A stretch of 39,811 nucleotides of DNA from a bacterium (GTDB lineage: Bacteria > JAJVIF01 > JAGGVT01), in NCBI GenBank assembly GCA_021157815.1, contig JAGGVT010000040.1, forward strand, positions 1 to 39,811. Direction: 5' to 3'. Positions within the stretch are counted from its first letter, which is position 1. Each line of letters opens with the position of its first letter. The notes under the pieces are model-generated. The model did not search any database, was not told where the DNA came from, and saw only the letters and a program-made list of their open reading frames with translations. Of this stretch, positions 1 through 39,811 are shown piece by piece. The position numbers and the translations under genes are program-made.

Positions 1-32
1 CAGATGATCTTGATTATGCATCGGACATACCT

Positions 33-54
33 CTCACTAACGTTCGAGGCTCGG
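33..54. repeat. Single arm of a CCGAGCC...GTTAGTGAG hairpin repeat
   Basis: The 22 bases here match the right arm of the hairpin element at 17584-17663 with about two changes. The left arm is not visible and may lie outside the window or be lost. A related element is the outermost layer at 3212-3710. No coding potential is seen in 1-181. Confidence 0.55.
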
Positions 55-72
55 TTAATTCTCAGTAGCTGG

Positions 73-168
73 TAGCCCGGTTTCTCATTAACCGGGATAA
101 TGTGGCGCTATAAACCTCAATTTCCCGGCTAGTGAGAAGCCGGGCTGCAATACATTGAGGTTTTTCAG
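73..168. repeat. AGCCCGG-type inverted repeat, copy 1
   Basis: Arms at 74-97 and 123-146 pair with about four mismatches in 24 bases. A second pair, AAACCTCAA (112-120) and TTGAGGTTT (155-163), lies inside and outside them. The same arms recur at 28171-28302, 29001-29310 and 34485-35192. It begins 14 bases beyond the hemW stop codon, so the hairpin could also end or protect the lepA-hemW transcript; that role is inference. Confidence 0.75.
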
Positions 169-181
169 AATATGCTTTACT

Positions 182-1279
182 TCACATCAACATCGACAGA
201 AAGCTGTTTGATATATAAAAACCACTGTCGGAGAATCGAAGCGAATCATCATCGAGAATTATATAGGATTTGTTGATATATTCACTCCAGTGTTTCATTA
301 CAATGTCTGACGGGTTGACTCCGAAACGTTTTTTAAAATCGCTTATATTCACGCCTTTTTCGAGACGCATTCCCATAATCAATGCGTTTTTCATTCTGTT
401 TTCATCATCGTATTTTTCAATAAACGAAATTGTTGATTTTTTCTTTGCAAGGCAGGATATATATTTCTCGATGTCGCTTATGCGTTCAATGTATTCGTTG
501 TCGATGTAACTTCCAGCGGCGGGACCGAATCCGGCATATTCACCAAGTTTCCAGTAGTTTAGATTATGCTTGCATTCGCATCCCGGTTTGGCGAAATTGC
601 TTATCTCATAGCGATTGTATCCCGCATTTCGAAGAACGTTCACAGCTGAATGATATTCGTCGGCGGTTGTGTCAGGGTCGAGTTTATCAGAAAGTCCCAT
701 GTCGTAAAATTTTGTTCCCTCATCGACACTCAAAGCGTACAGCGAAACATGTTCCGGATTCAAGGTGACAATCACCTTTAAATCATCGAGAAAACGTTTG
801 ATACCAAATCCGGGAATGCCGTGCATAATGTCGAGGCTGATGTTATTAAAACCGGCATCGCGAAACATATCATAAGCTTTGGTTATGTCATCACGATTAT
901 GGCGTCTCGATAAAAATTTAAGAACAGAATTGTTGAAACTCTGTGCGCCTATCGAAACACGGTTTATACCAGTACGTTTGAGCGTATCAATTAGGGTAGG
1001 GGAAACATCGGATGGATTGACCTCGATGGATATCTCAATCGGTTTTGAAGGTAATGCTTCAATTATCGTTAACAGCATTTCCTCAAGCGATTCATGAGGA
1101 ACAGCGCTTGGAGTTCCGCCGCCAATGTAAAGCGTTGGAATTTCAACCTGCTCGTTAATTGAATTGACAAATTCAGTTATTTCATGCGGAATTAGTTTTA
1201 AGTATTTTTCGATAATCTCAGTTGGGTACATGCCGGAGACAAAGGAACAGTAGGCGCATTTTGATTTGCAAAACGGCAC
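182..1279 (-). CDS. hemW: HemW-like radical SAM heme chaperone
   Basis: Radical SAM protein of the HemW family, which binds heme and helps insert it into respiratory proteins; it is often misnamed oxygen-independent coproporphyrinogen oxidase. The cluster motif CKSKCAYC (CxxxCxxC) is at the N-terminus and is followed by SF; true HemN has a fourth Cys here, so HemW fits better. YIGGGTPSA and the GAQSFN motif follow. The given start is GTG at 1279. The reading frame stays open upstream and encodes ISIYLH directly before VPFC, which is the conserved first beta strand of the family. The real start is therefore probably upstream, perhaps CTG at 1312, giving about 376 residues. It lies about 40 bases after lepA, probably in one operon. 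Confidence 0.9.
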   Translation of the reverse strand: MPFCKSKCAYCSFVSGMYPTEIIEKYLKLIPHEITEFVNSINEQVEIPTLYIGGGTPSAVPHESLEEMLLTIIEALPSKPIEISIEVNPSDVSPTLIDTLKRTGINRVSIGAQSFNNSVLKFLSRRHNRDDITKAYDMFRDAGFNNISLDIMHGIPGFGIKRFLDDLKVIVTLNPEHVSLYALSVDEGTKFYDMGLSDKLDPDTTADEYHSAVNVLRNAGYNRYEISNFAKPGCECKHNLNYWKLGEYAGFGPAAGSYIDNEYIERISDIEKYISCLAKKKSTISFIEKYDDENRMKNALIMGMRLEKGVNISDFKKRFGVNPSDIVMKHWSEYINKSYIILDDDSLRFSDSGFYISNSFLSMLM

Positions 1280-1323
1280 ATGCAGATAGATGCTGATTGG
1301 TCTTTTAGGCAGACATTCGATTG

Positions 1324-3132
1324 CTAGTCCTCATCGCCGATTTCGAGAACACTGAGAAGCGCGTCCTGAGGGATATTGATATTTCCAACCATTTTCATTC
1401 TCTTCTTTCCCTCTTTTTGCTTACTAAGAAGTTTTCGTTTACGTGTAATATCACCGCCGTAGCATTTCGCTGTAACATCCTTTCTAAGCGCTTTAATAGT
1501 CTCGCGAGCCACAATCCGGCCTCCAACCTGCGCCTGAATTGGAATATCGAAAAGATGCCTTGGAATTCCCCTCCTGAGTTTCATTACCATCTGGCGCCCT
1601 CTTCTGGTGGCGACATCACGATGCGCAAGAAAGCTGACAGCGTCTAGCGGTTCGCCGTTAATAAGAATCTGAACCTTTACCAAATCAGCTTTGCGGAAAT
1701 CATCGAACTCATAGTCAATTGACGCATATCCCTTGCTTCCGGCTTTTATTTTGTCGTAGTAATCAATAATCAATTCGGCAAGCGGCAGTTTGTATTCAAG
1801 CGAAACTCGCTCTTCCGAAAGGTATTCCATTTTTATATATTCAGCGCGCTTCTTGTGGTTAAGTTCCATCATGGCGCCCATAAATTCCGGTGGTGTTACT
1901 AAATTAAGTTTGACAAAAGGTTCCTCTACTTTTTCGAGGCGTGTATTGTCCGGGAAATCCTCAGGATTTTCTATTTCACGAACTTCTCCATTTGTCTCAG
2001 TGATTCTATAAACGACGTTTGGAACTGTGATAACAAGTTCCAGTTCATATTCCCGTTCAAGCCGTTCCTTGATTATTTCAAGATGAAGAACCCCGAGAAA
2101 ACCGCATCTAAAGCCGAAGCCCAAAGCCTGCGATGTTTCCGCCTGATATGAGAATGAGCTGTCGTTAAGGCTTAATTTATCGAGCGCCAGGCTTAAGCGA
2201 TTGTAATCAGCCGGTTCAACCGGATAGAGTCCGCAAAACACCATCGATTTTGGCTGCTTGTAGCCGGGAAGCGGATTATCAGCCGGTTTTTCAAAACTGG
2301 TTATTGTGTCACCGATTCTGGAATCGGCAATTTCCCGGATGGTTGCGATAATGTAACCGACATCGCCGGATTTAAGAGAATCAACGGGAGTCATATCCGG
2401 TTTGAAAACGCCAATCTCGCCAACCTGGAATTTTTTCCCGGATGACATCATCTTAATCCAGTCGTTTTTCTTGATGGAACCATCAACTATTCTGATGTAG
2501 ATAATGACGCCACGGTAATCATCATAGTGGGCATCGATAATTAGCGCGCGCAGCGAATCTTTTTCGTTCCCTTTTGGCGGGGGAATTTCAGTAATAATTC
2601 TCTCTAGAAGTTCATCGACGCCTTCACCGGTTTTTGCGCTAATAGAGATTATCTCGTTTTCTTCATTACCAATGATGTGGTTTATCTCGCGCTTGAGAGC
2701 CTCAGGCCGCGCGCTTGGAAGGTCAACCTTGTTTATTACCGGAATAATCATAAGGTCCTGCTCAAGTGCCAGATAGAGATTTGCAATTGTTTGAGCCTGA
2801 AATCCCTGCGTGGCATCAATGAGAAGAACCGCGCCCTCGCATGCAGCCAACGAGCGGCTGACTTCATAGGTAAAATCAACATGTCCGGGAGTGTCTATAA
2901 GATTAAGATGATACTGCTCTTTGTCTTTATTTGTGTAATTTATTTTAACAGCCTGCGCTTTGATTGTTATCCCGCGTTCGCGTTCAATATCCATTCTGTC
3001 GAGAATCTGCTCCTTCATCTTGAGTTTGTGGATTGTTCCTGTCATCTCAAGAATCCTGTCGGCAAGCGTCGATTTCCCATGATCGATGTGGGCAATAATC
3101 GCGAAATTTCTTATGTGTTGAATGTCAACCAT
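1324..3132 (-). CDS. lepA: Elongation factor 4 (LepA), ribosome back-translocase GTPase
   Basis: LepA/EF4 is a translational GTPase that acts on stalled or mis-translocated ribosomes. The 602-residue length is normal for the family. The N-terminal G domain shows AHIDHGKS (G1), DTPGH (G3) and NKVD (G4). The middle holds the EF-G-like beta barrel and alpha/beta domains. The C-terminal LepA-specific domain is intact, including GGDITRKRKLLSKQKEGKKR near the end. Start is ATG at 3132 with no clear ribosome binding site. It is the first gene of a short lepA-hemW operon; this pairing is common in bacteria. Confidence 0.98.
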   Translation of the reverse strand: MVDIQHIRNFAIIAHIDHGKSTLADRILEMTGTIHKLKMKEQILDRMDIERERGITIKAQAVKINYTNKDKEQYHLNLIDTPGHVDFTYEVSRSLAACEGAVLLIDATQGFQAQTIANLYLALEQDLMIIPVINKVDLPSARPEALKREINHIIGNEENEIISISAKTGEGVDELLERIITEIPPPKGNEKDSLRALIIDAHYDDYRGVIIYIRIVDGSIKKNDWIKMMSSGKKFQVGEIGVFKPDMTPVDSLKSGDVGYIIATIREIADSRIGDTITSFEKPADNPLPGYKQPKSMVFCGLYPVEPADYNRLSLALDKLSLNDSSFSYQAETSQALGFGFRCGFLGVLHLEIIKERLEREYELELVITVPNVVYRITETNGEVREIENPEDFPDNTRLEKVEEPFVKLNLVTPPEFMGAMMELNHKKRAEYIKMEYLSEERVSLEYKLPLAELIIDYYDKIKAGSKGYASIDYEFDDFRKADLVKVQILINGEPLDAVSFLAHRDVATRRGRQMVMKLRRGIPRHLFDIPIQAQVGGRIVARETIKALRKDVTAKCYGGDITRKRKLLSKQKEGKKRMKMVGNINIPQDALLSVLEIGDED

Positions 3133-3280
3133 CGATACTATTCTACCAAATATTCTGAGTTATACTTAAAATCACTGGTAATAAGGAATCTCACCCTCGA
3201 CCGATGCGTCATCCGAGCCCCGAACGTAAGTTAGGGGTAAGCAAGGTTTATAGCAACTTCGAGGTTCTCCCTCACTAATG

Positions 3281-3691
3281 AGCCTGTCGGGAAGGTTGTT
3301 GTTATATCCCATCCCCCCCTTAATTCCCCCGCGAGCGTGGGGAAATACTTTTTCGGCGCTTCAATAAGTTGTGTGGGTTATTTACCCCCGTAAAAAAAGG
3401 GGCATTCCCCGATAACGGGGTACGTCCACATGAGGCTTCAAATCTGATGTTATCAATATACTATGCTGTAACCCCTTATTTATACTGTGTTTATTCACTT
3501 GGTTGGGACATTCCCCTTTTTTTACTCAATCCAGATTCAACCCACACGATTTATTGAAGACCCACTTTTTCATTTGCACCGATATACACGGTCTATATAC
3601 TTGCGAAGGGAAAAGGCAACATTCTCCCGCCCCGCTCGCGGGGAGGGCTGGGGTGGGGGTTTCTTGTTTGCTGTACCTTGCCCGACATGCT
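3281..3691. repeat. Second-layer inverted-repeat element inside the 3212-3710 hairpin
   Basis: AGCCTGTCGGGAAGG at 3281-3295 pairs with CCTTGCCCGACATGCT at 3676-3691, with one indel and one mismatch. This gives an insert with imperfect terminal repeats. Inside it a third GC-rich pair, CCGCGAGCG (3329-3337) and CGCTCGCGG (3633-3641), encloses the 3359-3559 element. No convincing target duplication was found. Confidence 0.5.
3359..3559. repeat. 201-base MITE-like element (CTTCAATAAR family), copy 1
   Basis: Terminal inverted repeats of 21 bases lie at 3359-3379 and 3539-3559 with two mismatches (CTTCAATAAGTTGTGTGGGTT on the left read against the right end). A second, perfect 13-base inverted repeat GTAAAAAAAGGGG / CCCCTTTTTTTAC lies inside at 3390-3402 and 3513-3525. 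Copy 2 is at 12444-12633 with the same two-layer design. No transposase is encoded, so it would be non-autonomous. Confidence 0.8.
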
Positions 3692-3814
3692 CTCACGTTC
3701 GGGGCTCGGATTCCAATCTCAGGGCGCATTTAGCGCAGTCAGTTTCTTATTCATATCCTGATTGAATATTTACAAAACACAAAATTTCATGAAAAGCACA
3801 TAATAGATCAAAGT

Positions 3815-3850
3815 AAAAAAAAGGTGACCAGGAAGGAGGGGTCCTGGCCA
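3815..3850 (-). terminator. Rho-independent terminator of the thiolase gene
   Basis: On the minus strand a 9-base stem (3842-3850 with 3825-3833, one mismatch) closes on an 8-base loop and is followed by an uninterrupted run of eight T at 3822-3815. It lies about 55 bases after the thiolase stop codon and reads in the same direction. Confidence 0.85.
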
Positions 3851-3906
3851 CGATGAAATTCTAATACAGTTTGTGTTATTGTCAATATTAAAAGGCAATG
3901 AATATG

Positions 3907-5091
3907 TCAGTCAATTGTATCGACGACCATTCCCACACCGTTACCGCCGCCCAAACATAGAGTCGCGAGTCCACGTTTTAAGCCTCTATTTTTCAAAGCG
4001 TGAATTAGAGTAACAAGAACTCTGGCACCTGAGCAACCAATCGGATGCCCGAGCGCGACTGCTCCACCATTAACATTGACAATATCCGGATTGAGGTCAA
4101 GTTCCTTAATTACACCCATCGCCTGCACGGCGAATGCTTCATTTAACTCAATCAGATCGATATCATCAAGGTTAATTCCGTCTTTTGCGATAAGGTTTTT
4201 CACAGTTGGAATCGGACTTAGCATTACCCATTCAGGCGCTATTCCACCATGTCGAGCCGCGATTATTTTTGCCATTGGTTTTAATCCCTGTTCAGCTGCA
4301 AGGTCGGCATCCATAATTAGAACGGCGGCGCCGCCATCATTTGTACCAGGAGAGTTGCCGGCGGTTACCACTCCACCCTTCTTGAATGCAGGCTTTAGTT
4401 TGGATAGTTTTTCAACTGTTGTGTCTTTACGCGGTCCCTCATCATCTTTCATGATGATGGGATCACCTTTTCGTTGAGGTATTTCAACCGGGTCAATTTC
4501 ATTCCTGAATGAACCGTTTTCGGTTGCTTCAATTGCTTTTCGATGGGAGTTGTAAGCATACTCATCGATTTCCTCACGTTTGAATCCGTATTTTTCAGCA
4601 ACCATTTCCGCTGTGATACCCATGTGGAAATCGTTGAAGATATCCCAAAGGCCGTCGGAAATCATTATGTCTTCAAACTTGCGGTCACCCATTTTCAATC
4701 CCTGGCGGACATCACGAATGATGTACGGGACATTTGACATTGATTCCATACCGCCGCAGATTGCGCATCGATATTCACCTGCGAGAATGGATCGGAACGC
4801 GATGTTTACCGCCTGGAGTCCACTCGCGCAGACCATGTTTAGCGTCATTGCGCCTTTATCAACCGGAACGCCGCCATGAATAGCGCACTGTCGCGCTGGA
4901 TTCTGTCCAAGTCCAGTCTGAATGACGTTACCCATGATAACCATGTCAATCAGGTCAGGATTGACTCCTGATCTTTTGATGACGGATTTCACTTCTAATG
5001 TTCCAAGCTGAACAGCGCTTAATGGTGAAAGCGCTCCCAAATATTTTCCTAATGGTGTTCGAGCCGCTGATACAATCACTACATCTTTCAT
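3907..5091 (-). CDS. Acetyl-CoA C-acetyltransferase (thiolase)
   Basis: Condenses two acetyl-CoA to acetoacetyl-CoA, or runs in reverse. Length (394 residues) is standard. The acyl-accepting cysteine is C88 in NMVCASG. NEAFAVQAM and GHPIGCSGAR carry the active-site Asn and His, and the second catalytic Cys is in LCLGGGNG near the C-terminus. A strong ribosome binding site AAGGGAGA precedes ATG 5091. It is a single transcription unit with its own terminator. No partner genes for hydroxybutyrate, butyrate or isoprenoid synthesis are adjacent, so the pathway is not set by context. Confidence 0.95.
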   Translation of the reverse strand: MKDVVIVSAARTPLGKYLGALSPLSAVQLGTLEVKSVIKRSGVNPDLIDMVIMGNVIQTGLGQNPARQCAIHGGVPVDKGAMTLNMVCASGLQAVNIAFRSILAGEYRCAICGGMESMSNVPYIIRDVRQGLKMGDRKFEDIMISDGLWDIFNDFHMGITAEMVAEKYGFKREEIDEYAYNSHRKAIEATENGSFRNEIDPVEIPQRKGDPIIMKDDEGPRKDTTVEKLSKLKPAFKKGGVVTAGNSPGTNDGGAAVLIMDADLAAEQGLKPMAKIIAARHGGIAPEWVMLSPIPTVKNLIAKDGINLDDIDLIELNEAFAVQAMGVIKELDLNPDIVNVNGGAVALGHPIGCSGARVLVTLIHALKNRGLKRGLATLCLGGGNGVGMVVDTID

Positions 5092-5285
5092 TATTTTTAT
5101 CTCCCTTCGGAATTACTCCATAAAATTAAAGTGATATGATTATAGCAATCAATGGCGAGAAAACAAATGTGAAATTAATCACAAACACATGATATTCTTA
5201 TTTTTTTGGGTCTGTTCATATTAACACTATTAAGCGTTTGTCGCTTTTGATAAAATCACTGTGTTAGAAAAGGAACTCAGTTTAA

Positions 5286-6686
5286 ATGGCACAAAAGAAA
5301 TTGATATTTGTTGTGGATGATGAGGACCTTGTGCGTTGGACGCTTGAAGAAGCTCTAAAAGATGAAGGATACGAGGTCAGATCATTTGAAGATGCTGAAA
5401 AGATGCTTGAGGATTTTTCGGTATCATCTCCCCATTTGATTCTTCTTGATATTCAACTTCCGGGAATCGACGGAATAGAAGCGCTCGAAAAAATCAAGAA
5501 GGATTTCCCCGAGCAGCTGGTTGTAATGATTACAGCTTATGGCGATGTCGAATCCGCAGTTAAAACCATGCAGCTTGGCGCGAGGGATTTCATTTCCAAA
5601 CCGTTTGAAATAAGCGAGTTGAAACTAAAGGTGGATAGATTTATTGAGGAAGCTGTAATCAAAGGCGAACTAAGGCGACATCAAACGGAGCTGAAAAGCA
5701 AATATTCATTTGGCCAGATGATTGGAAATTCCGTAGCGATGAGAAAAATATTTGAGATCGCAAAAAAGGTACGGGAAATACCGGCAGCGAGAGTGTTAAT
5801 CACAGGAGACAGCGGTACGGGAAAAGGAGTTCTGGCAAAAGCTATTCATTACACAGCTCAAAATGCGGACAAACGGTTTGTCGAGGTGTCATGCGTTAAT
5901 ATTCCGGATACACTACTGGAAAGTGAGCTCTTTGGATATGAGCAGGGAGCGTTTACAGATGCTCGAACTGCCAAACCTGGATTAATCGAGGAAGCTGACG
6001 CTGGGACTTTGTTTCTTGATGAAATAGGCGATATGGCATCCTCGCTTCAGGGAAAAATACTGAAGGTGATTGAGGAAAAGAGTTTCACTCGACTGGGAGG
6101 CATAAGGCCAATATCGGTTGAATTGAGATTACTAGCCGCTACCAACAAAGATATTGTTCAACTTGTTAAGGAAGGAATCTTCCGCGAGGATTTGTATTAT
6201 CGTCTTGCCGTAGTGAACATCCACCTGCCACCGCTTCGGGAACGTGATGATGATGTCATTCTTTTGGCAAAGCATTTCATAGAGAAGCTAAACGAAACGC
6301 TGCATCGCGATTTTAAATCTATTGCGCCTGATGCCCTTAACGCAATGCTTGCTTATCCGTGGCCCGGAAATGTTCGCGAACTTCAAAACACAATTGAACG
6401 AATAATGATTCTTGAAACAGGTCCCGTGATTAAACTGTCGTATCTTCCAAGCGAGATTTCAGAATATGCTCAAAGCGGTATAGGTTTTAAAGGCGGTTTG
6501 GAAACACTTGATCAGATGGAAAAAAAGCATCTGATGCGCGCCTTAAATGCGACTGATTTTAACGTATCGAGAGCGGCGGACCTTTTGGGGATAAACAGAA
6601 CAACCATTCTTCGAAAACTGGAGAAATGGGGAATCGATATAAAGGAATTGAGAAAAGGGGAAAATGATGAGGAGTTAAATGGTTAA
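5286..6686 (+). CDS. Sigma54-dependent response regulator, NtrC family
   Basis: A cytoplasmic transcription activator of 466 residues. The receiver domain (about 1-120) has the acidic pair D11/D12, phospho-acceptor D55 in LLDIQLPG, and the KPFE lysine. The AAA+ domain (about 145-380) has Walker A GDSGTGKG, the sigma54-contacting GAFTDA loop, DEIGDM (Walker B) and WPGNVREL. A Fis-type helix-turn-helix (about 425-455, RAADLLGINRTTILRKLEKW) ends the protein. It acts on sigma54 promoters, whose genes are not evident here. It faces the histidine kinase at 6808-9282 tail to tail, and that kinase is the likely partner. Confidence 0.96.
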   Translation: MAQKKLIFVVDDEDLVRWTLEEALKDEGYEVRSFEDAEKMLEDFSVSSPHLILLDIQLPGIDGIEALEKIKKDFPEQLVVMITAYGDVESAVKTMQLGARDFISKPFEISELKLKVDRFIEEAVIKGELRRHQTELKSKYSFGQMIGNSVAMRKIFEIAKKVREIPAARVLITGDSGTGKGVLAKAIHYTAQNADKRFVEVSCVNIPDTLLESELFGYEQGAFTDARTAKPGLIEEADAGTLFLDEIGDMASSLQGKILKVIEEKSFTRLGGIRPISVELRLLAATNKDIVQLVKEGIFREDLYYRLAVVNIHLPPLRERDDDVILLAKHFIEKLNETLHRDFKSIAPDALNAMLAYPWPGNVRELQNTIERIMILETGPVIKLSYLPSEISEYAQSGIGFKGGLETLDQMEKKHLMRALNATDFNVSRAADLLGINRTTILRKLEKWGIDIKELRKGENDEELNG

Positions 6687-6703
6687 TTGTTTCTCTATTT
6701 AGG

Positions 6704-6773
6704 CGATGCAGGCTGGAAGCCCGCAGCACAAAGCTACAGTGTCTCTAATCTGATGTTATCAATATAACTATGC
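6704..6773. repeat. Remnants of two repeat families between convergent genes
   Basis: Bases 6704-6733 match, with about three changes, the right arm of the hairpin at 34594-35104 (GCAGGC...GCCCGCAGCACAAA). Bases 6747-6773 match 3441-3466 inside the 201-base element with a one-base difference. Both look like decayed fragments of elements seen intact elsewhere in the window. Confidence 0.6.
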
Positions 6774-6807
6774 CATGCAGACAAGATGTACTCAGCGTAA
6801 ATCAGAA

Positions 6808-9282
6808 CTACAAGTTGCTTCTTCTGGGGATTTTTAAAATGAAAGAGGCGCCTTTGTCGGGTTCACTTCTAACGGAGATAATGCCTCCGTGATCGTTAAT
6901 TATCCTGTCGCAAAAACTCAAGCCAAGTCCGGTGCCCTTGCCGGAACCCTTTGTAGTGAAAAACGGATCGAATATTTTATTTAGCTTGTCAGGTGTTATG
7001 CCTTTTCCGTTATCTTCAATTTGAATGTAAACATGTTTGATGTCAAACCAAGTTGTGAATTTCATTGTCGCTTTTCCGTCGGATTTGTTCTTCATGGCCG
7101 ATATGGAGTTAAGAATCAAATTCGTAATCACCTGGTGAATCTGGTCAGGATCAACACTGACAAGCGGAAGTTTTTCATCCATGTCCTTTATGAGACTGAT
7201 ATTTTCACCACCCGGCTGATAGGGGATAAAGTCAACAGATTCATTTAGAATGGTATTTATATCAACGAGCTTTTTGTCCGGTGGATTTGGCTTGGCGAAA
7301 TTAAGGAGGTCCTTGATTATTCCGGATGCTCTCTTCAAATCTTTCTTTGCAGTTGAAAGCGCTTTTCTTTCAGATGAATCCTTATCGAATTTATTTTCGA
7401 GAACCTGCAGAACACCGGACACTCCGGCAAGAGGATTGTTAATCTCATGAGCAATGCCCATTGCAAGCTGGCCCATGTTCGCAAGCGATTCACTTCGAAT
7501 CAACTGGCGTTCCAGCTCCTTCATTGAGGTAATATCCTCGACCATGATAATCAATCCGTTAAATCGCTGGTTTTTAAGGATAGGCCTCATTCTAACGTTG
7601 AGTATTTTTGAAACACCGCCAACATTGAGAGTATGATTTAAAATCTCATCTGTAATCATTGTGGACATGCTGTCAAGAAATTTCCTTGCCTGCTCATGAT
7701 ATTTGTCGGTGTCATCGACAATACGGACATTCTCATAATGCTTGCCAATAGTTTCATCCTCGCTCAATCCGCTAATCTGGCTCATGGCGTAGTTGAATTC
7801 GCGAATCTCGCCGTTTATGCCAAGAACAATCACGCCAACCGGAAGGTTTTTCAATGTTGCTTTTCTCAGCATCGATTCCTTTGAAAGATTTTCAACGAGA
7901 TACGCGTTCTGAAGAGCCATTCCAGCATGGTTTGCAAACGTCTCAAGAAATGACATGATGTTTTCATCAGCTTTTACTTTTGAACTGCGGTTATCGATAA
8001 CAATCATTCCAGCCAGATTAAAAGAAGGGCAATTGAGGCATTTTAATATTTTTCCTTCAGAGTCGATTGTTCCGCACGGGCATTCTCTCTCGTTCATCAA
8101 CCAGCAGGTATGCAAATCGAGACTCTGAACCGGACAGTTTTTATTCTTGCAATTGTTTAATTCGTAACACTCGATCTCCTTTTTAGTAAGAAGCGGTATT
8201 ATCGCGATTCTGGCTGAAAAGTCGAAATCCCTTAAAAAAGCGGAATTTGCCGGATTTATACTCTCACTAAAGAAAAGTGGTTTTGCCTCAAGGAAACACC
8301 TTGAAATGAATGAATTATCGATGATGCTCATCTGAGGATAACTTACAGGTGAGCCTGTTAGCTGGCTGATTTTATAACCTCTGAGTGTGGCGCTTTCCTT
8401 TTCGAGAATGAAAAATGCTGTGTTTCTGAATCCGAGATCAAAGCTCAGGCTGTCGAGAACCATTCTGATGATTCCCTTTAATTCGGTTGTTCGAAGCAGA
8501 TTTGTAGATAGTTGATTAAGCCTGGTCAGGTTGGATGTCGCGGTTTGAAGTTCTGTGCTTCTTCGTTTTAACTGTTGAGTCATAATCATTTGCTCATCAG
8601 TAATATTGCTGAATATGGCGGTAACCACAAGAAAGTAACCGATAGGATTGAATATGTATGGCCACGGGAATATGGCGGCTAAAAATCCGGTTTGTGTTCC
8701 TGATGAGTAATACAACAGATGATAAAGATGAGCAATCGCAAGAGAAACAAAAGCCGCAATTGCCCGAGTTGGCTTTGTCTCAGCGTTTGTAAACTGCGTT
8801 ATCGCGACTAAGATAACCAGAAGTACAGACATCCTGAAAGCCGGACGGCAAAGCAAAACCCATGCGCTGTCAGCTTCGAATAATCCGAGCAACCCCAATA
8901 TGATTGTTAGAAATGCAATGCCAATAATACCAAGCATCATGACTCGTCCCCACCTGAGAGGCCGTTGGGTGTCGCGCATAATTCCAGTTGAGAAGAAATA
9001 GGCGATTAAAACCAGTCCGATACTTTCCAGAAAACAGCCTAGAAATTCGACTGTGGGAATAGTCAATATTTGAGCCAGGTCATATGATGCGCCAAAAAAG
9101 ACACGGATTAAAAAATGAACGGTAAGGAACATCAATCCGCTCATCAGGTAAATGTATTCCGGAAGCCTGTTACGCCGGAATTCGGGATAAGCCATGAAAA
9201 AAGCGACGGCTACCATAAACAGCTGGAATAAATCCATAGCGAGGACGCGGTAGTCGATGATTATTTCGTTGGCGAAATCCAT
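6808..9282 (-). CDS. Membrane histidine kinase with 7TM, Cys-rich GAF, PAS and kinase domains
   Basis: Sensor kinase of 824 residues. Residues about 10-235 hold six or seven hydrophobic helices like the histidine-kinase 7TM sensor module. A short coiled coil leads to a GAF domain (about 255-460). Within it, around residues 367-415, lies a cysteine cluster (ECYELNNC, KNKNCP, HTCW, ERECPCG, KCLNC) resembling the two-CW motif, perhaps a metal or redox sensor. A PAS domain (about 475-595) and HisKA follow, with phospho-acceptor H612 in GIAHEINNPL. The ATPase domain has DNGKGI and GKGTGLGLSF. It is convergent with the NtrC-type regulator and is probably its kinase. No ribosome binding site is clear at ATG 9282; a second Met is 15 codons in. 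Confidence 0.93.
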   Translation of the reverse strand: MDFANEIIIDYRVLAMDLFQLFMVAVAFFMAYPEFRRNRLPEYIYLMSGLMFLTVHFLIRVFFGASYDLAQILTIPTVEFLGCFLESIGLVLIAYFFSTGIMRDTQRPLRWGRVMMLGIIGIAFLTIILGLLGLFEADSAWVLLCRPAFRMSVLLVILVAITQFTNAETKPTRAIAAFVSLAIAHLYHLLYYSSGTQTGFLAAIFPWPYIFNPIGYFLVVTAIFSNITDEQMIMTQQLKRRSTELQTATSNLTRLNQLSTNLLRTTELKGIIRMVLDSLSFDLGFRNTAFFILEKESATLRGYKISQLTGSPVSYPQMSIIDNSFISRCFLEAKPLFFSESINPANSAFLRDFDFSARIAIIPLLTKKEIECYELNNCKNKNCPVQSLDLHTCWLMNERECPCGTIDSEGKILKCLNCPSFNLAGMIVIDNRSSKVKADENIMSFLETFANHAGMALQNAYLVENLSKESMLRKATLKNLPVGVIVLGINGEIREFNYAMSQISGLSEDETIGKHYENVRIVDDTDKYHEQARKFLDSMSTMITDEILNHTLNVGGVSKILNVRMRPILKNQRFNGLIIMVEDITSMKELERQLIRSESLANMGQLAMGIAHEINNPLAGVSGVLQVLENKFDKDSSERKALSTAKKDLKRASGIIKDLLNFAKPNPPDKKLVDINTILNESVDFIPYQPGGENISLIKDMDEKLPLVSVDPDQIHQVITNLILNSISAMKNKSDGKATMKFTTWFDIKHVYIQIEDNGKGITPDKLNKIFDPFFTTKGSGKGTGLGLSFCDRIINDHGGIISVRSEPDKGASFILKIPRRSNL

Positions 9283-9354
9283 GCGCTTAAACGTTAACGG
9301 TGACTCTCTTTGATTTTATCATTTTTAACGGTCTGTAGGTTCAAACCTTGGAAT

Positions 9355-9563
9355 CTGTCTCAGAACCTGCGAAAACCGTCATTCCGACATTCGCGAAGCG
9401 AATGGTCGGTTCTTTAGTATGTCCTCAGAAATCCCTTTCTTCTTTTCGTTTATCAGCAATCGTGAATTTCACCGATTTTTAAAGGGATTCCGACCATCCA
9501 ACTCGCTACGCTCGTTGGATGTCGGAATGACGAGTTTCCTGCTGTTTGGAGGTTCTGAGACAG
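9355..9563. repeat. 209-base MITE-like element (CTGTCTCAGAAC family), copy 1
   Basis: Perfect 14-base terminal repeats CTGTCTCAGAACCT (9355-9368) and its complement (9550-9563). Inside, GTCATTCCGACAT (9378-9390) pairs perfectly with 9519-9531, so a REP-like hairpin is carried within it. Related ends bound 29094-29257 and 34531-35143, each with different contents. CCTTG occurs shortly outside both ends (9346-9350 and 9567-9571), a possible but uncertain target duplication. It fills the gap between the kinase and the amidase operon. Confidence 0.8.
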
Positions 9564-9645
9564 CTTCCTTGTGTTTGCCCTATATTTATCGCATCCCTCA
9601 GGGCAAACATAAGGTTTGCACCTACATATTTAGTTTTTTAAACAG
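9564..9645. repeat. Degenerate half of a GGGGCTGTT-type element
   Basis: This stretch runs parallel to the right half of the element at 34905-35035: a TTTGCCCTATATTTAT core, a GGTTTGCACCTAC part, and AACAGCCCC at its end. The matching left half (TGTAGGTTCAAACC, 9334-9347) lies on the other side of the CTGTCTCAGAAC element, so that element seems to have split an older repeat. Confidence 0.45.
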
Positions 9646-9683
9646 CCCCAGAGACTAGTTGCGAAAAACTGAAAGACTGCTGT

Positions 9684-10529
9684 TTATATCTTATCCCTGT
9701 AGATACGCTCCAGCTCCTTGATTGAAAGGGGGATTACCTCATCCCTGACAAGAGGCATTCTGGTTCTCGCCCTGTGCACTTCCTCAATCGAGATTGTAGT
9801 TGTTATAAAGTCATCCTCACCTTTTTTTGCCCGATTGAGAACCTCACCGTTTGGGTCAAAAATAATTGAATTTCCGCCGTATTGAATCCCATCCTCAAAA
9901 CCTGAACGATTTGTGTAAATTACATATATGCCGTAAAGACGGGAGAGGTAATGAAGAGTTTCCTCCCATTTTTCAAGCGTATCAACCTCGTTTTTAAGAA
10001 AACCTCTTAACGGTGAATTTGCGATGACATTAATAACCAGCGCGCCATCCATTGCAAGGACATAACTGAGCACAGGATGAAGAGCATCCTCACAGATTAA
10101 AATCCCCATTCTTGAATATGATGTGTCAAACGCTCGTATCTGTTCACCATGGGCGAAGTAACGCGAATCCTCGAACATTCCATAAGTCGGAAGATATATT
10201 TTACGGTGTGTATGAACAAGTTTTCCTTTTGAAAAGTATGATGCTGACAGGTAGTTATTCATGTTTTTTGAGTTTTCAACAAACCCAAGAATGATGTCTA
10301 TATCCTTTGAAGCGTCAGCTATTTCGCTGATTATTTCGCTGTCGAGAGATTGAGCGACTTCACTGGAAAGATCGCGCAGGAAATATCCGGTGAGGGCGTT
10401 TTCGGGAAAGGTTACAAGTCCGCAGTTGTCATCGCGAGCCTTGTCGATATATGAATGAATGGTTTTTAAATTCCTGTTTAAATCGCCCAATGCCGGTGAA
10501 AATTGGGCTATTCCTATTTTCAATGTCAT
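9684..10529 (-). CDS. Nitrilase-superfamily amidohydrolase, NAD-synthetase-glutaminase-like
   Basis: Carbon-nitrogen hydrolase of 281 residues with the Glu-Lys-Cys catalytic triad visible: E43 in FPENALTGY, K110 in HRKIYLP and C146 in ILICEDALHP. The CED form and the early GDLNRN stretch resemble the glutaminase domain of glutamine-dependent NAD synthetase more than aliphatic nitrilases, but the synthetase domain is absent. It could supply ammonia to a separate NadE or act on another amide; the substrate is not known. Start ATG 10529 shares a base with the stop of the upstream small gene (TAATG), so translation is probably coupled. It is the last gene of the coaX operon. Confidence 0.85.
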   Translation of the reverse strand: MTLKIGIAQFSPALGDLNRNLKTIHSYIDKARDDNCGLVTFPENALTGYFLRDLSSEVAQSLDSEIISEIADASKDIDIILGFVENSKNMNNYLSASYFSKGKLVHTHRKIYLPTYGMFEDSRYFAHGEQIRAFDTSYSRMGILICEDALHPVLSYVLAMDGALVINVIANSPLRGFLKNEVDTLEKWEETLHYLSRLYGIYVIYTNRSGFEDGIQYGGNSIIFDPNGEVLNRAKKGEDDFITTTISIEEVHRARTRMPLVRDEVIPLSIKELERIYRDKI

Positions 10530-10708
10530 TATTGCACTCCATATTCGCGATTAGTATTCTGAGCATCAATATCAGTATCTTTTACAGATATGGGAGATAT
10601 AAAATCAAGAACCAACCCGAAAAGAAGAATAATTATGATGACAATTATAATCTTTAATCTCCTTGGATTAAGCAAATTATTTTCTATATTTTTACTCAAT
10701 GCAATCAC
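10529..10708 (-). CDS. Small single-helix membrane protein, function unknown
   Basis: About 56-59 residues. One strongly hydrophobic helix (LKIIIVIIIILLFGLVLDFI) follows a short basic N-terminal part, and a polar acidic tail ends the protein. Two starts fit: GTG at 10708 or TTG at 10699, the latter overlapping the upstream stop. The open frame continues upstream inside the sirtuin gene, but those residues are the sirtuin shadow. Its stop shares a base with the amidase ATG, and this tight placement on both sides is the main reason to regard it as a gene. I recognise no family. Confidence 0.5.
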   Translation of the reverse strand: MIALSKNIENNLLNPRRLKIIIVIIIILLFGLVLDFISPISVKDTDIDAQNTNREYGVQ

Positions 10709-11234
10709 CAAACAGTTGAGGAAGTATTTCCGCGGCTTTTCCGAAATGGCTCTCATGTGCCATTTGAGTAATAGGAGTTTCCTCAAGATTTAACTCAACC
10801 ACATGCGCTCTTTCATTAAGCGCCATTTCAGCCATGCCGGCTGCCGGGCAGGATCTTGTGCATCTTACATGCCAAATATTGCCATGCAGTTCAATTATAT
10901 TTTCACTTCCGGCATCCCTGTGAAGATTGTCAATATTCTGAGTTATAACCACGACATCGTATCCAGCCTGTTCGAGTTTTGCGATTACCTCATGCGCCTT
11001 GTTTGGCTTGGATTCCTTTGCCTGAGTACGTCGCATGTCATACCATTCCCATACTGCTTTTGGGTCACTGTTAAAACCTTCAAGAGTCGCGTATTTTTCA
11101 ATATCAAATTTTTCCCAAAGCCCTTTCTCGCCTCTGAATGTGGGAATTCCGCTTTCAGAACTGATTCCCGCTCCTGTTAGGAACGTAATTTTGGGGTCTT
11201 CTTCCAGATTGAATTTCAAAGAGGAATTTGTCAT
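10692..11234 (-). CDS. Sirtuin (NAD-dependent protein deacylase), internally deleted
   Basis: Sir2 family enzymes remove acyl groups from lysines using NAD. The N-terminal half is good: TGAGISSESGIPTFRG, ITQNIDNLH and the catalytic His in ELHGN. After HVRCTR the sequence jumps to SCPAAGMAEMAL, which in relatives lies about 70 residues later (GTS...VYPAAG). The second zinc Cys pair, the FGE segment and the GTS NAD-binding loop are all missing. The length, 180 residues, compares with about 240-250 in the family. The frame stays open, so this is either an in-frame deletion, probably inactivating, or an assembly error. Its ATG overlaps the coaX stop by four bases. Confidence 0.85.
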   Translation of the reverse strand: MTNSSLKFNLEEDPKITFLTGAGISSESGIPTFRGEKGLWEKFDIEKYATLEGFNSDPKAVWEWYDMRRTQAKESKPNKAHEVIAKLEQAGYDVVVITQNIDNLHRDAGSENIIELHGNIWHVRCTRSCPAAGMAEMALNERAHVVELNLEETPITQMAHESHFGKAAEILPQLFGDCIE

Positions 11235-12016
11235 TTTCTTCTTTTATTATTGCCTGAGTTTAACAAATATATAAGCCTAAGGCCTTTCAGTGTTAAATCC
11301 TCATCAAAATAATCAATGCCTTTAATTGAGTCTTCAAAAAGCTCGGAGTAACCGCCGGTAACGACGGTTTTAACATCACCTGGCAATTCCTTTTTGAATC
11401 TCTTAATCATGCCCTCAATCATCGATGAGTAACCGAAAATGGCGCCGCTTTGAAGAGATTCCTCAGTGCTTGTTCCTATTGCTTTTTTCGTCCCCTTTAA
11501 ATCGAAACGATTAAGCATTGCCGCTCGCATGAACAGGGCATCATAGGCGATATGCATTCCCGGGAAAATAGCTCCGCCAAGATACTGCTTTTTCTCATTG
11601 ACAGCGCAGAATGTGATAGCGGTTCCAAAATCGACAAGGATTAAGGGTACGCCATAAATGTGCGCGCCAGCCACAGCGTTTACAATTCTGTCAGCGCCGA
11701 CTTTGCGGGGGTCATCATACTTGATGGATATCCCTGTCTTAATTCCCGGATTTACAATGAGGGGAGTGATATTGAAGAAATCACTGCACAGCCTTTCGAA
11801 TGTTCCGATGAGAGGCGGCACTACTGAAGAAATAATTATTCCCTGAGGGGCAAGAGTTTCACCGAAACGAAGGTTAAGAAGACCTATTATTTCACTGCCG
11901 TACTGGTCGGATGTAGCGTTGTGATTGGTTTCGATACGGCAACGAGTAATGAGATTATCACCCTCGAATAAACCGATTACTATGTTGGTGTTTCCTATGT
12001 CTATAGTGAGGAGCAT
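11231..12016 (-). CDS. coaX: Type III pantothenate kinase (CoaX)
   Basis: Phosphorylates pantothenate, the first step from pantothenate to CoA; CoaX is the ASKHA-fold form that is not feedback-inhibited by CoA. Motifs seen: LTIDIGNTN (ATP P-loop-like), GADRIVNA and VDFGTAITFC. I take the ATG at 12016 because family members begin at MLLTIDIGNTN; an ATG at 12049 would add 11 residues that overlap the upstream gene. Length from 12016 is 261 residues, normal. Pantothenate is made by the neighbouring panB-panC-panD genes, so synthesis and use sit together. Confidence 0.95.
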   Translation of the reverse strand: MLLTIDIGNTNIVIGLFEGDNLITRCRIETNHNATSDQYGSEIIGLLNLRFGETLAPQGIIISSVVPPLIGTFERLCSDFFNITPLIVNPGIKTGISIKYDDPRKVGADRIVNAVAGAHIYGVPLILVDFGTAITFCAVNEKKQYLGGAIFPGMHIAYDALFMRAAMLNRFDLKGTKKAIGTSTEESLQSGAIFGYSSMIEGMIKRFKKELPGDVKTVVTGGYSELFEDSIKGIDYFDEDLTLKGLRLIYLLNSGNNKRRK

Positions 12017-12032
12017 TCCGCGTGAAATCCGC

Positions 12033-12338
12033 CTAGCCGCTGACTTCATTTAAAAGATCTCGGTAATAACGCTGTTCAGCCTCGAGACTCTCAATCTGCG
12101 GATTCAATATTGCATAATTTTCATTGCAGGCTTTGAGTTCTTTTTCCAGTTCCTTAATTTTTTCTGTGAATGGATTTCCCGGAGCGCGCTTGAGAACTTT
12201 AATGCGAAGCTGCAATGCCATAATCTCGCGCTTTATGTTATGCCCTTCAAGCATTTCATCAATCTGCTCATTGATGCCGTCGATGTATTCCTGAAGGAAT
12301 GTTATCGTGTCCTGAGGTGTAACTTTGAATTCATGCAT
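12033..12338 (-). CDS. Hypothetical coiled-coil protein
   Basis: A 101-residue, mostly helical, charged protein with long heptad-like stretches (about 15-55 and 58-97). It has no signal peptide, cysteine or recognisable motif. It is the first gene of the operon that continues into coaX; its stop lies 16 bases before the coaX start chosen here, so the two are probably co-translated. The short form and position suggest a small scaffold or regulatory protein, but no function can be assigned. Confidence 0.7.
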   Translation of the reverse strand: MHEFKVTPQDTITFLQEYIDGINEQIDEMLEGHNIKREIMALQLRIKVLKRAPGNPFTEKIKELEKELKACNENYAILNPQIESLEAEQRYYRDLLNEVSG

Positions 12339-12443
12339 ATCTGCCTCTAAAGTGATTACTTATTCGAAAGATCCGAATAAGGTTTAATTTTCAGATTCCA
12401 ATTATAATGTATTACAGGCCGCATTTAAACAGCATATTGTATC

Positions 12444-12633
12444 GGCCTTTAATAAATTGTGTGGTTTATTCGCACCCCGAAAAAAAAGGGGACAGTCAAC
12501 AATAGGCATTAAACTTAACGATTTCAATGAAAACCATAGAATCCCTTAGTGTTTATCGTGTTTATAAGCATTTTGGGTACAGTCCCCTTTTTTTACTCAA
12601 TCTAAACTCAACCCAATCAGTTTATTGAAGGCC
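12444..12633. repeat. 190-base MITE-like element (CTTCAATAAR family), copy 2
   Basis: Terminal repeats at 12444-12467 and 12610-12633 pair over 24 bases with a few mismatches (left GGCCTTTAATAAA). The inner perfect inverted repeat AAAAAAAGGGGAC / GTCCCCTTTTTTT lies at 12481-12493 and 12582-12594. The ends and inner pair match copy 1 at 3359-3559, while the middle differs. It fills the gap between the nadC stop (12 bases away) and the start of the coiled-coil gene. Seen from nadC, the inner hairpin could act as a terminator. Confidence 0.8.
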
Positions 12634-12645
12634 AGTTTTATCCGG

Positions 12646-13506
12646 TTAGCCTAAAATATGCAAAGCGATATCTAGAGCTTTCACTGAATGTGTCAACGCT
12701 CCGATGCTGATAACATCAGCTCCGATTGATGAACACTCCACAATATTGCTTTCGCATATGCCACCGCTAAGCTCAACAATCGCTTTACCATCGATTAGCT
12801 CAACTGCTTTTTTCGCTTCATCCGGTGTGAAATTATCGAGCATTATTATATCGACTTCGCATTTCAATGCTTCTGTCACATCATTTAAATCGGATGTCTC
12901 AACCTCAATCTTCACTGTATGGCCTATTTTAGTTTTAACCTGATCGACAGCGTTTTTAATTCCGCCTGAAAGCGCAATGTGATTGTTTTTAATCATTGCC
13001 GCATCTGACAGTGAAAATCTGTGATTCATCCCGCCGCCTGCTTTCACAGCGTATTTCTGAAGCAGTCTCATTCCGGGCAGTGTTTTTCGCGTATCTGATA
13101 TTCTTGTTTTACTTTCTCCAACCAGTTTAACCAGGCGATTTGTCATTGTGGCTATTCCGCTTAAATGAGTCAGGAGATTTAAAGCTACTCGTTCACCTTT
13201 TAGAAGAGTGTCAGGTGGAAGATTGATTTTGGCGATTATGTCGCCATTTGAAATAGCCTCGCCATCTTTAAAATTCATTTCGAAATCGTGGAATGTGGTG
13301 TTTTCATCAATAATCACAAAAGTGTGCATGAAAATTTGTAGTCCGGCTATTACGCCTTTTTCCTTTGCGATTAATTCAGCGTACACAGGAGTATCGGAAA
13401 AATTCAAATTGTCGGTTGTAATGTCGCCGAATTGAAGATCCTCGTTTAAGGCGCGTTGAATCAGCTCTTCATAGTGAATCGGTTCTGGTTGCGTCATAAA
13501 ACTCAT
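12646..13506 (-). CDS. nadC: Quinolinate phosphoribosyltransferase (NadC)
   Basis: Converts quinolinate and PRPP to nicotinate mononucleotide, the third de novo NAD step. 286 residues, usual length. Family motifs seen: ERVALNLLTHLSGIAT, DTRKTLPGMR, GGGMNHRFSLSD, IKNNHI, VEVETSDL and LDNFTPDEA. It is the last gene of the panB-panC-panD-nadA-nadX-nadC run. Two starts are possible, ATG 13506 or the Met four codons on. The 24-base gap to nadX indicates one transcript. Confidence 0.97.
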   Translation of the reverse strand: MSFMTQPEPIHYEELIQRALNEDLQFGDITTDNLNFSDTPVYAELIAKEKGVIAGLQIFMHTFVIIDENTTFHDFEMNFKDGEAISNGDIIAKINLPPDTLLKGERVALNLLTHLSGIATMTNRLVKLVGESKTRISDTRKTLPGMRLLQKYAVKAGGGMNHRFSLSDAAMIKNNHIALSGGIKNAVDQVKTKIGHTVKIEVETSDLNDVTEALKCEVDIIMLDNFTPDEAKKAVELIDGKAIVELSGGICESNIVECSSIGADVISIGALTHSVKALDIALHILG

Positions 13507-13530
13507 TTATGTGCTTAACCTCTACTGGAA

Positions 13531-14307
13531 TTAAAGACCCACGGAAATATGGCTGTCCATATGATCAAGCGATGCCCAAATGGATTGCGCCGCAAGTTTC
13601 GATGATTTCGGATTGTTCTCGAATGGGAAATTTTCGCATGTGATTTTGTAATTACCCGATTTGCTTTTTATAAAAACCTCATGAATGTTCCGTTCAACAT
13701 ACGGGTCGGCGATTATCTTTACTTTTGTTCTTTCGGGACCTATCCCTGCAATAGAAAGCAACGCAGCGACATTGATATTGCGTGGAAATTTCTTAACAGC
13801 TTCTCCGGCATTGGATGAAAATATTTCCACTTCACTTTCGATATTTGAATATTCCTCTGTTAGCGATTTAGGGTTCTTTCTGGTTGTCAGCGTTAATTCC
13901 TCAATGTCATCCTTTGGAATAGCCTTGATAATGTCCAGTCCGCCAATCGCGCATGATGGCAGCATTAATTTTCCATTTGACAAGTTGATGAAATCCCAAA
14001 GCGATGGTTTGTCAAGCAGTCCTCCAATTGATGCAATGATAACTGTCTTTCCACGGCTGAGTCCCTCTTTAACAACATCCTCGACAGCATCGACCGAAGC
14101 GCATTCGATAAATATGTTTGTGTCATCTGGGAATTGGCTAATAGGCAGAAGCGGGATAGGGGAGTTAAGTGTTTTTGAAAATTCATTGTATCTGCTTTCA
14201 TCGATATCATAAACCGCTGAAAGTTCGAATTTGCCTGATTCAATTATCCGCTCAACCAGATAATTGCCTATCGCGCCAAGCCCGATTATTCCCACTTTTA
14301 ATATCAT
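13531..14307 (-). CDS. nadX: L-aspartate dehydrogenase (NadX)
   Basis: Oxidises L-aspartate to iminoaspartate with NAD(P)+, feeding quinolinate synthase. It replaces the oxygen- or fumarate-dependent oxidase NadB, which is not in this window. 258 residues. The N-terminal Rossmann motif is VGIIGLGAIGNYL, LTTRKNPKSL is the family segment after the hinge, and the C-terminus has ASLDHMDS. The start lies two bases after the nadA stop, and nadC follows, the same nadA-nadX-nadC order known from Thermotoga. This placement and the motifs support the specific call over the homologous homoserine-dehydrogenase-like folds. Confidence 0.93.
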   Translation of the reverse strand: MILKVGIIGLGAIGNYLVERIIESGKFELSAVYDIDESRYNEFSKTLNSPIPLLPISQFPDDTNIFIECASVDAVEDVVKEGLSRGKTVIIASIGGLLDKPSLWDFINLSNGKLMLPSCAIGGLDIIKAIPKDDIEELTLTTRKNPKSLTEEYSNIESEVEIFSSNAGEAVKKFPRNINVAALLSIAGIGPERTKVKIIADPYVERNIHEVFIKSKSGNYKITCENFPFENNPKSSKLAAQSIWASLDHMDSHISVGL

Positions 14308-14309
14308 GT

Positions 14310-15212
14310 TCAGGGAGTCAACATCCTTTTAAGAGCTTTGTTTGCTTTGTGGATGATATCATCAGGTAGGTTAATCTCAAATTGCATATTTTCCAAACTG
14401 TCTCGAACATCCTCAAGAGTTATCTTTTTCATGTTGGGGCAGATATTCAATTCACATGGCGAGTAAATTGTTATTTCAGGATTTTCCTTTTTCAGCCTGT
14501 GGTAAAGCCCCTGCTCAGTGCAGATAATAAATTCTTTGCAATCTGATTTCTCGATGAAGCGCACGATACCTGATGTTGAACCGATATAATCGGACATGTT
14601 GATAACTTCCTCGAAACACTCAGGATGCGTTAACACAAGCGCGGCAGGATGCTCCTCTTTTGCCTTTTTCACATCTTCAGGGAATATCCTGTGATGAGTC
14701 GGGCAGAAACCTTCATATAGAATGACATCTTTGCCTGTTTCGATTCTGCAATAATTGCCAAGAGACATGTCTGGCACAAATATAACAGGCTGTCCATTAG
14801 TGAAATGATCAACCAGTTTTACCGCGTTTGCGGATGTGCAGCAGACATCGCTGTGAGCCTTTATCTCAGCGGTCGAATTGACATAACACATGACAAGAGA
14901 ATCGGGATTGTGGGACTTTAATCCTGACAGTATTTCCGTGTCAATCATGTGAGCCATCGGGCATGTTGCATCTTTATCGGGAATCAGGACCATTTTATTT
15001 GGGGAAAGGATTTTAGCTGTTTCCGCCATGAAATCCACTCCGCAAACGACAATCACGCTTTTGTCGGAATCACGCGCGACTTTAGCCATTTCAAGCGAAT
15101 CGCCGAGGAAATCAGCGATATCCTGAACCTCATCGCACTGATAGTTGTGTACGATTATGATGGCGTCCTTTTCGCGTTTGAGTTCGTTTATTTCATTAAT
15201 AAGCTCTTTCAT
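14310..15212 (-). CDS. nadA: Quinolinate synthase (NadA)
   Basis: Condenses iminoaspartate with dihydroxyacetone phosphate to quinolinate using an oxygen-sensitive [4Fe-4S] cluster. 300 residues, the short archaeal/Thermotoga-like form. The three likely cluster cysteines are C84 (DATCPMAHM), the Cys in GFCPTHH and the Cys in NICPNMK. VHNYQ, MAETAKIL and CYVNSTAEIKAHSDVC are also family segments. It lies 38 bases after panD and directly before nadX. The enzyme and NadX form a two-step oxygen-independent route. Confidence 0.97.
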   Translation of the reverse strand: MKELINEINELKREKDAIIIVHNYQCDEVQDIADFLGDSLEMAKVARDSDKSVIVVCGVDFMAETAKILSPNKMVLIPDKDATCPMAHMIDTEILSGLKSHNPDSLVMCYVNSTAEIKAHSDVCCTSANAVKLVDHFTNGQPVIFVPDMSLGNYCRIETGKDVILYEGFCPTHHRIFPEDVKKAKEEHPAALVLTHPECFEEVINMSDYIGSTSGIVRFIEKSDCKEFIICTEQGLYHRLKKENPEITIYSPCELNICPNMKKITLEDVRDSLENMQFEINLPDDIIHKANKALKRMLTP

Positions 15213-15250
15213 TATGCAGCTCTCAGTTGGTTTGTCTTTAATGAATTGGT

Positions 15251-15628
15251 TTAAACAGCGACGTTTTGATCTGAAATCACCTGGACATCGGTAGGCTGGT
15301 TCTTCTCATCAACAAGAACCACTTTACCCTCGTAAGGTTCATTCTCTTCGAGGTAGGTGTAAGTGATTATGATTAACAGGTCTCCCATCATACCAAGCCG
15401 CGCCGCGCCGCCGTTAAGTCCAATAGTTCTGCTTCCAGGAGGAGCCTCAATCGCGTATGTTTCAAACCTGGCGCCTGTGTTTATATTCACGACGGTCATT
15501 TTTTCCATCGGTTTGATATCCGCGATACGCATCAGATCAGAATCTATGGATAAGCTGCCGACATAGTTCAAATCCGATTCGGTAACTGTCGCGCGGTGTA
15601 TTTTTGATTTCATCATTTCTCTAAACAT
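15251..15628 (-). CDS. panD: Aspartate 1-decarboxylase (PanD), pyruvoyl enzyme
   Basis: Decarboxylates aspartate to beta-alanine for pantothenate. The protein is made as a proenzyme and cuts itself between G24 and S25 (YVGSLSID) to form the pyruvoyl group; the position is identical to E. coli PanD, which supports the start at ATG 15628. NGGAARL is the conserved substrate segment. 125 residues, normal. No gene for a PanZ-like maturation factor is seen. The gene lies 15 bases after panC in the same operon. Confidence 0.97.
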
Positions 15629-15643
15629 AAGAACCTCACATGA

Positions 15644-16492
15644 TTACTTAAGAATTATATTATCAATAAGCCTGGTCGAGCCACATTTGCCGGCAATCGC
15701 AACCAGAGCGGACTTCTCTATTTTATCAAGCGGTTCAAGATTATCAGAATTAAGAATCTCAAAGTACTCTAATTTAACATTTTTGGAATTACTGTCCGAG
15801 ATAATTTTGTCTTTTAATGAGATAAGATTTTTGGTGTTGGATTCGCCATCCTGAAATGCCTTTTCTATTTCAAATATGATTCTCGGAAGAACAAGAGAGT
15901 CGCTGCGCTCTTTATCGCTTAGATATTTATTACGGGAACTCATCGCAAGGCCGTCAGATTCGCGGACAATGGGGCAGGAAATAATTTCGATAGGGAAATC
16001 AAGTTCCTTCACCATTTTTTTGATTAAAAGAAGTTGCTGGTAATCTTTCTGGCCAAAGAATGCAAAATCAGGTTGAACAATATTGAATAGTTTTGCGACT
16101 ATCGTTAGAACGCCCTTGAAATGCGTCGGACGGGATTTCCCGCAAAGTACTTTTGATAATTTATCCTCGACAACCCATGTTGAGAATCCATCGGGATAAA
16201 GCGATTCTTTTTCAGGATAGAAAATCAAATCTGTTTTAGCGTTTTCAAGAAGTTTCTTGTCCTGCTCATAATCACGGGGATAATTATCAAGGTCTTCGTT
16301 TGGACCAAACTGTGCAGGATTTACGAATATGCTTACCACTGTGAAATCGCATTTCTCAACAGAGTTTTTCACGAGAGAGAGATGGCCATCGTGTAGAAAG
16401 CCCATTGTCGGGACAAATCCGATTGTCTTTTGCGATGCTCGAATATCCCACAGTACATTTCGAAGTTCTTCTTTTTCAAATGCTTCAATCAA
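15644..16492 (-). CDS. panC: Pantothenate synthetase (PanC)
   Basis: ATP-dependent ligation of pantoate and beta-alanine. 282 residues, usual length. Motifs: PTMGFLHDGHLSLV (a variant of the nucleotidyltransferase HxGH region), FVNPAQF, FGQKDYQQ and SSRNKYLS (a KMSKS-like part), with STRLIDN at the C-terminus. The ATG lies three bases after the panB stop, so it is translated from the same message. Cytoplasmic dimer by family knowledge. Confidence 0.97.
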   Translation of the reverse strand: MIEAFEKEELRNVLWDIRASQKTIGFVPTMGFLHDGHLSLVKNSVEKCDFTVVSIFVNPAQFGPNEDLDNYPRDYEQDKKLLENAKTDLIFYPEKESLYPDGFSTWVVEDKLSKVLCGKSRPTHFKGVLTIVAKLFNIVQPDFAFFGQKDYQQLLLIKKMVKELDFPIEIISCPIVRESDGLAMSSRNKYLSDKERSDSLVLPRIIFEIEKAFQDGESNTKNLISLKDKIISDSNSKNVKLEYFEILNSDNLEPLDKIEKSALVAIAGKCGSTRLIDNIILK

Positions 16493-16495
16493 ATC

Positions 16496-17362
16496 CTAGT
16501 CACTTATCTCCTCTTCGAGCTTCATTTGACGCATCAACTCTGAAAGGTCAAGATTCTTTATTTTGTAAATTTCTTCCTCTCCGGGGAAATCGCCGTTGCG
16601 AACATCCTCTGAAAAACCTGATATCGCATTCTTGATTGAATCGGCGAGGTTTTCGTAACGCCTTACGAACTTGGGGAGATATCCGCGTGAGTAGCCGAGA
16701 AGGTCGTGAAAAACAAGCACCTGGCCATCTGTTTTTCTCCCAGCGCCAATTCCGATTGTAGGTATTTTTAATTCATTTGAAATTAATCCCGCAAGGTCCT
16801 CGGGGACACATTCCAAAACAAGGCTGAACGCTCCGGCATCCTGAAGAGCTTTTGCATCATCAAGCATTTTACGAGCCGCTTTGTCTGTCTTGCCCTGAAC
16901 GAAATAACCGCCAAGTTCATTTATTGATTGCGGAGTGAGTCCGAGATGAGCCTGCACCGGGATTCCGGCTGATGTTATAAAATCGACTGTTTCTACCATC
17001 CTGCCGCCACCCTCCAGTTTGACAGCGTGCGCGCCGCCATCCTGAATGAGACGTCCCGCATTTTCCAAAGCCTGTTCTTTTGAAACCTGATAGCTCATAA
17101 ACGGCATGTCTGTAACAATAAGAGGTTTTTTCGCGCCTCGGACAACAGCTTTTGTGTGATGAATCATATCTTCCAATGTTACATGAAGAGTGTTTTCATA
17201 TCCGAGAACTACCATTCCAAGCGAATCGCCGACAAGAATGATATCAACCTCGCCTTCATCAGCGAGCATGGCTGATGGATAATCGTAAGCAGTCAGTTCA
17301 ACTATCCGCTTGCCACGGTGTTTCATGTTTTTAATCGTCTTTGTAGTGATTCTATCGTTCAT
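16496..17362 (-). CDS. panB: Ketopantoate hydroxymethyltransferase (PanB)
   Basis: Transfers a hydroxymethyl group from methylene-tetrahydrofolate to ketoisovalerate, the first committed pantothenate step. 288 residues, slightly longer at the C-terminus than E. coli PanB, with an acidic tail. Motifs: LTAYDYPSA, DIILVGDSLGMV, VTDMPFMSYQ, VKLEGG and LVLECVPE with the catalytic Glu. It is the first gene of the six-gene CoA/NAD operon. Its leader holds two hairpins (17371-17390 and 17405-17430), described separately. Ketopantoate reductase (panE) is not nearby. Confidence 0.97.
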   Translation of the reverse strand: MNDRITTKTIKNMKHRGKRIVELTAYDYPSAMLADEGEVDIILVGDSLGMVVLGYENTLHVTLEDMIHHTKAVVRGAKKPLIVTDMPFMSYQVSKEQALENAGRLIQDGGAHAVKLEGGGRMVETVDFITSAGIPVQAHLGLTPQSINELGGYFVQGKTDKAARKMLDDAKALQDAGAFSLVLECVPEDLAGLISNELKIPTIGIGAGRKTDGQVLVFHDLLGYSRGYLPKFVRRYENLADSIKNAISGFSEDVRNGDFPGEEEIYKIKNLDLSELMRQMKLEEEISD

Positions 17363-17370
17363 AATAAAAT

Positions 17371-17390
17371 AATCCCTTCTAAAGGGGATT
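17371..17390 (-). promoter_or_regulatory. Hairpin covering the panB ribosome binding site
   Basis: On the minus strand AATCCCCTT and AAGGGATT pair around a TAG loop, with one bulge. The likely ribosome binding site GAAGGGA sits in the 3' half of the stem, about 12 bases before the panB ATG. Folding would hide it. A T-rich stretch follows, so it could also act as a weak terminator. The pairing is seen; a regulatory role is inferred. Confidence 0.4.
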
Positions 17391-17404
17391 AGGACGATTT
17401 ACTG

Positions 17405-17430
17405 AAAAAACCATCCGACAATGATGGTTT
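17405..17430 (-). terminator. Rho-independent terminator or attenuator upstream of panB
   Basis: On the minus strand AAACCATC (17430-17423) pairs perfectly with GATGGTTT (17415-17408) across a 7-base loop, and the T-run continues to 17405. It lies about 40 bases before the panB start. It could end the sdhCAB transcript, whose last stop is 300 bases upstream, or act as an attenuator in the panB leader. Confidence 0.65.
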
Positions 17431-17583
17431 ACACGCTTTTGCGTTGATTCATCCTGCCGTCTCGGTCCCCTTAAGAGATCCAAGCGTATTTACATTTCTA
17501 ATTATATCCGGTTTGGATAGGTTTCGTCAATAGTTGAGTTGTGGAAATAAAAACATCAACACCGACCCCGACCGATGCATTAT

Positions 17584-17663
17584 CCGAGCCTTGAACGTTA
17601 GTGAGTGGTAACTCAAGTTTATTGCAACATCAAGGTTATCCCTCACTAACGTTCGGGACTCGG
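17584..17663. repeat. Complete CCGAGCC...GTTAGTGAG hairpin repeat
   Basis: Arms of 22 bases at 17584-17605 and 17642-17663 pair with three mismatches around a 36-base centre. The same arms occur broken at 3212-3710 and as a single arm at 33-54. A small separate hairpin GTAACCC / GGGTTAC follows (17674-17680 and 17693-17699). The rest of the gap, 17431-17583 and 17700-17733, shows nothing that I recognise. Confidence 0.8.
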
Positions 17664-17733
17664 TTTTCAGTCCGTAACCCTGAAGCGTTCCCGGGTTACA
17701 ACTTAGCGCTTAAGGGGCTGGGACAAGGTTTGA

Positions 17734-18498
17734 TTATTCACGATCTCCAGAGTTGAACCATTTCAAAATGCCTGACCATGTTGTCTGCCTGTTTATTTGA
17801 CCGATTGAGTTAAGAAGAGGCAAATCCTTGGGGCAGGCTTCCTGGCATAACTGGGCGTTGCCACATTCCGTAATTCCGCCGGGACCTTTCATTACTTCAA
17901 TCCTATCTTCCGCCTGCATTTTTCCTGATCCGTGAATATTGAAAAGGCGAACCTGTCCTACAATTTGCGCGCCCATGAATTTTGATCTGGGATTGATTTG
18001 CGGACATGCTTCAAGGCAGCATCCGCATGTCATGCACCTGCTAAGCTCATAAGCCACGAGATGCTCTTTGGGACTCATTTTGGGACCGGGTCCCATATCG
18101 AATGAACCATCTATTGGAATCCATGCCATCACTTTTTTCAGGTTTTCGAACATGGAATTTCTATCAACCATCAGGTCTCGAATGACAGGAAATTTACTCA
18201 TTGGCTCAAGCACAATTGGCTGTTTGCAATGGTCAACGAGAGTACTGCATCCCTGTTGCACTTTTCCGTTGATTATCATCGTACATGAACCGCAGACTTC
18301 CTCCATGCAGTTACTTTCCCAGACTACAGGAGTTGTCGGTGTGCCATCCGCGGTTACTGGATTTTTCTGTATTTCCTTCAGAACCGATACGATGTTGTGT
18401 TTCTTCTTGTAGGGAATCTTGAATTCCTGCCAGTACGGGTTTGATTCAGGGGTATCCTGACGTTTGATCTTAAGATGTATAAACTCTTTTTCTGCCAT
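17734..18498 (-). CDS. sdhB: Succinate dehydrogenase/fumarate reductase iron-sulfur subunit
   Basis: Carries electrons between the flavoprotein and the membrane cytochrome. The [2Fe-2S] cysteines are in CMEEVCGSC plus a later Cys (QQGC). The C-terminal half has CMTCGCCLEACP and LCQEACP for the [4Fe-4S] and [3Fe-4S] clusters. I prefer ATG 18498 because AAGGA lies seven bases before it; a TTG at 18522 overlapping the sdhA stop would add eight residues. From 18498 the protein is 254 residues, close to Bacillus SdhB. Last gene of sdhC-sdhA-sdhB. Confidence 0.95.
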   Translation of the reverse strand: MAEKEFIHLKIKRQDTPESNPYWQEFKIPYKKKHNIVSVLKEIQKNPVTADGTPTTPVVWESNCMEEVCGSCTMIINGKVQQGCSTLVDHCKQPIVLEPMSKFPVIRDLMVDRNSMFENLKKVMAWIPIDGSFDMGPGPKMSPKEHLVAYELSRCMTCGCCLEACPQINPRSKFMGAQIVGQVRLFNIHGSGKMQAEDRIEVMKGPGGITECGNAQLCQEACPKDLPLLNSIGQINRQTTWSGILKWFNSGDRE

Positions 18499-18518
18499 TT
18501 CTTTATCCTTGATTGATA

Positions 18519-20255
18519 TCAATACTTCCGTTCGACTGTTTCCACAATTGACAAATCGATATCCTCATACCAGAACTCAGGACCATCCGGAGTGTATTTT
18601 GCCATTGTTGTTTTCTGCCAGTTTTTATCATCGCGCTTGGGAAAATCAGGTTTATAGTGCGCACCTCGTGATTCATTGCGCTTGTAAGCTCCACCTGCAA
18701 TTACATGCGCAAGAATCATCATGTCATGAACCTGTCGTGCAAACTGCAAAGGCAAACTTGCCCATTTTGCGTTTTCATTCAGATTCACATTTTTGAAACG
18801 CTCAATGAGTTCATTTATTTTCCCTTCGGTTTCATTTAGTTTATCGTTGTAACGGACAATCCCCACGTTTTTCTGCATCGTTTCCCCAAGTTCTTTATGA
18901 AGCTTAAAAACATTCTCTTTTCCGTCGCATTTCATTAGGTTATCATTTATTTCGGATTGACGTTTTTTCTCGGAAGTGAAGATATCCTGAGGCATATCCT
19001 CTGCGTGCTTTTCGAGGCCGCTGGCATAATTAATAGCAGCGGGACCAGCAATCATGCCTGAATGAGACGCGCTAAGAAGCGAATTCGCTCCGAGCCTGTT
19101 TGCTCCGTGATAACTGTATTCACATTCTCCGGCACCGAACAGTCCCGGTATGTTTGTCATGTGTGTTTTCCAATCCGACCACAATCCGCCCATTGAGTAA
19201 TGAATAGACGGGAATATTTTCATGGGAACTTTTTTCGGGTCATCGCCGACAAACTTTTCATAGATTTCGAGAATACCTCCAAGACGCCGCTGCAGGAATT
19301 CAGGATCCTTGTGCGTTAAGTCCAGATACACAACATCCTCGCCATCAATCTGATATCCCAGTTCTTTAACCACATGGAATATTTCTCTTGAGGCAATATC
19401 TCTTGGGACTGTGTTTCCGTAAGCGGGATATTTCTCTTCAAGGAAATACCACGGTTTGCCATCTTTGATTGTCCATATACGTCCACCCTCGCCACGTGCC
19501 GCCTCGCTCATAAGGCGATTTTTGTCATCGCCTGGGATTGCGGTTGGGTGAATCTGAATGAACTCACCATTGGCGAAATGGCATCCCTGCTGATAACACC
19601 TGCTTGCAGCCGCTCCGGTTGAGTTGGACGAGTTTGTGCTTTGCCCGTAAATTAATCCGAGTCCGCCGGTAGCCATGATTACAGCATCATAGCGGAAATA
19701 TTCAACCTCACCGGAGCGTAAATTCATTGCCGTGATACCGCGGCAAACACCGTTGGAGTCTTTTACTATTGACAGAAACTCCCACCATTCGAATTTTTTA
19801 ACAAGACCAGAATCTTCATATCTTCTAACCTGAGAATCAGCGCCGTAAAGCAGCTGCTGGCCTGTTGTGGCGCCCGCGAAAGCAGTTCGCATTTTCTTTA
19901 CTCCTCCGAATAAACGAAGGTCAAGGTTTCCCTCTGGTGTGCGGCTGAATGATACACCCATACGGTCATACATCCAGACAATTCCTGGAGCGGCTTCGCA
20001 CAATCTCTTTACCGCTGGTTGGTTTGCAAGGAAATCACCGCCGTAAATCGTGTCGTATGTATGCTGCTGGACGGAGTCATCCTGACCTTTTGTGTTAAGG
20101 GATGCGTTAATTCCTCCCTGGGCGCATGCGGAGTGAGACCTCTTAACCTCGAAAAGGCTGAATAAATCAACCTCGTGGCCAGCTTCAACGATTTTCAAAG
20201 TAGCCATTAATCCAGCCAGTCCGCCGCCTACTACACAGAATTTGGAATTTGCCAT
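18519..20255 (-). CDS. sdhA: Succinate dehydrogenase/fumarate reductase flavoprotein subunit
   Basis: Catalytic FAD subunit that interconverts succinate and fumarate. 578 residues. VVGGGLAGLMA binds the ADP part of FAD, and HSACAQGGINA holds the His that normally attaches FAD covalently. IHPTAIPG and the VPRDIASREI Arg are at the active site, and HGANRLGANSLL is the FAD-binding C-terminal segment. Sequence and gene order match the B. subtilis type. Direction (oxidation or reduction) cannot be read from sequence. The 92-base gap from sdhC holds only a leader with AAGGA. Confidence 0.97.
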   Translation of the reverse strand: MANSKFCVVGGGLAGLMATLKIVEAGHEVDLFSLFEVKRSHSACAQGGINASLNTKGQDDSVQQHTYDTIYGGDFLANQPAVKRLCEAAPGIVWMYDRMGVSFSRTPEGNLDLRLFGGVKKMRTAFAGATTGQQLLYGADSQVRRYEDSGLVKKFEWWEFLSIVKDSNGVCRGITAMNLRSGEVEYFRYDAVIMATGGLGLIYGQSTNSSNSTGAAASRCYQQGCHFANGEFIQIHPTAIPGDDKNRLMSEAARGEGGRIWTIKDGKPWYFLEEKYPAYGNTVPRDIASREIFHVVKELGYQIDGEDVVYLDLTHKDPEFLQRRLGGILEIYEKFVGDDPKKVPMKIFPSIHYSMGGLWSDWKTHMTNIPGLFGAGECEYSYHGANRLGANSLLSASHSGMIAGPAAINYASGLEKHAEDMPQDIFTSEKKRQSEINDNLMKCDGKENVFKLHKELGETMQKNVGIVRYNDKLNETEGKINELIERFKNVNLNENAKWASLPLQFARQVHDMMILAHVIAGGAYKRNESRGAHYKPDFPKRDDKNWQKTTMAKYTPDGPEFWYEDIDLSIVETVERKY

Positions 20256-20347
20256 AATTATCAGTCTATCCTTAGGATTTTACCTTTCTTTGTAAATTAG
20301 CTATTCTTTAATGCAAAACAGGTTTGATTAATCATAAACCTGAAAGT

Positions 20348-20995
20348 TTATCCGTTGAAAATTGTAATGCCATATCCTAGAAATGCCGCGAGGGCGTTTA
20401 ATCCGACGAAGAAAACGCCAATACCTAGGAGGAGACAAATCCATCCCATTGCGCGCTGTGAATCGCGCCCTGCTGTAATGCCCCATGTAATCATAAAATT
20501 CCAGATTCCGTTTGCGAAATGGAAAACAGCTGACGCCAATCCTATAACGTAGAATATAAGAGTAACAGGATTTGCCAGTAGAAATGACATGAATTGATAA
20601 CTGACTTCTTGATGATTGACATATCGAAGAGAGAATGTTGTGCTGTAAACATGTGCGAATATGAAGATAATCGTGACAATGCCTGTGGCGCGCTGCGTGA
20701 AATAGAGAAAATTACCGGTCTTTGGATATCGCGCCAGATCAGGATCAGTTGACCATATTATAGCTAAGCCATAAATCATGTGAAAAAGAAGTGGTATAAA
20801 AATGAAGATGAGCTCTATGATAATCAGATACGGCAGTTTCACCATTGCTCCCGCAGCTTTATCAAAAGCTCCAGGCCCTTTCAATGCGAATGAGTTAATG
20901 AAAAGATGAATGAATAAAAAGAGTCCCAAGGGAATTACTCCAAAAAGGGAGTGAAGTTTTCGCCATAAAAAATGATTTGTTGGTTTTGTTTCCAT
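20348..20995 (-). CDS. sdhC: Succinate dehydrogenase cytochrome b558-type membrane subunit
   Basis: Membrane anchor of 215 residues with five predicted helices. The family-typical start LWRKLHSLFGVIPLGLFLFIHLFINSFA carries a His ligand candidate, and HMIYG, FAHVYS and VFHFANGIWNF carry others, consistent with a di-heme cytochrome like Bacillus SdhC and Wolinella FrdC. In such enzymes the two hemes couple electron transfer to menaquinone across the membrane. There is one anchor gene, not separate SdhC and SdhD. First gene of the operon. Confidence 0.93.
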   Translation of the reverse strand: METKPTNHFLWRKLHSLFGVIPLGLFLFIHLFINSFALKGPGAFDKAAGAMVKLPYLIIIELIFIFIPLLFHMIYGLAIIWSTDPDLARYPKTGNFLYFTQRATGIVTIIFIFAHVYSTTFSLRYVNHQEVSYQFMSFLLANPVTLIFYVIGLASAVFHFANGIWNFMITWGITAGRDSQRAMGWICLLLGIGVFFVGLNALAAFLGYGITIFNG

Positions 20996-21059
20996 TTTAT
21001 GTATCCCGAATCCTTATTATTCAGTTTGATTTGAACGCCCTGTAAAATCAAAAGAAAAC

Positions 21060-21079
21060 TGCCTGTGTAAAGGCAGGCT
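21060..21079. repeat. Small hairpin upstream of sdhC
   Basis: GCCTG (21061-21065) and CAGGC (21075-21079) pair around a nine-base loop, and AGTTTTCTTTT follows on the minus strand. It could be a weak terminator or part of the sdhC leader. The rest of 20996-21170 shows no gene that I can support. Confidence 0.3.
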
Positions 21080-21174
21080 TAATTAAACGGGTGAAATATT
21101 TCACGAGTTATTATAGTAAAAAGAGATTAAGATAAAAAGAGTTGATTTTTGTTTTTTTTATTTTCTGAAAGAAC

Positions 21175-21345
21175 CGGTGTGTCAGACACCTTGAGTCTCC
21201 TATATGTAGGGTTTCAGACTTTTTCATATTCAGCAACGATAATCATTCCGACACCAGACGCAGCCAAATAGTGTCATTCCGGCCATTCGCTTCGCGAATG
21301 TCTGAATGATACGCTCTGAAGTTTTTTTCTTGGTCTCTGACACCG
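21175..21345. repeat. MITE-like element with CGGTGTCAGA ends and an internal REP hairpin
   Basis: CGGTGTGTCAGACACC (21175-21190) pairs with GGTCTCTGACACCG (21332-21345) with a two-base indel and one mismatch. Inside, a REP-like sequence with TCATTCCGGCC, a CGCTTCGCG core and a matching right side lies at about 21273-21310. It sits 43 bases upstream of the aminotransferase start, so it could affect that gene's promoter. Only this one copy is seen here. Confidence 0.5.
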
Positions 21346-21388
21346 TGATTATTTTAAGTTTATCTCTCAAACTGACGATTCTGTAAGT

Positions 21389-22597
21389 GTGATTACGCAA
21401 ACGAAATCTGCTCTGGCAATTCATGGCGGAACGCCGGTACGGAAAAACTTTCTTGACTTCTCACGCCCTGTTTTATCCAAAGAAGAAAAGCAGGCGGTTA
21501 TGGATGTGCTTGACAGCGGTTGGTTGACAACCGGTGTCAAATCGCATGAGTTTGAACAGGCTTTCGCAGAATACACGGGAGTCAAGCACGCTGTTTGTGT
21601 AAATTCATGCACAGCCGGATTGTTCCTGACTTTAAGTGTACTTGATGTCAAACGCGGCGATGAAGTAATCACATCTCCAAACACTTTTCCTGCGACTGCG
21701 AACGTGATTGAGCATCTCGGAGCCAAACCGGTTTTCTGCGATATAAATCTGTCGGATGGCAATATCGATGTCGAACAAATCAAATCGAAAATAACTCGAA
21801 ATACTAGAGGAATAATTCCTGTTCATTACGCCGGCGCTCCGTGTGATATGGATGCTCTGCAATCGATTGCGGAGGAATCCAATCTGTTTATACTTGGCGA
21901 TTGCGCTCATGCGGTAGAGACAACGTGGAGGAATAAGAAAGTCGGGTCTCTGGGAATAGCCTCCTCTTATAGTTTCTACGCCACAAAAAACCTTACCACA
22001 GGTGAGGGTGGCATGATTGCCACAAATGATGATGAAATCTATCATAAAGTGAAAACTCTCAGGCTTCATGGATTATCCGATGATGCTGAATCGCGCTATA
22101 CAAAAAATGGCAGGTTTGGTTACGATCTAATTGCCCCGGGTTATAAATTCAACATGCCTGACATTCTGGCATCGCTGGGAATAGTGCAGCTTTCAAAAAT
22201 AGAGGAGAATCATCGTAAACGTGTTGAATTATACTCTCATTACCGTGATTTGCTTGAGGTAATTGACTGCGTTACACAACTTGATCCTGTTGTGAAGAAC
22301 ACTCACGCGCATCATCTGTTGCCGATTCTTGTTGATTTTTCAAGGCTGTGCTGCGAAAAGAATGAATTCATGGCAGCAATGAAATCTGAAAACATTGGAG
22401 TATCACAGCATTTCAAGCCGCTTCACCTTTATTCATATTATAAAGACAAGTACGGATACTCCAAGGGTGATTATCCGAATGCTGAGCGATTTGGCGATGA
22501 TGTAATCACTTTGCCGTTTAATCAGTATATTACTAAAACAGATATTGAGGATGTTGTGGATGCTCTGTTGAAAATAATTGAATATTACATCATATAA
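21389..22597 (+). CDS. DegT/DnrJ/EryC1-family PLP-dependent sugar aminotransferase
   Basis: Aminotransferase of 402 residues that moves an amino group from glutamate to a keto-sugar nucleotide, used in LPS, glycan or antibiotic sugar synthesis. The PLP lysine is K200 in YATKNLTTGEGG. GDCAHA carries the Asp that contacts the PLP ring. The N-terminal HGGTPVRK and SGWLTTG are typical of the family. Start is GTG 21389 with no strong ribosome binding site. No nucleotide-sugar dehydratase is adjacent, so the sugar cannot be specified. It precedes the small basic protein gene by 244 bases. Confidence 0.93.
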   Translation: MITQTKSALAIHGGTPVRKNFLDFSRPVLSKEEKQAVMDVLDSGWLTTGVKSHEFEQAFAEYTGVKHAVCVNSCTAGLFLTLSVLDVKRGDEVITSPNTFPATANVIEHLGAKPVFCDINLSDGNIDVEQIKSKITRNTRGIIPVHYAGAPCDMDALQSIAEESNLFILGDCAHAVETTWRNKKVGSLGIASSYSFYATKNLTTGEGGMIATNDDEIYHKVKTLRLHGLSDDAESRYTKNGRFGYDLIAPGYKFNMPDILASLGIVQLSKIEENHRKRVELYSHYRDLLEVIDCVTQLDPVVKNTHAHHLLPILVDFSRLCCEKNEFMAAMKSENIGVSQHFKPLHLYSYYKDKYGYSKGDYPNAERFGDDVITLPFNQYITKTDIEDVVDALLKIIEYYII

Positions 22598-22841
22598 CTG
22601 AATACTATGAAATATATGTAGAAAAGCGAAAAGCCTAAAAAACACATCATATTACTTCATATTATATCGTTTGTTGCGCTAAAAAGGCAAAATAACTCGA
22701 AATCTCAAGTTTTTGCTTTATCTAATGCCGCCTGTTGTGTATAATCGAACAATCAATTTCATCTGGTGCTATGGCATGCTCGGTATAATACTGAGGAAAG
22801 GTTTTTAGTACTGGATTAGTCTATTATTTGGGAGACAGTTT

Positions 22842-23171
22842 TTGGCAACTAAAAAGCCAAAAAAGAAAAAGACCAAATCCAAAGAACCGGATTTGTTTAC
22901 GTATGCGAAAAATCAAAAGGGTAAGGTGAAAAAGTGGAAATTTCCCAAGGGTGTGCGCTATGCCGAAGTAAAAGTCGGCGACATATTTGTTTTTACGAAA
23001 TCCCGAAATTGGGAAATGAAAGGAAAAATCGAGGAATTAGAAGGAGAACTGATTGAAAAGGGAGTTTACGATTCAAATTCAAGATATTACATGGTAAAAA
23101 TGCTTCATCCGGAATTAGTTGGATATGGAAAAGAAGATATCAGACGTTTTAACATAAAGAAGAAAAAATAG
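22842..23171 (+). CDS. Hypothetical small basic protein
   Basis: A 109-residue, Lys-rich protein starting at TTG 22842 after GGGAGAC, a good ribosome binding site. Both termini are runs of lysines (ATKKPKKKKTKSK and NIKKKK). The middle has a compact mixed segment, with VKVGDIFVFTKS, that could be a small beta fold. Its charge suggests nucleic-acid or ribosome binding, but no family is recognised. It lies 82 bases upstream of the transaldolase gene in the same direction. A TATAAT at 22740-22745 may be its -10 box. Confidence 0.75.
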   Translation: MATKKPKKKKTKSKEPDLFTYAKNQKGKVKKWKFPKGVRYAEVKVGDIFVFTKSRNWEMKGKIEELEGELIEKGVYDSNSRYYMVKMLHPELVGYGKEDIRRFNIKKKK

Positions 23172-23253
23172 AAGGATTAGTTAAGCGATAGAGTATTGCA
23201 ACCCCCTCGATTTTGGTTTAATGTATCGGGGCAAATTTTTTTAAGGTGAGATT

Positions 23254-23901
23254 ATGAAACTATTCATCGATACAGCGAATATTGAACACATTACAGAAGC
23301 ATCCAGATGGGGTGTAATTGATGGCGTTACGACAAATCCATCCCTCATCGCAAAAGAGGGGAGAGATTTTGAAGAAGCTATTCATTTGATAACAACATTG
23401 ATTCCAGGTCCGGTAAGCGCTGAGGTTACCGAGTTAAACGCTGACAAGATGATTGTCCAGGCAAGAGGACTTGCGAAGTGGGCGGATAATGTCGTTGTTA
23501 AAATCCCGATGACAGAAGAGGGGATCAAGGCGACGAGCGTGGTTTCAAAAGATGGAATCAAAGTAAATATGACATTGATATTTTCAGCGAATCAAGCGCT
23601 ATTGGCCGCTAAAGCCGGAGCAGCGTTTGTCAGTCCGTTTGTAGGGCGTCTGGATGACATAGGGCAGGATGGCATGGAAGTAATAAGAGAGATTGTTGAG
23701 ATTTACCAGAATTACGCAATCGAAACTGAAGTGCTGTCAGCGTCGATTCGCCATCCGCGCCATGTAATTGAATCTGCAATGGCAGGCGCTGATATCGCGA
23801 CAGTGCCGTATAAAATTCTAAAGCAAATGTTCCGTCACACATTGACAGATGTCGGCCTCGATAAATTCATGGCTGACTGGGCGGGTATGCAGAAGAAGTA
23901 G
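23254..23901 (+). CDS. tal: Small transaldolase / fructose-6-phosphate aldolase-like
   Basis: TalC/MipB family TIM-barrel aldolase, 215 residues, cytoplasmic. The Schiff-base lysine is K83 in [35 protein letters not shown] and SPFVGRLDD are conserved. Small transaldolases and fructose-6-phosphate aldolases differ by few residues, and I cannot separate them from sequence alone; transaldolase is the commoner activity. A ribosome binding site AAGGTGAG lies before ATG 23254. Confidence 0.93.
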
Positions 23902-23965
23902 CAACTCCTGAATAAGTTCAGATAACCATACCTGGCGATTTTTAGTAACAGTAAAATTTTGAACT

Positions 23966-24140
23966 TGGGAGCTCTGGGCTCTGACCGGCACCTGTGTTAG
24001 GTTAATAAAAATCAATTGAGCTTATTTAACAAATGACATACCCAAATATAGGCGTTGAGTTAATCAACGATGTTTGTAAGATTCACGTTTTAACATTTTG
24101 GTTAGTAAGTTCAGGTGCCGGTCAGAGACCAGCGCTCCCA
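23966..24140. repeat. 175-base MITE-like element with 29-base terminal repeats
   Basis: Arms at 23966-23994 and 24112-24140 pair over 29 bases with only two mismatches; each contains CTCTGACCGGCACCTG or its complement. The centre is AT-rich and encodes nothing. It lies between the transaldolase stop and the convergent glycosidase-like gene. A single-arm remnant of the AGCCCGG family follows at 24219-24239 (TTAATGAGAAACAGGGCTAC). Confidence 0.75.
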
Positions 24141-24260
24141 GGGAAAAATATATTTGCAATATAATATAACTAAAAAAATGGTTTTTAAGGAGCGAAGAAG
24201 TAGCAATGCGTTATCGCGGTTAATGAGAAACAGGGCTACGGTTAGATACAGAATAAGTGG

Positions 24261-25997
24261 TTACTGCGATTTGTCAGACAGATAATCTCCGAATTCTTCT
24301 AAAAAGGAATAGTCGTTTTTCCATGTGGTGTACATTATGCCCATGCTTCCGCTTGTCCGGGCAAGTTCATCATACCACTTTTTAGTGTCATCGAGGCTCT
24401 TTCTATCATAATATGGCGACCCCATGGTTCTAAATCCGTTTTCGGAAAAGAACATAAGCGATTGCCGCCGGTATTTATAAATCCAGCAAACCATGATTAA
24501 ATCCTTTGGCACATGTTCCCACGATTTTTCAAATGTGCTGTATGCGAGAAAGTAATTATCACGAGCGTTTGCGTTTGGATTAAACATATCCGACCAGCAA
24601 TAGATTTCCATTTCAGGATTAAACCTGCGAAGAAGTTTCATCTGGCGGGTTACGCAATCTCCCAGTATTTCACCCATTGTCATGTTTCTGGATCTACAAG
24701 CTTCGCACGCTCCGCCTGTTCTGATTTCATCCATGGATAGAAACGCCTTGTCCATTTTGAGAATCGGATACAGCAACTCAACCTGCTCTTCCCAGTAGTC
24801 ATAAAGCGCAGGTTCAGACATGCAAAGGCCCACCTGATATCCGCCTTTGGCATTTCTAATCCTCGCGGCTGAATAGCCTGAAACCAGGAGATTTTCACCG
24901 TTCGATATTGCGCTTCGTGTTGTCAATTCAATTTTGAGTATCGTTCCATGCGGATTTAATTCTGTCAGACCGGGAATTTTCTTGTAATCAATTCCTTCTT
25001 TGTATGTAATCTCCTTATCCGCGCTTTTGACAGTCAATGGCGTTCCCGGACGGATAATCACATCCTGAGCTGCGGTTGCCTCAACAAGTTTGAGATCATC
25101 AATCCAGACTTTCCCGGATTGCGCCGCCCAGGTTCCGAAATACATAATCGCCGATTTTGCATTGCCTGAATAGAATCGGAATGTGTATTCAGTCCAGTCC
25201 TGCGTTGATTTTGGCCTCTTACCGTAGTGTGATGAAGGAAGACTGCCGGATAAATCAGGTTTAAATATTTGAACTCTCAAAGATTCCACTGGTGATATGT
25301 TTTCAGTCTTTACCCAAATTGACATTATGTATTCTGTTTTTACTTTCAGTTTCAAACCCTGAGCGATGCGGCCATGCCCATGTTCGTTGAGAGCAAAATT
25401 CTCAAGCCTTACCGATGATGAACCGCTGTGTTTAATCTTCTTATCGATAAATACAATTTCATTCGCTTTTTCAATTAGTTTATAGTCGCGAGGATTGTGA
25501 TTGGAGATTGATATTTCGAATCCCGGATTTTTAATCAGGTTCGCTTTTCCAATGTCAGGATACGCGGTGCTGCCATCGACGATAAAGGGGATATCCACAA
25601 ATGGCATACCAGCGGCAAGGTTTGGATTGTGTCCCAGTACAGAGCCACCGTATCCGACTGAGAAAAGCTGCGGTATTAATTCGATTCCAATATCGTCGCA
25701 ATGCTTTTTAAACTTTTTAAGATTTTCAATGCGATCTGGTTTCCATCGAGAGATGGCATCGAGATGTCCAGCTAGAACAACGCCGTTCAGACCATGTTTT
25801 TTAGCTGTGGATGCGATGCTTTTCGCGTCGTTGAGTTTTTCAGTGGTTGTGAGAGTGTTAATAATGTAAACCCATTTGTTGGTTGGGAAATCGGGATTAA
25901 TCGAACCGGATGATTTATCAGTACATGATGGTGTTATGGATAATGGAACGACAAAAAGCACAATCACGATAAACAATGTGAAAGCTATTTTATTCAT
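24261..25997 (-). CDS. Secreted glycosidase-like protein with an inserted carbohydrate-binding domain
   Basis: A 578-residue exported protein. The N-terminus is a signal peptide; Cys25 (ITPSC) is a poor lipobox, so lipid attachment is uncertain. Residues about 33-150 look like the first half of a TIM barrel (GLNGVVLAGHLDAISRW, then ELIPQLFS). Residues about 160-310 resemble a CBM4/9-type beta sandwich (NLIKNPGFE, VWIDDLKLVEA). The barrel appears to resume at about 375-575 with FLSMDEIR, an Asp-Glu pair like that of GH20-type enzymes. Substrate is unknown. It follows the NifX-like gene by 42 bases in the same direction but seems functionally unrelated. Confidence 0.75.
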   Translation of the reverse strand: MNKIAFTLFIVIVLFVVPLSITPSCTDKSSGSINPDFPTNKWVYIINTLTTTEKLNDAKSIASTAKKHGLNGVVLAGHLDAISRWKPDRIENLKKFKKHCDDIGIELIPQLFSVGYGGSVLGHNPNLAAGMPFVDIPFIVDGSTAYPDIGKANLIKNPGFEISISNHNPRDYKLIEKANEIVFIDKKIKHSGSSSVRLENFALNEHGHGRIAQGLKLKVKTEYIMSIWVKTENISPVESLRVQIFKPDLSGSLPSSHYGKRPKSTQDWTEYTFRFYSGNAKSAIMYFGTWAAQSGKVWIDDLKLVEATAAQDVIIRPGTPLTVKSADKEITYKEGIDYKKIPGLTELNPHGTILKIELTTRSAISNGENLLVSGYSAARIRNAKGGYQVGLCMSEPALYDYWEEQVELLYPILKMDKAFLSMDEIRTGGACEACRSRNMTMGEILGDCVTRQMKLLRRFNPEMEIYCWSDMFNPNANARDNYFLAYSTFEKSWEHVPKDLIMVCWIYKYRRQSLMFFSENGFRTMGSPYYDRKSLDDTKKWYDELARTSGSMGIMYTTWKNDYSFLEEFGDYLSDKSQ

Positions 25998-26039
25998 GCA
26001 AAATCACCATGTTTGTCAATGAGCTTTAGTATGGCGTTA

Positions 26040-26393
26040 TTACTCTGGATGTCGCCCATGGTCGCAAATCTCGCCATCCGATTCAATCGTACCCGCGAGA
26101 TAATCAAGAACAGCCTGCCGGGGATCATCTGTATTAACACCTGTAATAACCTCGATATTATTATCAGAGAAACTCTGAAATGCACGTTGTCCCATTCCTC
26201 CAGCGATTATAGCATTAACGCCTAATTCTCTAAGCCATTCGGGAAGCAATCCGGGTTGATGCCGTGGAGACACCACTGAATCGTGATTTGAAATTTCTTT
26301 GGTTTCATCATTTGTGTCGTAGAGCAGAAATTCCTCGCACCGACCAAAATGGCCTGATATCTTTCCACCGACAACTGGTATCGCTATTCTCAT
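26040..26393 (-). CDS. NifX/NifB-like dinitrogenase cofactor-family protein
   Basis: A 117-residue single-domain protein of the NifX/NafY/ORP family, which binds metal clusters. MRIAIPVVGGKISGHFGRCEEF is the typical opening, and AIIAGGMGQRAFQSF carries the family glycine stretch. The short tail has Asp, Cys and His residues (EICDHGRHPE) that could bind metal. A ribosome binding site AGGAG precedes ATG 26393. It ends a cluster with two ferredoxin-ATPases. Nitrogenase genes are absent, so nitrogen fixation is not implied. Confidence 0.9.
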   Translation of the reverse strand: MRIAIPVVGGKISGHFGRCEEFLLYDTNDETKEISNHDSVVSPRHQPGLLPEWLRELGVNAIIAGGMGQRAFQSFSDNNIEVITGVNTDDPRQAVLDYLAGTIESDGEICDHGRHPE

Positions 26394-26428
26394 TTTAATT
26401 AACTCCTGTATTTTGCATTATGTTGAAC

Positions 26429-27307
26429 TTAACCAATCTCATATAGAACATTTTCCCAAAGGCTTTTTAATTCATCTGCCACAGCGTTATCTGAATATTC
26501 GATTACTGTCTGGCGCATTATCTGAGCCTTTGTAAAAACTGTATTATAACTTGTTTTACCCAGGATTTTAATATCCGGGTTTTTCTCAATGTCGTTTGAT
26601 ATTTCCTGATTCAAATCCCACTTGTTGATGCATACGCCAGTTGGAATGTTGAAATGTTTTGTTAGTTGAATAACTCTTTCCATGTCGTGAATCGCGGAAA
26701 GAGTTGGCTCGGTTACTATAAGCACGTATTGGGCTCCCGAAATTGATGCAATTACCGGGCAGCCAATTCCAGGGGAGCCATCGATTATAATAAGTTCATT
26801 GCCATTATCAGCAGCCACTTTGCGAGCGGCGGTTCGTACAAGTGAAACCAGTTTGCCGGAATTTTCCTCTGCTATTCCCAATCGGGCATGAACAAGTTTT
26901 CCAAATCGAGTATTTGAGATAAACCATTCACCATTGATTGATTCCTTAAAATCAATTGCCTTTTCAGGGCAGAACCATGCGCACACACCGCAGCCTTCAC
27001 ATCCGATTCTATCTATTTCATAGATAGTCCGTTTACCATCGGGAGATGTAGATTTTTCAATCGCGTTATATCTGCAGAGTTCAAAACACTTTCCGCAGCT
27101 TGTGCAGTCATTCTGTCGAATTGATGCCAGCTTGCCCCCTGAAAACTCTTCTCTATGTTCCACATCAGGTTGAAGAATGATATGAAGGTCAGCTGCATCG
27201 ACATCGCAATCGACGAGAACAGCGCTTTTTGCCAGTGATGCGAAAGCAGCTACAATGCTTGTCTTTCCTGTGCCGCCTTTACCGCTTATAACCACAAGTT
27301 CTTTCAA
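26429..27307 (-). CDS. MinD-superfamily P-loop ATPase with an inserted 2[4Fe-4S] ferredoxin domain (second copy)
   Basis: A 292-residue soluble ATPase. The deviant Walker A is GKGGTGKTS at residues 9-17. Two [4Fe-4S] motifs are inserted between the P-loop and the rest of the fold: Cys 68, 71, 74, 78 and Cys 103, 106, 109, 113. IIDGSPGIGCP is the Walker B/switch region with a conserved Cys. Start is TTG 27307, overlapping the stop of the first copy by four bases. The two are diverged paralogues and probably form a heterodimer like the ATPase pair of the Desulfovibrio ORP complex. Likely role: ATP-driven handling of a metal cluster for the NifX-like partners. Confidence 0.93.
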   Translation of the reverse strand: MKELVVISGKGGTGKTSIVAAFASLAKSAVLVDCDVDAADLHIILQPDVEHREEFSGGKLASIRQNDCTSCGKCFELCRYNAIEKSTSPDGKRTIYEIDRIGCEGCGVCAWFCPEKAIDFKESINGEWFISNTRFGKLVHARLGIAEENSGKLVSLVRTAARKVAADNGNELIIIDGSPGIGCPVIASISGAQYVLIVTEPTLSAIHDMERVIQLTKHFNIPTGVCINKWDLNQEISNDIEKNPDIKILGKTSYNTVFTKAQIMRQTVIEYSDNAVADELKSLWENVLYEIG

Positions 27308-28152
27308 TCTTGAACCGCCTTATGTATTTTTTCAAAAAGGTTCTTGAAATCATCTATATATTTCGGAATTTCATCGACTGCAAGTTTTCCATGTGAGTAT
27401 GCCACTGCAATTTCCCTGTCATCGGGAATTTGAAGAATGATGTCCAGCTGCTCTTTCTTGCAGTAGCGGATAACCTCATCATCACCGATATCGGAACGAT
27501 TTATAAGTATCCCGAATGGAATTTCGAGTTGCCTGACCATTTCAACTGACAGTTTTAAATCATTCACTCCGAATGGTGTAGGCTCGGTTATGAGGATAAT
27601 GTAATCGGAGTCGCTGATTGCCTCTATCACGGGACATGATGTTCCCGGCGGTGAATCGAGAATGGTGACGTCATCGCTGGGGATGTTCCGTTTCAATTCA
27701 CGAATGATTGGCGGCGAGAATGCTTTTCCGATATCCAATTTTCCTTGCATGAAATTGATGTCGCCTGATTTTCCAATTTCAATAATGCCGATGATGTTGT
27801 CGATTTCGGATATGGCGTTAACGGGACACACATGAAAACAACCGCCGCATCCATGGCACATGTCCTTAAAGACAACGACCGTTTTTGGTGTTACGGCAAT
27901 TGCGTTAAATTCGCATATTTCAGAACACTTTCCGCAAAGTGTGCATTTCGTAAAATCTATAAGCGGAACGGGAATGGCAACATTTTTGCTTTTCTCAATT
28001 TCCGGGTTTAGAAAGATATGCCCGTTGGGTTCTTCAACATCGCAATCGACATAGGTAGTTCTAATTGCTGAGCTGGCAAGTACTGATGCCAGATTCAGGG
28101 CAATAGTAGTTTTACCTGTGCCACCTTTTCCACTTGCAATAGCTATTTTCAT
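27304..28152 (-). CDS. MinD-superfamily P-loop ATPase with an inserted 2[4Fe-4S] ferredoxin domain (first copy)
   Basis: A 282-residue paralogue of the next gene. Walker A is GKGGTGKTT at residues 8-16. The ferredoxin insert has Cys 70, 73, 76, 80 and Cys 99, 102, 105, 109. ILDSPPGTSCP is the switch region. It starts at ATG 28152 after AGAAGGA. An AGCCCGG-family repeat (28171-28302) separates it from the zinc-ribbon gene upstream, so the cluster may be one transcript interrupted by that hairpin or two units. Paired ATPases with NifX-like proteins recur in anaerobes; the biochemical role is mostly untested outside the ORP system. Confidence 0.93.
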   Translation of the reverse strand: MKIAIASGKGGTGKTTIALNLASVLASSAIRTTYVDCDVEEPNGHIFLNPEIEKSKNVAIPVPLIDFTKCTLCGKCSEICEFNAIAVTPKTVVVFKDMCHGCGGCFHVCPVNAISEIDNIIGIIEIGKSGDINFMQGKLDIGKAFSPPIIRELKRNIPSDDVTILDSPPGTSCPVIEAISDSDYIILITEPTPFGVNDLKLSVEMVRQLEIPFGILINRSDIGDDEVIRYCKKEQLDIILQIPDDREIAVAYSHGKLAVDEIPKYIDDFKNLFEKIHKAVQD

Positions 28153-28170
28153 GAATTTTGATATCCTTCT

Positions 28171-28302
28171 GAGACCTCTGAAAAAGGTTCATTTTATTGT
28201 AGCCCGGCTTCTCATTAGCCGGGAAAACACGGGTATCATTCACACATTTCCCCGGTGAATTAGAAACCGGGCTACAAGATATTTACATTTTTTTAGAGAC
28301 CT
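28171..28302. repeat. AGCCCGG-type inverted repeat, copy 2
   Basis: An uninterrupted copy. Inner arms at 28200-28225 and 28249-28276 (AGCCCGG...) pair with several mismatches, and outer arms (GAGACCTCTGAAAAA on the left, TTTTTTTAGAGACC on the right) extend the pairing to about 28171-28302. It lies inside the ORP-like gene cluster, between the zinc-ribbon gene and the first ATPase gene. Confidence 0.75.
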
Positions 28303-28312
28303 AATTTTTAAA

Positions 28313-28483
28313 TTACTCGAAACCCTTTCTTACCATGGCAGTGCCGCACTTGGGACATTTAATTGATGTGCATGGTTTACCAGGCTTATGCGGAATTATC
28401 GTTTTGCATGATGGACATATGCATTGACCTCCTGGTCCAGTTCCCTGTCCTCGACCTTGTCCAGAACCTTGTCCTCTACCCAT
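28313..28483 (-). CDS. Small Gly/Gln-rich zinc-ribbon protein
   Basis: A 56-residue gene with an excellent ribosome binding site (AAGGAGA, seven bases before ATG 28483). Residues 2-20 are a glycine-rich run of GRGQG, SGQG and GTGPG units. The rest has six cysteines: C21, C23, C26 and C38, C43, C46 (CICPSC and CPKCG), a rubredoxin- or zinc-ribbon-like knuckle pair, then AMVRKGFE. Small proteins of this shape often accompany NifX-like genes. It could carry metal or dock the partners; the function is not established. Confidence 0.8.
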   Translation of the reverse strand: MGRGQGSGQGRGQGTGPGGQCICPSCKTIIPHKPGKPCTSIKCPKCGTAMVRKGFE

Positions 28484-28523
28484 AGTGAATCTCCTTCGTG
28501 TATAATTAATTTAAAATGTAATT

Positions 28524-28931
28524 CTACATGCGCCATCTTCCACGTCCTCCACCTCTACCGCCACCCTGACCAGCTCCAAAGTGGCCGCCTACATTCGGTA
28601 ATTCTGATGATTTTAAATTGCCGTTCTTGAAATCCTCAATCACCTGACTGACTTTCCCGGATGCTCCTGTTATTACCTCAATCCCTGATTGATTCAGAAC
28701 ATTGAAAGCGTTTGGGCCGCAGTTGCCAGTAATCAACGCTGATATGTTTTTTCCGGCAATCAGTTGAGCGGATTGAATACCAACACCTTGCGAAGCTGAA
28801 AGGCTTGGATTTTTAATCGCCTCGAATTCCATGCTGTCTGTATCAATAATGATGAAATACTGGCATCTGCCGAATGTTGCATCGATTTGGCTGTCCAGTG
28901 ATGATTCTAATGATGTAATCGCGACTTTCAT
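28524..28931 (-). CDS. NifX/NifB-like cofactor-family protein with Gly/Arg-rich tail
   Basis: A 135-residue NifX/ORP-family protein. MKVAITSLESSLDSQIDATFGRCQYF is the family opening, split here by a longer loop than in the 26040 copy; ALITGNCGPNAFNVL is the glycine segment with a Cys. The last 20 or so residues are a GQGGGRGGGRGRW low-complexity tail, matching the glycine-rich head of the adjacent zinc-ribbon protein. A strong ribosome binding site (AAGGAG) precedes ATG 28931. It is the first gene of the cluster, 40 bases before the zinc-ribbon start. Confidence 0.9.
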   Translation of the reverse strand: MKVAITSLESSLDSQIDATFGRCQYFIIIDTDSMEFEAIKNPSLSASQGVGIQSAQLIAGKNISALITGNCGPNAFNVLNQSGIEVITGASGKVSQVIEDFKNGNLKSSELPNVGGHFGAGQGGGRGGGRGRWRM

Positions 28932-29000
28932 ATTTCAGGCTCCTTGATCATTTTAATAATCTTCATAATACCACTTAAACCTGATATCCATATATAGATA

Positions 29001-29310
29001 CATCTGAAAAAATGAAATATGTTTTAGACCGGTTTCTCATTAGCTGGGAAAACATAGGTATCATTCACGCATTAACCTGGCTAATGAGGAAAGTGTCTCA
29101 TAACTCAATTATAAGCAAAAAGGTTTGTCATTCTGAGCGCAGCGAAGAATCTATTTGCTACTGTGTTGATGATTAAACCTGATGAAATTAATCTACAATA
29201 TCTAAAATAGATCCTTCGCTTCGCTCAGGATGACAGAAAAAGCCAGGTTATGAGACAGTCTCATGAGAAGCCGGGCTACAATATAATGAGTCTTTTTCAA
29301 AAGTCTCATG
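29001..29310. repeat. AGCCCGG-type inverted repeat, copy 3, interrupted
   Basis: The left arm is at about 29029-29049, with the centre and start of the right arm reaching 29088 (CTGGCTAATGAG). The right arm then resumes at 29259 (TCTCATGAGAAGCCGGGCTACA) and ends in TCTTTTTCAAAAGTCTC. The CTGTCTCA-type element at 29094-29257 lies in between. It occupies most of the gap between the divergent NifX-like and hybrid kinase genes; 28932-29000 and 29311-29476 hold the likely promoters, but no box is clear. Confidence 0.65.
29094..29257. repeat. MITE-like element (CTGTCTCAGAAC family), copy 2
   Basis: Ends TGTCTCATAAC (29094-29104) and GTTATGAGACA (29247-29257) are perfect inverted repeats. Inside is the widespread GTCATTCTGAGCG...GCGAAG type of REP hairpin (29127-29155 and 29206-29234). 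It interrupts the right arm of an AGCCCGG-type repeat. Confidence 0.7.
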
Positions 29311-29476
29311 CATTAATTTAGGATAGATATCTTTAAATCATGATAACAAAAGATAGGAATTAACATGGAAATTATAATAAGAAGAAACATGTGAAGATGA
29401 AATGTCGGAATGAAGAGGAATTTCTGCAGCTTAGATCTTATCGAAAATGAGCATTTTTTAATACGAGGATGCAAAT

Positions 29477-32400
29477 ATGAGTTCTGAAAAACCTGCTATC
29501 AATACAGGTATGACAAAAAAAGGAAACGGGAAGCTGCAGTATAAAGTTAGTTTGTGGCTTGGCGTATCGTTTGTCATCATGTGGATATTGATTGTTATTC
29601 TTCTCTACAATATATTTGTTAAAAAGGTATTGCTCAAGGCTGAAAGTGAATGTCGCCATACTGTCGCGATTGTCGAATCAAGCCAGTCTTACGTTAAAGA
29701 CATAATAAGGCCTGCCATGACCGGAATTGTAGATGAGGACGATTTTTACGCTGAGGGAATGAGTACAACTTATGTTTCAAGAAGAATCATAGATTTATAT
29801 CTGGAGGAATTTCCAGATTTCTACTTTAAATTTGCCACGCTTAATCCCAGGAATCCGGCAAACATGGCGGATGAATCTGAGAAAAAAATTATTGAATATT
29901 TTAAGAATAATCCTGAACGTAAAGAATGGAGTGGAATAATCAAACGGTATGGAGTGCCGTATTTATGCCTTGCAACTCCACGAACATTTTCTGAATCCTG
30001 CATGAGATGCCATGGGGATCCTGAAGACGCGCCTGACAGACTTATAAGTAACTATGGTGCAGAACGGGGATTTAACTGTAAGCAAGGTGATATCACAATC
30101 AAAACCTCCAGAATACTACTTTCAACTCCTTTTGCAGTTGCCAGAGCGGAAACACTCAAATTCGCAGGAATAGTCTTTCTATTCTTCTTCACTTTGTTTC
30201 TCATTTCTTCCGTTCTAATAAAGCGAATAATTACCGAACGATTGCACAAGCTCATGCAAGCTGCTGTTAATGTTGGTGAGGGAATTTATGACATCGAACT
30301 TGATCTGGAGTGCAACGATGAAATCTGTGATCTTGCAAATGCATTCAACGAGATGTCTTCAAATATTCAAGATTCTCATGAAATTCTCGAACAACGCGTT
30401 GAAGAAAGAACAAGCGACCTAGTAAAAGCTCAGGAAGCTCTTCAGGAAAGTGAAAAGCGATTCAGAACACTGTCCGAAGCATCTTTCGAGGGAATTGTTA
30501 TTCATGATAATGGAAAAATCTTAGAGGTTAACCAGGCATGTTGTTCGATGTTTGGTTACGAGTATGAGGAATCAATCGGAACATCAATATATGATTATAT
30601 TGCTTCGAATTATAAAGATGATGTGGTGAATGTTGTCGCGGGAAAAAGTGAAAAACCGTATGATGCCATATGCGTCCGTAAAGGTGGAACCAGATTTCCA
30701 GTTCAGGCATATGGCAAGACAATTGTTTACAATGGCAAGAAAGTGAGAGTTGTTTCTATCAGGAATATTGAGGAACGCAAAAAAGCGGAATTGGCATTGC
30801 GTGTATCAGAAAAACGTTTTCGCCAGATGTCTGATTTGCTACCCGCGATGGTTTGGGAATCCAACATGGATTTCAATCTGACTTATGCAAACAAGGCGGC
30901 ATTTGAAGCTTATGGATACACAGAGGAGGATATCAAGAACGGTTTGTCGTTAAAAGATGTTATCGATGCAGAATCGTTTAAGCGCACTGAGGTAGATATC
31001 CTTGAATTACTGAAAGGGAAACATGCATCTCGTGCGGTCTATACAGCAAATCGAAAGGACGGCTCATCCTTCCCAATGGAAGTCCTTGCCTCAATTATTT
31101 ACGAGGATGAAAAACCGGTTGGCATAAGAGGCATCAATCGTGATTTAACCGAGGAATTAAAAGCCAAACAGGAACTGGAAACGGCATGGGAAGAGGCAAG
31201 CACTGAAAGCGCGAAACTGCGTTCAATGATTGAGGGCATGGACGAAGGAGTAATTGTTGCAAATGCTGACAGCGTAATTATTGAAGTGAACGCATGGGTT
31301 TTAAATGCGGTAAATAAAACACGGGATGACATTGTCGGAAAGTCTATCTGTGAGTTACATTCTCCTAAAATAACAAAGCGAATTGAAAAACACATTTCAG
31401 ATTTTCAATCCGGTGTGAGCACGGGAAACATTGAGATTAACAGGTCATTACTGGAGCTTGAAGTTGTAATGAGGTTACAGCCGATTTTCAGGAACGACAA
31501 GTTCAGTGGAATAATCCTTAACATAATCGATGTTACTGACCTGGTAAAGGCTCGTGAAGTCGCGGAGAATATTAGCAGGGAACTGGCATCAACGAATGTT
31601 CAATTGGAGAACGCGATACAATCGTCAAATATGATGGCTGAAAAGGCTTTTACTGCCAATCAGGCAAAGAGTGAATTTCTTGCAAACATGAGCCATGAAA
31701 TTAGAACACCGTTGAATGGAATCATCGGAATGACTGAACTCACGCTTAATACTTATCTTGATGATGAACAAAACGAATATGTTGAAATGATTAAATCATC
31801 TGCGGATTCCCTTCTTCACATAATAGAGGATATCCTTGACTTTTCGAAGATTGAAGCAGGGGAGATGGCAATTGAACTCATTGAGTTCAACCTGAGAGAA
31901 ACTGTGAAATCCACGGTTGATCAGTTATCCATTCAGGCTCACAGAAAAAAACTTAAAATGATTCTGCATATTGATCCGGATGTCCCTGAAGTGTTGATTG
32001 GAGACCCATTACGGCTTAATCAAATTCTGATAAACCTCTTGGGTAATGCGGTTAAATTTACATCCGAGGGTGAAATCTCTGTATATATTGAATGTGAAAA
32101 ACTTCTGGAGAAAAAAACTGAATTGCTTTTAACTGTAAATGATACCGGCATCGGCATACCTGAGAATAAATTGAACGTTATATTTGCCTCGTTTTCACAA
32201 AGCGACATGTCAACGACAAGGAAATTTGGCGGCACAGGACTGGGACTTACTATTTCCAAACAGCTTGCCGAATTGATGTCAGGAACTATCTGGGTTGAAA
32301 GCGTGGAAGGCAAGGGAAGCAGTTTCCATGTACGGATGCCATTTGGATACAACAAAGATAATCCGGTTGTAAGTGGTTTATATCACAACGAATTCACAGA

Positions 32401-33259
32401 TCTAACTCCTGTTGAAGAAGAGTCCAATGGTCATTTGGATAACATTCAAACGAAAGGATTGCGAATACTGCTTGCAGAGGATAACGAAATCAATCAGAAG
32501 GTTGTAAGGCGATTACTTGAAAAGCAAGGATTTATTGTGGACTCTGTTAATGATGGCAAAGAAGCGATTTTTAAAATGAAAGATGAAGAATATTGTCTCA
32601 TTCTTATGGATGTTCAAATGCCTGTAATGAATGGTCTTATTGCCACGAAGATTATACGTCGTTTTGAGCGCAATTCGAGCATACATATTCCAATAATTGC
32701 TATGACAGCTTACGTGATGAAGAAGGATAAGGAAAAGTGCTTTAACGCTGGTATGGATGATTATCTTCCCAAACCGATAGGGGCCTCCAGGCTGTTAAAG
32801 GTTATTGGGCGTTGCCTGAAACAGGAAAATGGAATTGTTGAAGAAGAATATCCGGGCAATGCTGTTTCAAGCAACAGCGGTTCAGATGAAAATAAACTGC
32901 TTGATTTCAAAGTAGCACTAAGAAATGTTGACAGCGACAGGGAACTCTTGAAAGAGGTTATGGATATTTTTATCGAAACAGCTCCGGAGCAAATAGCTGA
33001 CATGAAAAAAGCTATTGATGACGGCGATTTCGAAACAGCTGGTTCAAAAGCGCACAAACTTAAAGGGTCTGCAGGCAGCGCTGGAGTTCCAGCAATCGCT
33101 GATCGCGCTAAATCACTTGTCATTGCTGTTAGAAATGGAGAACATGACAAGGATAAATTGGGTGATATTGCTGAAACGTTGGAGCGTAATATTAATGAAT
33201 TGAAATCATTAGTGAAATCCCCTGACTGGCTGAATAATCTAATGTCAGAGGATGAATAA
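29477..33259 (+). CDS. Hybrid histidine kinase with c-type heme sensor, PAS, receiver and Hpt domains
   Basis: A 1260-residue membrane sensor. A helix at about 25-50 starts a periplasmic domain of the Tll0287/DUF3365 type, with a heme c motif CMRCH near residues 175-179. A second helix (about 228-250) leads to HAMP (about 252-305), a coiled coil and three PAS domains (about 330-690). HisKA has the phospho-acceptor H740 in MSHEIRTPLNG. The ATPase domain shows NDTGIGIP and GGTGLGLTIS. A receiver follows with D1045 (LMDVQMP), then an Hpt domain with H1193 (AHKLKGSAG). All elements of a phosphorelay are in one chain. The gene 31 bases downstream is a receiver-phosphatase that could take the phosphate. 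Confidence 0.95.
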   Translation: MSSEKPAINTGMTKKGNGKLQYKVSLWLGVSFVIMWILIVILLYNIFVKKVLLKAESECRHTVAIVESSQSYVKDIIRPAMTGIVDEDDFYAEGMSTTYVSRRIIDLYLEEFPDFYFKFATLNPRNPANMADESEKKIIEYFKNNPERKEWSGIIKRYGVPYLCLATPRTFSESCMRCHGDPEDAPDRLISNYGAERGFNCKQGDITIKTSRILLSTPFAVARAETLKFAGIVFLFFFTLFLISSVLIKRIITERLHKLMQAAVNVGEGIYDIELDLECNDEICDLANAFNEMSSNIQDSHEILEQRVEERTSDLVKAQEALQESEKRFRTLSEASFEGIVIHDNGKILEVNQACCSMFGYEYEESIGTSIYDYIASNYKDDVVNVVAGKSEKPYDAICVRKGGTRFPVQAYGKTIVYNGKKVRVVSIRNIEERKKAELALRVSEKRFRQMSDLLPAMVWESNMDFNLTYANKAAFEAYGYTEEDIKNGLSLKDVIDAESFKRTEVDILELLKGKHASRAVYTANRKDGSSFPMEVLASIIYEDEKPVGIRGINRDLTEELKAKQELETAWEEASTESAKLRSMIEGMDEGVIVANADSVIIEVNAWVLNAVNKTRDDIVGKSICELHSPKITKRIEKHISDFQSGVSTGNIEINRSLLELEVVMRLQPIFRNDKFSGIILNIIDVTDLVKAREVAENISRELASTNVQLENAIQSSNMMAEKAFTANQAKSEFLANMSHEIRTPLNGIIGMTELTLNTYLDDEQNEYVEMIKSSADSLLHIIEDILDFSKIEAGEMAIELIEFNLRETVKSTVDQLSIQAHRKKLKMILHIDPDVPEVLIGDPLRLNQILINLLGNAVKFTSEGEISVYIECEKLLEKKTELLLTVNDTGIGIPENKLNVIFASFSQSDMSTTRKFGGTGLGLTISKQLAELMSGTIWVESVEGKGSSFHVRMPFGYNKDNPVVSGLYHNEFTDLTPVEEESNGHLDNIQTKGLRILLAEDNEINQKVVRRLLEKQGFIVDSVNDGKEAIFKMKDEEYCLILMDVQMPVMNGLIATKIIRRFERNSSIHIPIIAMTAYVMKKDKEKCFNAGMDDYLPKPIGASRLLKVIGRCLKQENGIVEEEYPGNAVSSNSGSDENKLLDFKVALRNVDSDRELLKEVMDIFIETAPEQIADMKKAIDDGDFETAGSKAHKLKGSAGSAGVPAIADRAKSLVIAVRNGEHDKDKLGDIAETLERNINELKSLVKSPDWLNNLMSEDE

Positions 33260-33290
33260 GGCGGGTTTTCATCAACAAAGGATGTGCTGA

Positions 33291-34481
33291 ATGGAAATAC
33301 TAATCGCCGAAGATGATCCTGTATCAAGACGAGTCCTTGAAAAAACGCTCATTAAGTGGGGATATAATGTTCTCGTTACTGAGGATGGCGATCAGGCATG
33401 GGATGCGCTTAAAGATGGCAGTGGACCAAGCTTTGCCGTTCTGGATTGGATGATGCCTGGTATTGATGGCACGGAAGTATGCAGAAGAATCAGAAATTTA
33501 AAACAAAAGAGTTATACATACGTTATCCTTCTGACTGCAAAAGATAAGCAGTCTGATATTATCAAAGGTTTGGAAGCCGGAGCTGACGATTATGTTATCA
33601 AACCTTTCAACAGTGACGAGCTGAAATCAAGATTGCAGGTAGGAAAAAGAATTATCAATCTTGAAGAAAATCTGGCTTCCAAGATCACGGAAATACAACT
33701 TGCGAATGATGTTCTTATAGACGACCTTAAAGCAGCAGCGCTGATTCAACATAACCTGCTTCCAGACAAACTGCCAAACAACTCACGCCTTAATATCGAT
33801 TTCAGATTCGTTCCCTGTGATGCGGTCGGCGGGGATATGCTGGACGTTTTTGAAATCTGCGACAACCATATAGGCATATCCATTAGCGATGTCGCGGGAC
33901 ATGGTGTTTCTGCCGCCATGTTCGCCGTAACCATTAACAGATTGCTTTCCCCAGTTGCAGGACATACCTCAGTAGTCAGATCGAAAAAGAATAACGGTGC
34001 TTTTAATCCCGTTTCTCCAGATGAAGTATTGTCAATGTTGAACAATCAATTCCATGTTAAATCGCAAAATGCAGTTTACGCCACAATGATTTACGGAATG
34101 ATAAACACAGATACTCTCGAATTCACACATGTCAGGGCAGGACACAAGCCTGTTATCCTGGTAAGGAGTAATGATGCCAGTGAATTGGAATCCAGAGGCG
34201 GTCTGCCTATCGGAATTAGCAAGGATGTTGAATATTTTCAAACATCATTCCAGCTGGAAAAGGGAGATCGTTTGTACTTCTACACTGATGGCGCAATTGA
34301 AACAGACAAATTCACAGACCCAAGAAAGGATATTGAGAACTTCCTGAAGTTCATTCAGGAAATATCCTCTCTACCACTGTCTGAAAGCCTCGATAGAATT
34401 AATGAAATGGTTATTAGCAATGCTGAAAACCGCTCCCCGCACGATGATGTTGCTATTCTGGGTATTGAGATAAAAGAATAA
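33291..34481 (+). CDS. Response regulator with PP2C-type (RsbU/SpoIIE) phosphatase output
   Basis: A 396-residue soluble protein. The receiver domain (1-120) has EDD at 7-9, phospho-acceptor D52 in VLDWMMPG and KPFN. A short coiled coil leads to a PP2C-like phosphatase domain (about 170-395) with the metal-binding GGDMLDVF and SISDVAGHGVSAAMFAV and the late PHDDVAILGIEI. Such proteins dephosphorylate anti-sigma-factor antagonists in partner-switching systems. No anti-sigma or antagonist gene is in the window, so the target is unknown. It is co-transcribed with the hybrid kinase, which probably controls it. Confidence 0.94.
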   Translation: MEILIAEDDPVSRRVLEKTLIKWGYNVLVTEDGDQAWDALKDGSGPSFAVLDWMMPGIDGTEVCRRIRNLKQKSYTYVILLTAKDKQSDIIKGLEAGADDYVIKPFNSDELKSRLQVGKRIINLEENLASKITEIQLANDVLIDDLKAAALIQHNLLPDKLPNNSRLNIDFRFVPCDAVGGDMLDVFEICDNHIGISISDVAGHGVSAAMFAVTINRLLSPVAGHTSVVRSKKNNGAFNPVSPDEVLSMLNNQFHVKSQNAVYATMIYGMINTDTLEFTHVRAGHKPVILVRSNDASELESRGGLPIGISKDVEYFQTSFQLEKGDRLYFYTDGAIETDKFTDPRKDIENFLKFIQEISSLPLSESLDRINEMVISNAENRSPHDDVAILGIEIKE

Positions 34482-34613
34482 TGTGAGATCTCTGAAAAAG
34501 GGAAAAATGGCAGCCCGGTTTCTCATGAGACTGTCTCAGAACCAATAAATATCTAGTAAATATCCTGTGAATATCTAATAATTTTGAGGTGTGTTTTGTG
34601 CTGCGGGCATCCT

Positions 34614-34899
34614 CTCGACTTTCGACATTTAAGGCTACCTAAATACTATTAAACCGGGTTCCGCCCATACAGCCGTCCCGGCTTTATGGGTGTTTGCAGC
34701 GAGTTTACGCATTTCACCCACAAATCACAAAAAGACGTGATTTGTGGGCGGCACCCGAGGTTTATAAATTGGATCTCTTGTTGTTTTACTACACTCAAAT
34801 AAAAACACAGCCGAATTTAAAGTCGCTTCTTTTCCAATGAACGTACCATATTGCCCAGAGCCACAAAATACAGAAAGTAAATAAATGTCGAAAGTCGAG
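34614..34899. repeat. 286-base element with CTCGACTTTCGACATTT ends, fourth layer
   Basis: The 17-base ends (34614-34630 and 34883-34899) are perfect inverted repeats. The element is flanked by ATCCT at 34609-34613 and 34900-34904, a 5-base target duplication. Inside, CCCACAAATCAC / GTGATTTGTGGG (34717-34728 and 34737-34748) forms a perfect 12-base stem, and a GGGTTCCGCCCA pair (34656-34667 and 34745-34756) a near-perfect one. No open reading frame of transposase type is present. Confidence 0.8.
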
Positions 34900-34904
34900 A
34901 TCCT

Positions 34905-35035
34905 GGGGCTGTTGAAGAAGCTTGTTTTGTCACAGACCGTAGGGGCAACTCTCCGTGGTTGCCCTGTATTTATGCCAATATTTAGGGTAGGCACAGAGAC
35001 CTACCCCCTACATTCAGCGCTTTTTCAACAGCCCC
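34905..35035. repeat. 131-base element with GGGGCTGTTGAA ends, fourth layer
   Basis: Ends at 34905-34921 and 35019-35035 pair over 17 bases with one mismatch. ATCCT flanks it at 34900-34904 and 35036-35040, sharing one duplication with the neighbour. It contains two hairpins, GGGCAAC / GTTGCCC and GGTAGG / CCTACC, of a kind that is widespread in bacterial genomes. The stretch 9564-9645 looks like a decayed half of the same family. Confidence 0.8.
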
Positions 35036-35236
35036 ATCCTGCCTGCATCTTTTCAAATCTTAAGTTAAATTAAAAAATGCAGGCAGGATGCCCGCAGCAC
35101 AAAATTACTGGTTATTTGCACATTTCAATTAGTTCTGAGATAGCCTCATGAGAAGCCGGGCTACAATAAAATGTGTCTTTTTCAGAGGTTGCGATATATT
35201 CATCTCTGTACGCGACTGAACCGGTTTCTGAACCAA

Positions 35237-36550
35237 TCACGATTCCTCTTTGAGAACCTCTCTTAGGTTTATATCAGTCGCCAGACGTTTGAATAATCGG
35301 CCGGCTTCCGCTCTATCCTGCCAGTCAACGAAAACGGAAATATCAGACTGGTTTGTTATCACTTCGATAACCCTTATCCCGCGTTCCAGAAGTATTTCGC
35401 AAATTTCAGAAATCATCTCCGGGTTTTCAGCGTTATCGCGGCTTGACAGATTCAGCCTGGCGATTCCCCTGCGTTGAATCACGTTTTTAACGTACGGCTT
35501 GTTCTGCACCAATTTATTCAAACTTGAGAAGAACTCATCGACACCATCATCCGTAATATAAAACCCGATGAAACTTTCCGTGAATGACAATCCGAACAAT
35601 GACGCCTTAATGCTTCCAATCAGTTTTCCCAGTTCAGCCCATAGTGATTGATGAAGGCTTAAATCCTCTCCGACAACTGTAATCAAAGCAAGTTTTTTTC
35701 TTATGCCTTTCAGGCGGGCTTTGTAGAATCCGACTATCTCAGTGCCGCCTTCATCGAAATCAGTTTCCTCGAAATGCACGATTCGCGCTTTCATGCGGTC
35801 CGTTTTATATGCCAGCGATTGCGGATGAAGCACCTGCCCTCCTGAACGTGTAACGGAATCTATTTCATCTATTGAAATGTAGTTAACATGCTCCGTTGTC
35901 TCAATAAGAGCGGGATCAGCTTTCATGACTCCCTGAACATCGGTAACTATTACAACCTCGTTGGCTTCAAGAAGTTTTGCCAGAAGAAACGCGGATGTGT
36001 CGCTCCCGCCACGTCCAAGAGTTAGAAGTTCGCCGTCTTTTGAAAGAGCCAGGAATCCGGAAACAACAGGTATTACGCCTTTTTTTAGCAGTTGTTTAAT
36101 TCCTTCGTTCACATGGGCTTTCGACATTTCCTCCATGATTTCAACATCGACATTCTGGTTTATTTTCTCACGCGCAAGTTTTACATGCTGACCGCCCTTG
36201 GCATATATAGGCCATCTTTCAGAGTACGGGGTGATAGCCTCAGCTTGTACGCCCAACGATCTTAGCGCGGTTGTGAATATACGAGCGCTAAGATTTTCGC
36301 CGTAGGAAACAATCTCAGCCAATTCAGATGATAAACAATCCCCGCCTGAAACCTCATCAGCAAGCCGAATCAGCCTGTTTGTATCATTTCCCATAGCGCT
36401 TACAACCACAAGAGTTGGACGCAATTCATGAAATTCGAGCGTTTTCTTTGCCAGATTGCGAACTCTTGCCGGATTGGATAACGATTTCCCGCCAAATTTA
36501 ATAACAAGGATGTCATCCAGTTCACGGATATTTTTATTCTTTTTTGCCAT
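35237..36550 (-). CDS. lysC: Aspartate kinase with C-terminal ACT domains
   Basis: Phosphorylates aspartate at the head of the lysine, threonine and methionine pathway. 437 residues. The catalytic domain has VIKFGGKSL (KFGGTS variant), VVSAMGN and LGRGGSDTSAF. The C-terminal part (about 285-435) holds two ACT-like regulatory domains (RRGIARLNLSSRD, then ERGIRVIEVITNQSDISVFVDW), which usually bind lysine or threonine. The repeat KS in place of TS in the first motif is unusual but conservative. It is the last gene of the group with kdsD, 74 bases after it. Confidence 0.95.
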   Translation of the reverse strand: MAKKNKNIRELDDILVIKFGGKSLSNPARVRNLAKKTLEFHELRPTLVVVSAMGNDTNRLIRLADEVSGGDCLSSELAEIVSYGENLSARIFTTALRSLGVQAEAITPYSERWPIYAKGGQHVKLAREKINQNVDVEIMEEMSKAHVNEGIKQLLKKGVIPVVSGFLALSKDGELLTLGRGGSDTSAFLLAKLLEANEVVIVTDVQGVMKADPALIETTEHVNYISIDEIDSVTRSGGQVLHPQSLAYKTDRMKARIVHFEETDFDEGGTEIVGFYKARLKGIRKKLALITVVGEDLSLHQSLWAELGKLIGSIKASLFGLSFTESFIGFYITDDGVDEFFSSLNKLVQNKPYVKNVIQRRGIARLNLSSRDNAENPEMISEICEILLERGIRVIEVITNQSDISVFVDWQDRAEAGRLFKRLATDINLREVLKEES

Positions 36551-36624
36551 AGTTCAATGCCAAACCGTTCAAATGAGTGCAACTATGTATAAGTATAAAC
36601 TGTTATCTTTAACATGGCGTCTCG

Positions 36625-37641
36625 CTATTTACGCAAGCCGGCACGTGTCAAATCGAGTAATCTTACAAGACCAACTGACTTTCCATCATCATCAACCAAT
36701 GGTAATTGTGAAATCAGATGCTTCTGCATGAAGGAAAGCGCCTCGATTGCCAATGCTTCACGATTGATTGATTTTGGAGCTTTTGTCATTACATCCACAA
36801 CAGGAAGCTGCAGAATTTCATTGATAGTCGAACTCTTGTTTTTTTCGAGAAGGCGTCGAACATCCCCATCGGTGATAATCCCAACAAGCATACCTTTTGA
36901 ATCAATTATGTTTACAGCTCCAAGATGCTTCTTCATTAATATATATTGAGCATCCTCGAATTTCGAATCAACAGAAACCACAGGATTTTCATCACCCTCA
37001 AACGACAAATCAGATACACTAAGAAGGAGTCTTTTTCCAAGCGCACCTCCCGGATGAAACAGCGCGAAATCACCCTCCTTGAACCCGCGCTTGATAAGTA
37101 GAGCGACAGAGAGGGCATCGCCAAGAGCCATTGTCGCGGTTGATGATGATGTAGGTACGATATTCATCGGGTCAGCTTCACCGGTTGTGCCTGTTACGAG
37201 TGAGATATCACATTTGCGAGCAATAAGGCAATCGCTTGTTCTTGTAATGGAAATAAGTTTGACACCGATCTTTTTCAGAGATGGAAGAAGATTAATTATC
37301 TCCTCTGTCTCGCCTGAATGTGATATCAGCATTACAATGTCATTTTGAAGAATTAATCCAAGATCGCCATGAAAACCCTCTGCGGGATGAAGGAAATACG
37401 CTGGAGTGCCTGTCGATGCCAGTGTCGCGGCGATTTTACGCCCGACAATCCCGCTCTTGCCGATTCCGGAGATTATGAACCGTCCGCGACTTTCCAGAAC
37501 CATTTCAACAGCTTTGATGAATTCGTCATCTATTAAATCACGCGCTTTTTCAAGAGCTTGAATTTCTTTATCAAGAACGGATTTCGCCGATGATATGATT
37601 TCATTTCTGCTGATATCTGATTTTTCATTCATATTAATCAC
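36625..37641 (-). CDS. kdsD: Arabinose-5-phosphate isomerase, KpsF/GutQ family
   Basis: Makes D-arabinose 5-phosphate from ribulose 5-phosphate for KDO and LPS synthesis, so an outer membrane is implied. 338 residues. The SIS domain (about 40-200) has SGIGKSGIVGRKIAATL, GFHGDLG and SHSGETEE. Two CBS domains follow (about 215-335) with VGIITDGDVRRLL. Start is GTG 37641, overlapping the pyrF stop by four bases; ATG 37632 is an alternative. The other KDO genes are not in the window. Confidence 0.95.
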   Translation of the reverse strand: MINMNEKSDISRNEIISSAKSVLDKEIQALEKARDLIDDEFIKAVEMVLESRGRFIISGIGKSGIVGRKIAATLASTGTPAYFLHPAEGFHGDLGLILQNDIVMLISHSGETEEIINLLPSLKKIGVKLISITRTSDCLIARKCDISLVTGTTGEADPMNIVPTSSSTATMALGDALSVALLIKRGFKEGDFALFHPGGALGKRLLLSVSDLSFEGDENPVVSVDSKFEDAQYILMKKHLGAVNIIDSKGMLVGIITDGDVRRLLEKNKSSTINEILQLPVVDVMTKAPKSINREALAIEALSFMQKHLISQLPLVDDDGKSVGLVRLLDLTRAGLRK

Positions 37642-38375
37642 GTATTCAGTACATGCAATATTTGTTCCACAACTGACAGTGGATCAGGTGATTTAGTAAT
37701 TGGGCGTCCGACAACAATGTAATCGCTTCCAAGTTCCTTCGCTTCAGATGGAGTGGCAATTCTTGCCTGGTCTCCTTTATCGCTTCCTTCAGGGCGAATC
37801 CCCGGTGTAAGCACGATGAAATCATCACCGAGATTGCGTTTCAACTCTGACACTTCATGAACAGATGAGACAACGCCATCCATGCCACATTCCTTCGCGA
37901 GCGATGCGAGATTCATAACCGCGTCATTAGGATTTTCAAATCCAAATCCTACTTGTTTAAGACCGACTGCATCGAAACTGGTCAGGATTGTAACTCCAAG
38001 CAGTTTTGGTTTTTGGGAACATTCGGAACCGTTAGTAAAAGCCAAATCCCGCGCTTTTACTGACTGTTCAAGCATTGACGTTCCGCCGGTTGCATGAAGT
38101 GTAAGAATCTCAAATGAAACGGTTTTCATTAGATTTACAACACCGTTTGCTATCACGGATGGAATGTCATGAAGTTTGAAATCAAGAAACAATCTTCCGT
38201 TAAACATGCTGGATAATTCGATAAGGCCGTCATGGCCTATGATGGGATAAAGCATCCATCCAATTTTCAGAATGACAGGTTTGTCTTTCAGTTTGTCCGC
38301 GAGGTCGAACGCCTGCTTTTTATCGGGAATATCAAGCGCGACAACCAGTATCGGATTATTCGATGCCATATTCAT
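37638..38375 (-). CDS. pyrF: Orotidine 5'-phosphate decarboxylase (PyrF)
   Basis: Last step of UMP synthesis. 245 residues, type 1. The catalytic Asp-Lys-Asp-Asp set is seen in FLDFKLHDIPSVIANG, and LTPGIRPEGSDKGDQAR and DYIVVGRPIT bind phosphate and close the barrel. The first ATG (38375) shares a base with the upstream stop (TAATG), so translation is probably coupled; a second Met is two codons on. Pyrimidine and KDO genes are linked only by position. Confidence 0.97.
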   Translation of the reverse strand: MNMASNNPILVVALDIPDKKQAFDLADKLKDKPVILKIGWMLYPIIGHDGLIELSSMFNGRLFLDFKLHDIPSVIANGVVNLMKTVSFEILTLHATGGTSMLEQSVKARDLAFTNGSECSQKPKLLGVTILTSFDAVGLKQVGFGFENPNDAVMNLASLAKECGMDGVVSSVHEVSELKRNLGDDFIVLTPGIRPEGSDKGDQARIATPSEAKELGSDYIVVGRPITKSPDPLSVVEQILHVLNT

Positions 38376-39535
38376 TAACCCCTTATTGGAGAGCCATCCT
38401 CAATGTTCAATCCATAAAGGTAATTGTCATTTGAAATGAAGATAACCTTGTTATCGATAATCAAAGGACGGCATCTTATCTCCTTGAAAGATGCGAATTG
38501 CCAGATTTCTGTTCCGGTTGCGATATCAAGGCAATAGAGTTTTCCGCCGTTTGACCCGAAGATGATTTTACCGTCATGAATGACAGCTTCACTCATGATA
38601 GCGTAACGGTTATCGCCGCCGTTTGTGGTTTCAAATGGAACATCCCAGATTGATTCTCCACTGCTGCCTTCCGGATGAAGTTTCAACGCGTGGAATTGCC
38701 CAGAAGATGACCCAACATAAACAGCGTTGTCATCACAAACCGGAGCGCACCAGAATTCGTCCTCGATAGGATGTTCAGGACTGGATGTTTTATATTGCCA
38801 AATAAGAGAGCCATCCTCCAGGCTTAAGGCAGTAACACAAGCGCCGCGATCAGCGGTTATCACCATTTCGTCCTTAATTACAGGTGCGCCGTAAACCTCA
38901 CCACAGATATCGGTTTGCCAGATTACAGAGCCATCATCGCGATTAAGATGAAACAGTTTGCCTTTTTCATCCGCGAAAATAACTCCAACTTCTGATTCTG
39001 CTGCACCGCCTCTTATTCTGGATTTTGTGTCAAATTTCCAGGCAAGGCGGTTGGAGGAAAGATCAATCGCCCTGAACAGGCCATCGTATGAGCCAATGAA
39101 AAGAAAATTGTTGATTATCAACGGTGATGATGAGATATATCCGGCGGTTTCGAAAGTGAATCGTATCTCGCCGTTTAAAACATCAATGCCGTAAATGTTT
39201 TTATCGAAAGCGCCAAAATAGAGTATGCCGTCACGATAAGCCGGAGTTGAGCGAATTCCCTGTGGAATTCTAAAATTCCAGATTTTGGAATCGACACGTT
39301 TGCCCTTTTCTGCATCGAAGGCATAGATCTTCCCATCAAGCGATGGAATTAAAATGTAATCTTCAACCAGAATTGGCGATGCGCTGAATCGGGCGTTCAA
39401 CGAGAGTTTGTCGCCATAATCCCATCCCATTCCTTCTACGGTCGGTTCGAATGATGGCCCCTGCTGGTTCATCATGCAGCCAGCCATTAGAGGAACAAGA
39501 ATCACAAGTATAATTAAAACGAGTTTTTTCATCAT
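38375..39535 (-). CDS. Lipoprotein with PQQ-like beta-propeller repeats (BamB-like)
   Basis: A 386-residue exported lipoprotein. The signal peptide ends in lipobox LMAGC with the lipidated Cys at 20. The rest is about seven propeller blades, with repeated YAFDAEKG, YGIDVLNG, FRAIDLSS, FHLNRDDGSVIW, TALSLEDGSLIW, YCLDIATGTEIW and YGLNIEDGSP. BamB, part of the outer-membrane beta-barrel insertion machinery, has this form, but so do other periplasmic propellers. No BamA is adjacent. It is the first gene of the operon ending in lysC. Confidence 0.85.
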   Translation of the reverse strand: MMKKLVLIILVILVPLMAGCMMNQQGPSFEPTVEGMGWDYGDKLSLNARFSASPILVEDYILIPSLDGKIYAFDAEKGKRVDSKIWNFRIPQGIRSTPAYRDGILYFGAFDKNIYGIDVLNGEIRFTFETAGYISSSPLIINNFLFIGSYDGLFRAIDLSSNRLAWKFDTKSRIRGGAAESEVGVIFADEKGKLFHLNRDDGSVIWQTDICGEVYGAPVIKDEMVITADRGACVTALSLEDGSLIWQYKTSSPEHPIEDEFWCAPVCDDNAVYVGSSSGQFHALKLHPEGSSGESIWDVPFETTNGGDNRYAIMSEAVIHDGKIIFGSNGGKLYCLDIATGTEIWQFASFKEIRCRPLIIDNKVIFISNDNYLYGLNIEDGSPIRG

Positions 39536-39604
39536 AGCTCCAAGTCTGTTAATTCAAACCTTTAATTTTACCAGATGGATATTAAGAGTAAAGGATTGTT
39601 AATT

Positions 39605-39811
39605 CCCTAAATCCGCGATTGAACTCATTGTCATTCCGGGCTTGACCCGGAATCCATCTTTACAAGCGAAAAAAATATGGATTCTGAATCAAGTTCAGAA
39701 TGACAATTTATCACCCAATTGGTGAATTCAATGTTAACCAGGAAAGCGAGAGCTTTCCACATAACCTGCGAGCCGTAGGTGATACGAAAATATCCCATCG
39801 CGGATTTAGGG
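39605..39811. repeat. Element with CCCTAAATCCGCGAT ends enclosing a REP hairpin
   Basis: CCCTAAATCCGCGAT (39605-39619) is a perfect 15-base inverted repeat of 39797-39811, the last bases of the window, so the arms may be longer. Inside, 39628-39657 and 39677-39706 form a 30-base hairpin of the common TCATTCCGGG...CCCGGAATCC kind, with several transitions between arms. The layout resembles the other nested cases. Confidence 0.7.

Follow-up and report, generated by a model that had tools for sequence, protein, structure and literature searches.

The stretch of DNA analyzed in this study, hereafter called the window, corresponds to contig C146 (39,811 nucleotides) of a 3.2-Mb bacterial genome that is assembled in 221 contigs and is 90.9% complete. 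Two convergent reading frames in the window, at 33291-34481 on the plus strand and 35237-36550 on the minus strand, flank a stack of palindromic elements (table 1) in which element A encloses element D, D encloses a hairpin abbreviated as hp, and elements C and G lie within the left arm of hp. Inverted repeats underlie this arrangement, namely layer I1 (34507-34546/35128-35167, 40 nt, 85% identity), I2 (34594-34613/35085-35104, 20 nt, 100%), I3 (34613-34631/34882-34900, 19 nt, 100%) and I5 (34904-34921/35019-35036, 18 nt, 94%), and the region 34470-35210 folds as DNA with a z score of -15 with respect to dinucleotide shuffles. The fold z scores of G and of the empty hp found in contig C61 (stretch L006:1303-1386) are -5.3 and -13.2, respectively. 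All the inverted-repeat layers reported in an earlier, sequence-only reading are thus present where that reading placed them. Its outermost ends, given as of AGCCCGG type, have to be moved outward, since the pair GAGATCTCTGAAAAA / TTTTTCAGAGGTTGC at 34485-34499 / 35178-35192, forming the ends of element A, lies outside AGCCCGG. The four-level nesting that it proposed holds for the outer layers, which do enclose the inner ones, but not for the two innermost elements, which are adjacent to each other and individually bounded by ATCCT.

Table 1. Features of the stack of elements in the window, from the outermost inward
Feature	Position	Strand	Evidence or remark
Element A, outermost MITE, ends GAGATCTCTGAAAAA / TTTTTCAGAGGTTGC	34485..35192	.	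GTAG-type REP dimer (REPIN) forms the core
Left REP arm of A, GCAGCCCGGTTTCTCAT	34510..34526	+	sequence, genome-wide arm matches
Right REP arm of A, ATGAGAAGCCGGGCTAC on the plus strand	35148..35164	-	sequence, genome-wide arm matches
Element D, subfamily D1, ends GAGACTGTCTCAGAACC / GGTTCTGAGATAGCCTC	34527..35147	.	inserted at A's hairpin loop, flanked by CTCAT / ATGAG
Hairpin hp, left part, TTTTGTGCTGCGGGCATCCT	34594..34613	+	inverted repeat; arm matches; empty hp at C61
Hairpin hp, rest, GCCTGCATC...GGATGCCCGCAGCACAAAA	35041..35104	+	sequence; inverted repeat; arm matches
ATCCT, first copy of target duplication	34609..34613	+	TCC loop and one closing pair in GGCA-TCC-TGCC
Element C, 286 bp, ends CTCGACTTTCGACATTT	34614..34899	.	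full-length copies of 98% and 89% identity at C14 and C27
ATCCT, middle copy, common to C and G	34900..34904	+	sequence
Element G, 131-bp MITE, IS1182-type ends GGGGCTGTTGAA	34905..35035	.	core is a GTAG-type REP dimer
ATCCT, last copy of target duplication	35036..35040	+	sequence

The layers of the stack are not a product of chance, because their end sequences recur in the genome far above the frequency of the reversed patterns that we used as controls: 242 matches versus 12 for the G end, 37 versus 0 for the D end, 20 versus 2 for the C end, 80 versus 0 for the arm of hp and 109 versus 0 for the arm of A. Many contigs (C3, C4, C7, C61, C103, C208 and others) begin or finish within these repeats, which therefore appear to break the assembly, so that their real copy numbers probably exceed those counted here. 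Elements G, D and C have the properties of MITEs, being shorter than 500 bp, bounded by terminal inverted repeats, devoid of coding capacity and dispersed in many copies. None of three genomes of the same class has the stack; in one of them, G003, the match was limited to a small part of a gene beside it.

Copies elsewhere in the genome separate the layers from one another. Outer elements lacking the inner ones, which the sequence-only reading had proposed as support for serial insertion, are found as A alone (in C43 and, intact and empty, at 28168-28305 of the window), as A with D, as A with D and an empty hp, and as hp alone. The arrangement in contig C175, where A contains a D1 element with an empty hp and D1 is flanked by an ATGAG duplication in the right hairpin of A, is that of the precursor of the window stack. 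Precise empty sites, also anticipated in that reading, exist for hp, the arms of which are 61 bp apart when empty (in C61 and about ten other places) and 488 bp apart in the stack. This distance equals 61+(286+5)+(131+5) exactly and therefore indicates that a 5-bp duplication, ATCCT, accompanied each of the two insertions, C and G. The same hairpin has received different insertions in its loop (elements G131, G190, G211 and C): it contains G in the opposite orientation within the A, D1 and hp series of C156, G in the other arm with duplication ATGAT in C91, an insertion with duplication AGGAT/ATCCT in C142, a different G-type element of 190 bp at the same ATCCT in C43 and an inverted C in C14. 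G is consequently not confined to one orientation or to one arm of hp. As to C, it is flanked by ATCCT in the window and has ragged flanks in its other copies.

Nesting also occurs in the reverse direction, with A lying inside D1 in C64 (duplication CATCTAG) and with G-type elements harbouring D in their REP hairpin in C43, C27 and C85 (stretches L035, L072 and L111). Within the window itself, a decayed G-type element has its hairpin occupied by a D-type element at about 9337-9650 (duplication CTTG; the right end of the decayed element, TTTAAACAGCCCC, is at about 9637-9649), and at about 29000-29310 the right hairpin of a copy of A holds an element of the D2 subfamily, which has a TCATTCTGAGCG hairpin core and is flanked by an ATGAG duplication. 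That every layer is found apart, and that nesting runs in both directions, leads to the conclusion that the stack arose by serial insertion and that its layers are independent mobile elements. One could argue that the stack is a single complex repeat which spreads as a unit and is nested in appearance only, since the same order of A, D, hp and inner element recurs at several loci (C156, C14 and the window). However, single layers, empty copies of both hp and A, reversed nesting, varied insertions in one hairpin loop and insertions in both orientations leave this possibility with a negligible probability, and the outcome regarded beforehand as fatal to serial insertion, namely that all layers always occur together, is excluded by the separate copies within this very genome; we have thus discarded the composite unit on account of the free copies and those with reversed nesting.

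A further level of nesting was observed in contig C169 (17200-20700, stretch L040), where another MITE, bearing GGCTCTTCAATAAAT ends and flanked by an 8-bp duplication (AAATAAAA), interrupts the C element at 1516-2002 of the stretch. The ends of this interrupting element resemble paired CAATAARTYGTGTGGGT-type ends lying about 180 bp apart at 3362-3556 of the window, which may be ISL3-like.

The outer part of the stack is less tidy than the inner part. The intact form of A, a REPIN, has two hairpins, the arms being 60 bp apart and in inverted order, and its core shows the features of GTAG REPs, that is a GTAG tag beside a hairpin, two inverted units and high copy number; the core of G shows them too, as read from its sequence and fold. 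In comparison with the intact copies of the window (72-148 and 28199-28275), the A of the stack misses about 48 bp between its two hairpin loops, and therefore either the insertion of D was not clean here or recombination followed it. The earlier statement that removal of the inner elements restores the outer palindrome is hence exact for hp once C and G are taken out, but does not extend to A, which is not intact once D is removed; likewise, the insertion of D in A does not leave a clean empty site, the centre of A being absent. The order of insertion can indeed be read from the nesting of the layers, except for that of C versus G, because these elements sit side by side.

Whether hp constitutes a nesting level of its own, as originally claimed, depends on its relationship with D1. 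It is present in all copies of the D1 subfamily with readable ends, so that, instead of having inserted separately, it may be part, or the core, of D1. The other possibility is that D received hp as a REP-like element in its own right, which would make four true levels of insertion. Such a possibility agrees with the presence of hp alone at about ten sites, with the different hairpins that occupy its place in other D subfamilies and with the nine Y1_Tnp genes of the genome (L191 in C65, L192 in C216, L193 in C189 and six further places), which are candidate REP-associated tyrosine transposases (RAYTs); the one that we checked scores 73.9 bits with the REP_Tyr_transpos model, the cut-off of which is 80. 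Yet D1 without hp was not found among the copies with readable ends and no duplication marks the boundary of hp, which makes its independent insertion rather doubtful.

It had also been noted that no transposase is present. This is true of the stack, but a source of the G ends of IS1182 type was found elsewhere. Scanning the contigs of our genome collection for the junction between hp and G returned 23 hits, of which a single one, L091 from Hydrogenedentota NORP43, has a correctly spaced inverted end beside the junction; the other 22 look like chance matches and were set aside. The NORP43 genome, which serves as an independent replicate, contains 54 copies of the end versus 1 of its control, MITEs of 102-354 bp and an IS of 1593 bp that has GGGGCTGTTGAAAAAG ends as here and an open transposase frame of 505 codons, scoring 351.6 bits with the NCBIfam IS1182 model (NF033551, cut-off 270). 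G-type elements are thus MITEs of an IS1182-family IS, because they share their ends with an IS encoding such a transposase. The target of the NORP43 elements has the form CATGGGC-NNNNN-GCCCATG, and of 15 elements seven show a duplication, all of them with a stem of 7 bp or more and a loop of 3 nt. Two full-length IS1182-type copies in NORP43 (L175 and L176) have at least 508 bp of right flank in common and different left flanks, which suggests recombination or an assembly join; this pair may not represent two independent insertions.

In the genome of the window, decayed proteins with DUF772 and DDE_Tnp_1 domains adjoin G ends in contigs C90 and C56. They are fragments which have IS1182 as their best matching model, score under its cut-off and are 34-49% identical to the transposase of the NORP43 IS. 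In the assembly, which is 90.9% complete, we encountered no intact transposase of G type, and the copies retrieved included neither an autonomous source for C and D nor a full-length element with the ends of D, C or A. The intact IS1182/IS5-like transposase of contig C155 has different ends (GGTACCGTTGCAAAA) and thus does not suggest itself as the source of G.

The target sites of these elements show a common geometry. We examined 53 complete G-type elements and 28 copies of D, considering duplications of at least 4 bp. Such duplications flank 35 of the 53 G-type elements (13% with swapped flanks), and are centred on a stem of at least 5 bp in 27 of the 35 cases (8.1% for random sites), of at least 7 bp in 23 (1.04%) and of at least 8 bp in 17 (0.4%). 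The loops have mostly 3 or 4 nt and belong to at least six unrelated stem-loop sequences, for instance CCCGC-GAAA-GCGGG, GGCA-TCC-TGCC, CGCAG-TAGC-CTGCG, GGACA-GCCT-TGTCC and CATGC-TTTA-GCATG. Typically, the loop and roughly one closing pair are duplicated, the exact length being somewhat ambiguous because the element ends in G/C; at GAAA/TTTC targets, where in addition the stem closes with a C-G pair, the apparent 4-bp duplication can therefore be read also as one of 6 bp. Element D mostly behaves in the same way, if less cleanly, with duplications in 14 of 28 copies and a stem of at least 6 bp in eight of these 14 (2.5% for random sites).

Two target repeats, hp and one that is CGTC-like, have received many of the G insertions, and sequence preference is therefore not fully separated from structure preference; the insertions that share a target repeat are at separate loci and in both orientations, and some units of hairpin plus G may have been co-amplified. 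Given that these two families take most of the G insertions, short motifs such as ATCCT, GAAAG, CTCAT and CAAG might be the true targets and lie in REP hairpins by coincidence, with structure being irrelevant. We consider this unlikely, for the elements always sit at the loop, whereas the duplicated loops themselves vary (TCC, GAAA, TAGC, GCCT, TTTA and TAA in the genome of the window, TCT/AGA in NORP43).

A clean duplication is lacking in 18 of the 53 G-type elements and in 14 of the 28 copies of D. Several of these copies have inverted flanks, including the D of the window stack (CTCAT/ATGAG), and a few others have chimeric flanks (L002, L019, L102 and L107), so that recombination or stem-loop replacement must act as well. 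Replacement of the kind known for IS1272 (PMC5678879, PMC4923244), with one transposase operating in both modes, could have produced the inverted flanks: in seven of the 18 G copies without duplication the flanks pair over 8 to 18 bp, as if the element had replaced an inner stem-loop. On the other hand, the chimeric flanks suggest that recombination between copies does occur, and if insertions in the two arms of a hairpin recombined, the outcome would look identical; we thus regard replacement as a serious contender with slightly less than an even chance of being correct.

Taken together, these results make it highly probable that non-autonomous mobile elements, inserting one after another into small DNA stem-loops, gave rise to the stack. 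The process would have begun when A, a MITE whose REPIN consists of a pair of inverted GTAG-tagged hairpins, landed between the two convergent genes. D1 would then have entered the loop of one REP hairpin of A, the centre of which was lost in the window copy, and may have brought the perfect hairpin hp with it. Finally, C and G would each have entered the mini-hairpin GGCA-TCC-TGCC in the left arm of hp, each duplicating ATCCT. We infer that an IS1182-family DDE transposase recognises the ends of G in trans, and presumably those of related families, reading the structure rather than the sequence of its target; it would cleave the two strands where the target loop meets its stem, and gap repair would copy the loop. 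As A, D and G carry REP-like hairpins of their own, every insertion would supply new landing sites, and recursive nesting is therefore likely. The broader idea of a self-reinforcing system of landing sites, which would combine shape-reading MITEs of IS1182 type, loop duplication, REPIN cargo and recursive nesting with feedback, is offered more tentatively, and we would not yet bet on it.

If palindromes are both cargo and target, as suggested here, this may explain why some bacterial genomes pile up short palindromes, and such piles keep a readable order of insertion. Among known systems, the elements are akin to IS1272 and TnSha1 of the IS1182 family, with which they have in common a transposase of this family, stem-loop targets of unrelated sequence and repeated hits in one hairpin. 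IS1272 targets unrelated stem-loops and removes them without duplication (PMC5678879; PMC4923244), whereas in most of the copies here whose flanks are readable the stem-loop is retained and its loop duplicated, and most elements are MITEs of 128-453 bp. Deletion of the stem-loop without duplication does not apply to most G copies, even if the minority with inverted flanks could derive from replacement. Palindrome targeting in the IS1182 family has been described (Siguier et al. 2015, as cited by PMC4923244), and a loop-duplicating outcome for IS1272 has been drawn only as alternative 'c' of a model (fig. 13 of PMC5678879). Shape-guided transposition has thus been argued for an element that destroys its target, while some forty insertions in two genomes have now their loop duplicated and their stem mostly kept, rendering the proposed mode of loop attack directly testable.

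The hairpins themselves are familiar too. REP hairpins are known targets of ISs, as exemplified by ISPsy8, which inserts at the hairpin axis with a 3-bp duplication (PMC1525189). Our elements similarly strike REP-like hairpins at their axis with a short duplication, but in the published cases the insertions were of autonomous ISs of the IS3, IS110, IS4, IS256 and IS5 families tied to the REPs of the host species, whereas here several MITE families nest in one another's hairpins. The cores of A and G, inverted dimers of GTAG plus hairpin in a genome with nine Y1_Tnp genes, recall REPINs and RAYTs (PMC3733652, PMC3116915) and fit the GTAG superfamily of REPs (PMC3733652), with the difference that the REP dimers lie within MITEs having separate terminal inverted repeats. 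The target CGTCATTCCCGCGAAAGCGGGAATCCA bears the tag of CGTC-tagged REPs, and the CGTCATTCCCGCG repeat fits the CGTC superfamily, assigned by its tag, stem and loop as described in PMC3733652. The bacterial MITEs Chunjie and QMITE2, reviewed in PMC10969869, resemble our elements in being short, devoid of transposase, bounded by terminal inverted repeats, flanked by target duplications and mostly intergenic; the closest parallel in that review, in which the words 'nested' and 'hairpin' do not appear, is the insertion of IS1111 into the REP portion of QMITE2. With respect to these systems, of which we have covered the literature in part so that novelty is not proven, the variant presented here is loop duplication together with MITEs carrying hairpins that become targets. 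Its main interest resides in the large natural sample of loop-duplicating insertions and in the recursive arrangement whereby the cargo equals the target.
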